Assembly: GCA_029637525.1 (NCBI GenBank)
Contig: CP072660.1
Location: forward strand, 372,001-436,000
Reading direction: 5' to 3'
Source of the DNA: Desulfurococcaceae archaeon MEX13E-LK6-19
GTDB taxonomy: Archaea > Thermoproteota > Thermoprotei_A > Sulfolobales > Desulfurococcaceae
DNA: 64,000 nt
Position numbers and translations under genes: made by a program
Shown here: positions 1 through 64,000 of the stretch, in pieces
Numbering within the stretch: the first letter of the stretch is position 1
Layout: every line of letters begins with the position of its first letter
The notes under the pieces: generated by a model
Seen by the model: the letters and a program-made list of their open reading frames with translations, nothing else
What the model was told of the DNA's origin: nothing
The model's database searches: none

Positions 1-165
1 CACAAATGCTTTGTCCTGGGCTTGCATAGTGATTTCAGTTATGAAACACTTAAGATGTTTGGATTGGTTATTGAAAAAGCTATTAATTTAGGTAACGTGA
101 GCTATATTACAAGTCATTGCATTTACATCATCTATTATCTTGAGAGACTATGCCAATACAAATAA
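1..165 (+). CDS. C-terminal end of an unidentified protein (partial)
   Basis: The first reading frame is open from base 1 to a TAA at 163-165 and gives 54 residues. The composition looks protein-like, with a Leu-Gly-Leu-His-Ser-Asp-Phe stretch followed by alternating hydrophobic and charged residues and a Tyr-rich tail. The His-Ser-Asp-Phe segment is weakly like the C-termini of polysaccharide-deacetylase-type proteins, but this is only an impression. The gene begins outside the window. No function is assigned. Confidence 0.45.
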   Translation, partial: HKCFVLGLHSDFSYETLKMFGLVIEKAINLGNVSYITSHCIYIIYYLERLCQYK

Positions 166-213
166 CTTATATCCCCCTAGTCTCCTCCTTTATAGCGTAG
201 AAAAATAGCGAGG

Positions 214-552
214 ATGAACAATATGGCCAAACCTAAAAAATTAATTCTAGTCACTGCAACACATCACCCACTACATGAACTCTGGGTTAAATTAGTTGAA
301 GATGTTGCACAAACACTGAATCTAGAGAAGGAAATTAGGTACGAAGACTACGTATTATTAACAGAGTACGGCGATACCGATGATCTCGGAATGACCTGGC
401 TTCCACAACTCTTAATCGAGCTAGAAGATGGTACAATAAAATTATTACTATCAAAAATGCCTCTAAATAAAGCTCTACAACCCGATTACGAAAAAGCTAA
501 AGAAGAAGTATTAAGTAAGATTAAAGAGTTCGAAGAAGGAGGAGGGCAATAA
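214..552 (+). CDS. Small conserved-looking protein, possibly thioredoxin-like fold
   Basis: The product has 112 residues. It opens with a short basic stretch, then a beta-strand-like LILVTATHHP segment and a helix, an acidic middle, and a strand before a charged C-terminal helix. The order strand, helix, strand, then a Leu-Pro-Gln-Leu-Leu-Ile-Glu turn resembles a thioredoxin-like fold, but there is no CxxC motif, so a redox role is not supported. It ends 7 bases before the next gene and was probably transcribed with it. ATG at 214 or 223 could start it. Function unknown. Confidence 0.7.
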   Translation: MNNMAKPKKLILVTATHHPLHELWVKLVEDVAQTLNLEKEIRYEDYVLLTEYGDTDDLGMTWLPQLLIELEDGTIKLLLSKMPLNKALQPDYEKAKEEVLSKIKEFEEGGGQ

Positions 553-559
553 TAACAGC

Positions 560-1048
560 ATGAATTGTTCAATAACAGTTCCTTTTGTCCCTACACCCGA
601 GCCTGTTGTCCGTTCTATGTTAAAGTTAGCTAAGGCAGGGCCTAATGATATAGTATATGATCTAGGTTGCGGTGACGGAAGAATTCTCATCATGGCAGTT
701 AAGGAATTTAATGTAAAGAAAGCTGTTGGTGTCGAAATCAGGGAAGATAAAGTAAAAGAAGCTATTGAAAACGCTAAAAAAGCTGGTGTAGAGGATCGCG
801 TAGTAATTATTCATGGAGACATGTTTGAAGTTGATGTAAGTGAGGCAACTATTGTAACACTATTCTTGCTCACAAGTGTTAACGAAAGACTCAGACCCAA
901 ACTAGAGAAAGAACTACGAACAGGAACCAGAGTAGTTTCACATGAATTCAGAATCCCTGGATGGAAACCCAAAGAGGTAGTGGATGTAAAAGACAATAAT
1001 TACATAACACATACTATTTATCTTTATGTAATAGGTGAACATAAATAG
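560..1048 (+). CDS. aKMT-type protein lysine methyltransferase
   Basis: This is a compact class I SAM-dependent methyltransferase of 162 residues. Motif I is VYDLGCGDGR at about residues 33-42, followed by the acidic strand end GVEI that binds the SAM ribose. The N-terminal VPTPEPVV segment and the C-terminal YLYVIGEHK end closely resemble what I remember of crenarchaeal aKMT4, a Dot1-like enzyme of about 160 residues with no extra substrate domain. That family methylates lysines on many crenarchaeal proteins, including the DNA-binding protein Cren7. A purine-rich GGAGGAGGG lies at 538-546. It converges on trmI. The substrate range is inferred from the family. Confidence 0.85.
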   Translation: MNCSITVPFVPTPEPVVRSMLKLAKAGPNDIVYDLGCGDGRILIMAVKEFNVKKAVGVEIREDKVKEAIENAKKAGVEDRVVIIHGDMFEVDVSEATIVTLFLLTSVNERLRPKLEKELRTGTRVVSHEFRIPGWKPKEVVDVKDNNYITHTIYLYVIGEHK

Positions 1049-1067
1049 AGATCAATTCTCTCATTAT

Positions 1068-1859
1068 TTAAAGAAGTCTTTTTCTAGCAAATACTATGTA
1101 TCCTGTATGCCCAATCATTAACGTATGAGGTCTTAAGGCGCCCGGTGTTGTCATATATGTCCTTAACAATGACTCATAAACATTCACGTCAATAAATCCA
1201 TCATGTTTCTTAATTGCATCAAGAACTTTATCTACCTGGTTTATCGTTGGTACATATATCAATACTGGACATGATGGTTTCAGAGCATTATGTACATACT
1301 CTAAAGCATTCCACGGGTCTGGTATGTCGAGAAATACTGCATCAACATTTTTTTCATCTATTCCCTCACGAATGTCCTTGTTTTTGAGTATAACACGGTC
1401 AATAAGTTTTGCTTTAGATAGATTTTCTCTAGCTACCTCTAGGAAGTCTTTCCTTATCTCATAACCATATACTCTTCCGTTCTCACCAACTATCCTAGCT
1501 AGATACGATGTGAGAAACCCCGTACCAACACCTGCTTCGACAACATGTGAACCAGGACCTATACCTGATAAGTAAACCATTAGTGAGGCATCTTTAGGAT
1601 AAATAACTTGGGTTACACGTTTAAACCCATTCAGATAATCTTGAGGAAGAGGCCTCATAAGATATGCTTGATAGCCGAGACTAGTCTTTATGGTGCTCCC
1701 AAACTCCTTACCTATAATTTCATCATGCTTAATGAAGCCCTTATCTGTACCTAAGATACCCCCCTTCTTTACTTCCACAAGAAATCTTCTTTTCGAATCA
1801 ATTATTATGTAAACTATTGATCCCTCTGTTATTATATTATCTTTCGACAAAATATTCAC
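1068..1859 (-). CDS. trmI: tRNA (adenine-58-N1)-methyltransferase TrmI
   Basis: The product is 263 residues, the usual length for archaeal TrmI. An N-terminal small beta domain (about 1-70) is followed by a Rossmann methyltransferase domain. SAM motif I is VVEAGVGTGFLTSYLA at about 105-120, the acidic ribose-binding residue is in YGYEIR, and the catalytic-loop region is DAVFLDIPDPWNAL. Family enzymes methylate A58, and in some archaea A57, in the tRNA T loop and work as tetramers. This stabilises tRNA at high temperature. It converges with the aKMT gene, with 19 bases between the two stop codons. Confidence 0.93.
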   Translation of the reverse strand: MNILSKDNIITEGSIVYIIIDSKRRFLVEVKKGGILGTDKGFIKHDEIIGKEFGSTIKTSLGYQAYLMRPLPQDYLNGFKRVTQVIYPKDASLMVYLSGIGPGSHVVEAGVGTGFLTSYLARIVGENGRVYGYEIRKDFLEVARENLSKAKLIDRVILKNKDIREGIDEKNVDAVFLDIPDPWNALEYVHNALKPSCPVLIYVPTINQVDKVLDAIKKHDGFIDVNVYESLLRTYMTTPGALRPHTLMIGHTGYIVFARKRLL

Positions 1860-1982
1860 CTAAAATCAGTCCTGGTGTCATTCATCATAGTCGTGCTCAG
1901 TAATACCAACCCTCTTCATCAATCTAATTTGAAGATTTAATAATCTATTTAAAGTTTATTTATATGAAGTCTGCTGAACAAG

Positions 1983-2456
1983 GTGATAGTAATGCAAGCA
2001 AACGAAGAGACAAGAAAGAAAATGTACCTAATGAGCATCAAACCAAAGTATGCGTATAGAATCTTTGCTGGAATAAAGAAATATGAACTCAGGAGATGGT
2101 TCGGCATAAAACCAGAGCCAGGCTCATTAATGGTTGTGTATGCATCTGGTAATGTACGATCACTAATAGGAGAGTTTACCGTCGGCAAAATAATTTATGG
2201 CCCTCCAAATAAAGTATGGGAATATGTTCGTTCATCTACGGATACAGGCATATATCCTGAAGACAAAAACTACATTATGGGGAATAAACCAGCCATGGCT
2301 ATAGAGGTATTAGAACCAAAACTTTACAAAAGACCCATAGCACTAGATGAGCTTCGAAGAATAATACCTGATTTTAATCCACCTATGAGTTTTAGAGAAC
2401 TAAGTCCTGATGAACCTCTATACAGGCTTTTGATAAGGAAACTTCGTAGATTATGA
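1983..2456 (+). CDS. ASCH/PUA-like domain protein
   Basis: The protein has 157 residues. The core matches the ASCH fold: a MSIKPKYAYRIFAGIKKYELRR segment with the family's typical Lys-x-x-Glu-x-Arg pattern near residues 25-39, then a strand VVYASG and the IIGEF-like strand LIGEFTVGKIIYG. ASCH domains are PUA-related and are thought to bind RNA or modified nucleotides; some have nuclease or amidohydrolase activity. No partner gene is fused or overlapping. The longest reading starts at GTG 1983; ATG at 1992 is equally possible. The specific role is unknown. Confidence 0.75.
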   Translation: MIVMQANEETRKKMYLMSIKPKYAYRIFAGIKKYELRRWFGIKPEPGSLMVVYASGNVRSLIGEFTVGKIIYGPPNKVWEYVRSSTDTGIYPEDKNYIMGNKPAMAIEVLEPKLYKRPIALDELRRIIPDFNPPMSFRELSPDEPLYRLLIRKLRRL

Positions 2457-2556
2457 ACTTCTGTAAACACATAGATATTATATTAAAGAGAATAGTTTTC
2501 TATTAAGACGTAACTATGTTTATTCTTGTATGCGAAATCTTTTCTGTCCGGTAAAA

Positions 2557-2718
2557 CTAGGCTTCGTTTGCTACTTCAACCATCCATAGTTCTTTCTTAA
2601 GTAGGTCTCTAATAGCAACCCTGATGACTTCGCTTCTGCTACTATACCTTCCTATTTTGACTAGTTCATCAAGGCCTTCGACATATATCTCGGGCATTTT
2701 GACTGTTATTAGTCTCAT
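2557..2718 (-). CDS. Ribbon-helix-helix (CopG/NikR-type) DNA-binding protein
   Basis: A 53-residue protein is predicted from the ATG at 2718. It shows the RHH pattern: a basic beta strand [20 protein letters not shown], then the turn Gly-Arg-Tyr-Ser-Ser-Arg-Ser-Glu and the helix [15 protein letters not shown] longer frame reaches 2769, but its extra 17 residues do not look like part of the fold. RHH dimers bind operators through the paired strands. No toxin partner lies next to it, so this is more likely a lone regulator than an antitoxin. Confidence 0.8.
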
Positions 2719-3008
2719 TCTACTTATGTATCCAGCCACGTTTTCACCCAGTAACAGAGTAGGCTTCATAAAAGCTTAAAAACCCTAGTACGCCTCACAT
2801 TCAATCAGCTATTTATAAAGTTTTCGTCAAAGGAAGAAACATCTACGCCTATAATACTAGTCAATAGCTTATAACAGAGTATAATACCAGGTATATTCAA
2901 ATTACCTAATCAATTAAATCTATTAGCGGTAAGGAATTTATATCGTGTAAAACCGTTACTTGATATAAGTAGTCAGTATAATGCTGTACTAGTAATGGGG
3001 GTTTAGCC

Positions 3009-6000
3009 TTGGGTAAAGTTGGCGTTATCAGTGGACATTACGAGCCACATAAAGTTGAAGATGAAATAAAGAAGTTCTGGGATGATTATCGAATATATGA
3101 TCTAGTGAAGAAAAACAGTATGGCCAATAAAACAAAGTTCTTGTTTCTAGATGGACCACCTTATCCTTCTAGCGATATACCACACGTAGGCACTGCTTGG
3201 AACAAATCATTGAAAGATGCTGTTTTACGGTATAAACGTATGAGAGGATATAATGTTCTCGACCAACCAGGTTATGATTGTCACGGTCTTCCTATAGAAG
3301 TTGCCGTTGAGAAGAAAATAGGAATACGCATCAAGAGAGAAATAGAGGAGAAGATAGGGGTTGGCAAGTTTATAAGCATGTGTAAAAGTCTTGTTAACGA
3401 GAACATAGCCTCATTAACTAAATGGTTTAAGGAACTAGGAGTTTTCATGGATTGGGACAACCCATATCTTACAATGAAGGATGAGTACATAGAAGCTGGT
3501 TGGTGGCTTATAAAGAAAGCTTATGAAAAAGGTCTTCTATGTAGAGAGAAAAAGATCGTATATTGGTGTCCTCGTTGTTCAACTACTTTAGCTGAGTATG
3601 AGATCGAGTATAAGACTTTAGTGGATCCATCTATTTACGTAATGTTTCCTGTGAAAAATGAAGAAAACACTTACCTTCTCATATGGACGACGACACCATG
3701 GACCCTTCCCGCCAACACTTTCGTGATGATACATCCTGACGCTATTTATGTTAAAGTAAGAGTTGATGACAAGATACTAATACTGGCCAAGGAACGCCTT
3801 GAAAAAGTTATGTCTGAAGCTGGGATAAAAGAGTATGAAGTTATAGCAGAGTTCAAAGGAAAAGAAATCGAAGGCCTCGAGTATACTCATCCATTAGAGA
3901 AGTATATTCCGCTACAGAGAAGACTTTCTAAATACCATAAAGTAGTAAGCGCGCCAGAGTTCGTCACGCTTCATGAAGGAACAGGACTCGTTCACTCCGC
4001 TCCTGGACATGGTTTTGAGGACTTTATTGTAGCACAAAGAATAGGGGTAGAGGACATAGCCGCTCCAATAGATGATGAAGGAAAGTTTACCGAAGAAGCA
4101 GGGAAATATACTGGTCTCTATGTAAGGGACGCCAATAAAGTTATTATTGAAGACCTTAAGCGGGAAAACGCCTTATTCTATCATACTACTGTTTCACACA
4201 GATACCCGGTATGTTGGAGATGTAAAACACCCGTTACACTACGTGCAACAACTCAATGGATAATAAAAGTAACGAAACTCAAAGAAAAACTCATTGAAGA
4301 AGCCAAGAACGCTAAATGGATGCCGAAATGGGCTCTAGATAGACTTATGTCAATGCTTGATAATCTCCAAGACTGGGTACTTAGTAGGCAAAGATATTGG
4401 GGTACACCATTACCAATATGGACATGCTCCAACGGACACATGGTTGTTATTGGCAGCATCAAAGAATTAGAGCAATACGCAGGCAAGAGACCTAAAGAGT
4501 TGCATAGACCATGGATTGACGAGATATCATTTAAATGCCCGTACTGTGGAAAAGAGATGAAAAGAGTTCCTGATGTAGCTGATGTATGGTTTGACAGTGG
4601 AATAGCATTCTATGCTAGTCGAGGACATCCAGATACTCTACCCGTAGAAGAAGTTGTATCAGATTTCATAACAGAAGGTCATGACCAGACTAGAGGATGG
4701 TTCTTCAGCCTTCTTCGTGCAGGCGTAATCGGATTCGATAGAGTACCCTATAAGCTTGTATTGGTTCACGGGTTTGCTCTGGACGAGCATGGACGTGAAA
4801 TGCATAAGAGTCTAGGTAACTATGTAGGGTTAAATGAGGTTATTGAGCGTGTAGGACGTGATGTCTTTAGGTATTGGGTTCTACAGAACACCGTATGGGA
4901 AGACATGAGATTCTCGTGGAAAGGTCTTGAAGAGACACGTAAGGACCTGTCTGTTACATGGAACGTATACGTGTTTGCATCAACATATATGAATTTAGAC
5001 AACTACGATCCAATTAAAGAGCCGCTAAACAAGTATATTAACGATCTTAGGGTTGAGGATAAATGGATTCTATCAAAATTAAATACTCTTATAAAGAAAG
5101 TAACAAAAGCAATGGATGAATACCGTATACACGATGCTGTAAGACTTACAAGGAACTTCATTATAGAAGACGTAAGTCACTGGTATATAAGACTCATAAG
5201 ACCACGTGTCTGGGTTGAAGAAAACACCAGAGACAAGCTTGCTGCGTATGCAACACTCTATACTGTCTTAAAGAACTGGCTAATACTAGTTGCACCATTT
5301 GCACCATTCTTTACGGAGAAGATATATCAGGAATTCATTAGGAAAGCTGAAGAAGATGCTCCTCCATCAATACACTTAATGAAATGGCCTGAACCAGTTG
5401 AAGAACTGATTGATGAGAAACTAGAGAAACAAATGGATATAATTAGAGAAATATTCGAAGCCGCAGCAGCTGCGAGAATGAAAGTACAAGTGAAGCTCAG
5501 ACATCCAGTTAAGAAAGTAATCGTGTTTACAAGCGACAAAGATGTAATAGAAACAGTTAACAAACATAGAGAATTAATAGCTAAAGTCGTCAACGCCAAG
5601 GAGATAGAAGTAAAGGAGCCTTCGTTACTAGAGAAATTACTAACATACAGAATTGAGCCAGTATACTCCGTATTAGGTCCTGAATTTAGAAGTCTCACTA
5701 AAAAGATCATAAAATACCTTGAAGAAAAGAGCAATGATATAGCTAAAGATATCATATCAAAAGGATACCACGAAACTGTCATAGATGGCGAAAAGATTAG
5801 GCTTGAGCAGAAACATGTCAAGATAATACCTGTCTTCGTGCCAGGTTATAGTGTGCAAGAAACTCGATGGGGTAGTGTGGCAATAGATACCAAGCTTACA
5901 AGAGAAGAGATAGCGGAAGGTCTTGCAAGAGATGTTATCAGAAGAATTCAGGCAATGAGAAAAGAATTGAATTTGCCACTTGACGCGAAGATAGAAGCCT

Positions 6001-6185
6001 TTATTGCATGTCCTGATGAGCATAAGGAAATGCTAGAGGAGAAGAAGCAATATATAGCTACTGAGGTACGTGCAGAAAAGATATTGATTGTCCCTAGAGA
6101 GGAAGTAGAAAAGATCGAAGGACTTAAGAAGACGTGGGATATTCTTGGAGAAGAATATGTGATAGTAGTTAAACCACTAAGATAA
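3009..6185 (+). CDS. ileS: Isoleucyl-tRNA synthetase
   Basis: This is a 1058-residue class Ia synthetase that charges tRNA-Ile. The HIGH signature appears as PHVGT at about 46-50, after LDGPPYPSS. The CP1 editing domain follows with WTTTPWTLPAN at about 228. The second signature reads EMHKSLGN at about residues 597-604, so the first Lys of KMSKS is replaced by Glu while the second Lys is kept. Zinc-binding CPRC and CPYC pairs are present. The helical anticodon-binding region and C-terminal part are full length. The start is TTG at 3009. A TATA-like TTTATATC lies near 2937. The gene stands alone. Confidence 0.97.
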   Translation: MGKVGVISGHYEPHKVEDEIKKFWDDYRIYDLVKKNSMANKTKFLFLDGPPYPSSDIPHVGTAWNKSLKDAVLRYKRMRGYNVLDQPGYDCHGLPIEVAVEKKIGIRIKREIEEKIGVGKFISMCKSLVNENIASLTKWFKELGVFMDWDNPYLTMKDEYIEAGWWLIKKAYEKGLLCREKKIVYWCPRCSTTLAEYEIEYKTLVDPSIYVMFPVKNEENTYLLIWTTTPWTLPANTFVMIHPDAIYVKVRVDDKILILAKERLEKVMSEAGIKEYEVIAEFKGKEIEGLEYTHPLEKYIPLQRRLSKYHKVVSAPEFVTLHEGTGLVHSAPGHGFEDFIVAQRIGVEDIAAPIDDEGKFTEEAGKYTGLYVRDANKVIIEDLKRENALFYHTTVSHRYPVCWRCKTPVTLRATTQWIIKVTKLKEKLIEEAKNAKWMPKWALDRLMSMLDNLQDWVLSRQRYWGTPLPIWTCSNGHMVVIGSIKELEQYAGKRPKELHRPWIDEISFKCPYCGKEMKRVPDVADVWFDSGIAFYASRGHPDTLPVEEVVSDFITEGHDQTRGWFFSLLRAGVIGFDRVPYKLVLVHGFALDEHGREMHKSLGNYVGLNEVIERVGRDVFRYWVLQNTVWEDMRFSWKGLEETRKDLSVTWNVYVFASTYMNLDNYDPIKEPLNKYINDLRVEDKWILSKLNTLIKKVTKAMDEYRIHDAVRLTRNFIIEDVSHWYIRLIRPRVWVEENTRDKLAAYATLYTVLKNWLILVAPFAPFFTEKIYQEFIRKAEEDAPPSIHLMKWPEPVEELIDEKLEKQMDIIREIFEAAAAARMKVQVKLRHPVKKVIVFTSDKDVIETVNKHRELIAKVVNAKEIEVKEPSLLEKLLTYRIEPVYSVLGPEFRSLTKKIIKYLEEKSNDIAKDIISKGYHETVIDGEKIRLEQKHVKIIPVFVPGYSVQETRWGSVAIDTKLTREEIAEGLARDVIRRIQAMRKELNLPLDAKIEAFIACPDEHKEMLEEKKQYIATEVRAEKILIVPREEVEKIEGLKKTWDILGEEYVIVVKPLR

Positions 6186-6219
6186 CATTATACTGTTTTA
6201 TTCTATATTATAATTATAT

Positions 6220-7242
6220 TTATTCTATAAACTCACTTAGTATTCTTTTCACAAACACATAAGCACCATCAACGTATTTAGGGGGACGTAATTTCCTGGC
6301 TTTAAGAATAAGTTCTTCAAGTTCCTTAGATGAAATCTTCCTAGGGTCTATAGTTACTCCATTGATTTTCTTTGCCAGAAATATTGAATCAAGTATCGTT
6401 GACGTCCTTGGTAGCCCGGGATTATATGCAATAATGACCGGCTTACCGTAGGCTAAAGCAGCATTAACTGCTGTAAGTCCCTGATGAGTTACTACAACAT
6501 CTGCTCCCGCAATCCAACGATCTATATCTGGATCAAAGCGGAATACACGCCACTTCTTCTTAATCCTAGTGAAGTAACTAGGGTTTACTCGTCCTGTCTG
6601 TATTACTACGTTCTCAAGGTCTGTCTCTAGGAGTTTCTTAAAGAGAAGTTCATGTCCCATAGTTCCTGTTGTTACGAGAATATATCCTCCTCGAAACGGT
6701 TTGTAGACTGGTTTTTCGTATATGGGCCCCACAACTACTCCTTTTGGATAAGACCTCTTTTGTTCCTGCCAATGCAATATTGTTGGAAATCCTATCTTGT
6801 ATAAGATTCTAGGTGTGGTTGATGCTGTAATAATTCTGTCGACAACCTCCATATTTAGTACCCTTGTCTTCTTTAAACATGCCGCTAGTGCAACAACAAG
6901 ACTATGATTCGATCCTGTTGTTACAACAACATTTTTGTAAGTCTTTTTTACATATGCATCTATAAAAGCATATACTATTCTTCCTAGACTCTTATATAGA
7001 GGATCATGAGGCCCTCTAGGTTTTAGAACTTGGACTACTCTTGTATTGCTAGACTTTATTTTCTTAAGTCTCCAATAACTCCACTTATCATTGCGAGGTA
7101 TGATAAACACTATTTGTACTTCTTCTCCCCATAGTTCAATAATTCTTTCTGCAATAGCTTTCGCATAGCCAGTATGTCCACCACCGCTGGCGACAATATA
7201 TACTTCTTTTCTGTCCAAGTTTCGTCCCATACATGGATTCAA
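6220..7242 (-). CDS. GT28/MurG-like glycosyltransferase, Alg14-Alg13-type fusion
   Basis: The product has 340 residues. The N-terminal half carries ASGGGHTGYAKAI at about 18-30, typical of Alg14 and MurG donor-site loops. The C-terminal half carries HQGLTAVNAALAYGKPVI at about 250-267, matching the Alg13/MurG UDP-sugar site. Eukaryotes split these halves between Alg14 and Alg13, which together add the second GlcNAc to the dolichol-linked glycan. A fused protein in a crenarchaeon would fit lipid-linked glycan assembly for N-glycosylation, though that is inferred. No membrane segment is obvious. ATG at 7230 is an alternative start. It converges on ileS. Confidence 0.8.
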   Translation of the reverse strand: MNPCMGRNLDRKEVYIVASGGGHTGYAKAIAERIIELWGEEVQIVFIIPRNDKWSYWRLKKIKSSNTRVVQVLKPRGPHDPLYKSLGRIVYAFIDAYVKKTYKNVVVTTGSNHSLVVALAACLKKTRVLNMEVVDRIITASTTPRILYKIGFPTILHWQEQKRSYPKGVVVGPIYEKPVYKPFRGGYILVTTGTMGHELLFKKLLETDLENVVIQTGRVNPSYFTRIKKKWRVFRFDPDIDRWIAGADVVVTHQGLTAVNAALAYGKPVIIAYNPGLPRTSTILDSIFLAKKINGVTIDPRKISSKELEELILKARKLRPPKYVDGAYVFVKRILSEFIE

Positions 7243-7315
7243 TTAGTCATATCATGTATTGTTTCCCTAACTTAATTAAGTTACATAGTATCATAAGTAA
7301 ATTAAGCCTACTTCT

Positions 7316-8332
7316 TTAGTATTGTAACAAGTCTCTTGGCATTTCAGGGCATATTGTCTTTGTTTTTAATATAAGCCAGTTGGCCTGAAGATACTTAGGA
7401 ACATAAGCCTCTATTACATGGGTTATTTTATGGAACCGTTCTTTACTTATTTCTATGGAGTCAGCCACGTATTTTTCATTCCTTAGTATATTAATGTTTG
7501 ATTCCATTCTCTTCGCTGAAATGAATTTTATCCTACCCTTAGCAGTGTATTCTGCTGAAATATAGAATGCCCCCATTACTAATGGTGTATAGTTGAAGCA
7601 AAGTACTAGTCTTTCACTAATCCTTGTTGCTATAGCTCTTTTTCTATCCCTCACGCTAACCCTAATGATCCCTGGTACTGGGGTTTTTGCCGATAAACTC
7701 AACTCTATATCTATAGGGATTTTCACCACAGCCATATTCAAAGGAGGGTTCTTCGAGATCTCGAGAACACTTATCTCGGGATCAAGTTTTTGTCCATTAA
7801 CTTGAAGATCAATCTTGTAATCATCCTCGGCATAGAAGAAAGTAGTATAAGTTATGCTGACGGGATCGCTAGTTAACCTCAAGATAACTCTTTCCTCATA
7901 ATAATCTAGGAAACCATCTGCATTAATTGTCCAATAAGTTCTCAAACTAGAGAGCCATGGTCTCCCAGCGTAATCAGCTAGAAGCTTTGCCAACATATTA
8001 ATTAGTTCTTCCTCAGAGACACCTTTGCTTAAATAAGGATTAACTTTTAGTAAACCATAATATAGTCCCGAAGGAACCCAATAGTCTTTATTCTCAAGTT
8101 TTACTCTTTTAACCATTCCAACAATCTCGAGATCTCTTAGAATACGCCAAAGAGTGGTCCTAGGCAGTCCAAGCTTTTCCTTTATTTCAGAAAGAGTTAA
8201 TGGTGTACCTTCATCTACGAGTAATGTATATACTTTGAAACTTAAGTCACTTCTATCACCACAGACTAGAGAACAAAATGCTCTAACAAAGTTTTTATCT
8301 ACACTCCTTTCCTTGTCAAGCGTTATATACAT
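7316..8332 (-). CDS. Winged-HTH transcriptional regulator divergent from the archaeosine cassette
   Basis: The protein has about 338 residues from ATG 8332, preceded by GGTGAT. An N-terminal winged helix-turn-helix follows: FKVYTLLVDEGTPLTLSEIKE, then recognition helix GLPRTTLWRILRDLEIVGMVKR. The large C-terminal region (about 250 residues, beta-rich) is unfamiliar and may sense a ligand. A longer frame reaches 8416 but would put a candidate operator inside the coding sequence, which argues for the shorter start. It is divergent from the preQ0-type transporter gene. A TATA-like GGTATATTT (8358-8366) lies just upstream, with a palindrome half between it and the start. The regulated genes are inferred. 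Confidence 0.75.
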   Translation of the reverse strand: MYITLDKERSVDKNFVRAFCSLVCGDRSDLSFKVYTLLVDEGTPLTLSEIKEKLGLPRTTLWRILRDLEIVGMVKRVKLENKDYWVPSGLYYGLLKVNPYLSKGVSEEELINMLAKLLADYAGRPWLSSLRTYWTINADGFLDYYEERVILRLTSDPVSITYTTFFYAEDDYKIDLQVNGQKLDPEISVLEISKNPPLNMAVVKIPIDIELSLSAKTPVPGIIRVSVRDRKRAIATRISERLVLCFNYTPLVMGAFYISAEYTAKGRIKFISAKRMESNINILRNEKYVADSIEISKERFHKITHVIEAYVPKYLQANWLILKTKTICPEMPRDLLQY

Positions 8333-8345
8333 GTAATCACCTGTA

Positions 8346-8356
8346 CCAATATGTTG
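8346..8356 (-). promoter_or_regulatory. Operator half-site, promoter-proximal to the HTH regulator
   Basis: The minus strand reads CAACATATTGG here, identical to the core of the palindrome at 8418-8435. It lies between the regulator's TATA-like element (8358-8366) and its ATG at 8332, so bound protein would block the transcription start. This fits autorepression. The function is inferred from position and repetition only. Confidence 0.5.
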
Positions 8357-8417
8357 AAATATACCAATAAAAATTATTTGCAGCTTCTTAGTAACCATTA
8401 AGAATCTACCATACAAT

Positions 8418-8435
8418 ATTCCAACATATTGGAAT
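8418..8435. promoter_or_regulatory. Palindromic operator candidate ATTCCAACATATTGGAAT
   Basis: The arms ATTCCAA and TTGGAAT are perfect inverted repeats around CATA. The core CAACATATTGG recurs in inverted orientation 65-75 bases away in front of the regulator. The palindrome is about 20-25 bases upstream of the TATA-like TTTAATATA (8457-8465) of the transporter operon, a position that suits an activator or a shared repressor/activator. This is the only region between the divergent genes. Confidence 0.6.
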
Positions 8436-8478
8436 AAGCCATGTTTAAGACCCTCTTTAATATAGAATAGCTAAGGCG

Positions 8479-9195
8479 ATGACTATGGAGTACTTTGATA
8501 AGAAATATGCCGTCCTGCTAGGCATATTTATTGCAAGCCTGACTTCATCGAATTATTTGGCAGCAAAAATAGCTCTCTTAGGGAGCATTAATAATATAGA
8601 TCTATTTGTTCCTGCCGGTGTATTAGCTTATGCTGTAACATTTACAGTAACTGATGTAATAAGTGAGGTTTATGGCAAGAAGGCAGCATCTACGACAGTA
8701 TTCATAGGATTTATAACTCAATTTTTCATAATAGCATACTCACTCATTGCAGTACTTCTCCCTATAGCGCCGTTCCAAGAAGAATACAACACTATATTTA
8801 ACAGAATATTTGGTGTAGCACCAAATATTGTCGTAGCCAGTTTGATTGCATATTTGGTTAGCCAAAACCATGATGTATGGGCTTTCCACTGGTGGAAGGA
8901 GAAGACGCATGGAAGATATCTTTGGCTAAGAAATAATGCAAGCACAATTGTAAGCCAGTTTATCGACACACTGATATTCATTACACTCGCTTTCAATGTA
9001 CTCCCAACAATCACCGGAGGCATAGCAGTGCCCTGGTCTACAATACCCTTCATTATCTTGGGACAGTATTTAGTCAAGGTATCTATAGCTCTCTTCGATA
9101 CACCCTTCGTATACCTCGGCGTATACATTCTGAAAGGTAAGATCGTGTTTCCCAAGATTATATTAAAAACACCAATAGCGTTGAGGAGGGAGTAG
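8479..9195 (+). CDS. YhhQ/COG1738-type queuosine-precursor (preQ0) transporter
   Basis: This is a 238-residue membrane protein with about six hydrophobic segments. It carries the family signatures TDVISEVYGKKAA at about 59-71, and a FHWWKEKTHGRYLWLRNNAST stretch followed by SQFIDTLIFI at about 134-170. E. coli YhhQ imports preQ0 and preQ1. Archaea insert preQ0 at G15 of tRNA, so uptake here would feed archaeosine synthesis. The gene ends two bases before the RaSEA-like gene and heads the operon. ATG at 8485 is an alternative, possibly leaderless, start. The substrate is inferred from family and neighbours. Confidence 0.88.
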   Translation: MTMEYFDKKYAVLLGIFIASLTSSNYLAAKIALLGSINNIDLFVPAGVLAYAVTFTVTDVISEVYGKKAASTTVFIGFITQFFIIAYSLIAVLLPIAPFQEEYNTIFNRIFGVAPNIVVASLIAYLVSQNHDVWAFHWWKEKTHGRYLWLRNNASTIVSQFIDTLIFITLAFNVLPTITGGIAVPWSTIPFIILGQYLVKVSIALFDTPFVYLGVYILKGKIVFPKIILKTPIALRRE

Positions 9196-9197
9196 CG

Positions 9198-9941
9198 TTG
9201 CTAGGCGTGTTTACGGTGTCAGATAAGCTTGGGAAACGGCTCATAGTCATATTAAAGGGATTTCCTTGTTCATGGGGTAAATGCAGCTTCTGTCCATTCT
9301 CGTTGGAACAATCTACTAACATAAGAGAAGTTATTGAGACGAATAGACGTATCATAAATAAAGCGCTGGAGCTCATTAGGAAAGACCATTATGAGAGAGT
9401 AGCTGTTTTTAATGGCGGAAGCTTTCACGAGTTACCCTTTGATACCATTGAAAAACTGAGAGATCTAGCCATGAACAGAGTTTTCGAGATAGAAACCAGA
9501 AGCGAGTTTGTCACCCTAGACTCTTTGAAGAATATATTGAGCTTCTATAAACCCAAAAAACTCATTGTAAGATTAGGCTTCGAGGTATATGACGAAGAAA
9601 TCAGAGAAAAACTCTTGAAAAAAGGAATGCCCAATACAGAGCTTGAGAGAATAGTTAATCTACGAAACAAAGTCAAAGAACTTGGTCTTCCTATAGAGTT
9701 CTGGTGCTATGTTCTCTTCGGCATAGAATACATCCCTGAAGAAAAGGTTGTTGAAAGCGTTAATGTTTTCAGGAAAATGTTTGATGGCATCATAGCAATA
9801 AAGTATAAGAAATATCTCCCAAGTCACCCTAATGAAACACCTGTATCTCCACGTTTAGCTCAATTCCTCGAAAACAATGTTGATCTAGTTGACTGGGGTG
9901 GAGAACAATGGGAAATAAAAAAGGAAAAGAAGAAAAACTAG
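9198..9941 (+). CDS. Radical SAM enzyme, RaSEA-like (archaeosine synthase subunit)
   Basis: The product has 247 residues. The iron-sulfur site is CSWGKCSFC (Cx4CxxC) at about 24-32. Next come FNGGSFHELP and an ETRSEFVT strand, then RLGFEVYDEEIREKLLKKGM, which match RaSEA-family blocks (GSF, ESRPEF, GLES...R..INKGF). RaSEA works with ArcS: ArcS attaches lysine to preQ0-tRNA and RaSEA cleaves the adduct to leave the archaeosine formamidine. TTG start with GAGGAGGG at 9184-9191. It overlaps the ArcS gene by 34 bases, suggesting coupled translation. It is shorter than the euryarchaeal enzymes I know of. Function is assigned from motifs and context. Confidence 0.82.
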   Translation: MLGVFTVSDKLGKRLIVILKGFPCSWGKCSFCPFSLEQSTNIREVIETNRRIINKALELIRKDHYERVAVFNGGSFHELPFDTIEKLRDLAMNRVFEIETRSEFVTLDSLKNILSFYKPKKLIVRLGFEVYDEEIREKLLKKGMPNTELERIVNLRNKVKELGLPIEFWCYVLFGIEYIPEEKVVESVNVFRKMFDGIIAIKYKKYLPSHPNETPVSPRLAQFLENNVDLVDWGGEQWEIKKEKKKN

Positions 9942-10627
9942 AAGTAATATGGGATGGTAAAGAACTTGATTGGGTAAAACCTGATACCTGTAGAGAGTAC
10001 TTGAGAGGTGTTGGACTAAAGTATTTAGTTAATAAGTATTTCGAAGAAGGTTTCAAGAAGATCCTCACCAACTATAGGCCCAAGAAAAAGTATATTGTAG
10101 GATTAATTATTCCATGTAGCTATGGTAAACCCTATAGCCAGAGCTATATACATTACTTCATAAGGAAAGCCATTAAGGATTTCATACTCAAAGAATACGT
10201 ACACGAGATCATTGTCACTAATGCTGGTGTTGTTCCTCGTGAACTAGATGAATATTGGCCTTACTGCGCCTATGATTGGAACCCCAAGTATGAGACAAAC
10301 GAGATTAAGAAAATGTATACAAAAGTACTCGCCTCAAGACTAAAGACGTACATAGAAACTTTTAGAGAATACTATACACAATTCGCAGCATACCTCAGAT
10401 GGGATAGCGATAGCTGGAAAGCCGTAGAAATTGTTTCAAACGAGCTAGGAATAAAGATCCCTAACCTTGCTCCATCAACTATACCTGCAGAAGAACTAGA
10501 AGAAGTCCGCCTAGGAGGACTATACGACGACCCCGACTTAGTACTAATAACACATACATCATTATCAAAACTAAGAGAAAACCTAGCAAAACTAGTCGAC
10601 CTATCAAAGTCAAAGAAGAAAACATAG
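9908..10627 (+). CDS. arcS: Short ArcS (archaeosine synthase, lysine transferase core)
   Basis: The protein has 239 residues and contains IIPCSYGKPYSQSYIHY at about 68-84. This matches the PCSxxKPYxxSxSH hallmark of ArcS (DUF5591), which adds lysine to the nitrile of preQ0 at tRNA position 15. Typical euryarchaeal ArcS is over 500 residues and carries a TGT-like N-terminal domain and a C-terminal PUA domain. Both are absent here: only a short lead precedes the core, and the C-terminus ends in a basic helix. It overlaps RaSEA, and its stop codon touches the 3' end of the convergent tRNA-Arg. Target recognition may therefore rest on a partner. Confidence 0.85.
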   Translation: MGNKKGKEEKLEVIWDGKELDWVKPDTCREYLRGVGLKYLVNKYFEEGFKKILTNYRPKKKYIVGLIIPCSYGKPYSQSYIHYFIRKAIKDFILKEYVHEIIVTNAGVVPRELDEYWPYCAYDWNPKYETNEIKKMYTKVLASRLKTYIETFREYYTQFAAYLRWDSDSWKAVEIVSNELGIKIPNLAPSTIPAEELEEVRLGGLYDDPDLVLITHTSLSKLRENLAKLVDLSKSKKKT

Positions 10628-10702
10628 CGGGCCCGCCGGGATTTGAACCCGGGATCTCCGGCTCCGAAGGCCGGCGCCTTATCCAGGCTAGGCTACGGGC
10701 CC
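10628..10702 (-). tRNA. tRNA-Arg(TCG)
   Basis: The minus strand folds into a standard 75-nt tRNA. The acceptor is GGGCCCG/CGGGCCC with discriminator G. The anticodon stem CCGGC/GCCGG encloses loop CTTCGGA, giving anticodon TCG. The T arm is CCGGG-TTCAAAT-CCCGG. There is no intron and CCA is not encoded. Its 3' end directly abuts the arcS stop codon, so the two genes are convergent with zero spacing. Confidence 0.96.
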
Positions 10703-10780
10703 TCTTTTTATGCATACTGTTATCCGGTTATTTAACTAGGCTTTATTTAGGTTTAATTAGACTAATTTAATGCTTACTGG

Positions 10781-10846
10781 GTTTCAGCATTTAGCCCGGT
10801 CATCATTCTTTAGAGAGTCAGTCCCGTGACTTCCTTCAACATCGTG
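10781..10846 (-). ncRNA. C/D box sRNA candidate
   Basis: On the minus strand the order is C-like ATGTTGA (10836-10842), a 14-nt guide, D' CTGA (10818-10821), an 11-nt spacer, C' ATGATGA (10800-10806), a 12-nt guide, and D CTGA (10784-10787). That is the archaeal C/D order with one imperfect C box. Archaeal sRNAs of this type direct 2'-O-methylation of rRNA or tRNA five bases upstream of D or D'. The terminal stem is poor and targets were not identified. It lies in a 288-base gap that otherwise shows nothing. Confidence 0.4.
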
Positions 10847-10990
10847 TTATTCTTAGGTTTGTTAGTTGAAATAGTTTTGGTTTTTGAAGAAAGTGTATTG
10901 AATAGTTTCGGCGTAGTCTCTCCCTAGTTTTAGTGTAGTGAGTATGATATTATACGTAATACCGAGTTTTTCTCTTGAGGTTGAAGAGAA

Positions 10991-11173
10991 ATGGTCTTGC
11001 GTGTCATTAGTTTTAAAGCTGATGAGGATTTTCTTGAGCAAGTGGATAAGCTTGCACGCCGGATGAACTTATCACGAAGCGAGCTCATAAGAGTGGCTAT
11101 CGAGTCTTTTATCAAAATTAATGGTAATAATATTAATATATCGTCTTTGACGAAAAAACTTAAAGAGATATAA
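10991..11173 (+). CDS. Ribbon-helix-helix DNA-binding protein
   Basis: The 60-residue product begins with the strand MVLRVISFKADEDFLEQVDKL, then RRMNLSRSELIRVAIESFI, the turn and helix typical of CopG/MetJ-type RHH proteins. The tail is short and Asn/Lys-rich. No adjacent toxin-like gene is seen, so it looks like a free-standing regulator. It resembles the RHH protein at 2557-2718 in the helix motif (SRSE-IRVAI) but not outside it. Confidence 0.85.
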   Translation: MVLRVISFKADEDFLEQVDKLARRMNLSRSELIRVAIESFIKINGNNINISSLTKKLKEI

Positions 11174-11209
11174 CAATACTTATTTTAAGCTAACTTGTCT
11201 TTCCGATTG

Positions 11210-11545
11210 TCACGGTACATAAAAGTATTTTGTTAAAGCTAGTATGATGAATACTGTGCTTCCACCAATGAATACTCCTGATGAGAAGTATATTTTGTAG
11301 TCTTTCTCCATACTTACAATCTTATGAACAATTAAAGCATATAGCATAGAAATACCGAGACCACAGATAACGCCCACGAGACCCATTGCAACAAGTCCTG
11401 GCAGGAAAGCAATAGTTGCTAGGATAAGAATTATACCAACCAATACTCCAGTTAACAACACAACAATGTACCTCGAAACACCAGCTGCAATTCCCTCCCT
11501 AGTCCTTAATGCCTTACGGCGCTTCTTCTTAGAAATCTTTACCAC
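11210..11545 (-). CDS. Small membrane protein, three predicted TM helices
   Basis: The 111-residue product has a strongly basic N-terminus (KISKKKRRKALRTREG) followed by three hydrophobic segments at about residues 24-48, 52-74 and 87-106. The basic start suggests the N-terminus stays in the cytoplasm. It has no recognisable catalytic motif. It converges on the RHH gene 37 bases away. I do not recognise a named family, and the function is unknown. Confidence 0.7.
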   Translation of the reverse strand: MVKISKKKRRKALRTREGIAAGVSRYIVVLLTGVLVGIILILATIAFLPGLVAMGLVGVICGLGISMLYALIVHKIVSMEKDYKIYFSSGVFIGGSTVFIILALTKYFYVP

Positions 11546-11832
11546 TTTCTTACACCTACACTAAACTTTATACCATAAAATTCTATATAATCTTCAACAT
11601 TACACGAGACAAATACTATAAACATAAACAGGGAATTTATACGATGAAGCTTAGCCCATATACATGAGTTTCTAAATAGTCAAGTATTTTGTTATCCACG
11701 ACTAAAACCACATATAGCCAGAGGACTCCATGACCCAACAGTTCTAGACCTCACTCTTACTAGCAGAGACCCCCTTGAGAAGCCAAGTAGGGTAATACCG
11801 TTGCAACCCAGCATCTTCAAACCATATACAAC

Positions 11833-11842
11833 CTTTTTAAAA
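11833..11842 (+). promoter_or_regulatory. TATA-like element in the 11546-11879 gap
   Basis: TTTTTAAAAA sits about 26-30 bases before the ribosome-binding site of the small gene at 11880, a good spacing for an archaeal TATA box. The rest of the 334-base gap shows no convincing gene, sRNA box pair or inverted repeat. Confidence 0.45.
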
Positions 11843-11879
11843 ACATAGTACGGTGATAGGGTTGCATAATGGAGGCGGC

Positions 11880-12188
11880 ATGTTCTATTACATTAAACGC
11901 GTCCGCCTGAAAGACAAATCCATAAGATACTTCCTTTACAGGGCTGATTATGTTGGTAAGGGTAAGAAGAAGCACATGCTTATCGCACCATGTGATCTAG
12001 TAGAAAAAATAATAACCCAATACCTTATCCACAATAAAGAGGAGGCTGCCGCCGTAGCTCAGCGGGTTAGAGCGCCGGACTCATACGGCCACGGGTTCGG
12101 CGCCGAGGTCGCGGGAAATCCGGAGGTCCCGGGTTCAAATCCCGGCGGCGGCATCTTCCTCTCCTATGCAATTGGGGCCGTCGTCTAG
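11880..12188 (+). CDS. Small basic protein whose frame runs through tRNA-Met
   Basis: An ATG at 11880 has GGAGG at 11871-11875 and a TATA-like element upstream, so expression looks real. The first 56 or so residues (MFYYIKRVRLKDKSIRYFLY, then RADYVGKGKKK and IAPCDLVEKIITQYL) form a plausible small basic domain. They recall the N-terminal parts of some archaeal tyrosine integrases and related small proteins. The frame then continues without a stop through the whole tRNA-Met gene to 12188, where the translation becomes an artefact-like Ala/Gly/Pro sequence. The gene may therefore be 3'-truncated. A longer GTG start exists at 11853. Function unknown. Confidence 0.5.
   Translation: MFYYIKRVRLKDKSIRYFLYRADYVGKGKKKHMLIAPCDLVEKIITQYLIHNKEEAAAVAQRVRAPDSYGHGFGAEVAGNPEVPGSNPGGGIFLSYAIGAVV
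12048..12153 (+). tRNA. tRNA-Met(CAT), elongator-like, with intron
   Basis: The acceptor is GCCGCCG/CGGCGGC with discriminator A. The anticodon stem CCGGA/TCCGG encloses CTCATA and A, interrupted after position 37 by a 32-nt intron (12086-12117). The anticodon stem lacks the three G:C pairs of an initiator, so this is an elongator tRNA-Met or a tRNA-Ile2(CAT) read after modification. The elongator form is the usual substrate of TmcA, encoded at 23416. CCA is not encoded. Confidence 0.93.
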
Positions 12189-12247
12189 CTTGGTAGGATG
12201 CGGGGCTTGGGCCCCCGTGGCCCGGGGTTCAAATCCCCGCGGCCCCA
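12174..12247 (+). tRNA. tRNA-Pro(TGG)
   Basis: A 74-nt tRNA with acceptor GGGGCCG/CGGCCCC and discriminator A. Anticodon stem CGGGG/CCCCG encloses CTTGGGC, giving TGG. The T arm is CGGGG-TTCAAAT-CCCCG. No intron. CCA follows directly at 12248-12250. It lies 20 bases after tRNA-Met. Confidence 0.96.
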
Positions 12248-12331
12248 CCAAATAACTCTTTGAGAGATCTTACAGTATTTCATTGACGTAGATAACATAA
12301 ATGAGACAGAAACATAATTCTTAAGATCCAT

Positions 12332-13225
12332 TTATCTAGGTGATAGCTGTACTATTAATACTCCAATGAAGACCACTATTATTCCTAGAGTCTTTTGGAG
12401 GGTAAGTGTTTCTCCAAGGAATACGTAGGCTAATAATGTTATTTGTATCAACATGGTGTTCTGTAATATGGATTGCTCATAAGCTCTTAGTACTTTTAGT
12501 GCATGGTTCCATAAAACAAAGGCTAGTACAGTATTTATGATGCTGAGCCATAATATTATAAACCAACTACCTACAGAAGGGAACATAATACTATTACCCA
12601 GAATAGCTGTCCCGAGAAGTAATAACGAACCAAAAGACATTGAATAGGAAGTTAATACAAGGACTTCTATTTTATTGCCTCTTAGATAGTACCTAGAGAT
12701 AATCATATATGATGCCCAACCTAAACCTGAAAGCACAGTCAAAAATACACCGAGAACTTCATTAAGTGCAAGCAATGAACTCGAGAAAAATAATATCACC
12801 CCACAAATGACAATCATTATCCCTACAAATTGAAGAAACGTAGGTTTCTCCTTAAGAAAAAGAGCACTTAATACCAAAACAAAGATAGGCGTCATATTAA
12901 GAATAAACGTTACAGTGATTGCTGGGAGATAATATAAACCCAAAAATTGCAATCCCTGGGCTACAAAATATCCCGTAAACCCTAGTACTAAAAATACTGG
13001 TAACTGCTTGATTTCAAGACTTTTACCGCCTTTATAACTAGTTAGTACAATTATCATCAATATTATGGAAGCAATAGTGTATCTATAGGCTGCAAAAGCT
13101 ATGGGATTCAATTCTCTAAGACCAATCTTGATGAACACATAGGATGTTGACCAAAGAAACGTAACCAGTAAAGCCCCAGCCAAAGCATACATTCGTTTAT
13201 TATTTAACATAATTACCTTCTCCAA
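12332..13225 (-). CDS. EamA-family (DMT) transporter
   Basis: The 297-residue protein has ten hydrophobic segments arranged as two EamA repeats of about 140 residues. The first repeat opens with LVTFLWSTSYVFIKIGLRELNPIAFAAYRY, split here by ordinary family wording: TFLWSTSYVFIKIGL then NPIAFAAYRY. The second opens near GLGWASYMIISRYYL. The end LGETLTLQKTLGIIVVFIGVLI is typical of the family. DMT proteins export amino acids, sugars, nucleosides or drugs, and the substrate cannot be read from the sequence. It is monocistronic. Confidence 0.9.
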   Translation of the reverse strand: MEKVIMLNNKRMYALAGALLVTFLWSTSYVFIKIGLRELNPIAFAAYRYTIASIILMIIVLTSYKGGKSLEIKQLPVFLVLGFTGYFVAQGLQFLGLYYLPAITVTFILNMTPIFVLVLSALFLKEKPTFLQFVGIMIVICGVILFFSSSLLALNEVLGVFLTVLSGLGWASYMIISRYYLRGNKIEVLVLTSYSMSFGSLLLLGTAILGNSIMFPSVGSWFIILWLSIINTVLAFVLWNHALKVLRAYEQSILQNTMLIQITLLAYVFLGETLTLQKTLGIIVVFIGVLIVQLSPR

Positions 13226-13468
13226 GGAAATTTCTAGACCTAATAATGTATACTACTTTTCACTTCTTTTTACACATTGCTTCAATACAGTAATACAGTT
13301 AATTCATAATCATAAGACATTAATCATCCAGATATAAGATACAAGCTGTCCAGCAAAATAAAAATTGTTAAACAAATATAGGACTATCAAGTAATTATAG
13401 ACAACCCACTACCTGCTTACATAGAAGAACAATATTCGGACATAGTTACCTCAGCCATTAGCCAATAG

Positions 13469-14872
13469 GTGAAATATATGCTTTACACTATGACGCTCAA
13501 TAAGCAAGTCAAGCTAGTGATCGCTGGTTTTGTTTTTATGTTATCTACCTTGTTTACACTAGCTATTTATTTAAGATATGAGCTAGTTTATGGTATTGAT
13601 GGTCCATATTATATAATACAGTATTACAGCATCCTTCATAGCGGCACAATAAAGTATCCTGATCCCCCTCTTGCATTTTACATATTGTATCCTTTCCAGC
13701 GACTAACAGATCTACTCTATAGCGATCCAGGTCTGGGACTGAAAATATGTGTGTCTTTGTTTACAGGCTTAACATCAGTCATTATATTTGCTACACTACT
13801 AGAGGTCTATAAGAAGATTAACCTGTTATACATAGTTCTGCTATCATTATTTTTCTCGCTATGGCCTCAAACTCTTAGGATCGAGACAGATTTTGTTAAA
13901 AACAGTATTGGCTTGCTTTTCTTGGCAATGTATATTTATTCTCTAGTGACAAGAAACTTTAATACTAAAATTAGAACTATTATTTTGTTAATCTCAATAA
14001 CCCTATCTTGCTTAACACATATCTTAGTATTTGGAACTATAGTATTGATTACGTTAATCTATATTTCCTGCTTCATTATAACAAGAAAAGATGTTACTAT
14101 ATTAGTGAAAGAGCGTCTTTTACTCATTTCTTTGATGACGGTAATAACATTGTTTATAGTAATACTTCTCTACCCACCTATTGTTGGAGGAGACTCCATT
14201 AAAGTGATATATTTCATGAAGAGTCTGTTGTCAAGTATAAGCAGAGCAAGCAGTGAATTTCAATTAAATACTCCTAGACTCAAAAAACCGGCTCCATTTT
14301 ACGCAGGTCTTGATCCGATAGCTTATTTGATGTTTATTTACTTCAATACTATCATGGCGTTAATTGTTTTTATAAAACAAAGAAACTATATGTTCCTTTC
14401 ATTAACAATGTGTCTGGCATTCATGAACATTCCTATAATACCGTCAAATTGGCTGATGAGGTTAATGTTAATGTCAGGTTTTCTCCTACCCTATGTGTTA
14501 TCATGGACGCACATATTGAGAGTGAAACACAGGTATGTGGCCTTACTTCTATTTTATACAACACTCTTAGTAGGATTAACAACAACTATACCAAGAATAG
14601 GGCCTAGTATACCCCCAGGAGCGTATGAAGAGCTAAAACAGCTGGATAATGTTATCACCAAGGGTTCTAATGTGTTCGTTCCAGATATAAGGATACGGTA
14701 TTGGTTTGAAGCATTACATTATGGCGAATACAATATAATCACTATTAATGATGTTAAATCAGGTATTAAACCAGACTACATAATCTTAGACAGGATTAGA
14801 GCGCCAAGACCTCCTCCTAGAGCAGTTATAGTATATAAAGGATTCTTTATTACAGTATATAAAATACTGTAA
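13469..14872 (+). CDS. Polytopic membrane protein, possibly GT-C-like glycosyltransferase
   Basis: The 467-residue product has about ten to twelve transmembrane segments and a C-terminal soluble part of roughly 80 residues. After the first helix comes a loop GIDGPYYIIQYYSIL with an acidic residue, then PDPPLAFYILYPF, and later RIETDFVKNSIGLLF. An acidic residue in the first external loop followed by many helices is the GT-C pattern (dolichyl-phosphate-sugar-dependent transferases), but the match is loose. GTG start at 13469; ATG at 13478 is possible. The 243 bases upstream hold no recognisable feature. Function remains open. Confidence 0.7.
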   Translation: MKYMLYTMTLNKQVKLVIAGFVFMLSTLFTLAIYLRYELVYGIDGPYYIIQYYSILHSGTIKYPDPPLAFYILYPFQRLTDLLYSDPGLGLKICVSLFTGLTSVIIFATLLEVYKKINLLYIVLLSLFFSLWPQTLRIETDFVKNSIGLLFLAMYIYSLVTRNFNTKIRTIILLISITLSCLTHILVFGTIVLITLIYISCFIITRKDVTILVKERLLLISLMTVITLFIVILLYPPIVGGDSIKVIYFMKSLLSSISRASSEFQLNTPRLKKPAPFYAGLDPIAYLMFIYFNTIMALIVFIKQRNYMFLSLTMCLAFMNIPIIPSNWLMRLMLMSGFLLPYVLSWTHILRVKHRYVALLLFYTTLLVGLTTTIPRIGPSIPPGAYEELKQLDNVITKGSNVFVPDIRIRYWFEALHYGEYNIITINDVKSGIKPDYIILDRIRAPRPPPRAVIVYKGFFITVYKIL

Positions 14873-14913
14873 TAATCACACCCAATGTATCATAATCAAA
14901 ACTTCTGGACTTT

Positions 14914-15303
14914 CTATGATACTTCAAGGTCGGGTATTATTGGAGGTTTCTCTGCCAGAGTTACTAGCGGCAGAGAGATCCCTGGTCGAGGCGTTTTACT
15001 ATATTCTATACGTTCATCATTAGTTGACACAACTATATAATTGGCATCTCTTATTTTCTCTTCTTCCTCACCATTACAAATATGGTAATATAGTACAGGT
15101 AGTCCATAAAGTTTATAGTAGTCTCTAAACAACCCCAGCATTCCTATGATTATTTTGCCTGATTCCTTAAATTTTAGTAGAAATATTGATTGACCAGAAG
15201 AAGTATATGTTATTGCTAATCTTACGAGATCTTTTAATGAGCCGACTCTTATAGGTAGCACCTTCTTTATCTCTTCAGAACTCATGGCACTACACCTAAC
15301 CAC
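14914..15303 (-). CDS. Unknown protein downstream of reverse gyrase
   Basis: The product has up to 129 residues; ATG at 15285 would give 123. It has a compact alpha/beta look, with a helix SLKDLVRLAITYTSSG, a strand IFLLKFKESGKIIIGMLG, then YYKLYGLPVLYYHI and an acidic patch EEEEKIRD before a strand YIVVST. The C-terminus is Pro-rich. No catalytic motif is recognisable. It begins 12 bases after the pseudo-nitrilase gene, which overlaps reverse gyrase, so all three are probably one transcript. Function unknown. Confidence 0.7.
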   Translation of the reverse strand: MVRCSAMSSEEIKKVLPIRVGSLKDLVRLAITYTSSGQSIFLLKFKESGKIIIGMLGLFRDYYKLYGLPVLYYHICNGEEEEKIRDANYIVVSTNDERIEYSKTPRPGISLPLVTLAEKPPIIPDLEVS

Positions 15304-15315
15304 ATATTTAACCGT

Positions 15316-16266
15316 CTAAGATTCTTCCTCTTTTTGAGTATGTAGCTGACTATAAAGCTTTTCCTTTAGTTCTCGCTGGAGTTTCTTTAATTCGCTAAAC
15401 ACTATTTTGTTTATATGATAAATAGTTAATACATCAAGTATTCCAGCAGATTCTTTGGCAAGAGTATCTATGTCGAAGAATATTAGTGCTGGTTTATTTT
15501 CGTTATATTCAAACAACGGATCTCCAGCATTACTTATAAGGACGGTTGGTGCCGCTGAAACTATTTTATCATGATGCTCAATAACTCCTCCCACAAAAAG
15601 AACCGCGATATCGTTTTCTAAAGCACGTACTCTTCCAACAATATAAGCCATCTTGTACTTGAAGCCTAAAGGGTTAACAGGGACAACAATGATATTTGCC
15701 CCCAATGCTTTAAGTCCACGACATAATTCGGGCACCATTATTTCATCATTAATAACAACACCATAATTTATTTTCGAGGTATTGAACACAACTATTTTCT
15801 TACCGCTTTTAACACCATAGAGGTCTTCTTTTTCAGACAACAATATTTTCCTGTATCTACCACCTATACTACCATCCTTTAGTATCATTAGACTTGAAAT
15901 ATAGTGGTGTGCACCAGCTTTTTCAAGAAAGGAAGACACGAGAATATCTATTCTTTCAGATAACGCTATGCCCCTAAGAGAATCTATTGTTGTATCACTT
16001 ACTTGTTCAAATAACCTAAGCATGTATTTTCTCTGAGACAAATCAGAAAATTCGATGATAGGTCCTGTGTTAAAATATGCCGGTAATATTAATGCTCTAG
16101 CACGTTTAGCACGTGCTATTTTAGCAATAACTTTTATTCTTTCAATATTTAGTTTACGTGAATATATCCGTGTTAGCCCATGATATACGGCAACATAACT
16201 TTTCCGAGGACTCTTTACACTATCCTCTTTATCCGCGTATATTATTTCTATGTCAGGTAACCGCAT
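15316..16266 (-). CDS. Nitrilase-fold protein lacking catalytic Glu and Cys
   Basis: The 316-residue protein follows the carbon-nitrogen hydrolase fold. Where the family has a catalytic Glu (usually FPE), this protein reads LILPAYF. The catalytic Lys region GGRYRKILL is kept at about 133-141. The nucleophile block, usually ICYDxRFPEL, reads VINDEIMVPELCRGLKALGA, so Asn replaces Cys. Two of the three catalytic residues are missing, which makes hydrolysis of a C-N bond unlikely. A binding or scaffold role is more plausible. It overlaps reverse gyrase by 19 bases and is followed 12 bases later by the unknown gene at 14914. Confidence 0.78.
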   Translation of the reverse strand: MRLPDIEIIYADKEDSVKSPRKSYVAVYHGLTRIYSRKLNIERIKVIAKIARAKRARALILPAYFNTGPIIEFSDLSQRKYMLRLFEQVSDTTIDSLRGIALSERIDILVSSFLEKAGAHHYISSLMILKDGSIGGRYRKILLSEKEDLYGVKSGKKIVVFNTSKINYGVVINDEIMVPELCRGLKALGANIIVVPVNPLGFKYKMAYIVGRVRALENDIAVLFVGGVIEHHDKIVSAAPTVLISNAGDPLFEYNENKPALIFFDIDTLAKESAGILDVLTIYHINKIVFSELKKLQRELKEKLYSQLHTQKEEES

Positions 16267-19200
16267 ACCTCTCTTCTCTCAGCATCACTTCTTACGTTGA
16301 TTACTTTATGTATAACCTCATCATATATTTGCCTAAGTACACTCTGATAATCAAGTTTACCTTCTTCAACAAGTTTCATTTTCTCTTCAAGACGCCTAGT
16401 TGTCTCCACGCTAACAACGTCGCCAAAGTACTTATTCAAGAAGTTGTAGACATAGAATGCTCTAGGCGTCGGTATTAGAGCTTTAGCCCTACCAGTTACT
16501 TTTACATATTTCCTGTCGAGCAGTGTTTGGATAATCTTGGCGTAAGTACTAGGTCTTCCTATGCCCTGTTCTTTCATCCACTTTATTACATCATGGAATC
16601 TAGCTAATGGAGGCTTTCTTTCGGTAGCATCTGTTATCTTGTATATACCCGGCTTAATAGGTATAGCCATAGTTATGATCGGGTTTACCTCTAGGAAACC
16701 ACGCTTCAGTATATCTATCACTGTTTCAACTGTTGTTCTATACCCATTGATACTTACCTCAAGGATTTGCTTTTGAACGACTGCCGGGATCATCTGGCTA
16801 GCAATAAACCTCCTAAAGATCATATCGTAAACAGCATAGTGCTGCTTGGTAAGAGGCCTAACAGGTTGGATTATACCTTCTCTAACAAGTTCTCTTAGCC
16901 TGTCAGCATCTATAGGGCGAGTAGGCCTAATTGCCTCGTGAGCTCCTCCTACACCCCATGTTCTGGGCTTAAATACTTCTCTGTATTTGTCTCCATATTT
17001 TTCTTGAAGCCATTGCCTTGCTACTGCAATACCTGCATCGGAAACTCTAGTACTATCTGTTCTATGGTATGTTATGAAACCCATTTCGAATAGTTCTTGT
17101 GCAATTTGCATCGCCCTAGTAGAACTAAGACCTAGTTTCGCTGAGGCATCAGCTAATAATGTATCTGTGGTATAAGGTGGTGGTGGGTTCACTTCTTCTG
17201 TCTTACGTTCGATTTCAGTGACTTTAACTTCCTTACCAATAAGTTCTTTTGGTTTCTTAACACCAATCCTATTGATTGCCTCTTGGTCTAGTTCAACAGT
17301 AATAATACCATTCTCTATAACAACAAGATACTTTAACAAACCATACTTTTCGGGATGAGTAGCCATATCATATCTCTCAATAACATAGCCGAGAACGGGT
17401 GTTTGAACACGTCCTGCACTAAGATTCCTGTTTATTTCACGACAACAATCAATGTTAATACCTTTCCTTTTTACAAGATAGTCCATACAATAGTAAGGCC
17501 ATAAATCGTACCACAGTTTCCTAGATAATGAGAAGCCTAGCCATCTATCTTCTATACGCCTAATAATCTGTGCTTCAACCAGTCTTAAATCGAAGTCACG
17601 TGGATTTCTTATAGCATTCAGTATAGCTTTTCTTGTTACTTCATGAAACTCTATCCTCTTGATTTCACGTGTATAAGGCTCAAGAAGTACCTTGAGATCC
17701 CATCCTATTTTTTCTCCTTCAGTATCAGGGTCTGTTCCTATGAACACAAGATCTACTTCACTAGCTAGTTCCTGCAGCACACGCACAACATCAAGCTTTC
17801 TTGAAACATCTCTTGACCCACATCGAGGACATCTCATGGTTTCCTCGGTAAACTGATGCCCACATTTATTACACTTCTTTATATCAGTGTAAACAGGAAC
17901 GAATCTATTGTCTACAATAACAACACCGTCAATACCCTCATCAACTACAAGATCGTAAACATGACCTACACTAGCTACAATTGTTAAAACGTAGTCACCT
18001 GTTGTCACATCATAAGCTCTGATGTTGTCTCCAATAATTCTAATACTTGGTTTACCAAAGAAGTTTGCTATAGTCCTTGCCTTATTAGGTGATTCAACTA
18101 CAAGCAAGGCTGATTTCGATATCTCTATAGTTTCTTTTACCGCTATTTCTCCACTCAAAATCTTTCTAACACGTTCTCTATCACTATCTATTTCTTTCAA
18201 CAATTCATCTAGATCAAGTTCATTGAAAGGCTTGAACTCTATTTCCTCAAACAACCATCTCATACGTTTCACGAGACCATTCAATAGCCTTATATCATCC
18301 ACAAGTACTACAGAAAGTCCTTTAGTTATACCACCCGGGTATAATCTCGAGGTTCTTCCACTAGCCTGTATATAGGTAGCGACATCAGGTATTAGCAAAT
18401 ATGTTGCTCCATCTTCTTCAATTAATGCTATGTCGCCACTTTTCTTCAGCCGCTCTTGAACATCTTTTCTAGCCAATAGCTCTCTAGCTTTTTGCCATCC
18501 TTCGAGAAGCATTTTCAGTAATGGGTTTTCTTCATGCTCCTCCCCTGCAATAGCCTTGTTTAATTCTTCACCAAGCTTTGCTATGGCTGCTTGCGTTAAT
18601 CTACGAAGTCTACTACTTATCCTCCCTATCATTAATTCTAATTCTCTCTTCTCATCGCCTTCGACAGCATCTCTGAGAATGGTTAATACTCTTAAGATAT
18701 CACCTGGCTTTGGCTTCTCTAACTTGGTACTAAATTTGTGACGTGGAACACCCACGAAGACAGCATACCTTACTCTTTCTGGTAGATCGAGACCTCTAAC
18801 CATTACACCATAGTATGTTGCAACACCAACAAGTATATCGATCTCTCCTTCAATAAAGCGTTCAAGAACTTTTATATTCTTTTTAGAATGGAACGTTTCT
18901 GCATTAACTCCATTCTCTCTAAGTATTTTCGCGATCTCCTCTGCATACTCTATTCCTTTATCAACAGGTACGTAAACGAGACCGCCGCTTCCAAGTTTTC
19001 TTAAAATTTCTACTAGATGCTCCGTAACATCTTTTTCAGGTATTAAATAGGAATCAACTATGTTTCTTATTGCTTCAGCTCGACTACCTGCTTCAAATCC
19101 CAATAATACTCTGAATAACCTTGGATAAATCCCTCGTGGTCTCCCAGTAGCACTCGAGACAACAACAACAGTTTTTACTCTCCTACGTGCTTTTTCTACA

Positions 19201-20060
19201 ATTTTCTCAAGTCTAGCAAGTTCCTTCTCTAGTTTCATTCTCTCTTCTTCATCACGTATTCTAGCCAATTGTGCTCTCAACTTAATAATTTGAAGCCCAG
19301 CATCTATTTCTTCAGGGGTGAAACCTACGATTTCTAGGAGTAATCGTATGCTTTTACCACTGCGCAGTATCGCGTCAACATCGTCAACCATTATAAATGA
19401 GTAATTATGTTTTTTGAGTATCTCATTGTACTTATGTATAAACATTGATGTTGTCATAAGAATGTCGAAGTCTCCTTCTTCAATACGCTTTAGCACTTCT
19501 TCTCTTTCTTTTTTAGAAAGTTTTCCGTGAAAGACAACTATTTTCAGGTCTACGCCTGTTTTTTCTGCATAAGACATGATCTTCTCGTATGCTTGTCTAA
19601 GCAATGGTGTTGTCGGGAAAACAAGATATGATTTACTTTTTTTATTGCTTGTCAGATATAGCGCCGTTATTAGACCAAAGGTCGTTTTCCCCATACCTGT
19701 AGGCGCTATTATGGAGAATGATTTACCTTTGATGACACGACGTGCCCATGTTCTTTGTGCGCTCCAGAATTTAGAGCCCATCGTAGCTTTGCTAAAGAAT
19801 TCCTCCAGTTTCTTCACTCTTTCTTCTACAGCAATAATCTTCTTTAAATTCTTAAGTACAGTAACATTTTCTGCATAAGTTTTTACTAGATTATAATAAT
19901 CTTTTGTATCAATTTTCTTGATTATGTTGAGGAATATATCATCACTTAAGTCTTTTTTACAAGGAGCCTTGAATGATAACCGGACGTCATCATTTACCCC
20001 ATAACAGTTAGGACACGAGTACCGGTAGAATCCATGTATTTCCTTTAGGTCTCCCTTCAT
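16248..20060 (-). CDS. rgy: Reverse gyrase
   Basis: The 1270-residue enzyme introduces positive supercoils and is found in hyperthermophiles. The N-terminal zinc-finger region has only CPNC at 16-19 and a single later Cys (34), so this finger looks incomplete. The helicase half has Walker A APTGMGKT at about 120-127 and DDVDA at about 226-230. The topoisomerase IA half begins at VVESPNKARTIANFFG and contains a second zinc ribbon (CNKC...CPRC) and the catalytic Tyr at about 998 in GFITYHRTDSTR. The stop region overlaps the next gene downstream, giving a likely three-gene operon. Confidence 0.98.
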   Translation of the reverse strand: MKGDLKEIHGFYRYSCPNCYGVNDDVRLSFKAPCKKDLSDDIFLNIIKKIDTKDYYNLVKTYAENVTVLKNLKKIIAVEERVKKLEEFFSKATMGSKFWSAQRTWARRVIKGKSFSIIAPTGMGKTTFGLITALYLTSNKKSKSYLVFPTTPLLRQAYEKIMSYAEKTGVDLKIVVFHGKLSKKEREEVLKRIEEGDFDILMTTSMFIHKYNEILKKHNYSFIMVDDVDAILRSGKSIRLLLEIVGFTPEEIDAGLQIIKLRAQLARIRDEEERMKLEKELARLEKIVEKARRRVKTVVVVSSATGRPRGIYPRLFRVLLGFEAGSRAEAIRNIVDSYLIPEKDVTEHLVEILRKLGSGGLVYVPVDKGIEYAEEIAKILRENGVNAETFHSKKNIKVLERFIEGEIDILVGVATYYGVMVRGLDLPERVRYAVFVGVPRHKFSTKLEKPKPGDILRVLTILRDAVEGDEKRELELMIGRISSRLRRLTQAAIAKLGEELNKAIAGEEHEENPLLKMLLEGWQKARELLARKDVQERLKKSGDIALIEEDGATYLLIPDVATYIQASGRTSRLYPGGITKGLSVVLVDDIRLLNGLVKRMRWLFEEIEFKPFNELDLDELLKEIDSDRERVRKILSGEIAVKETIEISKSALLVVESPNKARTIANFFGKPSIRIIGDNIRAYDVTTGDYVLTIVASVGHVYDLVVDEGIDGVVIVDNRFVPVYTDIKKCNKCGHQFTEETMRCPRCGSRDVSRKLDVVRVLQELASEVDLVFIGTDPDTEGEKIGWDLKVLLEPYTREIKRIEFHEVTRKAILNAIRNPRDFDLRLVEAQIIRRIEDRWLGFSLSRKLWYDLWPYYCMDYLVKRKGINIDCCREINRNLSAGRVQTPVLGYVIERYDMATHPEKYGLLKYLVVIENGIITVELDQEAINRIGVKKPKELIGKEVKVTEIERKTEEVNPPPPYTTDTLLADASAKLGLSSTRAMQIAQELFEMGFITYHRTDSTRVSDAGIAVARQWLQEKYGDKYREVFKPRTWGVGGAHEAIRPTRPIDADRLRELVREGIIQPVRPLTKQHYAVYDMIFRRFIASQMIPAVVQKQILEVSINGYRTTVETVIDILKRGFLEVNPIITMAIPIKPGIYKITDATERKPPLARFHDVIKWMKEQGIGRPSTYAKIIQTLLDRKYVKVTGRAKALIPTPRAFYVYNFLNKYFGDVVSVETTRRLEEKMKLVEEGKLDYQSVLRQIYDEVIHKVINVRSDAERREVCGYLT

Positions 20061-20248
20061 AATAGACCACTACATAAATACACTTGATCCCTAGTTTCTA
20101 GATAAACTATACTAAAGGGTTTAAAAAATCTGTTTTGTCAGATAAGGTAGCTAACAATAATTTATTTCTTTGAAAAATAATTATCTTTATGACAAGTTTG
20201 TTTTTAATATGTTTGCTGACGGAATTATTTAGTCAACATCTGTTTTTC

Positions 20249-21004
20249 TTATAGCTGGGTTATACTTACACCTGCTCCCTTTACCTTTATTACTTTATCA
20301 TGATGTACTATAATACCCTTGTCCGTTATTTCGAAGGGGTGTCTCCTCATGCTGTGTTTTGTTCCTCTCATTTTCCATACAATGAGACTTCTAATAAGTT
20401 CGCCGCCGTACTCATCTAGATCGAGCCTTACAATACCATCAGCTGCATGTTCTACTCCGGGTCCACCGAAACCTCTTTCTGTGACGCTAACCTGTGATAT
20501 AAGAATGCTTGTTGTTCCCATACCACTTAATACTTTCTTAAGCATTAACACTACTGATCTAGCAACACTTGGTTTTGTTAAATAGAGAGTTGAAACCGAG
20601 TCAACAACAACTCTCTGCGCCCCAGTATCGCGTATTGCTTCCCTTAACACATCAATAAGTAGACCTACATCAGTAGGGTCTCTAACCACATACCTTTCTC
20701 TTTTAGCTGCTTCACCAATACCAGCCGTAAACGCGTCGACGATAGCAAATGTTCCTTCTTGCTCATACTTTCTAACATCCCAACCAAACTGTCTCATGTT
20801 AATTCTTACTTGAACAGGGTGTTCCTCTAAAGCAACATATACACCAGGTTCACCCATTTGAAGACCGTTCCAAAGGTATTGCTGGCCAAATATAGATTTC
20901 CCGGTACCAGGACCGCCAGATAATAACACTACATTCCTCTTAGGTATTCCTCCATAGAGTATCTCGTCGAATCCAGGTATCCCTGTTTTTACTCTTTCAA
21001 CCAC
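20249..21004 (-). CDS. KaiC-like RecA-fold ATPase
   Basis: The 251-residue protein is a single KaiC/RadA-type domain. Walker A is GGPGTGKS at about 30-37, the catalytic Glu pair lies in YVALEEHP, and Walker B is [11 protein letters not shown]. The [11 protein letters not shown] and [16 protein letters not shown] segments are family hallmarks. Archaeal single-domain KaiC homologues often act as regulatory ATPases in motility or signalling and can multimerise. It is divergent from CDC48, with 220 bases between. A second copy of the family lies at 25861-26694 on the other side of the CDC48-TmcA pair. Partner unknown. Confidence 0.88.
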
Positions 21005-21095
21005 TGCTAGACACCTCTTTACATAAAATATCTTCTATATTCTATTCTACAGATACTATAATAATGGTTGCGCATTTTATGTATTCCCGAAATAA

Positions 21096-25860
<4,765 letters not shown>

Positions 25861-25875
<15 letters not shown>

Positions 25876-26694
25876 TTCAGAAAAATCAGATCCGAGAAGC
25901 TCCATACTCTTTTTTGCTTCAGCCTCAATTATCTTCTTAATTACACTAGAAGGCATAGATATTTCTTCACGCGTTGTCTTATAGGGTCCCTTGATAACCA
26001 TTCCCTTTCCATCAATTATATCGAGTTCATGTACACGTGTATCATGTGGCGTTTGCCTCATTTTCTCAATTATAATGAATCTTCTCAGTTTACCCATGAT
26101 TATTCTTTTTCTAAACCGTATGATACCATCAGCCACATGTTCTATACCAAAACCGAAACCAAGACTAGTAGTTACAGCATACTGACTTACAAGAAGTACT
26201 GTCATATCCCACTTAGTCAAGACTCTCTTAACATAATAACTATATTTTCTCGCCATAGCAGGTTTATCGAGCCAAAATGCACTCATAGAATCAACAACAA
26301 CTCTTGTATGACCATACCCCAGATATTTTTTGGCTTCAATAATTTTAGATACAAGCTCTTCTACATCAAGTTTGTAAAGACTCCAAGGATCGGTTCTATC
26401 CCCGGTCAATGCATCTATAATTACAAGTCTGCCTTCATCAATATGCTGTTTAAAATCAAATCCAAACATTAATGCCTGTCTAATAACGCTTTCACGTGAT
26501 TCCTCGGTGGTGACATATATACCTGGTTCACCGAGCTCCAGTCCTTTGGCTATGAAGTGTATACAGAATACTGTCTTACCTGCACCAGGTTCTCCAACAA
26601 CAGCTACTACAAAATTTTTAGGGATGCCTCCACTAATCAGTTCATCAAATCCTTCTACTCCAGTGGTAACCCTTTCTACTTTTATCTTACTCAT
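25861..26694 (-). CDS. KaiC-like RecA-fold ATPase, second copy
   Basis: This 277-residue single-domain protein has Walker A GEPGAGKT at about 33-40, YVTTEESRE for the catalytic acidic pair, and Walker B VVVDSMSAFWL. It also has IEHVADGIIRFRK and KMRQTPHDTRVHELDI, close to the 20249 copy in order but only moderately similar in residues. A C-terminal extension of about 40 residues, rich in Glu and Lys, is present only here. It converges on tmcA. Family context suggests a regulatory ATPase; no partner is apparent. Confidence 0.88.
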
Positions 26695-26787
26695 AAAGCA
26701 GGCCCCATTATAAGAAACAGATTCTACCCCTTATTAAGTAACAGCAAGGGAGATAACAACATATTAGAGTACCAAAACCAAATCTAT

Positions 26788-26865
26788 CAGTGAATGCTGA
26801 GGCTCGAAAGGGCTGAACAACCACAGGATAGAAAAGATGATGAGCCCGCGCAGGACTGAGTATTG
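26788..26865 (+). ncRNA. C/D box sRNA candidate with two 12-nt guides
   Basis: The order is C-like ATGCTGA (26794-26800), 12-nt guide GGCTCGAAAGGG, D' CTGA (26813-26816), a 20-nt spacer, C' ATGATGA (26837-26843), 12-nt guide GCCCGCGCAGGA, D CTGA (26856-26859). The second half is a textbook match, and both guides have the usual length. The spacer is longer than typical. Such RNAs guide 2'-O-methylation with L7Ae, Nop5 and fibrillarin. The region between the divergent genes at 26694 and 26919 holds nothing else. Targets were not identified. Confidence 0.55.
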
Positions 26866-26918
26866 TTTCTCTACAAAGTATTTAATTAATATCATAAAAA
26901 TTATGAAGGGTTCAGAAA

Positions 26919-27515
26919 ATGCCTAGGAAGATAGTAGTAGGAATAACCGGTGCTAGTGGAATAGGCTACGGTATTAGAATGATATCAAGATTATGCGAAT
27001 TAAAAGATGATGCAAAGATTGATGAAGTATTTGTTATATACACCGAAAACGCTGCCAAAACAGCATATACTGAACTAGGATTAAATTTAGAGAATTATTT
27101 AAAGACTAACTATGGGGATTGTATAACTATTTATAAAAATAATGAATGGTCTTCTCCTCTTGCAAGCTCGAGCAGAATGCTACATACAGATGTAGTGGTT
27201 ATTCCATGCACGCTTAACACATTAGCAAAAATATCTTCAGGCATACAAGATAGTTTACTCACAAGAGTAGCTCTCAATGCCCTCAGATTAAGAAACCGTC
27301 TTGTACTAGTTGTTAGGGAAACCCCTTTATCATTAATAGATCTATTCAACATGCTCAAAGTAACATTAGCCGGGGCAATAGTCCTACCTGCATCCCCTGG
27401 ATTCTATAACAAACCAGAAAATCTAAAAGATCTAGAAGACTTTATTGTAGGTAAAGTTCTCGATGTCCTAGGTATAGAAAACAAATTGTATAAACGTTGG
27501 CTTAGCGAAAGTTAA
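26919..27515 (+). CDS. ubiX: UbiX-like flavin prenyltransferase
   Basis: The 198-residue protein is a UbiX/Pad1-type flavoprotein. It has the FMN loop GITGASGIGYGIRM at about 8-21, a SSPLASSSRMLHTDVVVIPC stretch at about 78-97, and the RETPLSLIDLFNM block at about 136-148. Family enzymes prenylate FMN with dimethylallyl phosphate (DMAP) to make the cofactor of UbiD decarboxylases. No ubiD gene is seen in this window, so its client enzyme lies elsewhere. The ATG start follows a TTTAATTAATA promoter-like element by about 30 bases. It converges on the Cys-rich gene, with 3 bases between. Confidence 0.9.
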   Translation: MPRKIVVGITGASGIGYGIRMISRLCELKDDAKIDEVFVIYTENAAKTAYTELGLNLENYLKTNYGDCITIYKNNEWSSPLASSSRMLHTDVVVIPCTLNTLAKISSGIQDSLLTRVALNALRLRNRLVLVVRETPLSLIDLFNMLKVTLAGAIVLPASPGFYNKPENLKDLEDFIVGKVLDVLGIENKLYKRWLSES

Positions 27516-27518
27516 TGG

Positions 27519-27965
27519 CTACCCTTTAATAAATTCATCAACTTCATAATCTTCGATAGACTCCATTTCCTTAAATAGTTCTTCGTCAGTTGCTGGTCTT
27601 CGTTTAGTTTCTATAGCCTTAGCACATCTACCATCTGGTAACAACGAGTTTATACGACAAGCTGCGTACTGGCATTCAGCGCCAATACATTCGGATCCTG
27701 TTAGTCTGCAGAAGGCAACTTTCTGTACATGTCCTCTCACCTGCTTGTTCATTACAACAAGTGCTCTTTGTGTACAATAGAATAATGGACACAATGGACT
27801 GCATTTGCCCGCGATAGGCATAGGTTTTTCTTCACGGCGATGCTCTAGCCTTGCCCTGGGATGTTTATGTCTTCTAAAATCTCTGCCACCCTTATGTCTT
27901 CTATTAAATCCCTTGCCAGGTCTTTCCTTGTTTGGGCCACTATAGTCGTGTTTATCGTTGACCAA
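27519..27965 (-). CDS. Basic protein with a cysteine-rich C-terminal domain
   Basis: The 148-residue protein has a very basic, His/Arg/Lys-rich N-terminal half (about 1-50) that looks disordered and RNA- or DNA-binding. The second half has nine Cys: CSPLCPLFYC, then CRLTGSECIGAECQYAAC, then a late Cys. Four or more could hold zinc or an iron-sulfur cluster, but I cannot tell which. The final part is acidic. The family is not recognised, although the pattern looks conserved rather than random. It is the only gene between ubiX and endA. Confidence 0.7.
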   Translation of the reverse strand: MVNDKHDYSGPNKERPGKGFNRRHKGGRDFRRHKHPRARLEHRREEKPMPIAGKCSPLCPLFYCTQRALVVMNKQVRGHVQKVAFCRLTGSECIGAECQYAACRINSLLPDGRCAKAIETKRRPATDEELFKEMESIEDYEVDEFIKG

Positions 27966-28102
27966 GAGTATTCACCTCAGAATTGCAGGATAAGAATGGT
28001 ATGTTTCTCATCAATAGGTTCTACCACTACCAGCTCTATTTGTTCAAGCACATTATTTTCTGGTTAAATTAAGGGATTAATATTTCTTGTTGCTTTGGTG
28101 TC

Positions 28103-28645
28103 TTATGGTCTCCACCACTCAAGAAGGAGATACTTTATTTTACCATCATTTAAAACTATTGCCAGAATTAGTTTCTTTCTTACAGAATGAAGTAATCTAC
28201 CCATTCTAACAAGCTCTATAGGGTCAAAGGTTTCTCCGTACCTGAAAACCTGAACGCCATAAGGTGCATGATCAATTCCTGGACCGTATTTATAGACTAG
28301 ATAATCACATCCAAATTTTAACCCTCTACGGACAACAAATCCTTTTTTCCTAAGATCTTCATACACAAGGTATAATTCTTTGAATCTCTGTATCCTTTCT
28401 ACCCCATAACTGTATAATTCATCTTCATTAATTACACGTATTCCTTGAAGTACTTGTAGTTTCTTATTCTTTAGAAGGTAAAGAGCTTCGATAATAGACA
28501 GTTCTAGTGGAGACTGTATGCCTTTCTTTCGGGGTTTTGCAACACCAAGAAAAGTTCCATAGAACCCGTTCCAATAAATTTCATTGGCACAGCCTACATC
28601 AGGAATTATTACTCTGTTGTATAGTAAGTAGCCTCGGCATTGCAT
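28103..28645 (-). CDS. endA: tRNA-splicing endonuclease, catalytic subunit EndA
   Basis: The 180-residue protein has the N-terminal PELOTA-like fold (EIYWNGFYGTFLG, SPLELSIIEALYLL) and the catalytic C-terminal domain. Candidate catalytic residues are Tyr118 or Tyr120 in DYLVYKYGPG, His126 in DHAPYGV, and Lys157 or Lys158 in SVRKKLILA. The enzyme cuts bulge-helix-bulge sites at intron ends, of which this window has six or more. A second, probably structural subunit starts at 63863, which fits the crenarchaeal two-subunit form. Confidence 0.92.
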   Translation of the reverse strand: MQCRGYLLYNRVIIPDVGCANEIYWNGFYGTFLGVAKPRKKGIQSPLELSIIEALYLLKNKKLQVLQGIRVINEDELYSYGVERIQRFKELYLVYEDLRKKGFVVRRGLKFGCDYLVYKYGPGIDHAPYGVQVFRYGETFDPIELVRMGRLLHSVRKKLILAIVLNDGKIKYLLLEWWRP

Positions 28646-28678
28646 AGCTTTTCCATCCAGAACATATTTGGTTTTATT

Positions 28679-29356
28679 TTAGGTGATTACTGTTCTATGT
28701 AGTGCTATATATCTGACTGCCTCACCAGCTTCTTTTACTACATCTGAGATATCTTCAATGAAGTCTATTGCTTCTTTAAGAAGCATTAGAGCCGCTATAT
28801 TGTTTGACAGTTTCTTGAATAGCTTTAGTTCTATTTCTCTATACATACCATCAAGTTCATCCTCGATTTTTATGATTTTTTCCATGATTTTCAAACTTTG
28901 TTTAGGATCAACACGTAATTTCATTATACCGTCATATAATAGCCGATATTCCTCTACAAGTTTCTCAACAAACGCCTTTATATCATTATGTATATCGACA
29001 TCGGTGTTGAAACCATTCTCTACAAACATGTAAAGTCTATAAGCTGCTCCATCAGCAAGCTGTATTGAACGATCAAGAGATAAAGCTACATCAGCATAGA
29101 CATCCCTATTGTTTATTGCAGCACCAAGCCTCACAAGATACTCCATTACTAGAACTTTGGTGTCCTCCACACGCTGCTTCTTTCCTCTTAATTGCTGATA
29201 TAGACTACCTAACCTAGCCACATCAATATTTATATTCGATACAAATTTTTTAAATTCAATAATGGTGTCAAGCCCCATTCTCGCCAGATTACCTAACGCT
29301 TCATGTAAATGCATCTCCGCTATTGACTCTCTACTTTCTTGCCAATACTCACCCAT
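28679..29356 (-). CDS. PhoU-like / DUF47-type helical protein
   Basis: The 225-residue protein is almost entirely helical with heptad-like spacing, without hydrophobic membrane segments. The C-terminal DFIEDISDVVKEAGEAVRYIALHR block and the earlier IEDELDGMYREIELKL are typical of PhoU/DUF47 family proteins, which often pair with phosphate transporters. No PitA gene is nearby. The gene is divergent from the radical SAM gene at 29457, whose longer in-frame reading would overlap it. Role unclear. Confidence 0.75.
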   Translation of the reverse strand: MGEYWQESRESIAEMHLHEALGNLARMGLDTIIEFKKFVSNINIDVARLGSLYQQLRGKKQRVEDTKVLVMEYLVRLGAAINNRDVYADVALSLDRSIQLADGAAYRLYMFVENGFNTDVDIHNDIKAFVEKLVEEYRLLYDGIMKLRVDPKQSLKIMEKIIKIEDELDGMYREIELKLFKKLSNNIAALMLLKEAIDFIEDISDVVKEAGEAVRYIALHRTVIT

Positions 29357-29456
29357 TTCCCTTCCACCAACTAAGAAGTCAATTAGGGTAGGAGGTTATA
29401 AGGATTTTAGTCGAATATTTAAACGGAAAACTCGATGGACAAAAGGTTGTACAATA

Positions 29457-31088
29457 ATGAGAGTTCTAGTAATTGATGCACTAGCAAGAGCATCAGGAGA
29501 AAAGTATACTACATTTGATGTCGTAGGTGCCGGCCCAAGACTTGTAACAGGATATCTAAATCAACTTGGCGTACAAACAGATCTCAAAACATATGAGTTC
29601 GTTATGAATAATCCACGGATAATCGATAACTATGACATAGTCTTAATATCGGCTATGATAACTGACAATGTTGCTGTAAACAAACTTTTACCACTACTAA
29701 AAGATCATATAACCATAATAGGTGGACCTATAAGTTTGGATTTCTATCATATCCTATCACAAAAAACGATCCCGGACTTAGTTATTGTTGGTGAAGGAGA
29801 ATATCAACTTAATGCACTCTTTACAAAATATCTAAAAAATCTGCTTGAAAGAAATTTTGATGAACTCTGCCTAGTCAAGGGCTTAGCTTTTAGGGTTAAT
29901 AACAAAATAGTTTTTACAGGATTTCCGGACTATACCCCAAAGCATATCCTGAACAGCATAAAACCATATACTCATGTAGATAAAAGCTATGAAAATCCAT
30001 GGTATAGAAGATTTTATGTAGAAGTACTTCGTGGATGTAGTAATTTCTGTAGACCATTAATTAAAGTTGATAAATCAAGAACTTGCATCAAATGCATGCA
30101 ATGTCGTTCCCCTTCTCTTGTAGAAAGACTTGCTTGTCCTAGAGGAATTTATCCTGGCTGTGGTTTTTGTTCTGTACCATTTCTTTTTGGACCTCCCCGT
30201 AGCAGATCTGTTGAACAAATAGTTACCGAAATAAAAGAGCTAATAAATCATGGAGCAAGAAGAATAGTATTAAGTGCACCTGATTTCCTTGATTATGGTA
30301 GAGAGTATCTAGTGGAAAACGAGATACTCACCGATCCATGCAACCCTCCCCCAAACATCAATGCCATAAAGTATTTACTGGAAAAACTAAATGAAATACC
30401 CGAGATAGAATCAAGAGAAGTAATAGTCTTTATAGAGAATGTGAAAGCTTGTCTCGTAAATAGTAATGTAGCAAAAATTCTTGGCCAATATCTTAAAGGA
30501 ACAACAATACACATAGGACTTGAAACATGTTCAGACGAATACAATAACTACATAATAGGTAAACCTATAACTAAGAAGCATGTATTCAACGCAATAAGAT
30601 TGCTTAAAGAAGCAGGGCTAAGACCCTATGTCTACATTATATACGGACTTCCATACATGGATGACAAAGTATACTATGAAACAATAGAATGTATACCAAA
30701 ACTTTATAGCGAAGGCGTTGAAAAAATAACTCTATATAAATTTATACCATTACCTTTTACATCATTTGAAAACTATAAACCAGTCATAAGTAAGTATAGC
30801 AATTTAATAAACGAACTGAAACACCTCATAGCCAAGCATAATAGCAAGCGAAAAAGAGAATTAATAGGATCAACTATAAAAGCCTACATTATAAAGACCA
30901 ATACCGGGATATACGGTTACCCGGTACTACATGGACCTGTTATAGTAGTGAACAAGAGATCGTACAATAAGGTATTAAGTAGATTAACCGAAGAAACAAC
31001 TTGTCTGGCAAATATAAGAATAACAGGCATAGGCAATAGAGTAGTTTATGGTGATGTTGTATCGATCGAGAAATGTTTTGGTCATTAA
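29457..31088 (+). CDS. B12-binding/radical SAM protein
   Basis: From ATG 29457 the protein has 543 residues. The first 150 form a cobalamin-binding-type Rossmann region (MRVLVIDALARASGEKY, DIVLISAM, ITIIGGPISLDF, DLVIVGEGEYQ). A Cys-rich stretch follows: RGCSNFC, CIKCMQC and then CPRGIYPGCGFCS. The last could be the radical SAM site but has Cx7CxxC spacing rather than Cx3CxxC. GPPRSRSVEQIVTEI and later IHIGLETCSDEYN are family features. It resembles archaeal proteins of the MJ_0865 type, of unknown reaction. A longer frame from 29262 is not needed. Confidence 0.85.
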   Translation: MRVLVIDALARASGEKYTTFDVVGAGPRLVTGYLNQLGVQTDLKTYEFVMNNPRIIDNYDIVLISAMITDNVAVNKLLPLLKDHITIIGGPISLDFYHILSQKTIPDLVIVGEGEYQLNALFTKYLKNLLERNFDELCLVKGLAFRVNNKIVFTGFPDYTPKHILNSIKPYTHVDKSYENPWYRRFYVEVLRGCSNFCRPLIKVDKSRTCIKCMQCRSPSLVERLACPRGIYPGCGFCSVPFLFGPPRSRSVEQIVTEIKELINHGARRIVLSAPDFLDYGREYLVENEILTDPCNPPPNINAIKYLLEKLNEIPEIESREVIVFIENVKACLVNSNVAKILGQYLKGTTIHIGLETCSDEYNNYIIGKPITKKHVFNAIRLLKEAGLRPYVYIIYGLPYMDDKVYYETIECIPKLYSEGVEKITLYKFIPLPFTSFENYKPVISKYSNLINELKHLIAKHNSKRKRELIGSTIKAYIIKTNTGIYGYPVLHGPVIVVNKRSYNKVLSRLTEETTCLANIRITGIGNRVVYGDVVSIEKCFGH

Positions 31089-31122
31089 TTATAAACAAAT
31101 AATCACTGAACTGACAACAGAT

Positions 31123-31536
31123 CTAGGCAACTAGTTTAGCATATATTTCTTCTACTTTATCTATGATTTTCAACAACTCATTTAGTTCATTTATACGTTT
31201 AGTATTATTGGTTTCGATAAATTTTTCCTTGATCTCATTAATTAGATCTTTTTCATAAGGTATGCTAACTAGAGCAATATATCTACTAAATACATTAAGA
31301 TATTCTACTGTAGTATCATTACCTGGCCATAATCCTTTGCTTGACGCCATAGAACCTACCAGTTCTAACTCTTTGAGTATACTTGATAGTCTTCTTGACA
31401 GCAATGGTATTTTATTGGAGTCACCATATGCTCTTACTTCATTTAGTATAATCTTTGTTAAATCAATGATCTTCTCATAATCGTCAATAGCTTTTTTCAA
31501 CCTATTTAATATATCAATAGGGCTATCCTCCATCAA
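31123..31536 (-). CDS. Helical protein of unknown function
   Basis: This 137-residue, highly charged protein is predicted to be helical, with possible coiled coils at residues 8-45 and 95-130. There are no Cys residues and no signal peptide. It lies 1 base after the gene at 31538-31936 and was probably transcribed with it. I recognise no family. Its helical-bundle character suggests a scaffold or regulator. Confidence 0.7.
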   Translation of the reverse strand: MMEDSPIDILNRLKKAIDDYEKIIDLTKIILNEVRAYGDSNKIPLLSRRLSSILKELELVGSMASSKGLWPGNDTTVEYLNVFSRYIALVSIPYEKDLINEIKEKFIETNNTKRINELNELLKIIDKVEEIYAKLVA

Positions 31537-31537
31537 C

Positions 31538-31936
31538 TCACCCAGCCTTCTTTCTCACTGTCGCAATGCTTTTGTCAGCAACTCCTTTTTCACGTAATTC
31601 CTCAGGATTACAGTATACTTCATTAATACTACCTTCCTCTACAATAGTTGCTTTAAATAGGAATTTATGTCTCCCAGCAACAACAATTTCTATAGTGTCA
31701 CCATCCTTTATTCCAAGCATACTAGCCAATTCCTTGGATATACGAGCAATTCCTTGTGGTAAAGACTCATCCCATCTAACTCTTATTCTCTTTTCTTTTA
31801 CACGTTCCTCCTTTCTTCTTAATTCTGATGCAGGAGGAATTATCGAAACTAGTTTGGTGACATCAATTTTAGCTTTCTTTTTCTCTCCTGTAGAGGCTTG
31901 CTCATTTTGTTTCTTTAGTTCTTGCGATTCACTCAT
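31538..31936 (-). CDS. Conserved-looking archaeal protein with a basic middle and beta-barrel-like end
   Basis: From ATG 31936 the product has 132 residues. A Glu/Lys-rich lead (about 1-30) precedes KIDVTKLVSIIPPASELR, then a strongly basic strand RIRVRWDESLP, then an AbrB- or double-psi-like barrel pattern GIARISKELASMLGIKDGDTIEIVV with HKFLFKATIV. Such small barrels bind nucleic acid or proteins. I do not know a named family that fits. It is followed after 1 base by the helical gene at 31123. Confidence 0.7.
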   Translation of the reverse strand: MSESQELKKQNEQASTGEKKKAKIDVTKLVSIIPPASELRRKEERVKEKRIRVRWDESLPQGIARISKELASMLGIKDGDTIEIVVAGRHKFLFKATIVEEGSINEVYCNPEELREKGVADKSIATVRKKAG

Positions 31937-32064
31937 ACACGATACCTCTGCTCTATTGGTTCCCACATACTATTTATCTAAACCCCTTAAAAATACGCTT
32001 TCACGATAAAAATGTTTTAGTAGCTAATATATTGTATCTTTGTTAATCAAAATATTGAATTTAT

Positions 32065-33879
32065 TTATAGATCCTTTTCAATTATACTATTCCAATCAAT
32101 AATTTTCCCTGTAAGTTTCAAGAGTTCGTTATATAGATCCTTGAGATGTATACGTTTTTGTTCACGTGTATCCCTGAATCTTATGGTAACTGTTTTGTCT
32201 TCAAGAGTTTGGTAATCTACTGTGATGGCGTAAGGTATACCTATTTCATCTGCTCGTGCATATCTTTTTCCTATACTCCCATCTTCATCATAGTAGGCAT
32301 TAAATCCTGCATGAAGCAAGTAGACATACAATTTGTAAGCTATCTCTCTTATCTTCTTATGTTCGCTTTTAGAACCTGTAACTAACGGAAATACTGCTAC
32401 TTCATATGGTGCTATTTCAGGTACTAGCTTAAGAATAACCCTACCATCACTTGCTTTCGAGATACTATTTTCTAATACTACATAGAATACTCGTTCAAGA
32501 CCATAGGATGGCTCAACTACGTGAGGAACTATTTTTTCACCATATACTTTAACTTTCTCCTCCTTAACAAGTATATGGTCTTGTGTAAGCGTCACTCCTT
32601 CTATGATAAGTTTTCCTTGCTTCCTTAGAGTCTCTGCTACCTTCTCTGGGGGCAAAGAATTAAGTTCTTTCAGTACTTTTCCTACGTTGTCACCAGCTAC
32701 TTCCTTTATTTTATTAACTAGAGGTATGATCTTTACGACAGTTTTCTCTATAGGTTTATCGTATCTCTTAAAGACAGTGAGATCTTTACCGGAGAACTTT
32801 ATGTGCTGTTTTAGATCATAGTCTGTTCTATAAGCAAATCCTGCTACTTCAACCCAACCATATTTCTCTGTATAGACTTGCTGGTCGAACGTTTGGTCGG
32901 CATAATGAGCACGTTCGTGGGGTAGTTTTTCTTCAAATCTAATCTTATCAGGAGGTATACCCAGTCTTTTCAGAAACCTATTACCTATTACCATCCAGTA
33001 CCCTAACCATGGGTTAATAATACGTTTTTCTTCAAGATGCTCCCTTAATGGAGCAATAATTGGTTCATCTATATTTTTCGTCTTCATTTCAGCCGTTACT
33101 ATTCTTAATTCCTCCGATAAAATATCGTCGGTTAAGTATTCTTTAGCTTCTTCCCAAGCCTTATCAGGATCAAAGAAGAACTCAAACTCCATTATAGTGA
33201 ATTCTCTAAGCCTAATTAATCCCTGTCTTGGAGAGATTTCGTTTCTACCAACACGACCTATCTGAGCTATTCCTATGGGTAATTTTTCTCTAATACTCTG
33301 GAACACATGCTTAAATGATACAAATATCCCCTGAGCTGTTTCTGGACGTATATACGCTGGACTACCTTTGTAGGGACCTATTTCTGTTTTAAATAATAGT
33401 AATGCGGGTCTAGGCTTTGATAATTCACCACCATCTTCAGGGCATTTAACATTATGTTTCTTAATTAATTCCCATAACTCATCCACTGAAAGGCCTTCAG
33501 CTTTTACTCCAGCAACTTCTTCAAGTAAATGGTCTGCTCTATACACTTTCCCGCATTTCGTACATACTGTTATTGGATCAGTAAAGTTGTCTTCATGACC
33601 GCTCGCTTTTAATACTATTCTTGGAGTAATTACTGGTGTTTCTATTTCTACAACAAGCCCCTGTTGTTCATTAATAAACACTTTTCTCCATAATGAAACA
33701 ATTTTATTCTTAATTAATAGCCCAACTGGACCAAAGTCGTAAAAACCAGCAACACCACCATAGATTTCATTGGATGGCCAGAAGATCCCTCGGCTTCTCG
33801 CGATCTTCGTTAATTCATCGAACTTGTCAAAGTTCTCGGCCAAGGATTTCCACCAGGTGCCTGAGATATCTGGCATCAT
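32065..33879 (-). CDS. glyS: Glycyl-tRNA synthetase
   Basis: The 604-residue protein is the archaeal/eukaryotic dimeric class II GlyRS. It has RSRGIFWPSNEIYGG near 29-43 and motif 2 in the FEFFFDPD region. A zinc-binding CTKC appears with CPEDGG insertions near 130-165. Class II motif 3 residues lie in EPSYGLERVFY, and the anticodon-binding domain (APYEVAVFPLV) is at the C-terminus. Substrates are glycine, ATP and tRNA-Gly. ATG at 33879 or the next codon starts it. It is divergent from speB with 94 bases between. Confidence 0.97.
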   Translation of the reverse strand: MMPDISGTWWKSLAENFDKFDELTKIARSRGIFWPSNEIYGGVAGFYDFGPVGLLIKNKIVSLWRKVFINEQQGLVVEIETPVITPRIVLKASGHEDNFTDPITVCTKCGKVYRADHLLEEVAGVKAEGLSVDELWELIKKHNVKCPEDGGELSKPRPALLLFKTEIGPYKGSPAYIRPETAQGIFVSFKHVFQSIREKLPIGIAQIGRVGRNEISPRQGLIRLREFTIMEFEFFFDPDKAWEEAKEYLTDDILSEELRIVTAEMKTKNIDEPIIAPLREHLEEKRIINPWLGYWMVIGNRFLKRLGIPPDKIRFEEKLPHERAHYADQTFDQQVYTEKYGWVEVAGFAYRTDYDLKQHIKFSGKDLTVFKRYDKPIEKTVVKIIPLVNKIKEVAGDNVGKVLKELNSLPPEKVAETLRKQGKLIIEGVTLTQDHILVKEEKVKVYGEKIVPHVVEPSYGLERVFYVVLENSISKASDGRVILKLVPEIAPYEVAVFPLVTGSKSEHKKIREIAYKLYVYLLHAGFNAYYDEDGSIGKRYARADEIGIPYAITVDYQTLEDKTVTIRFRDTREQKRIHLKDLYNELLKLTGKIIDWNSIIEKDL

Positions 33880-33973
33880 AATAGTGATTGATAACCTTAT
33901 TAATGTTACTTAAATCATTCTAAATTAATACTATTAGACTAAACTAATAAAATACGGCAAGGTACGATACCCC

Positions 33974-34864
33974 ATGTGGTACTGCCCTATCATAAAAACT
34001 AAGCCCTTTGGGTGCGAACATAATCCCCAATCTAAGTATCTTGTACTAGGTATTCCTTTAGATAATTCAGCATCATATAGACCGGGAACAAGATTTGCAC
34101 CATCATACATAAGAGAGGCTTCTTGTAACATAGAGTTTTACTCGATATATGCTAACATCGATGTAGATAACATTCTTTATAACGATCTCGGGGATCTCGC
34201 CGTAGTACCTGGAGATAACGAGAAGTCCATAAAAATAATAGAAGAGGCTGTAGAGATTATTAGTGAAAAATATAACGATCATGTTCTTTTCGTGCTTGGA
34301 GGAGAACACACATTAACTTACGGCGTGATTAAGGGTATAAAAAACGTCCATAAGGAAGTTGGTTACATAGTATTTGATGCACACCTCGATCTTAGGGAAA
34401 ATTATCTCGGCTATAAACTTGGACATGCATCAACAAATAGGCTCATAACAGAACTATTAGATATTAAACCATTAATCATAGGAGCAAGAGCATTTTCAAG
34501 TGAAGAGCTAAATTATGCTAATAAACAAAATATACCTTTCATAAAACCTAAAGAAATCAACGATAAAACTAGCTTAGACATTATCCAGGACTATTTATCA
34601 ACGGTAAAACATGTCTACATATCTATAGACATGGACTCTATTGATCCAGCTTATGCCCCCGGAGTATCGAATCCCGAGCCATTAGGATTAACACCTAGCG
34701 ACTTACTCAGTGTACTTAAGTATATCATAGAAAATTCTTCAAGAATACTTGGAATAGACATAGTTGAAGTAAATCCTCTATACGATGTAAGTGATATTAC
34801 AAGTATTCTTGCCGCAAAAATTATCGTTGAAGCAACAGGAATGATTCAATTAAATTTTAGTTAA
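33974..34864 (+). CDS. speB: Agmatinase/arginase-family ureohydrolase
   Basis: The 296-residue protein has the binuclear manganese-site signatures of the family: GGEHTLTYG at about 111-119, FDAHLDLRE at about 135-143, and [20 protein letters not shown] at about 214-233. These supply the metal-binding His and Asp residues. Agmatinase cleaves agmatine to putrescine and urea. Crenarchaea can make agmatine with a SAMDC-derived arginine decarboxylase, so the agmatine route is plausible; specificity is inferred. The stop overlaps the convergent rpo12 stop by 4 bases. Confidence 0.9.
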
Positions 34865-35004
34865 ATAGCTTTTACTATCCTAAAGTTTCTTGCAACTTTA
34901 TATATAACTTCATAACCACAATAAGGACATCTAATACCAGGTAATAGTTTTAGCTGCTCATCAGTAAATACAGCACCACATTTACCGCACTTATAGTAAG
35001 GCAT
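34861..35004 (-). CDS. rpoP: RNA polymerase subunit P (Rpo12)
   Basis: From ATG 35004 the protein has 47 residues, the expected Rpo12/RpoP size. The zinc-binding cysteines are in CGKCGAVF and CPYCGYE. This is the archaeal counterpart of eukaryotic Rpb12. A longer frame upstream to 35082 has an implausible 26-residue lead, and the short start fits the family. It is divergent from aIF1. It overlaps speB by 4 bases at the 3' end. Confidence 0.93.
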
Positions 35005-35112
35005 CACTCTCACCTGACTGCGTAACCTAATATTGTTTAAAGTTTTATAAGGGTTGCTTCCACTAACTATAAGCGAGAACAAGAATAAATAACTCCGGTT
35101 GGAGCGTAGGCA

Positions 35113-35430
35113 ATGGTATCGGAAGACTTATCCTCACTATGTGGTGGGTTACCTCCAGAGCTATGTGAACAATTAGAAAGAGAACAACAATTTGTAAAGA
35201 TAAGACTTGACAGAAGAAAATTCGGCAAAGAGGTAACTGTAATCGAGGGATTAAGTACAAATAATGCCGAACTTAAAGAGCTAGCTTCCAAACTTAAATC
35301 AAAATTAGCTACAGGCGGCACCGTAAAGAATGGCAGAATAGAATTACAGGGAGACCATCGACACAGAGTCAAGCAGATATTAATCGAGGAACTAGGATTC
35401 CCTCCAGAAAACATAATAATAATTGACTAA
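35113..35430 (+). CDS. Translation initiation factor aIF1 (SUI1)
   Basis: The 105-residue protein carries the SUI1 fold: [20 protein letters not shown] at about 29-48, [22 protein letters not shown], and [15 protein letters not shown]. aIF1 binds the small ribosomal subunit P site and checks start-codon pairing. It is divergent from rpoP, with 108 bases between, and starts at ATG 35113 after GGAGCG. Confidence 0.95.
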
Positions 35431-35564
35431 TTCACTGACCGCGATTAACCACACCACCATTGACACCAATATTCGCAATCTAAAACTTTTTATAAAAAGA
35501 ATTAAGAGAAAAAGAGTTTGATTTTGGAAGAAAAATGATATCTATCATGAACTTCAAAGTTGAG

Positions 35565-36515
35565 CTATTGTGGAGGCAAGTTTATACCGAGTTCTCTTGC
35601 GAGCTCCTTATACCTATTTCTAACAGTGACCTCTGTTACGCCAGCAATTTGGGCTATCTCTTTTTGTGTTCTCCTCTCATCACATAAGAGAGCTGCTATG
35701 TAAACTGCTGCAGCTGCCAATCCTGCTGGATCCTTTCCTGCTGTAATACCCTTCTCTCTTGCTTTATGTAGTATTTCAGCAGCTTTCTTCATTACAGTAC
35801 CGCTAAGCCCTAAGGCATGCGCTATTCTTGGGACGAAGTCTATCGGATCGCTTGTAGGAACTCTTATATCAAGTTCTTTAAGCAGTAATCTATAACATCT
35901 TGCTATATCTTTTCTATTGCTTTTTGTATACTTTGCTATCTCATCAAGAGTTCGTGGAACCTTGAGTTCTCTACAGGCAACATATACTGCAGCAGCAACA
36001 ACACTTTCAATACTTCTTCCCCTAACAAGACCTTTTTCCACAGCTTCTCTATAAATTCGAGCTGCCTCCTCTCTGACTTTTCTAGGCAAATTAAGCTGGT
36101 CAGCAAGTCTATCAAGCTCATTCATTGCTTGTGCAAGATTTCTCTCGATACTACTTTGTATCCTCGATCTTGTTTGCCATCTTCTCAATCTCTGCATTTC
36201 CAAACGACGTCTAAACTCAAGACGTTTACCAGTAGCATCACGATCACGCCAATCAATTATTGTTGCAAGACCTCTATCATGAACCGTCGATGTAAGGGGA
36301 CCGCCTGTTCTTGCTCTTTTCTCTCTTTCTTCAGGTGTAAAGGCTCTCCATTCAGGTCTTTCATCGATTACACGGGATTCAATAACTTCGCCAGTAAGCG
36401 TACAAATATACTCTCCTCTCTCAGGATCGTAAACAATTTTGTCAGGGGGACACTCTTCACTGCTTTTAGTCTCCTCTCTAGACTCCTTCTTTATGGACTC
36501 GTTTAGAAACACCAT
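35565..36515 (-). CDS. tfb: Transcription factor B with incomplete zinc ribbon
   Basis: From ATG 36515 the protein has 316 residues. It has the B-reader-like region ([11 protein letters not shown]...RARTGGPLT) and two cyclin folds (about 120-310) ending in [14 protein letters not shown]. The N-terminal zinc ribbon is altered: CPPD and CTLT replace the two CxxC knuckles, so only two of four Cys remain. TFB recruits RNA polymerase to TBP-bound promoters through that ribbon. A longer frame to 36665 adds only an unlikely lead. The gene is next to tRNA-Gln. A TFB-like fragment with the same ribbon losses lies at 39970. Confidence 0.93.
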
Positions 36516-36710
36516 TAATAAGCACCCCACGTAATACTTAAATTTCCCAGCACTATAGAGTTTTTCTTCACTACTTATAAACATTTCCATAAAAAATAAT
36601 AACCACTTTATTCCTGCCCTAATCTTTTTAAACCTAGCTGAAGAACACATGCAGTTTTTCTTCATAAAAAATTAAAACCCAAATAATATTACGATATACA
36701 AGGAATAGGT

Positions 36711-36800
36711 AGCCGGGTCGTCTAGCGGCCAAGGATGCGGGGCTTTGGCCTCGATAGAGGAAGAAACCCCGTGACCGGGGTTCGAATCCCCGCCCGGCTA
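36711..36800 (+). tRNA. tRNA-Gln(TTG) with 17-nt intron
   Basis: The acceptor is AGCCGGG/CCCGGCT with discriminator A. Anticodon stem CGGGG/CCCCG holds CTTTGG and A, with the intron at 36749-36765 after position 37. The T arm is CGGGG-TTCGAAT-CCCCG. CCA follows directly at 36801-36803. EndA should remove the intron. Confidence 0.94.
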
Positions 36801-36829
36801 CCATATTACCTCTTATATTATCATCATAC

Positions 36830-37426
36830 TTACACCAACAAGAAAACTATCAAGGCTGTTAAAGGTACTGTTATCTCATCTAAAACGGATCTTGTCGTCA
36901 AACTTTCTACTACTGCCGAAGAAGAACTGGCCAGAATGGATTGTAGGGATGGTACCCCAGCTATTATGCATGATAAATAGCTTACCAAGAACATTGCAAG
37001 TGTCCCACAAAGACTTTTGTTCCTATTGTAAGGTAAACGTGGTTGCCCACACATTTTCCCTATTATTGCGGCTGCTGCATCACCTAGACTCGAGATCATT
37101 ATTGCAGCTGCAGCTTCTATGGGAGGTAAGAGGGCTATTATTAATATCGTGAAGCCCCAGAAATATACAGTTCCCGTAAAGTACCTTTTTTCAAGTTCAT
37201 CTCTTCGTGCCATGAATCTATAGGTTTGATATGCAATCGGAATTTTTATATTAATGTTCTTCCTTAACATAATCTCGTTCAACGAGTAAATAATAAAGAA
37301 GAATATTGCTATGATTAATGCTATGTATTGCCCAATCCATATTATTATAGGAATTGCAAGAAATCCGGGTATTACATGAATACTTTTTCTCTTGACTTCT
37401 CTTATTACCTCATCCCATTGAGTCAT
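36830..37426 (-). CDS. Dolichol/polyprenol kinase-like membrane protein (COG0170)
   Basis: From ATG 37426, preceded by GGTGAT, the product has 198 residues and about six hydrophobic segments. The loop SSLGDAAAAIIGKMCG and the later NKSLCGTLAMFLVSYL segment are typical of SEC59/phytol-kinase-family CTP-dependent kinases. Such enzymes phosphorylate polyprenols or phytol. In archaea they could supply dolichyl phosphate for glycan transfer. It starts four bases after the UbiA-type gene ends, so the two are co-transcribed. The substrate is inferred. Confidence 0.75.
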   Translation of the reverse strand: MTQWDEVIREVKRKSIHVIPGFLAIPIIIWIGQYIALIIAIFFFIIYSLNEIMLRKNINIKIPIAYQTYRFMARRDELEKRYFTGTVYFWGFTILIIALLPPIEAAAAIMISSLGDAAAAIIGKMCGQPRLPYNRNKSLCGTLAMFLVSYLSCIIAGVPSLQSILASSSSAVVESLTTRSVLDEITVPLTALIVFLLV

Positions 37427-37430
37427 TTTA

Positions 37431-38258
37431 TCACCCAACAAGAAACGCTATAAGACCCATAGCTAAGGGTATCTTTAAGATCCTTGTAGCCCGCCATGCA
37501 TTTTCAACGGGGTTACTCCATAAATATTTTATCGCATACAGTACTGGTAAATCTACCCCTAGTAATGCAATAGCTAGGTATGCCATACTATAGCCAAAAC
37601 TTATTGCAGGTATTGGGCTGACAACAATTAGTAAAGTAAGCACAAAAGTGCTTACATAAACAGCTTTTCTTACACCATATACTAACGCGATAGTTCTTAT
37701 ACCTGCGTTCTTATCGCCTTCAATATCTTCGATACCCTTCATGAATTCTCTTCCAAGAATAATTAGAAAAGCGTAGAGTCCAGGTAACAATGATCTACTT
37801 GGTTCTACCCCGGCTAAACCTCCAAAAAGTATATTGAGCATTGAAAGCAACGCTATGGTGATATTACCGGGAATACCCAGTTTCTTAACACGCCACGAGT
37901 ACAGATAAAGCAGCATTACAGCTGCAAGAGCAACAATGAAACTATATATACTAGCCATGAAACTGAGTACTAACCCAATAATAGCCAGCCCAATGCCTGT
38001 TACCAAGGCGGTCTTAACTCCTATTATACCTTTAGGGAGTGGTCTCCAGGGTTTACTTATTCTATCAACATCAATATCGAAGTAATCATTTACTATATTG
38101 CCCCAAGCACCTATACTTGCTGCTGCAAAGAAAACTATTAATCCTTTCCAATAATCCATCCCGCCTCCAATAAAGTATCCTACAAAAGCTGCAAAGCCTA
38201 TTATTAAACAGTTTCCTATTCTCAATAAACTTGCCCAAGCTCTTACATGTTTCAGCAT
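37431..38258 (-). CDS. UbiA-family prenyltransferase, DGGGP synthase-like
   Basis: The 275-residue membrane protein has about eight to nine transmembrane helices. The first Asp-rich motif is NDYFDIDVDRISKPWRP at about 57-73. The second is KGIEDIEGDKNAGIRT at about 172-187. Archaeal members in this position attach the second geranylgeranyl chain to GGGP to give digeranylgeranylglyceryl phosphate. The other steps are encoded by G1P dehydrogenase at 46988 and GGGP synthase at 60897. It precedes the kinase-like gene in one operon. Confidence 0.88.
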   Translation of the reverse strand: MLKHVRAWASLLRIGNCLIIGFAAFVGYFIGGGMDYWKGLIVFFAAASIGAWGNIVNDYFDIDVDRISKPWRPLPKGIIGVKTALVTGIGLAIIGLVLSFMASIYSFIVALAAVMLLYLYSWRVKKLGIPGNITIALLSMLNILFGGLAGVEPSRSLLPGLYAFLIILGREFMKGIEDIEGDKNAGIRTIALVYGVRKAVYVSTFVLTLLIVVSPIPAISFGYSMAYLAIALLGVDLPVLYAIKYLWSNPVENAWRATRILKIPLAMGLIAFLVG

Positions 38259-38359
38259 TGCCTAGTTACCCTAGTACCGCAAATTAGTGTAATATATAGT
38301 ACCAGATCTATTAATTGAGTATCAGTGGAAAATAAATGTAAAACTAATTGAAAACATGG

Positions 38360-38448
38360 CGGGCCCGCCGGGATTTGAACCCGGGACCACCCGGTTTCCG
38401 CCGATACAACCGCAGCCGGGCGTTCTATCCTGGCTGAACTACGGGCCC
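38360..38448 (-). tRNA. tRNA-Arg(GCG) with 14-nt intron
   Basis: The minus strand reads acceptor GGGCCCG/CGGGCCC with discriminator G. Anticodon stem CCCGG/CCGGG holds CTGCGG and A, interrupted after position 37 by a 14-nt intron (38396-38409). The T arm is CCGGG-TTCAAAT-CCCGG. CCA follows (plus strand 38357-38359). The acceptor matches the other tRNA-Arg at 10628, supporting the Arg call. Confidence 0.92.
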
Positions 38449-38535
38449 TTATACCTAGACTTCTATTCACAAATACTTCCTGAGTAGGGGTATTATTGTT
38501 ATCTCTAGAAGTTCTAAGGTTTAACCTAGAGTTTT

Positions 38536-39183
38536 TTACCTCTTACGGGCGATCTTCTTTGACAACATGTCAGCTAAAGCAGTAGGCAGTGGTAATTTAT
38601 ATTTTTCATCTAACAAATCAAGTGTAAACTTTATTGCATCATCCAATGTTATTTTATAACCAATACTTACATATAGTTCCTTTCCTCTATGGGATATTAT
38701 TGCCCCGACTTTATGTCCATGTGCTAATATGTATTTCACCCCACTTTCTTCAATTATTTCACCATATAGCCTCTTCTTCGCAACACCAATTGTTGGTCTA
38801 TCTAAAACTAGTCCCAAATGCGTTGCTATACCCATAGCTCTTGGATGAGACAATCCATGTCCGTCCACAAATACTATATCAGGAGATTTCGGTAGCTTCC
38901 TAACGGCTGCTATATATGCTGGAGCTTCTCTAAACGCAAGCAACCCCGGAATATATTGTATTGGAGGTATCTTCTTGACTACACTATATGTAATAAGATT
39001 CTTTGTATCAAAATCTATGAGAACTGCCACGCCAATAGCTTTGCCACCACTATAAGCGGCATCTACTCCTGCAACATACTTTATACTATTGTAATCTAAT
39101 TGCTTAAAATTTGGAAGCTCCTTAAGGACTTTTTCGGCAAGTTTTCTTTGTAGAGCCATAGCACGCCTTATGTCTATGCTCAA
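38536..39183 (-). CDS. nfi: Endonuclease V
   Basis: The 215-residue protein has AGVDAAYSG at about 38-46, YIPGLLAFREAP at about 77-88, and DGHGLSHPRAMGIATHLG at about 107-124. These match the metal-binding Asp and Glu residues and the DNA-wedge and substrate-pocket elements of EndoV. The enzyme cuts DNA, and in some organisms RNA, one base 3' to deoxyinosine or inosine. Deamination is faster at high temperature, which suits a hyperthermophile. It lies 6 bases after the proteasome beta gene on the same strand. Confidence 0.93.
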   Translation of the reverse strand: MSIDIRRAMALQRKLAEKVLKELPNFKQLDYNSIKYVAGVDAAYSGGKAIGVAVLIDFDTKNLITYSVVKKIPPIQYIPGLLAFREAPAYIAAVRKLPKSPDIVFVDGHGLSHPRAMGIATHLGLVLDRPTIGVAKKRLYGEIIEESGVKYILAHGHKVGAIISHRGKELYVSIGYKITLDDAIKFTLDLLDEKYKLPLPTALADMLSKKIARKR

Positions 39184-39189
39184 AAAATG

Positions 39190-39843
39190 TTACCTCTTTA
39201 ACACAATTTCTTCAAATTTATAACCTTCTTTAGTAATGATCAACAGATCTATTCCGTCTCCTGAAGCAGCATCTCTCTTAATTGACGCTTCAATAGCTTT
39301 CTTGGCTAGTTCTTTTGCTTCGAGAACACTTATACTTTTACTATAACTTGACTCAATAACTCCTATAGCTATAGGCCCCCCAGATCCCGTTGCTGCATAA
39401 TCATCCTCTATAAGTGAGCCCACAGGGTCTAACACATATATCTGTGGACCTCTCTCATCAATACCTCCCACAATAGATTCAGCATAGTATGGGAACAACT
39501 TGTAAGAGTAGAGTACATTAGATAATATTTTAGCTAATGATTTAACACCTATTTCTCTTCCAACTTCAAGTTCATAGTACTTCGCTTCAGTCTTTATTAT
39601 ACGTACAAGCATTTGAGTATCACCGTAAAGCCCCACAAAAGCCACGCCAATATGATCAGTTATTGGATGTACTTTCCGCGCATTCTTACTTAGTATGTAA
39701 CCATTATAGGATAGTCTCCTCTCACTAGCCAAAACAACTCCATCAACAGCTTTTATACCAACAGTAGTACCACCATCAGCCACTTTCCTACACCCATTAA
39801 GTTTAGTCCTAAACAAACTACTATAAGTTCTTAGGACAAACAA
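39190..39843 (-). CDS. psmB: Proteasome beta subunit without canonical Thr1
   Basis: The product has up to 217 residues. The mature start region reads GGTTVGIKAVDGVVL, where active family members read TTTVGI, so Gly occupies the Thr1 position when VGI is aligned. The supporting Glu17 (SERR) and Lys33 (SKNARK) regions are kept. Either this is a non-catalytic beta subunit, or the strand is one residue shorter and the following Thr serves. Crenarchaea commonly have one weak and one active beta subunit. The longest start is TTG 39843; GTG 39783 would leave a minimal propeptide. The other copy is at 46218. Confidence 0.9.
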   Translation of the reverse strand: MFVLRTYSSLFRTKLNGCRKVADGGTTVGIKAVDGVVLASERRLSYNGYILSKNARKVHPITDHIGVAFVGLYGDTQMLVRIIKTEAKYYELEVGREIGVKSLAKILSNVLYSYKLFPYYAESIVGGIDERGPQIYVLDPVGSLIEDDYAATGSGGPIAIGVIESSYSKSISVLEAKELAKKAIEASIKRDAASGDGIDLLIITKEGYKFEEIVLKR

Positions 39844-39969
39844 AGGTTAATATAAATACTTCTACAAAATTAGTCAAGAAATACTTTCGCCAAACCCCTA
39901 CACTCTCTCGTTCTATACAACCACTAGCCAATATTCAGACAAATACTCCCTTAAACATGGTGCCAAGTT

Positions 39970-40581
39970 ATGGGAGAGAATTACTCATCAAACTGCGGAG
40001 GACCCCTCGTCTGGGATTACTTTAGGGGAGAAGTAATATGCAGCACCACGGGCGAGGTTGTAGACCGCATATACGACTATAGCGACACAAGATCAACAAA
40101 CCAAGAAGACACCAAGATTACCATAGATACCACAGTAATAAACAGACACAAGAATCTATTACGCGACTATAGAAGGAATTTGAAGATGTATAGGAAAGCA
40201 TTATCGTTAATTAAAAACAGACCTTGGCTTCAAATAGATTTTGACAAAGTGGTAGAAACAGGGAAGTTTGTTAACACGATATATTCAAAAAGTACTCTTA
40301 AGGCCTTAGAAACAGTAGATAAAATGGGTATATCAAGTATCCTGAAGAAAATAATTAGGTTCATAGAGGAAATAGACCCTGTAGCTGTATCTAGAACAGA
40401 AAGAACAAAACTAGCCCTTGCCTACATGGTTTACAAAAAGATGAAAGGAGAGCCCGTCTCTCCAAAGGAAGTGGTTGAGTATTTCAACATTAGCCTAACA
40501 ACTTACAAGAGATTAGAAAAGCTTCTCAAGAGAATAATTAGTAAGACAAGTTTGGCAAGAATAAGAACAGTAATACATTAA
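39970..40581 (+). CDS. Short TFB-like protein with a matching degenerate zinc ribbon
   Basis: The 203-residue protein begins with a TFB-like ribbon: NCGGPLVWDYFRGEVICSTT then GEVVDRIYDYS. The two knuckles read CGGP and CSTT, so the second Cys of each is lost, the same as in the TFB at 35565. The rest (about 60-200) is basic and helical, with one cyclin-like region (AVSRTERTKLALAYMVYKKM and SPKEVVEYFNISLTTYKRL) rather than the two of a full TFB. It may be a TFB-derived regulator that modifies promoter recruitment. The identification rests on the N-terminus and helix pattern. Confidence 0.7.
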   Translation: MGENYSSNCGGPLVWDYFRGEVICSTTGEVVDRIYDYSDTRSTNQEDTKITIDTTVINRHKNLLRDYRRNLKMYRKALSLIKNRPWLQIDFDKVVETGKFVNTIYSKSTLKALETVDKMGISSILKKIIRFIEEIDPVAVSRTERTKLALAYMVYKKMKGEPVSPKEVVEYFNISLTTYKRLEKLLKRIISKTSLARIRTVIH

Positions 40582-40616
40582 AGACGCTGTTTAGATAGCA
40601 TCATAAAGGGAGTATA

Positions 40617-41648
40617 TTGGAGAAAAAAGTATCGACTGATGAACTAAAGAAATCAGGTATCCATACTTACGAAGAAATACTTTCAAAAATACAAAGAAGA
40701 TTAAAAGAACAAGAAATCCCGCCTCCAGCTAAGAGGCTTAGGCGGGGAATAGCATATACAAAAAACATCTATATAAAACGCCTTGAAACAGTATACAACA
40801 TACTAGTGTCAGAAATCGATCGGATTATCGATGCTTTAAAGAAAACTGCAGGACTACAAGCATTCTATAAAGAATTATTCAAGATAAAGACAGGGTATTA
40901 TCCTGAACAATACATTAGTTTCTTCAAAAACAAAAAAAGAATCTTAAAAAGAATATACACTGAGTACTTGGTACCAATAAAACTTACAGATAATCTATTG
41001 GAAGCAAGAATAAAGTATAGAGCTTGCTTAGGTAGACTCTTGTCCGTGTTAAAGCGTCACAAGAAATCATTAGTATTAATCAAAGAGGTTATCAGAGAGT
41101 TATCACGTATGCCCAATATCGAGGAAGATGATTTGAAGATTATTATTGCTGGAATGCCGCAAGTCGGCAAATCGACTCTTGTATCAAAATTATCGACAGC
41201 AAAACCAGAGATAGCACCTTACCCATTTACAACGAAAAACATTATTGTAGGACATAGAGTTATTAGCTCCGCTAAGAGAATAGCTTTTATTGACACACCA
41301 GGGCTCCTAGATCGCCCATTGGAAGAGCGTAATGAAATTGAGCTCAAAGCCATTCTCGCACTTAAATATCTTGCAGACAAGATAGTGTTTCTAATAGATG
41401 CTTCTCCTAATGCCTACTATAGCATTGAAGAACAAATAAGAGTTCTCAATGACGTAAGGAGAAGCATTAATGCACCGACTATAGTATGTATAAATAAAAT
41501 AGACATCACTCCTAGAGACAGAATTGATCAAGTACGTGAAATAATCTCTAAGAGTGTGCAAATAGATCCCAAGTATATACTAGAAATCTCGGCTTATCAG
41601 GGAAAAGGCTTGGATACACTTCTAGATAAAATAATTAATGATCCCTAA
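40617..41648 (+). CDS. NOG1-like GTPase
   Basis: The 343-residue protein has an N-terminal helical NOG1 domain (about 1-165) and an OBG/HflX-related G domain. G1 is GMPQVGKST at about 181-189, G3 DTPGLLDRP, G4 NKID, and the G5-like SAYQGKGLD. NOG1 proteins assist assembly of the large ribosomal subunit. The start is TTG at 40617, 35 bases after the TFB-like gene, and both may be one transcript. The stop overlaps rtcA by 4 bases. Confidence 0.9.
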   Translation: MEKKVSTDELKKSGIHTYEEILSKIQRRLKEQEIPPPAKRLRRGIAYTKNIYIKRLETVYNILVSEIDRIIDALKKTAGLQAFYKELFKIKTGYYPEQYISFFKNKKRILKRIYTEYLVPIKLTDNLLEARIKYRACLGRLLSVLKRHKKSLVLIKEVIRELSRMPNIEEDDLKIIIAGMPQVGKSTLVSKLSTAKPEIAPYPFTTKNIIVGHRVISSAKRIAFIDTPGLLDRPLEERNEIELKAILALKYLADKIVFLIDASPNAYYSIEEQIRVLNDVRRSINAPTIVCINKIDITPRDRIDQVREIISKSVQIDPKYILEISAYQGKGLDTLLDKIINDP

Positions 41649-42724
41649 ACTTTGAAGCACACTCCACTGACCTTAATAATAGCTGGTTCATCAATTCTGC
41701 CTTCAATGTAATATTTTAATTCGGGCAAGAACTTCTTAGTTACCTCGAGTGCTGTAACGGTGTGCATAGTCAGTTTTGCTACACCGATTCTAGATTCTCC
41801 ACAAGCTAAGCTAACATATGGTATAAGCATGTCACCCATATGTCTATCAAAAGCCATTTTCGTAGACAATTCTTCAACAAGCTTTGAGGCAGCTTCTTCC
41901 CCTACTTTTTCAGCAGGCTTACCTCTGGCTCCTATAGAATCTGCACCAATTACTGTATCAATACAATCAGCATATAATACAATACCGCTGCCAGGACCTA
42001 GATGTGGATCACTTTTTCTTTCATAGTATTCAACATCTATGATGGGCTTAATGCCTAGTTTTTGATAAATATACTTTTCAGCACTCTTAGCCTGCCTAAC
42101 AGCTACATGACTTGGAAGACGTACACAATGACTTCTACCTTTAATTGCTTTAATCGCTTTTCTCTCTACAATATCTATGCTATTTATATGAGAACGCATT
42201 CTCTCTATTTTTAAAATAACATGCCCTCCTCCTCTAGGGTAATGTCCCCTCTTCTTAACATCTATACTGATATTCATACCAAATAATCTCCTCATGTTTT
42301 CTGCAAAAACATATCTCATGTAGTCTATAGTAGGAGACCATGGAACGTCTGTACCGCCGGTTATCTCTACAAAAGAGTCTTTATCACTGAAAATTAGTGC
42401 TGGCAAAATTGCTTGTATAACTAATGTGACACTGCCAGCTGTACCTATATTGAATTTGTATACGCCGCCCTTCCTAGCACTTGGTTTAAACCATAACTCC
42501 ATACTACCAACGCGGTCGCCTTTAACTTCAGCATTGCTTATTTGAGCTAATGCACGAACAGCTGTTAAGTGTTGGGGTCTAAGACCTGGGTTTGATCTTT
42601 TAGCTCTTATATTGTATATATGAACAGGCTTGAGGAGTAATGATGATAAAGCTAGGGAATATCTTAAAATCTGTCCTCCTCCTTCACCCATACTGCCATC
42701 TATTTCAATATACTCGTTCGCCAT
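41645..42724 (-). CDS. rtcA: RNA 3'-terminal phosphate cyclase
   Basis: The 359-residue protein has the RtcA opening GSMGEGGGQILRYSLALS at about 9-26, RSNPGLRPQHL, and the nucleotide-linked FDRHMGDMLIPYVSLA block with the reactive His near 315. RtcA uses ATP to convert RNA 3' phosphates into 2',3'-cyclic phosphates through an enzyme-AMP intermediate. It is last on the minus-strand run FttA, SAM hydrolase, NadM, RtcA, all concerned with RNA ends or nucleotide cofactors. Confidence 0.93.
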   Translation of the reverse strand: MANEYIEIDGSMGEGGGQILRYSLALSSLLLKPVHIYNIRAKRSNPGLRPQHLTAVRALAQISNAEVKGDRVGSMELWFKPSARKGGVYKFNIGTAGSVTLVIQAILPALIFSDKDSFVEITGGTDVPWSPTIDYMRYVFAENMRRLFGMNISIDVKKRGHYPRGGGHVILKIERMRSHINSIDIVERKAIKAIKGRSHCVRLPSHVAVRQAKSAEKYIYQKLGIKPIIDVEYYERKSDPHLGPGSGIVLYADCIDTVIGADSIGARGKPAEKVGEEAASKLVEELSTKMAFDRHMGDMLIPYVSLACGESRIGVAKLTMHTVTALEVTKKFLPELKYYIEGRIDEPAIIKVSGVCFKV

Positions 42725-42747
42725 ACAATTCTCGCCTCATTTGATTT

Positions 42748-43263
42748 TTATCTACTACAAAGAAGAGCTATTCTTTGATCACATCCATTCTCCTTTATGT
42801 ATTTTACAACAAAAGAAGGTACACGATCCTCCCAAGGCAGTCCATGTGCAATAAGGTCTCTAATTACGGTACCATTGTATATTCTTGGCTTATGTAGTTT
42901 TATTTCAATTACTTTTACACCCGCCCATTTGTACAAGAATATAACATGTGGATTTCCGGAAGCTACAGCATCTACTTTAGGAACCATTCCAAGGACGTAA
43001 GTAGTCCAAGCAAGAGGTTTATGAATATCTGGAATAGGTATGATCCATACTCTTCTAGTATCGATACCTTCTTCTTCTAGAGAATACTTTATCATCTCCA
43101 TTCTCTCTCCAGCAGTGAAAGGGTTTCTACAAGTAAAACCTTCCTGAGCAGAGCCTATCCCAATAACTATCTCATCAAAGTCTTCGAGAAGCTTTTTTAT
43201 CGCATATACATGACCTAGATGGAATGGTTGGAATCTACCGGGGAACAATACTCTATTTACCAC
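42748..43263 (-). CDS. nadM: Nicotinamide-nucleotide adenylyltransferase
   Basis: The 171-residue protein has GRFQPFHLGHVYAI at about 9-22, the archaeal NadM form of the (T/H)xGH site, and GSAQEGFTCRNPFTAGER at about 37-54, the ISxxxxR-like motif. It makes NAD from NMN and ATP. Its start overlaps the SAM hydrolase gene by 11 bases, so they share a transcript. Confidence 0.93.
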   Translation of the reverse strand: MVNRVLFPGRFQPFHLGHVYAIKKLLEDFDEIVIGIGSAQEGFTCRNPFTAGERMEMIKYSLEEEGIDTRRVWIIPIPDIHKPLAWTTYVLGMVPKVDAVASGNPHVIFLYKWAGVKVIEIKLHKPRIYNGTVIRDLIAHGLPWEDRVPSFVVKYIKENGCDQRIALLCSR

Positions 43264-44068
43264 TTTTACACACCTTTATAACTTCGTTTTTCCCGCTAAC
43301 ACCCAGTAATTCTGCAGCAGACCCCTTGTTAACCCCTATTTCCAGGTATCCCCAGCTATTTATATAACATACAATCTCTCCTTCTCCAACATATCCAAAC
43401 GATCTCTCATAGGTGCATGAGATCTCCTTATTACCAGTATTTATTAGAAGCGTTTCGCCATAGCGCAAGTTTTCAACATATTTCTCGCTAATATTTGTCA
43501 TAACATTACCAAACCCATCAACATACAGAACGGATGCTTCAATACATCTATCATCGAGAATACTTGGACTAGGAAATACTATCTTCACAACATCTTCTTT
43601 CCGGAGCTCTACACCTAACTGTCTTGGACTAACTCCTTTAGATAGCCAAGCAGCAATAGGGGCAAAGATATCTCTCCCATGGAAAGTTTTTGACACAATC
43701 CTTAGCCTATATTTAGATTCTGACACATCATAAACAGCCTTTATCCCATCATCATTTGCTGCAGGGTATAAACAACCATTGTCTGGTCCTATGAAATAAT
43801 AGTTTGTTGTCTCTATTAATATCGATCTACGTTTAGTACCAACGCCAGGATCAACTACACAAACAAAAATGGAGCCCCTTGGGAAGTACTTGTATGCCAA
43901 GTATAGAGTTAAGGCAGCTCGTTTTATATCAAAAGATGGAATTTCATGTGTTAAATCAACTATTTTAGCATTAGGATTTATTGATAGTATTACCCCCTTC
44001 ATAACACCTACGTATGGATCCTTTTGCCCGAAATCAGTCATGAGAACTATTAGATTGTTGTTCACCAC
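43253..44068 (-). CDS. S-adenosylmethionine hydrolase (DUF62/SAM hydroxide adenosyltransferase)
   Basis: The 271-residue protein has MTDFGQKDPYVGVMKGVI at about 10-27, VDPGVGTKRR at about 72-81, FIGPDNGCLYPA, and a TFHGRDIFAPIAAWLS block. These match the DUF62 family (trimeric, SAM cleaved to adenosine and methionine by water). It starts with GTG GTG and lies 11 bases into nadM at its 3' end. The physiological role in archaea is not clear. Confidence 0.92.
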   Translation of the reverse strand: MVNNNLIVLMTDFGQKDPYVGVMKGVILSINPNAKIVDLTHEIPSFDIKRAALTLYLAYKYFPRGSIFVCVVDPGVGTKRRSILIETTNYYFIGPDNGCLYPAANDDGIKAVYDVSESKYRLRIVSKTFHGRDIFAPIAAWLSKGVSPRQLGVELRKEDVVKIVFPSPSILDDRCIEASVLYVDGFGNVMTNISEKYVENLRYGETLLINTGNKEISCTYERSFGYVGEGEIVCYINSWGYLEIGVNKGSAAELLGVSGKNEVIKVCKSGK

Positions 44069-44091
44069 AGCCCATCATCACCATACGGATT

Positions 44092-46029
44092 TTATCTGGC
44101 AACAAGATTAAGTGAGTCTAATGGATATGGAGCAAATATTCTAGCTCCAGCGGGATACCCTATTCTTTCGTTCCTGATAAGCCTCTTCGCTAAACTAACT
44201 AGCCTTGATATCGCTTCGGGCTCACCATGGTTCAGTATTATTGTTCTTGGTTTGGGCTGTATATTACGGAGGAAACGCAATAATTCGTCTTGATCGCTAT
44301 GTCCGCTAAATCCATCTATGCTATAGATGTTCATATTGATCTTAATTACTTCAACCTTATTATCGGGAGTTACTATAGTGAGCTCACGCAATCCATCCTT
44401 GATCTTCCTACCCAGCGTGCCTTCAGCCTGATAACCAACAAATATGAGGCTGTTCCTTGGGTCACTTGCCATAAGCTTTAAGTATTCGACTGCCGGTCCT
44501 CCGGTAAGCATACCTGATGTAGCTATAATAAGCGATGGTCTATCCTCAACTATATCGGGACGAACGGTCTTACCTTCAATTATCTTAAAGTACTCTGCTG
44601 TGAACGGATTCTCTCCTTTATAAATACGTTCTTTTAGTTCACGGTTAAGATACTCTGGATACTCTGTATGAACAGCTGTTACCTCGCTTACAAGTCCTTC
44701 AATATACACGTTTATCGGTGGGATCTTCTTTGACTCAATAGCGTCGTTTATTACAAGCATTATCTCTTGTCCTCTACCAACAGCAAAGACAGGAATTAGA
44801 ACACTGCCATTTTTCTCAATGGTTTTCTTTATTATTGATATAAGCATTTCTTCGGCTTCGGCTCTGCTCTGCTGCTTTGTTGCTCCATAAGTAGACTCCA
44901 TGATTAGCGTCTCGACACGCGGAAACTTATCATTAGCTTTCTCGAGCAAACGTGTTGTAGCATACTTGAAGTCCCCTGTATAGACTATGTTGTGTAAACC
45001 TGCGCCCACATGTACATGAACCATTGCTGAACCAAGAATATGCCCTGCATTATAGAACGTTATTTTAACGTCAGGAGCAATATCAGTTACCTCATTGTAC
45101 TCCAGAGGTATGGTATGAAGTATCATTGTCAACAAGTCTTTTTCACTGAATGGCACATGCTTTCCTTCACGCTGACTTACTTCTATATAGTCCCTCAGCA
45201 TAAGCGCCATTAGTTCTCTGGTAGGCTTTGTGACATAGACGGGTCCTCTATACCCATACTTGAAAAGTAGAGGAACAAGTCCACAATGGTCAAGATGAGC
45301 ATGCGTGACAACAACTGCGTCTAATTCCTCTATTCTCAAGTTGTCGATATCTATGTATGGATACTTGCGTTCATAATCTGGTCCGCCCACATTTACTCCT
45401 AAGTCGAGTATTATCCTACTTTCTCTTGTCTCAAGCAATATCCCGGATCTGCCAACTTCCTGGAATCCGCCTAGAGCCGTTATTCTCACATAATTTGTCT
45501 TAAATAACACGTCTCTATGAATTCTCTCGCCCACATATCTCAAGAAGTTTAATCTATAGTCACTTTCAGAAAGCATATAGCCTATAATGGTGTGTAGTGT
45601 TTTTGATTCAAGAGGTGAGGCTCTAATAACTATTGGTCTCCATCCGGTTTCAGCTAGGATTTTATGTCTTAACTGTGCTCCTTTACCTATAACTAACCCA
45701 GGTTTCTCTGCCTTGATCCATACTTCGCCAAGAGTGTCATCAAAAACTATGCTTCGTGGATCAACACCAGCATCTTTAGGCACTAACTCGAGAATGAGTT
45801 TCCTAGCTTCTTCTTTGTTCAATCGAGCCGAAGGATCTATCCTAACTACAACACGTTTCTTAACCTTTTTCGCAATAGCCTTTACTAGATCTAGTTTATC
45901 AGCTATAGCTCTCCTATTCTTGACATAAATAGCGATCTCTGGTCCTTCAAATTCTATTCTTGTAAGCTGTACATCAACAGGTATCTCCTTCATTATTGTT
46001 TTTAAGACGTACTCTCTAGTTTTATCCAT
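44092..46029 (-). CDS. fttA: Transcription termination factor FttA (KH/beta-CASP nuclease)
   Basis: From ATG 46029 the protein has about 645 residues. It has two N-terminal KH domains (about 1-180; GLVIGKGAQLR), then the metallo-beta-lactamase core with THAHLDHCG at about 240, GHILGSAMVHV, and the beta-CASP blocks (MESTYG, IPVFAVGRGQE, VGYQAEGTLGR). FttA/aCPSF1 ends archaeal transcription by cutting the RNA behind polymerase and chasing it. A TTG at 46044 is an alternative. The proteasome beta gene lies 189 bases upstream on the same strand. Confidence 0.95.
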   Translation of the reverse strand: MDKTREYVLKTIMKEIPVDVQLTRIEFEGPEIAIYVKNRRAIADKLDLVKAIAKKVKKRVVVRIDPSARLNKEEARKLILELVPKDAGVDPRSIVFDDTLGEVWIKAEKPGLVIGKGAQLRHKILAETGWRPIVIRASPLESKTLHTIIGYMLSESDYRLNFLRYVGERIHRDVLFKTNYVRITALGGFQEVGRSGILLETRESRIILDLGVNVGGPDYERKYPYIDIDNLRIEELDAVVVTHAHLDHCGLVPLLFKYGYRGPVYVTKPTRELMALMLRDYIEVSQREGKHVPFSEKDLLTMILHTIPLEYNEVTDIAPDVKITFYNAGHILGSAMVHVHVGAGLHNIVYTGDFKYATTRLLEKANDKFPRVETLIMESTYGATKQQSRAEAEEMLISIIKKTIEKNGSVLIPVFAVGRGQEIMLVINDAIESKKIPPINVYIEGLVSEVTAVHTEYPEYLNRELKERIYKGENPFTAEYFKIIEGKTVRPDIVEDRPSLIIATSGMLTGGPAVEYLKLMASDPRNSLIFVGYQAEGTLGRKIKDGLRELTIVTPDNKVEVIKINMNIYSIDGFSGHSDQDELLRFLRNIQPKPRTIILNHGEPEAISRLVSLAKRLIRNERIGYPAGARIFAPYPLDSLNLVAR

Positions 46030-46217
46030 TATAACGCCTTTCAATTCTTACACCTTGGCAAAATCTGTAAAACAACGCATCACAGCGGTGTTAAAATATC
46101 ACATACCAGCATATTACCCCTTTATGCAACCAACTACAGTGATATAAGCTATGTTCTGTTAAGGAGTACATCTAACTTACTTATATCTTTTTCTTAATAA
46201 AGATTTACATGTGGAAG

Positions 46218-46826
46218 CTAGCTTAGCATAACTGTTTCTTTTCTACTTCCCTCCTTACCAATCACTACAACGTCTATACCTTCACCGCTAAAGATATCAC
46301 GTCCTATAGCGGCTTTGATGGCTTCTTTGGCTAGATTTATTGCATCCTCTAAACTCATGTCTTTACTATAATTTCTTTCCAGTACACCTATAGCTGTGGG
46401 TGAGCCTGAGCCTGTTGCGATATAGTCTTCTTCACTAAGCGAGCCAAACAAATCTATGTAATACAATCTCGGCTCGGTATCAAATCCTCCTACAACTAGT
46501 TGTACTATGAATGGTGATAAACGCAAATAGCTAGATAATATGTTAGCTAAATATACAGCTATGATCTTAACCGATGGTTTCATGTTGCTTGATAATTCAT
46601 AATATTTGGCTGTGACCCTGGCTTCATCTACAAGGCGTTGAGCATCTGCGACAAGACCTGATATTGTCATAGCCATATAGTCGGTTATCATATGTATTTT
46701 CTCAACTTTTTTATGAGCTATGTATACTCCTGCTGTTGCCCGCTTGTCGGCAGCAAGAACTACATAGTCTTTAAGTTTTATCCCAACAGTCGTTGTTTTA
46801 GTAGCCAAAGGCTTCTTTTCATTCAC
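46218..46826 (-). CDS. psmB: Proteasome beta subunit, catalytic type
   Basis: The 202-residue protein has a short propeptide (about 10 residues) ending in ATK, then Thr1 in TTTVGIKLKDYVVLAADKRATAG. Asp17 (AADKR) and the Lys33 region (AHKKVEKI) are present, so this copy can be active. Note that the residue before Thr1 is Lys rather than the usual Gly, which could affect self-processing. It should form the 20S core with the alpha subunit (not in window) and with the copy at 39190. Confidence 0.93.
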   Translation of the reverse strand: MNEKKPLATKTTTVGIKLKDYVVLAADKRATAGVYIAHKKVEKIHMITDYMAMTISGLVADAQRLVDEARVTAKYYELSSNMKPSVKIIAVYLANILSSYLRLSPFIVQLVVGGFDTEPRLYYIDLFGSLSEEDYIATGSGSPTAIGVLERNYSKDMSLEDAINLAKEAIKAAIGRDIFSGEGIDVVVIGKEGSRKETVMLS

Positions 46827-46987
46827 AACAACTTCACCGCCGTCTATCGGCCACTACTACAGCTTAATTTAGCATAAATTAGGTTTTTAAGAATATAGTT
46901 GATCAAAAGGGCATTACAGAATATTATAGGGTAACCGTTTATTAGAACACAAGAACAGTATGATCATGTTCCCACTCTCCATAGTAT

Positions 46988-48067
46988 ATGGTGTACGTAA
47001 TGTCTATACGTAACCCTCATGAAATTGATTTACCAAAGAAGGTGGTTGTTGGCACAGGCATTCTAGACAAAACACCTAAGTATTTAAATGAGCTTGGATT
47101 CAAGAAAAATACTACAATAGCAGTTATAACGGGTCCCAAGATATTTTCCTTGCTTGGCAAAAAACTCATCAATATACTCGAGGAGCATAAATACAATGTT
47201 TTATATTGGATAGCAGAAAAAGCGTCGAAAGATATAGCGGAAAACATAGCTAGTGAAGCATCCAGAGAGAATATAGAGTTATTTATAGGGTTTGGCGGCG
47301 GCAAAGCAATAGATGTTGCAAAGTATACTGCTACACAGAACAATAAGCCTTTCATAAGCATACCAACAGCTGCATCACATGATGGTATAGCTTCCCCCTT
47401 TGCTAGCTTAAAGGGTTTCAACCAGCCAATGAGCATTAAAGCATCAACACCATTAGCAATAATAGCTGATATAGAGATTATAGCAAAAGCCCCTCCTAGG
47501 CTTCTTAGAGCAGGAGTAGGTGATCTAGTAGGTAAACTAACTGCTGTAAAAGACTGGCAGCTTGCTCATAGACTTAAAGGAGAGTATTACGGTGAATATG
47601 CCGCACAGCTTGCATTATTATCAGCAAAACACGTGTTGAGGTATCATGAACTTATAGCATCGGGTAGTACTGAGGGTGTTAGAATACTTGTTGAAGCTTT
47701 GATAAGCAGTAGCGTAGCCATGTGTATAGCAGGATCAAGTAGACCTGCTAGTGGTTCAGAGCATTTATTTAGCCACGCATTAGACTTGATAGCCCCTAAA
47801 CCAGCACTACATGGTGAACAAGTTGGTGTAGGAACCATCATGATGCTTTATCTCTATGGTGACCCACGGTGGAGGAAAGTCAAGAAAGTTTTAGAGAAAG
47901 TAGGTGCACCAACAACTGCAAAAGAATTAGGTATACCTGACGAGATAATAATTAAAGCACTCACAATAGCTCACCGTATTAGAAAAAGATACACAATACT
48001 TGGAGATAATGGATTAACCTGGGAAGCTGCTGAGAGACTTGCAAGAGCAACTGGCGTAATAGATTGA
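46988..48067 (+). CDS. egsA: sn-Glycerol-1-phosphate dehydrogenase
   Basis: The 359-residue protein makes the archaeal G1P backbone from dihydroxyacetone phosphate. It has the NAD(P)-binding [15 protein letters not shown] at about 99-113, and metal-binding positions in [25 protein letters not shown] and [11 protein letters not shown]. These match G1PDH zinc ligands. ATG at 46988; 47000 is an alternative. It feeds GGGP synthase (60897) and the UbiA enzyme (37431). Confidence 0.96.
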
Positions 48068-48114
48068 TCATAGGTTAAGATTATCTGTAATAAAAATATT
48101 TCACTCTGTTTACT

Positions 48115-48864
48115 TTACACTGTTTCTTTTTCTTCTTTTCCTTCTTCACGAGTCTCTTCTTTTTTCTCTTCCGTTTTTCTCTCGAATACCTCTTGTATCA
48201 CTACTTTCCTAACATAGTCCTTTAGCAAATCGTATATATCGCCGACAAGAGCTATCTTGGCATATTGTATATTCTTTCTGGTCATGATCCTTGTCGGTAT
48301 GTTTATTACTAAAGTCTTTTCCTCAGGTTTATACTCTACTTGAGCCTCATCAATCTTTATACTCAAGTGTCTTGCAACCAAAGCTTTTGCTTTCTCAGTA
48401 ATGTCTTCAAGCTTCTTTAAAATTTTGACCTTGTACACTAATGTTTTCCCTGCTAATGGATGATTGAAATCTATTACAACTCTTCCTCCGGTAATACTTT
48501 TCACAATTCCTGTTGTTCCACCAAAATCTAGTACATCACCTACTTTTACATCAATGCCTCTTCTCTTGAACTCCCTCATACTAAACACTTTTACCTTACT
48601 AGGATCTCTCTGCCCAAATGCTTTCTCTGGAGGGATCTCTACTTCTTTCTCTTCACCAACATTCATTTCCTTGAGGGCTTCTTCAAGACCCTTTATAACC
48701 CAGCCCCTTCCTATGACTACAAGTATTGGCCCGTAAACCTTGTTGCTATCATAAATACCTTCTTTTTTAGCTATTTCTTCATTTGTTGTATCAAACACAT
48801 TTCCGGTCTCTTTGACTCTTGCCGTGTATTCTACTAATACAAAGTCTCCATCCTTAAGCCCCAT
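48115..48864 (-). CDS. FKBP-type peptidyl-prolyl isomerase, SlyD-like
   Basis: The 249-residue protein has the FKBP core interrupted by an IF (insert-in-flap) domain: VLVEYTARVKETGNVFDTTN at about 8-27, EIPPEKAFGQRDPSKVKV, and VIDFNHPLAGKTLVYKV at about 129-145. This is the archaeal SlyD-type arrangement that folds proteins by proline isomerisation. A C-terminal extension of about 90 residues ends in an acidic Lys/Glu-rich tail. Confidence 0.93.
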   Translation of the reverse strand: MGLKDGDFVLVEYTARVKETGNVFDTTNEEIAKKEGIYDSNKVYGPILVVIGRGWVIKGLEEALKEMNVGEEKEVEIPPEKAFGQRDPSKVKVFSMREFKRRGIDVKVGDVLDFGGTTGIVKSITGGRVVIDFNHPLAGKTLVYKVKILKKLEDITEKAKALVARHLSIKIDEAQVEYKPEEKTLVINIPTRIMTRKNIQYAKIALVGDIYDLLKDYVRKVVIQEVFERKTEEKKEETREEGKEEKETV

Positions 48865-48944
48865 TACAGCACACCACTTACCATGTTTTACCTCTTAGTC
48901 TTCTAACTAGGCTAAGAGCTTATAAACTATAATAAAAAGTTATG

Positions 48945-49439
48945 CTAGAGTCTTCTCACAAACTCCCAGATCTTGTCTCCAACCCTGTGTAGGTTTTCTA
49001 CGGCTTTTCCTCGCGTGACTTTCTTCTCAACAAGATCCTTGGATGAAACAAGCGCCTTACCTACAACAAACGGTTTACCATATTTTTCCTCCAGGACAAC
49101 CACGGGATCACCTGGTTCAAACGCTCCTTTGACGCCCACTATACCTGGTGCCATAACATCTGCGCCGCGTAGCAAAGGCTTAACAGCACCCATATCAACT
49201 ACTACGATACGCTGCACCCACTCTACTCCTTTACTGAGTAGTAGTGTAAGCAATGGATAGTACTTACCTTCATAGATAAAGAAAGCAGGGACCTTGTCAA
49301 CTATTATTATTTCAGGAAGGTCTTTTTCAATAACTTTCTCAACAACCTCAAACTCTAGGGGGACATTAGGATACATACCCGTTATGGTTTCACGAAGTTT
49401 CTTGCTCTCCTTCTTAGACAAGTACCATCGTCTAGGCAC
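48945..49439 (-). CDS. PUA-domain protein, MCT-1/Tma20-like
   Basis: The 164-residue protein has an N-terminal domain (about 1-75) with RRWYLSKKESKKL and PAFFIYEGKYYPLLT, then a PUA domain (ADVMAPGIVGVKGAFEPGD at about 92-110). This is the archaeal MCT-1/COG2016 order; eukaryotic MCT-1 with DENR helps recycle and reinitiate ribosomes. GTG start at 49439. It is divergent from the SmAP gene. Confidence 0.85.
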   Translation of the reverse strand: MPRRWYLSKKESKKLRETITGMYPNVPLEFEVVEKVIEKDLPEIIIVDKVPAFFIYEGKYYPLLTLLLSKGVEWVQRIVVVDMGAVKPLLRGADVMAPGIVGVKGAFEPGDPVVVLEEKYGKPFVVGKALVSSKDLVEKKVTRGKAVENLHRVGDKIWEFVRRL

Positions 49440-49562
49440 CTGTATGTCTTCACCCCCTTGCCTAATTAAACAATTAACACCACTAGAACTTAAATAGCAG
49501 TATATACACGTTTATTAATGCCTAGGAGAACACATTAGTAGACAGACAATGGTGGATCAGAG

Positions 49563-49793
49563 TTGGTGGAGACTGCCCATAAGATACTACATGAAAATCT
49601 AGGTGCAATAGTCTTAATCAGGCTAAAAGGGAACCGTGAGGTACGAGGAAAACTAAAAAGTTATGATCAGCATCTAAACATAGTCCTCGATGACGCCGAG
49701 GAAATAAGAGAAGATGGTAGTACGAGAAAACTTGGAACAATAGTAATTAGAGGAGATACCGTAGTCTTAATAAGCCCCACACCTACTCTCTAG
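49563..49793 (+). CDS. Sm-like archaeal protein (SmAP)
   Basis: The 76-residue protein has the Sm1 motif ([20 protein letters not shown], then [15 protein letters not shown]) and the Sm2 motif ([15 protein letters not shown]). It should form a ring that binds U-rich RNA. The start is TTG 49563 or the following GTG. It lies 56 bases before L37e, a pairing common in archaea and consistent with one transcript. Confidence 0.94.
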
Positions 49794-49849
49794 CTATATT
49801 AATCCCGGTATAGAACCTAGTTAATCAACAAAATATATGGGTGAACACC

Positions 49850-50038
49850 ATGGTTAAAGGTACAACAAGCTTCGGCAAAATGAGTAAAGGAAAGACCCAT
49901 ATAAGATGCCCCCGCTGTGGAAGACACTCCTACAATGTAGCTAAAGGATACTGTGCCGCCTGCGGATACGGAAGAAGTAAAAGGATGAGAAGATATAAAT
50001 GGCAAAACAAGAAGTATAACCGCGTTAGAATAAGGTAA
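49850..50038 (+). CDS. rpl37e: Ribosomal protein L37e
   Basis: From ATG 49850, preceded by GGGTGAA, the product has 62 residues. Four zinc-binding Cys lie in [20 protein letters not shown], and the C-terminus is strongly basic. This is the standard archaeal L37e, a large-subunit protein that binds 23S rRNA. An in-frame GTG at 49841 is less likely. Confidence 0.96.
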
Positions 50039-50202
50039 CTTCATCAATACAATTAGTATACATCGTATCCTTAGCTTGGTTACAAACAGATTACGTCTAG
50101 GCATAGTTTGTAGACTCTTCTAACGAGAGACATCATCACTATTTCGATAAAAACTAAAAAACCTTATATCCCCTTCAACAATATTCTGGAGACAGCATAG
50201 GT

Positions 50203-50305
<103 letters not shown>

Positions 50306-50649
50306 CCATTTCTATTATTGCTAAGATACTTATCGATGGGAATTTTGATTAACAAGTATTCTTGTTATTCTTATACCACTGTTTTTACACCGTTAAACAT
50401 ATATACTGACCTGCTATTCTTGTCTAAGCGCAGAGGTGGATAAAGGTGCGGTGTGTTCATATACTCTAGAAAACCCGCACTTGTTGATAACACTCTGTTC
50501 TATCAATCAATCTATCTAAAGAAACAACAAGTTCTAGGAACACGGCTATTAAGACCAAACAGGGATCCAATAGCTACAATAACATCCGCCATTCTATTGA
50601 ATCAGAAATCATTCTGTAAATGCAGCAGTTACAAGAGGTGGTCCAAGAT

Positions 50650-52071
50650 ATGATCGATATAATAGTTATTTTAGCAATATACTTGCTGTTAATGCTTGGT
50701 ATAGGATTTTATTCACGTAGATACATTAAAAACATTGACGACTATCTAGTTGCAGGCAGACGTTTAGGCATAGTATTCTTGTCTGCAACATTAGCAGCAA
50801 CACACTACGGCGGTGGCTTTGTACTCGGTGGTGGAGCCTGGGGTGTTTCCTACGGTATCGGCGGTATATGGTATGGACTTGCCTGTGGTGTAGGATTAAT
50901 AGTACTAGGTTTATTCCTAGCAGAGAAAACGAGAGCATTGGCTCAATATACAGTACCAGACTTAATAGACTTAAGATACAACAGCAAGTTCCTAAGACTA
51001 TCATCTTCACTTCTTTCCCTAGCGGCACTAACAGGTATTATTGGCGCACAAGTATGGGCTATGACTGCCGTTTTTGAAGCACTTGGTTTACCAGGGTATT
51101 ATGGAGCAATAATAGCGACACTAGTGTTTATAGTATATACAGCGGCTTCCGGATTATGGGCTGTGACAATAACCGACCTAGGTCAAATAGTTATCGGCAG
51201 CATAGGAGTGCTTGTAGCGACAATAGCAGGGCTTATTACAGTAGGCGGATTCGCAGGATTAAGCAATAGGTTATCAATTATAGCTAAAGATATCGGTGTA
51301 ACACCTAGTACTTATTACGATCTATTTTCGCCGGGATTAACAGTTATTGCTCTAACACTTTCAGCAACAGTAATGTATACATTGATAGGGCAAGACTTTT
51401 ACCAGAGACTATTTGCTGCAAAAACGCCCTCAATAGCGAGAAAAGCTGCTATAGTCGCCGGGATACTACTGGTAGTACTCTCGTTCCTCCCTGTATTAGC
51501 TGGCATGACTGCTTTAGCGCTTGCCAGCGACCCTAATGAAGTACTTAATTCCCCAAAAACAGCCATACCTAGACTAATACTGCAAATATTCCCTGGATGG
51601 GGCGCAGGAATATTCTTAGCAGCAATACTAGCGGCTATAATGTCGACTGCAGACTCTCTCCTATCAGCATCAACTTCACACATAATTAGAGATATCTATG
51701 TACAATTCATAAACCCGAATGCAGACAACAAGAAGTTGATCAAATTATCGATAATAACAACAATAATAGTGGGTATACTTGCACTCGTGGTAGCAATACT
51801 AGTCAAGGACATAATCTTGCTATTAATATACTCCTACGACATATACACATCAGCAGTATTTGTCCCAGTAATACTAGGGCTATTCTGGAGCAAAGCAACA
51901 AAAGAAGGAGCTATAGCAGCACTAGTATCAGGAGCTACAATATCATTACTAGGGATCACAAACATCATAAAATTACCATATTGGGAAGAGATATACCTAC
52001 TATCAGCAGCAATATCACTAGTAATAATGATAGTTGTAAGCATACTAACATACAAGGAAACAAAAGAATGA
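50650..52071 (+). CDS. Solute:sodium symporter family transporter
   Basis: From ATG 50650, with GAGGTGG at 50635-50641, the protein has 473 residues and about 13 transmembrane segments. SSS-family blocks include GIGFYSRRYIKNIDDYLVAG near the start, GGGAWGVSYGIGGIWYG, and AAIMSTADSLLSASTSHIIRDIY at about 330-352. The family takes up proline, sugars or carboxylates with sodium; the substrate is not defined here. ATG 50620 is a longer alternative. It is followed by a 580-base stretch without a protein gene. Confidence 0.92.
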   Translation: MIDIIVILAIYLLLMLGIGFYSRRYIKNIDDYLVAGRRLGIVFLSATLAATHYGGGFVLGGGAWGVSYGIGGIWYGLACGVGLIVLGLFLAEKTRALAQYTVPDLIDLRYNSKFLRLSSSLLSLAALTGIIGAQVWAMTAVFEALGLPGYYGAIIATLVFIVYTAASGLWAVTITDLGQIVIGSIGVLVATIAGLITVGGFAGLSNRLSIIAKDIGVTPSTYYDLFSPGLTVIALTLSATVMYTLIGQDFYQRLFAAKTPSIARKAAIVAGILLVVLSFLPVLAGMTALALASDPNEVLNSPKTAIPRLILQIFPGWGAGIFLAAILAAIMSTADSLLSASTSHIIRDIYVQFINPNADNKKLIKLSIITTIIVGILALVVAILVKDIILLLIYSYDIYTSAVFVPVILGLFWSKATKEGAIAALVSGATISLLGITNIIKLPYWEEIYLLSAAISLVIMIVVSILTYKETKE

Positions 52072-52162
52072 CGTAACCCATATAGTCTCTGATATTAAAT
52101 AGTTTTACTATCCATTTTTTATTCAATAATAGAATAACAACATCATCTAAGAAGGTCAAAAG

Positions 52163-52220
52163 AGTATCAGCACCAGAAACCTTCTTCATCAAATCCGCAT
52201 ATCTAGCCATCATCATCAAG
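52163..52220 (-). ncRNA. Weak C/D box sRNA candidate
   Basis: On the minus strand the order is C ATGATGA (52210-52216), a 12-nt guide, D'-like CGGA (52194-52197), one spacer base, C' TTGATGA (52186-52192), a 15-nt guide, and D CTGA (52167-52170). The order is right, but D' has a mismatch and the D'-C' spacer is unusually short. Treat as speculative. Confidence 0.28.
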
Positions 52221-52343
52221 AATATTATAATATTTACACCATAATAACTGTAGTTGATAGTCAAGACAATATCTAGCTAGACTAGTAACAAGTTTAATGA
52301 TAAAAACAAATTGCGTTACAAGTAACAGTATCTTTGATACATC

Positions 52344-52353
52344 GTATATATTA
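52344..52353 (+). promoter_or_regulatory. TATA-like box for the structured ncRNA candidate
   Basis: GTATATATTA is centred about 25-28 bases before position 52375, where the folded structure begins. That spacing is the normal archaeal TATA-to-start distance, so transcription would begin right at the closing stem. Confidence 0.5.
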
Positions 52354-52375
52354 GGGTTAGAAGACAAGTATAACC

Positions 52376-52474
52376 TGGCGGCTGGAAATAAGTCATTAAC
52401 AATGGCTTATGAAGCCCTTGAGGACTACTAGAGTCCGCAAGGACCTACTAGTTCTTGAGGGTGTCCAGCCGCTG
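52376..52474 (+). ncRNA. Unidentified three-way-junction structured RNA
   Basis: Reading 5' to 3', a closing stem pairs 52376-52386 with 52464-52474 (nine Watson-Crick pairs plus two G:U). Inside are two hairpins: 52388-52397 with 52401-52410, ten pairs around the loop AAC; and 52415-52425 with 52451-52461, eleven pairs including G:U. The second is topped by GTCC-GCAA-GGAC, a GNRA tetraloop. It fits a small structured RNA with its own TATA box. It lacks the features of 5S rRNA, SRP RNA, C/D or H/ACA RNA: no ACA follows the stem directly. I do not recognise the family. Confidence 0.6.
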
Positions 52475-52579
52475 TTTCTACAATTCATGACTATCAACTA
52501 TAGCTAAGATAAATTAGAATGATAACTATTATCATGAACAACATGGTCTCCTACAATATCTCCAGTTAACTCCATAATT

Positions 52580-52603
52580 ATTGGAAACCGGCCGGTTTCC
52601 AAT
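52580..52603. repeat. 24-bp perfect palindrome, copy 1
   Basis: The segment reads the same on both strands, with core TGGAAACCGGCCGGTTTCCA (52582-52601). The 23 bases 52582-52604 recur exactly at 55238-55260. It lies about 48 bases before rnpB and overlaps no gene. A protein-binding or hairpin-forming role is possible. It lacks a T-tract, so it does not look like an archaeal terminator. Confidence 0.75.
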
Positions 52604-52651
52604 GGTTAAATTCCAAAATATATTAGGAGGATTACATAAGAGTTCTTCATG

Positions 52652-52987
52652 GCAGCGGGCCCGGCTAGCCGCTACGGGGTCGCAGACCCCGAGGAAACTC
52701 CGCACTCCCCGCGGCCGCCACGGCCCCGAAAAGGGGCACGGGTAGCACCCGTGGCTCCGGCACAGAAACGACACGGCCGCTACCGGATGTCTATGAGGCG
52801 GCGAGGGCTCCCCGGCAACGGGGAGCCGGTAACCCGCCGAGTATGGTAGCGGATGCGTTGAAACGGCCGGTCCCGTGGGGAGCAAGGCCCTGTGTCCCGG
52901 GATGAGGTGGCCGCGCGACCCGGGAGGTGGGCCGCTTAGTCGAATGCGGCTGTAGTACAGAATGCGGGTTATAGCCGGGCCCGCTGC
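52652..52987 (+). ncRNA. rnpB: RNase P RNA (archaeal type)
   Basis: This is a very GC-rich 336-nt RNA. The closing P1 helix pairs 52652-52666 with 52973-52987 (15 bp). Conserved regions are seen in order: GAGGAAACTCCGC (CR-I) near the 5' end, ACAGAAACGACAC, and ACAGAATGCGGGTTAT (CR-V) before the 3' strand of P1. The RNA is the catalytic part of RNase P, which matures tRNA 5' ends. A TATA-like AAATATATT at 52616-52624 is correctly spaced. Coding frames crossing it are artefacts. Confidence 0.95.
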
Positions 52988-52993
52988 TCTAGA

Positions 52994-53494
52994 CTAGTTT
53001 TCTTTTATTAATTCCTCCATAAACTTAATGACTTGTTCTTCTGATTCCATTTTAGAGTATTGTTCTAGAAGTTCTATGTTTAAGTCAAAGAATGTCTTCA
53101 TCCACTTATACAGCTTTGCTAACTCCATTGCTTGTTCTTTATATCCTGTTATATAGAGTGCTGCAGCAACTGCTTCAATACTGCTAAGCATAAATGGTTT
53201 ACCATAGTTTACAGGGTTCCCAGCTATGAGTAAAGGAAGTTTTCTATGTAACCCCTTTCTCGGGAAGTATTTTCTCGTAAGTTTTTTCCAAGACGCATCA
53301 ATAACCACAATACCATACTTCTCTACATAAGGTCTGTCCCAGGGCCCAATAATCTTTGGCGCGAACGGATTAAGAACTATCGCCTTGGAGCAATACCTTC
53401 TAGTTCTCACTGCATACCCCATTCTAATCATTTTTAATGCCGTATTCTTCTTAGGATCATCCTCTCCATAATATACTACATAGATCTTCGGCAT
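52994..53494 (-). CDS. tsr3: Tsr3-like rRNA aminocarboxypropyltransferase
   Basis: From ATG 53494 the protein has 166 residues. It has MPKIYVVYYGEDDPKKNTA at the start, then VLNPFAPKIIGPWDR, VVIDASWKKL and PLLIAGNPVNYGKPFMLSSIEA, split here as LLIAGNPVNYGKPF and LSSIEA. These blocks match Tsr3 (DUF367), which transfers the aminocarboxypropyl group from SAM to a hypermodified nucleotide in small-subunit rRNA. It converges on rnpB with 6 bases between. Confidence 0.9.
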   Translation of the reverse strand: MPKIYVVYYGEDDPKKNTALKMIRMGYAVRTRRYCSKAIVLNPFAPKIIGPWDRPYVEKYGIVVIDASWKKLTRKYFPRKGLHRKLPLLIAGNPVNYGKPFMLSSIEAVAAALYITGYKEQAMELAKLYKWMKTFFDLNIELLEQYSKMESEEQVIKFMEELIKEN

Positions 53495-53610
53495 ACAAAC
53501 CCCACAGCTCTTCATCCAAAGAGAATATCTAAAACCCTTAATTAACGATTTGAGTTAGAGGGAAAACATTATTTTTCCTCAAAAACCAGGTATTATTGAG
53601 GGACTAAAAC

Positions 53611-53865
53611 ATGGCAGCAAAAGCTATCGTATTAATCCAGACAGACATAGGCGCAGAAACCAGGGTGATGGATGAATTATTTAAGATCCCTGAGATCATT
53701 GATGTATACATAGTGTATGGCATCTACGACATAGTAGCAGTCATAGAAGCAGAGAGCCTGGAGAAAATAAGAGAAATAATAACAAACAAAATAAGAAGAC
53801 TACCTGAAATCAGAACAACGAGCACAATGGTTGTCGTCGAAGGAAAAAGTAAGAGAGGCTCCTAG
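53611..53865 (+). CDS. Stand-alone RAM (Lrp/AsnC ligand-binding) domain protein
   Basis: The 84-residue protein is an alpha/beta RAM domain (AIVLIQTDIGAETRVMDEL, VYIVYGIYDIVAVIEAES, IRRLPEIRTTSTMVVVEG) without a DNA-binding HTH. Such proteins bind small ligands, often amino acids, and can hetero-oligomerise with full Lrp regulators. A full Lrp protein is encoded at 55300. Role inferred. Confidence 0.88.
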   Translation: MAAKAIVLIQTDIGAETRVMDELFKIPEIIDVYIVYGIYDIVAVIEAESLEKIREIITNKIRRLPEIRTTSTMVVVEGKSKRGS

Positions 53866-53995
53866 AACATACCTCTCTTAAACGATTTACATAATTACTC
53901 CTAGACACAAGAATACCCGGTTTTTTCAAAACTTCATACAGGAGAGGCAGTAGTATCATAGTATCTGACTTGGTACCTAGGGGTATTGGTTAGAA

Positions 53996-54796
53996 ATGTG
54001 TAGAATACTCTTTTACAAAGGTACTGTTCTAGATAGATTAACAACATTATTAGACCTCATTAAGCAAGCCAGTAAAAATGATCCTCTGCTCAATATTGCA
54101 TCCAACGGCAAAAGGAAAGCGCATAGCGATGGATGGGGTTATGTTCTTTTAACAAAAAACACCTCCATATACTATAAGTCACTAGCACCAATATATAATG
54201 ACGTAAAGGGTTTCACGAACCTCCTTAACACAATAAAAAGCTTAGAAAACGATGAAGTAGTGTTATTAGTGCATACACGTGCAGCAAGTGAAGGCTCCAT
54301 CAATATGGTTAACACACAACCTATAAAATATTCAACTTCTCAAACAGAGTTCTTTCTAGCACACAACGGAACCCTATATAAAGAAAGGTTACTCCAAATA
54401 CTCAACATAAAGCATTCTAATACCGAGAATTTATCAGACACATACCTTGCAGGACTTTATATAGCATATACCCTGGAGAGCCTTGACACAAACAGTCTAC
54501 TCAAAGCATATAGGGTATTAGCAAACCACACTAAATCGGCATTCAACACAATATCAATATTCCTACCATTTCAAGAAGACATAATGGTCATTATAACAAA
54601 CTATTACGTGACACAAGAACCCGCTAAAACTAGATATTATCAATTGTTTATCGAAGAGAAAAACAATTACATAACCTATTATTCATCAACAATATACCTG
54701 CTAGACGAAGAAAAGAATGCAAAACCCATACACAACAATACTATCCATGTAATCAAAAACAATACACGTGTTTATGAAGGAAAACTTATTGCTTAA
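53996..54796 (+). CDS. Class II glutamine amidotransferase-like protein
   Basis: The 266-residue protein has Cys2 right after the start (MCRIL), HSDGWGYVLL at about 43-52, HTRAASEGSINMVNTQP at about 98-114, and a HNGTLY block at about 126-131. These match N-terminal nucleophile amidotransferases of the YafJ type, in which Cys2 hydrolyses glutamine. No synthase domain is fused. Its acceptor is unknown. The nearby glnA gene is not adjacent. Confidence 0.85.
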   Translation: MCRILFYKGTVLDRLTTLLDLIKQASKNDPLLNIASNGKRKAHSDGWGYVLLTKNTSIYYKSLAPIYNDVKGFTNLLNTIKSLENDEVVLLVHTRAASEGSINMVNTQPIKYSTSQTEFFLAHNGTLYKERLLQILNIKHSNTENLSDTYLAGLYIAYTLESLDTNSLLKAYRVLANHTKSAFNTISIFLPFQEDIMVIITNYYVTQEPAKTRYYQLFIEEKNNYITYYSSTIYLLDEEKNAKPIHNNTIHVIKNNTRVYEGKLIA

Positions 54797-54878
54797 ACAG
54801 GTTTCCCCTGGAACAGTACATAGAAACACAAGCAGCACCTACAAGAAACCCGGGGAGAGCTAACTATCAGGCTGCTCC

Positions 54879-54979
54879 AGTGGAAACAGAGGGGTCCATT
54901 GCATGAAACCCTAGCCATTTTAACCAATTTTTCTCAAAAACGATTCATCAATTACCGGATAGACCCCTCTGTTTCCACT
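54879..54979. repeat. 101-bp element with 18-bp perfect inverted repeats
   Basis: AGTGGAAACAGAGGGGTC at 54879-54896 pairs exactly with GACCCCTCTGTTTCCACT at 54962-54979. The interior has no gene. The outer 19 bases from 54874 recur at 55216-55234. It may be a small inverted-repeat element. The 503-base gap 54797-55299 holds this element, the 55216 copy and the second palindrome; otherwise nothing is seen. Confidence 0.65.
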
Positions 54980-55215
54980 CAATATACAAGAGAGATTCCT
55001 GACAAAAGATTTGTTTAAGTCTATGTAATAATGTAAATTCCATTAGGATAAATACCTAGATTAGTTTATACAAACTTTCTCAATAATAAAACTAGACCAC
55101 AACTAAGAAGACCTTTCTCGAATAGAAGTATAGGGGTCAGGGATGTCGTCCTATGTACTATCATGATCAGGTTTTCAAACTTCGACAGCGTACTCCGATT
55201 ATGCTATTTTAGTGG

Positions 55216-55234
55216 GCTCCAGTGGAAACAGAGG
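55216..55234 (+). repeat. Direct copy of the inverted-repeat element end
   Basis: GCTCCAGTGGAAACAGAGG occurs exactly at 54874-54892 and here, 342 bases apart, each followed shortly by GTCC. The copy at 54962-54979 is inverted. Here it is immediately followed by the palindrome at 55238. Only two direct copies exist, so this is not a CRISPR array. Confidence 0.65.
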
Positions 55235-55237
55235 TCC

Positions 55238-55257
55238 TGGAAACCGGCCGGTTTCCA
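55238..55257. repeat. Perfect palindrome, copy 2
   Basis: TGGAAACCGGCCGGTTTCCA is palindromic and shares 23 identical bases with 52582-52604. It lies just after the 3' end of the Lrp gene. Two copies 2.6 kb apart bracket rnpB, Tsr3, the RAM domain gene, the amidotransferase gene and the 101-bp element. Confidence 0.75.
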
Positions 55258-55299
55258 ATGATTTATGATAGCATATTTTCGTATCTTTCCATTGGATGT

Positions 55300-55764
55300 T
55301 CAAATAGGTAATGTGTACTCTTCTTTAACTGTTCTAAAGACTATACTTGTTGTTGTGTGTTTAACATAGGGGTTTCTCAATAGGTTTTTTACGAAGTGAT
55401 CAAGTTCTTCAATTGTCTTGAATAAAGCTATTATTGCTACATCGTATTCTCCAGTAATATCATATAATGCTATTACATGCGGGTTTTTCGAGATCTCTTT
55501 CTCTACGTCAATAATGTGTGCGCCTTCAACTGATGCCAGTATCAGAGCTTTTATTTGGTATCCCAGGAGTCTATAATCTATCTTTGTTGTATACTTTTTT
55601 ATTAAACCCATTTTCTCGAGTCTTTTTATTCTATCATATATCGTTGATGTAGGTATATGTGTTAGTCTAGCGAGCTCTCTTAATTTGATTCTCGCGTTAC
55701 TACGGAGTATTTTGAGAATCTCTTTATCGATGCTATCTATTCGGATAACGTTGGGATCCGACAT
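55300..55764 (-). CDS. Lrp/AsnC-family transcriptional regulator
   Basis: From ATG 55764 the protein has 154 residues. The N-terminal HTH (IDKEILKILRSNARIKLREL, then ARLTHIPTSTIYDRIKRLEK) is followed by the RAM domain (LILASVEGAHIIDVEKEI, YDITGEYDVAIIALF). A TATA-like AAAATATACG (plus 55785-55794) would start transcription at about 55764, giving a leaderless mRNA; the longer start is 55773. It is divergent from glnA and probably senses nitrogen or amino acid status. Confidence 0.92.
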   Translation of the reverse strand: MSDPNVIRIDSIDKEILKILRSNARIKLRELARLTHIPTSTIYDRIKRLEKMGLIKKYTTKIDYRLLGYQIKALILASVEGAHIIDVEKEISKNPHVIALYDITGEYDVAIIALFKTIEELDHFVKNLLRNPYVKHTTTSIVFRTVKEEYTLPI

Positions 55765-55773
55765 AGTATGCAC

Positions 55774-55872
55774 CAGTTGCTTTTCGTATATTTTCCGGAT
55801 CTTCTATCAATAGAAATATATACTTTTACAGGGATCTTTACCCTATATCCGAGTAACGGGGGATAAGGAGAA
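55774..55872. promoter_or_regulatory. Divergent lrp-glnA promoter region
   Basis: Two TATA-like elements are present: AAAATATACG toward lrp (minus strand, 55785-55794) and AAATATATAC toward glnA (55814-55823). They form an imperfect inverted repeat. glnA has GGATAAGGAG just before its ATG. Shared Lrp control of both genes is plausible but inferred. Confidence 0.5.
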
Positions 55873-57213
55873 ATGGATTCCGGAAAAGTTTTCATTGAAA
55901 TGCATTTCACAGACCTCATGGGCGTACTCAGGGCTACCACACTAGTTGTAAGCAAGGACCTAGTTAGTAACCCAAGTAGAATCAAGGGTTTCTTTGATGC
56001 ATCTAGTGTATTTGGTTTCGAGCCTATTGAAAATAGTGATCTAATGTTGAAACCCGTAGATGGTACGTTGAGAAAGCTTCCATGGTATACAGATGTGTAT
56101 AGGTGTATATCTGGAGTCTACTGGAGTGATGGTAAACGATACGTAAAGGACCCGAGGCTTGTCGCAGAGAAAACAATGGAGTACATGAGGTCGCAGGGTC
56201 TCGAGCCTAGTATTGGTATTGAGATGGAGTTCTTTCTCTTCAATTCATTAAAATATGGGCTAGACTATACGAAACAATATCTTGAAATAAATTCCACAGA
56301 GTCCATCGGGGCCAGTGGGTACAGTATTCCTCCAAAGAAGGGCTATCATTTAACGGAGCCTTATGATAGTATCGCGAGTACACGAAGAGAAATAATTGCT
56401 AATGTTGAAAAACTTGGTTTCAAATGTTCTAAGATGCACCATGAAGTAGCTAGTTTTGGTCAAGTAGAAGTAACAAGCGGTAAACTAGGAGTAGACAATG
56501 GAGGTGATTTTGTCCAGACATTCAAGTATGTTGCAAGAATTACAGCTGAGAAAAACGGGTACACTGCTGTATTCCTCCCCAAACCCATACCTGGCGACAA
56601 TGGTAGTGGAATGCATGTACATGTGAGCCTCTGGAATGGAGATAAGAACTTATTCTATGATGAGGATGGTGTTTTGAGCCAGGTGGCGAGATACTTTATC
56701 GGGGGGTTAATAGAACATGGTAGAAGTCTTAGTGCTCTCGTATCACCTACAGTGAATAGCTACAAGAGACTAGTACCAGGATATGAGGCACCCGTTTACT
56801 TAGTATGGGGTTATGGTAACAGAAGTGCTGCAATAAGAATACCCGTGGTTAGAGACGAAAAGACCTTCCGTATAGAATACAGACCCCCTGACCCCTCCGC
56901 AAACCCCTATCTAGCATTGTCAGCTATAATTCTCGCCGGACTCGATGGTATTAAGAAGAAGATTGAACCCGGCGATCCTTTTGAAAAGAACGTGTATCAC
57001 TTAACAGAAAAGGAGAGGAAGACACTAGGGATAAAATCTCTTCCAAGGAGTTTACTAGAAGCTCTCGATGAACTGGAATCAGACAATGAATACCTTAAGC
57101 CGGTGTTTCCAAGAGAACTCTTGGAATCATATATTGAACTAAAGCGTAAAGAAGCTATTGATGCGTCAAGCATGCCAGCGCCTTCGGACTACATCTTCTA
57201 TGGAATACTTTAG
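55873..57213 (+). CDS. glnA: Glutamine synthetase type I
   Basis: The 446-residue protein has EMEFFLF at about 118-124, the His/Glu metal-binding residues in HHEVASFGQVEV and GSGMHVHVSLWNG, then NRSAAIRIPVV and EYRPPDPSANPYLA. These are standard GSI blocks. It joins ammonia and glutamate using ATP. The usual adenylylation Tyr motif near the C-terminus is not apparent, fitting archaeal enzymes without that control. It is divergent from lrp. Confidence 0.96.
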   Translation: MDSGKVFIEMHFTDLMGVLRATTLVVSKDLVSNPSRIKGFFDASSVFGFEPIENSDLMLKPVDGTLRKLPWYTDVYRCISGVYWSDGKRYVKDPRLVAEKTMEYMRSQGLEPSIGIEMEFFLFNSLKYGLDYTKQYLEINSTESIGASGYSIPPKKGYHLTEPYDSIASTRREIIANVEKLGFKCSKMHHEVASFGQVEVTSGKLGVDNGGDFVQTFKYVARITAEKNGYTAVFLPKPIPGDNGSGMHVHVSLWNGDKNLFYDEDGVLSQVARYFIGGLIEHGRSLSALVSPTVNSYKRLVPGYEAPVYLVWGYGNRSAAIRIPVVRDEKTFRIEYRPPDPSANPYLALSAIILAGLDGIKKKIEPGDPFEKNVYHLTEKERKTLGIKSLPRSLLEALDELESDNEYLKPVFPRELLESYIELKRKEAIDASSMPAPSDYIFYGIL

Positions 57214-57393
57214 ATGATTTAGTGTGTTTTTGTTTTAATTAATACCACATTTATCCCATACTATAGTACTTAACATGATCTGTTTGCCCTAATCTAAACA
57301 CTTAAATTAATCCTAGTACCATTAATGTAACTAGAACTAGGTTACTCTCTGTAGAATAGTTGGAATAACTCTTTTAGCAGGGAGTGTCGGGTC

Positions 57394-57999
57394 TTGTTAA
57401 TCGAGATCTTGTTTTATGGTAGGGGAGGACAAGGAGGTGTCACGGCGGCAAACATACTCGTGGCAGCAGCAGTAAAAGAGGGGCTTCACGGACAAGGATT
57501 CCCATTCTTTGGCGCAGAACGTAGAGGAGCTCCAGTAAAAGCCTTCGCGAGAATAAGTGATAAACCAATACGTAGACACGGTATGTTTAATGATGCAGAT
57601 GTGCTTGTGGTTCTACATCCAGGTCTTGTTAAAACAGGATATACAAAGACTATAGGTGTTAACGATAAAGGTATAATAATTGTTAACACTCATGATAAAT
57701 CGCTTATTAAGGAGGAAAACTTTAAACTCCATGGTAGTGCCAAGGCATATATTGTTGATGCCACGCGTATTGCCACAAGAAATAATCTCGTAGTTGCAGG
57801 GTGGCCTGTTGTCAATACCAGTATGCTTGGCTCTCTTGCTAAAGCATTGGGTATAATAAGTATTGACAACATGGCTGCAGCTGTTGAAGAATATTTTGGC
57901 GGTAAAATAGGCGAGTTGAATGCTAAAGCTGTTCGTGAAGCATATAATGAAACTGTTTATGTAGGTGAAATAGGTTCCAAAAGGTGGAGATTATGGTGA
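57394..57999 (+). CDS. porG: Pyruvate:ferredoxin oxidoreductase, gamma subunit
   Basis: The 201-residue protein has LFYGRGGQGGVTAANIL, split by family as GRGGQGGVTAA at about 8-18, and FGAERRGAPVKAFARI at about 40-55, which are gamma-domain hallmarks. TTG start at 57394. It is first of porG-D-A-B, an operon for oxidative decarboxylation of pyruvate (or a related 2-oxoacid) to acetyl-CoA with ferredoxin reduction. It overlaps porD by 7 bases. Confidence 0.94.
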   Translation: MLIEILFYGRGGQGGVTAANILVAAAVKEGLHGQGFPFFGAERRGAPVKAFARISDKPIRRHGMFNDADVLVVLHPGLVKTGYTKTIGVNDKGIIIVNTHDKSLIKEENFKLHGSAKAYIVDATRIATRNNLVVAGWPVVNTSMLGSLAKALGIISIDNMAAAVEEYFGGKIGELNAKAVREAYNETVYVGEIGSKRWRLW

Positions 58000-58268
58000 T
58001 TCTCGAGCCTATAAAACATCGTGTACCTATTGCTAAGCCGAAAATAGGTGTTGCAGGAAAAACAGGTTCATGGCGATGGATGAAGCCTGTTGTTGATGTA
58101 AATAAATGTACTCGGTGCTTCTTGTGCGAGATCTATTGTCCAGATAACACGATAAAAGTTGATCCAGAGAAGGGACCGACTATAGACTACGATTATTGTA
58201 AAGGATGTGGTGTTTGCGCTCAGGTATGTCCATCTAAGGCTATAGAAATGGTTAACGAGGAGGTGTGA
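57993..58268 (+). CDS. porD: Pyruvate:ferredoxin oxidoreductase, delta subunit (2x[4Fe-4S])
   Basis: From ATG 57993, preceded by AAGGTGGAG, the product has 91 residues. Two ferredoxin motifs are CTRCFLCEIYC and CKGCGVCAQVCP, each supplying a [4Fe-4S] cluster. A GTG at 57984 would add three residues. It passes electrons from the TPP site to external ferredoxin. Confidence 0.94.
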   Translation: MVILEPIKHRVPIAKPKIGVAGKTGSWRWMKPVVDVNKCTRCFLCEIYCPDNTIKVDPEKGPTIDYDYCKGCGVCAQVCPSKAIEMVNEEV

Positions 58269-58274
58269 TGAAGA

Positions 58275-59450
58275 ATGGGTATTCAAGTACTTACAGGAAA
58301 CTATACTGTTGCTCTCGCAGCTAAGATGGCTAGAGTAGAAGTTGTTGCAGCATATCCCATAACTCCTCAAACCAGCATCATAGAGAAACTCGCAGAATAC
58401 ATTGATAAAGGTGAGTTAGATGCAACGATGATACGTGTTGAATCAGAACACTCTGCCTTAGCAGCATCGTTTGGTGCTGCAATGGCTGGAGCCAGAGTGT
58501 TTACTGCAACTAGTAGTCATGGTCTTTTGTATATGCATGAGTGGGTGCATTGGGTTGGCAGGGCAAGGATACCTGTCGTGATGGCTATAGTTACGAGAGC
58601 GATAGCTCCCCCATGGAACATCTGGCCCGACCATAGTGATTTTGTTGATCAACGTGATGCTGCGTGGATTATGGCTATGGGTATGGATAACCAGGAGATA
58701 TTTGATCTAACTCTCCAAGCATTCAAGATCAGTGAAGATCCTAGAGTATATTTGCCGGTAATGATAGGTCTTGAAGGCTTCATCCTAGGTCATACGGCGA
58801 TGCCTGTCGATGTGCCTGACCAGAAGCTTGTTGATGAGTGGCTTGGACCAAGAAGGCAGGGATTTGTAATTGATGGTAGTGAACCTCTTGCTCACGGTAA
58901 TCTTGCGTGGCCTGAGGATACTGAGGAGATGTTTATGGATATCCAGGATGCTATGGAGAATGCTAAGAAAGTGATAAAGGAAGTTGATGAAGATTATGGA
59001 AAAGTTTTTGGTAGAAAGTATGGTGGCCTGATATCGTGCTATAGATGCGAAGACGCAAAATATCATGTAGTAACAATGGGTGCTTGGAGTGGCGATGCAA
59101 TGGAGGCTATCGACTATCTCAGGGAGCAAGGGTATCCAGTAGGACTACTAAGAATAAGATTCATGAGGCCATTCCCTGATGAAGATGTTTATAGTGTACT
59201 AAATAATAGTCGAGGAGTAATAGTGTTCGATAGAGCTATAAGCTATGGTAGTATGGGAACACTATATCTCGATCTTGTGGGTAATATGTTGAAACATACG
59301 AGGACACTGCCTTACATACGAAACATTGTCGCAGGCATAGGTGGAGTAAACATTACGTACAAGGACTTCTTCAACTTAATCAAGTCAACAATAGACTCCT
59401 TGGAAAAAGGAGAGGAACCACCTGTATTCCACTGGTATCATAGGAGGTGA
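58275..59450 (+). CDS. porA: Pyruvate:ferredoxin oxidoreductase, alpha subunit
   Basis: The 391-residue protein has AYPITPQTSIIEKLAEY at about 25-41, ESEHSALAASFGAAMAGARVFTATSSHG (read in parts: ESEHSALAASFGAA, then GARVFTATSSHGL), and YLPVMIGLEGF. These are the TPP-domain signatures of the alpha subunit. It follows AGGTGTG at 58261. It shares 1 base with porB at 59450. Confidence 0.95.
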   Translation: MGIQVLTGNYTVALAAKMARVEVVAAYPITPQTSIIEKLAEYIDKGELDATMIRVESEHSALAASFGAAMAGARVFTATSSHGLLYMHEWVHWVGRARIPVVMAIVTRAIAPPWNIWPDHSDFVDQRDAAWIMAMGMDNQEIFDLTLQAFKISEDPRVYLPVMIGLEGFILGHTAMPVDVPDQKLVDEWLGPRRQGFVIDGSEPLAHGNLAWPEDTEEMFMDIQDAMENAKKVIKEVDEDYGKVFGRKYGGLISCYRCEDAKYHVVTMGAWSGDAMEAIDYLREQGYPVGLLRIRFMRPFPDEDVYSVLNNSRGVIVFDRAISYGSMGTLYLDLVGNMLKHTRTLPYIRNIVAGIGGVNITYKDFFNLIKSTIDSLEKGEEPPVFHWYHRR

Positions 59451-60352
59451 TGGGTGTGTCTCGTGTAGTACCACCTTTACCACGTGATATGAGAGAGACT
59501 GTGTTACCAGGTCATGCTGCATGCCATGGATGCCCTATAACAATGGCCTTGAAAGTAGTCGGGGCAGCGTTGGGCAAAAAAGTTATCCTAGTAGTGCCAG
59601 CTTGCTGTACATCAGTTGTTGTAGGGGCGTGGCCTGGAAGTGGTTTCAACGGCTCTATAATACATGTTGCTTTTGCGAGTGCAGCAGCTGTTGCCTCAGG
59701 AGTCGCAGAAGCGTTGGCTCGTAGAGGAATAAATGATGTACATGTTGTTGCTTGGGCTGGCGACGGTGGAACAGCTGACATAGGAATGGCTAGTCTTAGT
59801 GGTGCGGCTGAGAGAAACCATAACATGATCTATATAATGTATGATAACGAAGCATATATGAATACGGGTATCCAGCGTAGCAGTGCAACACCTCCAGGTG
59901 CCTGGACCACCACGACACCCCTTGGAAAGAAAGAACCTAAGAAAGACGTCGCAAGGATTATGATCGCTCATGGAGTGCCATATGTAGCTACAGCTAGTAT
60001 AGGATACCCCCACGACTTCTATGCTAAACTAAAGAAAGCAAGTAAGATCAAAGGCTTTAAGTTCATCCAATTACATGCACCATGCCCTACTGGATGGAGG
60101 TTTGACCCAAGTCTAACAGTGAAAATAGCAAAACTCGCTGTAGAAACAGGCTTATGGATACTCTATGAGTATGAAAACGGTAAAATAACGTTATCAGGAC
60201 CCAGTAAGCCCTATATCGATAAGAGTAAGAGAAAACCAATGATAGAATACTTCAAACTACAAGGAAGATTCAAAGGAATAACTGAAGAAGATATAAAAGC
60301 CATTGAACGCTATGTTGATGAGGCCTGGGAATGGATCAAGAAATACATGTAG
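59450..60352 (+). CDS. porB: Pyruvate:ferredoxin oxidoreductase, beta subunit
   Basis: The protein has about 300 residues. It has the HAACHGCPITMALK cluster-binding region at about 22-35, the TPP-binding GDGGTADIGMASLSGAAERN at about 102-121, and DNEAYMNTGIQRSSATPPGA, with APCPTGWRFDP later. AGGAGGTGA overlaps the porA stop. ATG 59450 is chosen; GTG 59456 fits the Shine-Dalgarno spacing better and GTG 59447 is longer. Confidence 0.95.
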   Translation: MGVSRVVPPLPRDMRETVLPGHAACHGCPITMALKVVGAALGKKVILVVPACCTSVVVGAWPGSGFNGSIIHVAFASAAAVASGVAEALARRGINDVHVVAWAGDGGTADIGMASLSGAAERNHNMIYIMYDNEAYMNTGIQRSSATPPGAWTTTTPLGKKEPKKDVARIMIAHGVPYVATASIGYPHDFYAKLKKASKIKGFKFIQLHAPCPTGWRFDPSLTVKIAKLAVETGLWILYEYENGKITLSGPSKPYIDKSKRKPMIEYFKLQGRFKGITEEDIKAIERYVDEAWEWIKKYM

Positions 60353-60363
60353 AATAAACTATG

Positions 60364-60540
60364 CTATGTGGGAGGCAAGAGTTTTTGTGCAACAATTACT
60401 ATAACGGTCATAGCAAAGGCAAGACCTATTATTATATATGGCTTCATTTTTATACCAACATCAGCTTCCTCATAGAACCTGACTAGACCTGCGCCAGTAA
60501 ATGGTCCAGGTGATTCACGCTTCTTACGTGATCTGGGCAT
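60364..60540 (-). CDS. secG: Sec61 beta / SecG-type translocon subunit
   Basis: This 58-residue product is MPRSRKKRESPGPFTGAGLV in its first 20 residues, then RFYEEADVGIKMKP and one hydrophobic helix (YIIIGLAFAMTVIVIVAQKLL). This is the archaeal Sec61 beta form: a basic N-terminus, the GxGLxRFYEE motif and a single C-terminal membrane anchor. It is small and easily missed. The start is ATG at 60540 and the stop TAG is at 60364-60366. It converges on porB. Confidence 0.93.
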   Translation of the reverse strand: MPRSRKKRESPGPFTGAGLVRFYEEADVGIKMKPYIIIGLAFAMTVIVIVAQKLLPPT

Positions 60541-60661
60541 GTTCTCTCACACCACGGTTTTTCTAGCCTAGGTAATATCATGTCGGAATCCTCTATAAAT
60601 ACTTGTGTCACCAGATTATTGAGTCAATATTTTCTTTACCTGTATCCCGGGTAGTCTATTT

Positions 60662-60925
60662 ATGGTGGTGTGTATGGAAATAAAAGAAGCTCAGCTTCTC
60701 ATACGTGAAAAGTATTTTGAAAGAGATAGTAGTCGTGGATTATTCTCTACGTTCACCTGGTTTGTAGAAGAAGTTGGTGAACTTGCTGAAGCCTTGCTGA
60801 ATAGTGATTATAAATCGTTAAGAGAAGAGATAGCAGATGTGTTTGCTTGGCTCCTTAGTTTAGCTAATCTTGTTGGAGTTGATGTTGAGGAGGCTTTTAA
60901 GGAGAAGTACTTGGAACACTCTTGA
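60662..60925 (+). CDS. MazG-like nucleotide pyrophosphohydrolase
   Basis: The 87-residue protein has the MazG pattern FVEEVGELAEALL at about 34-46 and LREEIADVFAWLLSLANL at about 53-70, which provide the acidic metal-binding residues. A single half-length domain is typical of archaeal MazG proteins that act as dimers. It hydrolyses (d)NTPs, possibly damaged ones. It converges on GGGP synthase with a 29-base overlap. Confidence 0.9.
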   Translation: MVVCMEIKEAQLLIREKYFERDSSRGLFSTFTWFVEEVGELAEALLNSDYKSLREEIADVFAWLLSLANLVGVDVEEAFKEKYLEHS

Positions 60926-61637
60926 TTGCTGTTATTATCTTTTTTGCCATATCAGGATCTTTTTCAACTATGGTTCCTGTAACAATAATGTCTGCCCCAC
61001 TAGCAGCCATTTGTTTAGCGGTCTCAGGATCTCTAATACCTCCACCAACCAATACTATTAAGTTACTGTACTTTTTAGCATACGTAGGGAAACTGTATGG
61101 CACTGGTTTTGGTGCGCCACTGCCTCCCTCTATATACAAGTATTTTAGACCAAGCATTTCACCGGCCATAGCATAAGCTGCTATGATCTCTGGTTTGTTT
61201 GGAGGAATAGGAATTATTCTCCCTACATGTGCTACAGCAGTATCATGATAAACTACTATGTAGCCTGTTGGTAAGGGCTCTAGATTATACTTCTTGATTA
61301 ATGGTGCGCCTGCCACTTGTGCGCCCATTAAATAATATGGATCAGTGGTATTCATTAAAATCATAAAGAGGACGGCATGAGCTTCAGGTGTTAGACAATT
61401 CAAGTTTCCAGGAAATATTATTACGGGCAACCCTGTTTCTTTGAGTACTCTAGCCACCCTCGAGGCATCTTCCGGCGTTACGCCAAGACTTCCTCCTATG
61501 AGGAAGGCATCTGTCCCAGCTTCGTGCATTTGTTTTGCTATTTTCTCTATATCAGAAACTTCTTTATCTGGGTCTATTAGCGTGAAATGCAGCTTCTTTT
61601 TCTCCAACTTCTCAGTTATGTACTCATGTACTTTCAC
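60897..61637 (-). CDS. Geranylgeranylglyceryl phosphate synthase
   Basis: The 246-residue protein has the PcrB/GGGPS TIM barrel: LHFTLIDPDKEVS near 16-28, LIGGSLGVTPEDASRV at about 46-61, PVIIFPGNLNCL, then YIEGGSGAPKPVP and VGGGIRDPETA at the phosphate site. It joins geranylgeranyl diphosphate to G1P, the first ether bond of archaeal lipids, after the G1P dehydrogenase at 46988. It overlaps elf1 by 4 bases and the convergent mazG. Confidence 0.94.
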   Translation of the reverse strand: MKVHEYITEKLEKKKLHFTLIDPDKEVSDIEKIAKQMHEAGTDAFLIGGSLGVTPEDASRVARVLKETGLPVIIFPGNLNCLTPEAHAVLFMILMNTTDPYYLMGAQVAGAPLIKKYNLEPLPTGYIVVYHDTAVAHVGRIIPIPPNKPEIIAAYAMAGEMLGLKYLYIEGGSGAPKPVPYSFPTYAKKYSNLIVLVGGGIRDPETAKQMAASGADIIVTGTIVEKDPDMAKKIITAIKSVPSTSP

Positions 61638-61951
61638 TCTTCTTCACCAAGTAGTTCCTCTCCCTCGGTTTCCTCTACTCCCTCCTCGAACTCGATCTCG
61701 ATAGTTCCTTGAGTAAATGCATCTAAGAATTTCGCATATACATCAACAGTTTCATATATTTCTGGTACTTCAAGCAATGTTTTCAATCGACAATTACCAC
61801 ATCTTATTACGGCAAGTTTTTTACCGGATTCTTCGGATTTCTTAAAGTCTATAGTTAGACTTCTTGAACCACAGTGTGGGCACTGGAATACAGTGGGTAT
61901 TCTTCGTACTCTTCTTATTACTCTCTTGTACTTTTTCCTCCGTCTCCCCAT
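61634..61951 (-). CDS. Transcription elongation factor Elf1-like zinc-ribbon protein
   Basis: The 105-residue protein has a very basic start (MGRRRKKYKRVIRRVRR), a zinc ribbon CPHCGSRSL and CGNCRLKT, and an acidic C-terminus ending in EEE. This is the archaeal Elf1 order. Eukaryotic Elf1 clamps around RNA polymerase and aids elongation. It precedes GGGP synthase with a 4-base overlap. Confidence 0.88.
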   Translation of the reverse strand: MGRRRKKYKRVIRRVRRIPTVFQCPHCGSRSLTIDFKKSEESGKKLAVIRCGNCRLKTLLEVPEIYETVDVYAKFLDAFTQGTIEIEFEEGVEETEGEELLGEEE

Positions 61952-61983
61952 GATTTTACACCAAGGAATATTGTTTACACTGA

Positions 61984-62409
61984 TTATTTCCTATAGGGTT
62001 TTTTATATAGTATTCTCCTAAGTGTTGGCGATCTATCGAATAGCATGATCTCATTAATTATTTTATATAAGGTGTTAATGTCAATAACTATAGTTCTATA
62101 TAGATTCTTCTCTTTAGCAGCTTCTTCAGCAAATAAATGTATACACGCTTTACTTTTCTTCTCTGACATTACGTGAATAACATAATCCTTACAGCTACAA
62201 TATACGCCAGGAATTATTATGTGATCCCTTTTTACTCCTATGTAGAACCTTGCAGGATACTCGATTAGCGTCCCATGTATATCTATGTATATCTTGATTA
62301 TTTTTCTAAGTGTAACAATTGATTCTATACGCGGGTTTCGTTTAATCTCCATGCTCCAGTGTTGTGAGATATAGTTTACCACTTCATTTATATCCATTGT
62401 CTTTACCAT
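61984..62409 (-). CDS. SWIM-type zinc-finger protein
   Basis: The 141-residue protein has a SWIM-type CxCx(n)CxH: CSCKDYVIHVMSEKKSKACIH at about 73-93, written in parts as CSC then CIH. SWIM domains bind DNA or protein. A basic C-terminal end follows. It lies 32 bases before the Elf1 gene on the same strand. Archaeal examples are often linked to recombination regulators, but no partner gene is here. Function unknown. Confidence 0.75.
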   Translation of the reverse strand: MVKTMDINEVVNYISQHWSMEIKRNPRIESIVTLRKIIKIYIDIHGTLIEYPARFYIGVKRDHIIIPGVYCSCKDYVIHVMSEKKSKACIHLFAEEAAKEKNLYRTIVIDINTLYKIINEIMLFDRSPTLRRILYKKPYRK

Positions 62410-62532
62410 TAATCTTTGTGATCTGGTTATATCTATGATTGTCGTTATTACTATAAGTTAAGTATTCGGGAAAATATGTTGCGCTGCATAAAATAGTTAA
62501 TTAACCAGACTTCCAAACTACTAGTCTCTGGT

Positions 62533-62671
62533 GGGCCCGTCGTCTAGCCTGGACTAGGATGCGGGGTACGCCGGAGCCCCATTTGGGGGCGGTGCCCGAC
62601 TCGGGACCTGGATCCGCCGCTGGACCGGGCGGAACTCCCCGTGACCCGGGGTTCAAATCCCCGCGGGCCCA
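62533..62671 (+). tRNA. tRNA-Pro(CGG), apparently with two introns
   Basis: The acceptor is GGGCCCG/CGGGCCC with discriminator A, and the D-arm matches the other tRNA-Pro. The anticodon stem halves CGGGG (62562-62566) and CCCCG (62637-62641) are 70 bases apart. CTCGGG, a Pro(CGG) loop, lies at 62600-62605. This gives one 33-nt insertion before the loop (62567-62599) and one 30-nt intron after position 37 (62606-62635). Removing both leaves a standard 76-nt tRNA. The first intron site is not canonical. CCA is not encoded. Confidence 0.8.
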
Positions 62672-62672
62672 C

Positions 62673-63734
62673 TTACTTCTCTTCACTCCCTATTATTTTG
62701 CGGAGATTTTCCTTGTATGGAGGATAGACTATTCCTTTCTCGGTAATTATTGCTGTTACTAAATCGGGATCAGTTATGTCGAATGCGAAATTGTATACTG
62801 GTACATCGGGTAGCGTTATTAAGTGACCTAGAACTTTCCTTACTTCATCGGGGCTTCTTTCCTCAATAACTATTTTGTCACCAGTTGATTCTAGATCTAT
62901 GGTGCTTGTCGGTGCTGCCACATAGAATGGGATATTGTGTCTTTTCGCTGCAAGAGCTATAGCGTATGTGCCTATTTTGTTAGCTACATAGCCGTCTCCA
63001 GTAATTCTATCCGCTCCCACAATAACTTTGTCTACAAGCCCTTTCTTGATAACAAATGCCGCCATATTATCTGTTATGAGAGTTATTGGTATACCCTCCT
63101 TAGTATACTCCCATACATTAAGTCTTGCGCCTTGGAGTACAGGTCTTGTTTCCGTAGTTATTACTCTTATCTTCTTACCCTGGTACCAGGCAGCCCTAAT
63201 GATACCGCCTACTGTTCCAAAAGCAGCTGTTGCAAGCGCGCCAGCATTACAGTGTGTTAAGATAGTGTCGCCATCCTCTATGAGTTCAGCACCGTAATCA
63301 CCTAATCTTATGTTGGCTTCAATATCCTCATTCATTATATTAATGGCTTCTTTAACAATAGCCTCGACTATATCTTCATATCCCTTGATGCTCCTGTATA
63401 GTATGTTTCTCATTCTCTTTAATGCCCAGAATAAATTGTAAGCTGTGGGCCTCGTTTTCCACAAGATCTCTATAGCATTGTCCACTTTTGCCACAAACTC
63501 TTCCCTACTTAAGCCTTTGAGGCTTACAGCATAAGCAGCTACGGCTAGTGCTGCAGCAACACCTATTGCGGGGGCTCCACGTATCTCCATATCAATAATG
63601 GCTTTGGCAACTCTCTTTGGATCGTTAGTACATCTAATTACTTCGTTAAAGGGAAGCTTTGACGTATCGATCCAGCAAACGTTGTTGTCTTCCCACCAAA
63701 CAGCTCTTATCTTTATGGGATATTTAAACCCCAT
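62673..63734 (-). CDS. mtnA: Methylthioribose-1-phosphate isomerase-like protein
   Basis: The 353-residue protein has the MtnA/eIF2B-alpha-related fold. RGAPAIGVAAALAVA is at about 52-66, CNAGALATAAFGT at about 160-172, and GADRITGDGYVANKIGTYAIA, written in parts as GADRITGDGYVANKIGTY. The catalytic Cys lies in THCNAGA and the Asp in GADR. It isomerises methylthioribose 1-phosphate in methionine salvage; some archaeal relatives act on ribose-1,5-bisphosphate. The start is ATG at 63734. The stop lies 2 bases after tRNA-Pro on the opposite strand. Confidence 0.9.
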   Translation of the reverse strand: MGFKYPIKIRAVWWEDNNVCWIDTSKLPFNEVIRCTNDPKRVAKAIIDMEIRGAPAIGVAAALAVAAYAVSLKGLSREEFVAKVDNAIEILWKTRPTAYNLFWALKRMRNILYRSIKGYEDIVEAIVKEAINIMNEDIEANIRLGDYGAELIEDGDTILTHCNAGALATAAFGTVGGIIRAAWYQGKKIRVITTETRPVLQGARLNVWEYTKEGIPITLITDNMAAFVIKKGLVDKVIVGADRITGDGYVANKIGTYAIALAAKRHNIPFYVAAPTSTIDLESTGDKIVIEERSPDEVRKVLGHLITLPDVPVYNFAFDITDPDLVTAIITEKGIVYPPYKENLRKIIGSEEK

Positions 63735-63862
63735 ATATAATCACCTTTACTCAAACGAACCCTATACAATAACTGGATTTATAGAGTATATTTAAGAGTA
63801 TGTTTATTTAACAAACATAAAGCATTAGAGTAAGAGTATGGATCAAAGGTGCGTATTAGAAG

Positions 63863-64000
63863 ATGAGAAAAATAATATTTGATGAAAAAACATGTCAGGG
63901 CATTGTTTACAATAAGGATGATATTGAGGTTCTTGATAAAAGATGGTTTGGACGAAGAGAGGGAGATAAACTCATTCTATCTCTAGAAGAAACAGCATAC
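63863..64000 (+). CDS. tRNA-splicing endonuclease-like subunit (5' part)
   Basis: The frame from ATG 63863 runs off the window after 46 codons. It reads MRKIIFDEKTCQGIVYNKDD then IEVLDKRWFGRREGDKLILSLEETAY, in two parts. The FG...GDKLILSLEE segment aligns with the N-terminal domain of EndA (compare FYGTF...SPLELSIIEALYL at 28103). The catalytic domain is outside. It probably encodes the partner subunit of the crenarchaeal two-component endonuclease. Confidence 0.65.
   Translation, partial: MRKIIFDEKTCQGIVYNKDDIEVLDKRWFGRREGDKLILSLEETAY

Follow-up and report, generated by a model that had tools for sequence, protein, structure and literature searches.

A three-gene archaeal cassette for probable preQ0 salvage and archaeosine completion by a free-standing ArcS core and a compact RaSEA/QueL-group radical SAM enzyme

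The analyzed DNA, herein referred to as the window, is a stretch of 64,000 nucleotides (G000:C1:372001-436000) from a one-contig archaeal genome of 1,910,795 bases that is 99.99% complete. The order to which this genome belongs also includes Sulfolobus-like and Desulfurococcus-like families. Three genes on the forward strand form the cassette described here. The first gene (8479-9195) encodes a predicted transporter of 7-deazaguanine precursors of the YhhQ/QPTR type (COG1738, TIGR00697; 238 aa), assigned by its matches to Vut_1 and TIGR00697. The second gene (9198-9941, TTG start) encodes a compact radical SAM protein of the RaSEA/QueL group (247 aa), assigned by its match to TIGR01210, its structural match to 6p78, and its position in a phylogenetic tree. 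The third gene (9908-10627, ATG start) encodes a free-standing ArcS core (DUF5591; 239 aa), assigned by its matches to PF17884, NF040592, and the structure 2q07. The gap between the first two genes is 2 bases (9196-9197), and the last two genes overlap by 34 bases (9908-9941); the ORF coordinates thus bear out the initial annotation in its claim of three same-strand genes with this spacing and overlap. Shine-Dalgarno-like sequences can be read on the forward strand before both downstream starts, namely GAGGAGG (9183-9189) before the TTG of the radical SAM gene and GGTGGAG (9897-9903), located within the radical SAM gene, before the ATG of the ArcS-core gene.

The cassette is flanked on both sides by genes on the reverse strand. 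A gene for tRNA-Arg(TCG) (10627-10702) is convergent with the cassette, and its end coincides with the final base of the stop codon of the ArcS-core gene. This tRNA has A14-G15 and, consequently, a potential archaeosine site. A gene for a TrmB-type HTH regulator (7316-8416) is divergent from the cassette at a distance of 62 bases and represents a candidate regulator. In another part of the window, a tRNA-like gene of 93 bases with no anticodon called was found by ARAGORN on the forward strand (36711-36803); it is perhaps an intron-containing or decayed tRNA. A search of the cassette for the preQ1 riboswitch or other RNA elements found only the tRNA above the gathering score.

The YhhQ protein is encoded by a single-copy gene. 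It matches the Pfam family Vut_1 with 185.5 bits (E-value 9.7e-55) and the NCBIfam model TIGR00697 with 178 bits, above the curated cut-off of 50.95 (about 51), in agreement with the COG1738 identity proposed earlier. In Escherichia coli, YhhQ is required for preQ0 uptake (PMC5372724).

The initial annotation had stated that no gene for preQ0 synthesis or arcTGT was in view, and it had proposed searching the full genome for TgtA, queD, queE, and queC. The statement is true of the window. In the rest of the genome, one gene of the TGT family was found, encoding arcTGT (539 bits with the TgtA model; cut-off 350). The search for preQ0 synthesis revealed no QueC, no recognizable QueE, and a PTPS/QueD-like gene in a pterin setting. 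The QueC domain (PF06508) produced only a 62-column match of 21.4 bits in a 354-aa ORF, which was rejected as QueC because it is a zinc-finger PP-loop ATPase that looks TtuA/Ncs6-like. The QueF-like family (PF14489) had no match in the genome. For QueE, only matches of about 20 bits were found, all in radical SAM ORFs of 338-581 aa; since this is a bacterial profile whose sensitivity could not be demonstrated by an overly permissive control run, the absence of QueE is less certain than that of QueC. The PTPS/QueD-like gene is located between genes for a folE2-type GTP cyclohydrolase and an MptE-like protein (locus L090, G000:C1 about 1226623-1230000). Although its product has the QueD-like motif CxxxHGH, this gene was rejected as a sign of preQ0 synthesis in view of its pterin neighbors and the missing QueC. 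The complete genome also contains no further DUF5591 gene and no full-length ArcS, the ArcS core of the cassette being the sole DUF5591 gene. Since QueC is missing, the known route to preQ0 is closed, and the presence of YhhQ, arcTGT, and an ArcS core makes the genome read as that of a salvager. As a prediction from gene content, preQ0 salvage by the source archaeon is well supported.

The cluster site of the compact radical SAM protein, C24-x4-C29-x2-C32 (residues 24-32), is invariant in 48 relatives, which agrees with the Cx4CxxC site reported initially. The same type of site is found in QueL and is therefore not diagnostic for RaSEA. With the RaSEA model TIGR01210, the protein scored 53.4 bits, under the equivalog cut-off of 212. 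The same model gave 64 bits for the QueL fragment in 6p78, 39 to 66 bits for relatives, 82 to 133 bits for fused forms, and 169 bits for the protein from locus L144, described below. In the predicted structure (pLDDT 94.5), the closest solved structure is the queuine lyase 6p78, matched by Foldseek over the whole length (E-value 6.4e-13) and aligned with a Z-score of 24.3 over 219 residues at 25% identity; the next entry has a Z-score of 15.4. In a tree of 45 radical SAM sequences, a single clade (100/99) unites the split proteins, i.e., those encoded separately from the ArcS core; it stands beside QueL and a Fusobacterium homolog (100/98), and the fused forms group with the L144 protein and a Streptomyces homolog (100/98). 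Additionally, a short GSF-ELP segment is common to the split proteins and QueL, the RaSEA-type sequences having GSFFDDxQFP at this place. A single clade of all archaeal split and fused forms was not rejected by the AU test with the full set (p = 0.058) and was rejected after removal of one long row (p = 0.016 and 0.003).

On these sequence comparisons, queuine-lyase ancestry of the compact radical SAM protein is likely. It is not settled, because the trees have few outgroup rows (plasmid matches from Streptomyces and Fusobacterium), long branches, and no characterized RaSEA, and are sensitive to rooting. The genomic partnership with ArcS, a trait of RaSEA, is seen for the compact protein in its co-occurrence with short ArcS in 25 of 26 genomes, in the gene overlap, and in fusions elsewhere. 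Thus, the earlier designation "RaSEA-like" holds for the group and for the ArcS partnership and fails for RaSEA itself, given the TIGR01210 score and the position of QueL as the nearest relative in fold and in the fullest tree. By sequence, the fitting name is compact RaSEA/QueL-group radical SAM enzyme, not RaSEA proper.

The ArcS-core protein contains the DUF5591 domain (PF17884, 59.2 bits; cut-off 26). With the ArcS model NF040592 it scored 57.4 bits over profile positions 283-390, under the equivalog cut-off of 440. No TGT-like domain was matched by Pfam models, and the protein is without a TGT-like or PUA domain. Residues 69-82 read PCSYGKPYSQSYIH, which fits the pattern PC-x3-KPY-x2-S-x2-H that we take to be the ArcS motif. 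C70, K74, P75, Y76, S79, P110, D123, W124, E129, Y137, and R144 are invariant in 56 relatives, and H82 is kept in at least 90% of them. The motif named in the initial annotation is therefore present, C70, KPY, and S79 being invariant. It is not diagnostic alone, because DUF5591 paralogs of other crenarchaea also carry PC-x3-KPY-x2-S, and the motif by itself was rejected as proof of function. These DUF5591-like paralogs of 188-287 aa, found in Sulfolobaceae and other crenarchaea (L166:1809-2375; L163:11725-12525, reverse strand; L167:1799-2662), keep most or all of the motif, also in genomes with GAT-QueC, yet they are separated, with moderate support (87/88), from the group formed by the split and fused proteins. 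The predicted structure of the ArcS core (pLDDT 94.6) has one convincing match, AF0587 (2q07), with a Z-score of 15.2 over 139 residues and 27% identity. Matches to DNA glycosylases and cutinases, with Z-scores of 7.1 or less, were dropped as too weak.

In total, short ArcS was found in 26 of the 197 analyzed genomes of the order, belonging to many families. The compact radical SAM protein was found in 25 of these 26 genomes versus 3 of the 171 others, and its gene is usually adjacent to or overlapping that of short ArcS. In two of the three genomes with the radical SAM gene only (G005 and G140), this gene ends at a contig edge. YhhQ was found in 20 of the 26 genomes with short ArcS versus 32 of the 171 others. 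The 33 genomes with an ArcS core, either short or fused, include 22 with YhhQ only, 7 with QueC only, 1 with both, and 3 with neither; this complementarity of YhhQ and QueC is significant by a Fisher test that ignores relatedness (p = 2e-4). QueF-like proteins above the cut-off were found in none of the ArcS-core genomes, which is not a significant difference (p = 0.22). Among the genomes without the cassette, 70 have neither YhhQ nor QueC. In four members of the order without an ArcS core (G086, locus L165 on C83; G156; G164; and G176), the YhhQ gene is the immediate neighbor of a QueC-like gene; outside the ArcS group, therefore, YhhQ and QueC do not always replace each other. The pair of radical SAM and ArcS-core genes together with QueC and without YhhQ was found in G018, G100, and G111, which places the pair downstream of preQ0 whatever the source of the latter. 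Two genomes of the Nitrososphaeria type (G200 and G204) have an adjacent pair and a strong QueC.

A scan of GTDB genomes revealed 71 loci related to the cassette. Relatives of short ArcS with 47-73% identity were found in Desulfurococcales, Acidilobaceae, Pyrodictiaceae, and Nitrososphaeria MAGs. In almost all of these loci the radical SAM gene is adjacent to or overlaps the short ArcS gene, in either order, and YhhQ is located near a dozen of them, mostly just upstream. At more distant loci, in Aenigmatarchaeota, Micrarchaeota, Nanoarchaeota, Culexarchaeia, and Thermodiscus-like and presumably Ignicoccus-like genomes, a single ORF of about 430-500 aa encodes both domains, with the RaSEA-type domain ahead of the ArcS core. 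At ten loci (L127, L130, L133, L143, L145, L153-L155, L157, and L160), of which L153-L155 are near-copies and count once, arcTGT is found within a few kb of the fused ORF and is mostly directly divergent from it. The arcTGTs at eight of these loci, from DPANN and unclassified archaea (L127, L130, L133, L143, L145, L153, L157, and L160), are without the C1-like stretch of the arcTGT of the source genome; they read mostly AIGGIVPLME, and the latter reads HALGSPTVLLE. The euryarchaeal MAG locus L144 (3975-6600) contains YhhQ, a RaSEA-type protein of 364 aa, and an ArcS core of 219 aa in a row, which is the gene order of the cassette with a near-canonical RaSEA-type protein. No archaeal relatives of the pair were found in viral contigs, phages, or plasmids. 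We infer the function of the pair from these fusions and gene neighbors, and not from the short motif.

The cassette probably serves for salvage of preQ0 and finishing of archaeosine, with the short ArcS core acting together with a QueL-type lyase. In the proposed pathway, YhhQ would import preQ0, and the arcTGT of the genome would place it in tRNA at position 15. Lysine would then be joined to the nitrile by the short ArcS core, probably acting in a complex with the radical SAM protein, to form preQ0-lysine, and the compact radical SAM enzyme, doing the job of euryarchaeal RaSEA, would cleave the lysine C-N bond to yield the formamidine of archaeosine. The substrates, the lysine chemistry, the complex, and the order of steps are modeled on Thermococcus kodakarensis, where ArcS must be in a complex with RaSEA to transfer lysine to preQ0-tRNA, after which RaSEA yields archaeosine (PMC11298593). 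In that system, ArcS with RaSEA accepts the preQ0 nucleotide and not the preQ0 base (PMC11298593), which suggests that an extended tRNA-binding apparatus is not essential. The reaction of QueL is likewise the cleavage of a C-N bond in the side chain of a 7-deazaguanine, and thus QueL ancestry would be compatible with the proposed lyase role.

The initial claim of preQ0 uptake followed by archaeosine formation with a minimal enzyme pair therefore stands with regard to salvage and the archaeosine role, supported by the absence of QueC, a recognizable QueE, QueF-like, and full-length ArcS from the genome, the single arcTGT, the complementarity of YhhQ and QueC, and the fusions beside arcTGT; "RaSEA-like" is corrected to QueL-type. 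The best matches of the two enzymes are not to unrelated families, nor does the genome combine a full set for preQ0 synthesis with a separate full-length ArcS. Several observations count against this reading, including the ArcS-core motif in paralogs of GAT-QueC genomes, the failure of the radical SAM protein with the RaSEA model and its greater nearness to queuine lyase, and the size of the 239-aa ArcS. Further such observations are G092, with both YhhQ and QueC, and three genomes with neither, G088 (78% complete), G103 (88%), and G055 (56%).

Some members of QPTR transport queuine (PMC11130926), and the cassette could accordingly be read as a route in which YhhQ imports bacterial queuine, a true queuine lyase makes preQ1 from it, and the ArcS core has another role. 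The nearness of the radical SAM protein to 6p78 in fold and sequence and its clade with QueL in the full tree would fit this explanation. It is nevertheless quite improbable: the radical SAM gene is tied to the ArcS core, including in the QueC-containing genomes without YhhQ, whose possession of the pair speaks against queuine salvage, and G200 and G204 likewise have a strong QueC in addition to the adjacent pair. The genome has no QueF-like enzyme, and preQ1, to our knowledge, is not on a path to archaeosine.

The lack of TGT-like and PUA domains in short ArcS raises another scenario, in which the pair turns free preQ0 into the archaeosine base and a broad-specificity crenarchaeal arcTGT inserts this base into tRNA. 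The difference between HALGSPTVLLE and AIGGIVPLME in the arcTGTs would agree with this, and active-site differences in crenarchaeal arcTGTs of organisms without ArcS might admit the formamidine (PMC5485725). However, the preQ0 base is not acted on in T. kodakarensis, as mentioned above, and QueF-like, first thought possibly to use the free base, acts on preQ0-tRNA (PMC5485725), which leaves this scenario unlikely. Finally, as further DUF5591 paralogs exist and the compact pair is known from genes alone, the pair might modify a target other than preQ0 in tRNA, e.g., a free deazapurine metabolite, with YhhQ as a bystander. The fusion beside arcTGT in several archaea and the complementarity of YhhQ and QueC argue against such a target, making it very improbable.

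Most Crenarchaeota are reported to be without ArcS and to finish archaeosine by QueF-like or GAT-QueC. In a literature search covering papers outside subscription, no description of a compact ArcS and radical SAM cassette was found. With regard to salvage of preQ0 and finishing of archaeosine, the cassette suggests that a considerable number of Thermoproteota and Nitrososphaeria, scattered over these groups, have a compact ArcS and radical SAM route, and that its counterpart in DPANN, Culexarchaeia, and others is fused into one gene. It may tentatively be regarded as a further kind of archaeosine synthase, composed of a free-standing ArcS core and a radical SAM lyase descended from queuine lyase, in which case the role of RaSEA would have been filled twice within the superfamily and preQ0 would come from neighboring organisms. 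The route offers a testable answer to the question of how archaeosine arises in archaea that lack the known finishing enzymes, the source here being a hyperthermophile-type archaeon. It further isolates the likely catalytic core of ArcS as a small protein suited to structural work, connects RaSEA to queuine lyase, both being candidates for C-N lyases that act on 7-deazaguanines, and leads to the prediction of preQ0 auxotrophy in some archaea, which would be cross-fed a precursor of tRNA modification.

The cassette can be compared with several known systems. Its YhhQ is a full-length match above the curated cut-off to the known QPTR/YhhQ (COG1738) transporters of preQ0 and preQ1; it differs from them in being located in one archaeal operon with genes for archaeosine finishing, and its specificity is predicted. 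AF0587 of Archaeoglobus fulgidus shares the DUF5591 domain with the ArcS core, but it has 306 aa and the aligned part covers only about half of the short ArcS length. The queuine lyase QueL of Clostridium spiroforme (PDB 6p78) shares the compact radical SAM fold, the GSF-ELP segment, and a place in 7-deazaguanine metabolism with the cassette protein; unlike the latter, it is bacterial and makes preQ1 from queuine. We know of no ArcS-core partner of QueL. In Crenarchaeota without ArcS, the same last step is carried out by the archaeosine synthases QueF-like and GAT-QueC, which are unrelated to the proteins of the cassette pair; neither QueF-like nor a true QueC domain is present in the genome. 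The euryarchaeal ArcS (alpha) and RaSEA (beta), e.g., of T. kodakarensis, have in common with the cassette the DUF5591 core with PC-x3-KPY-x2-S-x2-H, a radical SAM partner of the same group, and, presumably, the lysine-adduct chemistry. In contrast to the 575 positions of the full-length ArcS model, the cassette ArcS has 239 aa and neither the TGT-like nor the PUA domain; its partner, at 247 aa, is far below the RaSEA cut-off; and the pair is accompanied by a transporter, not by genes for preQ0 synthesis.
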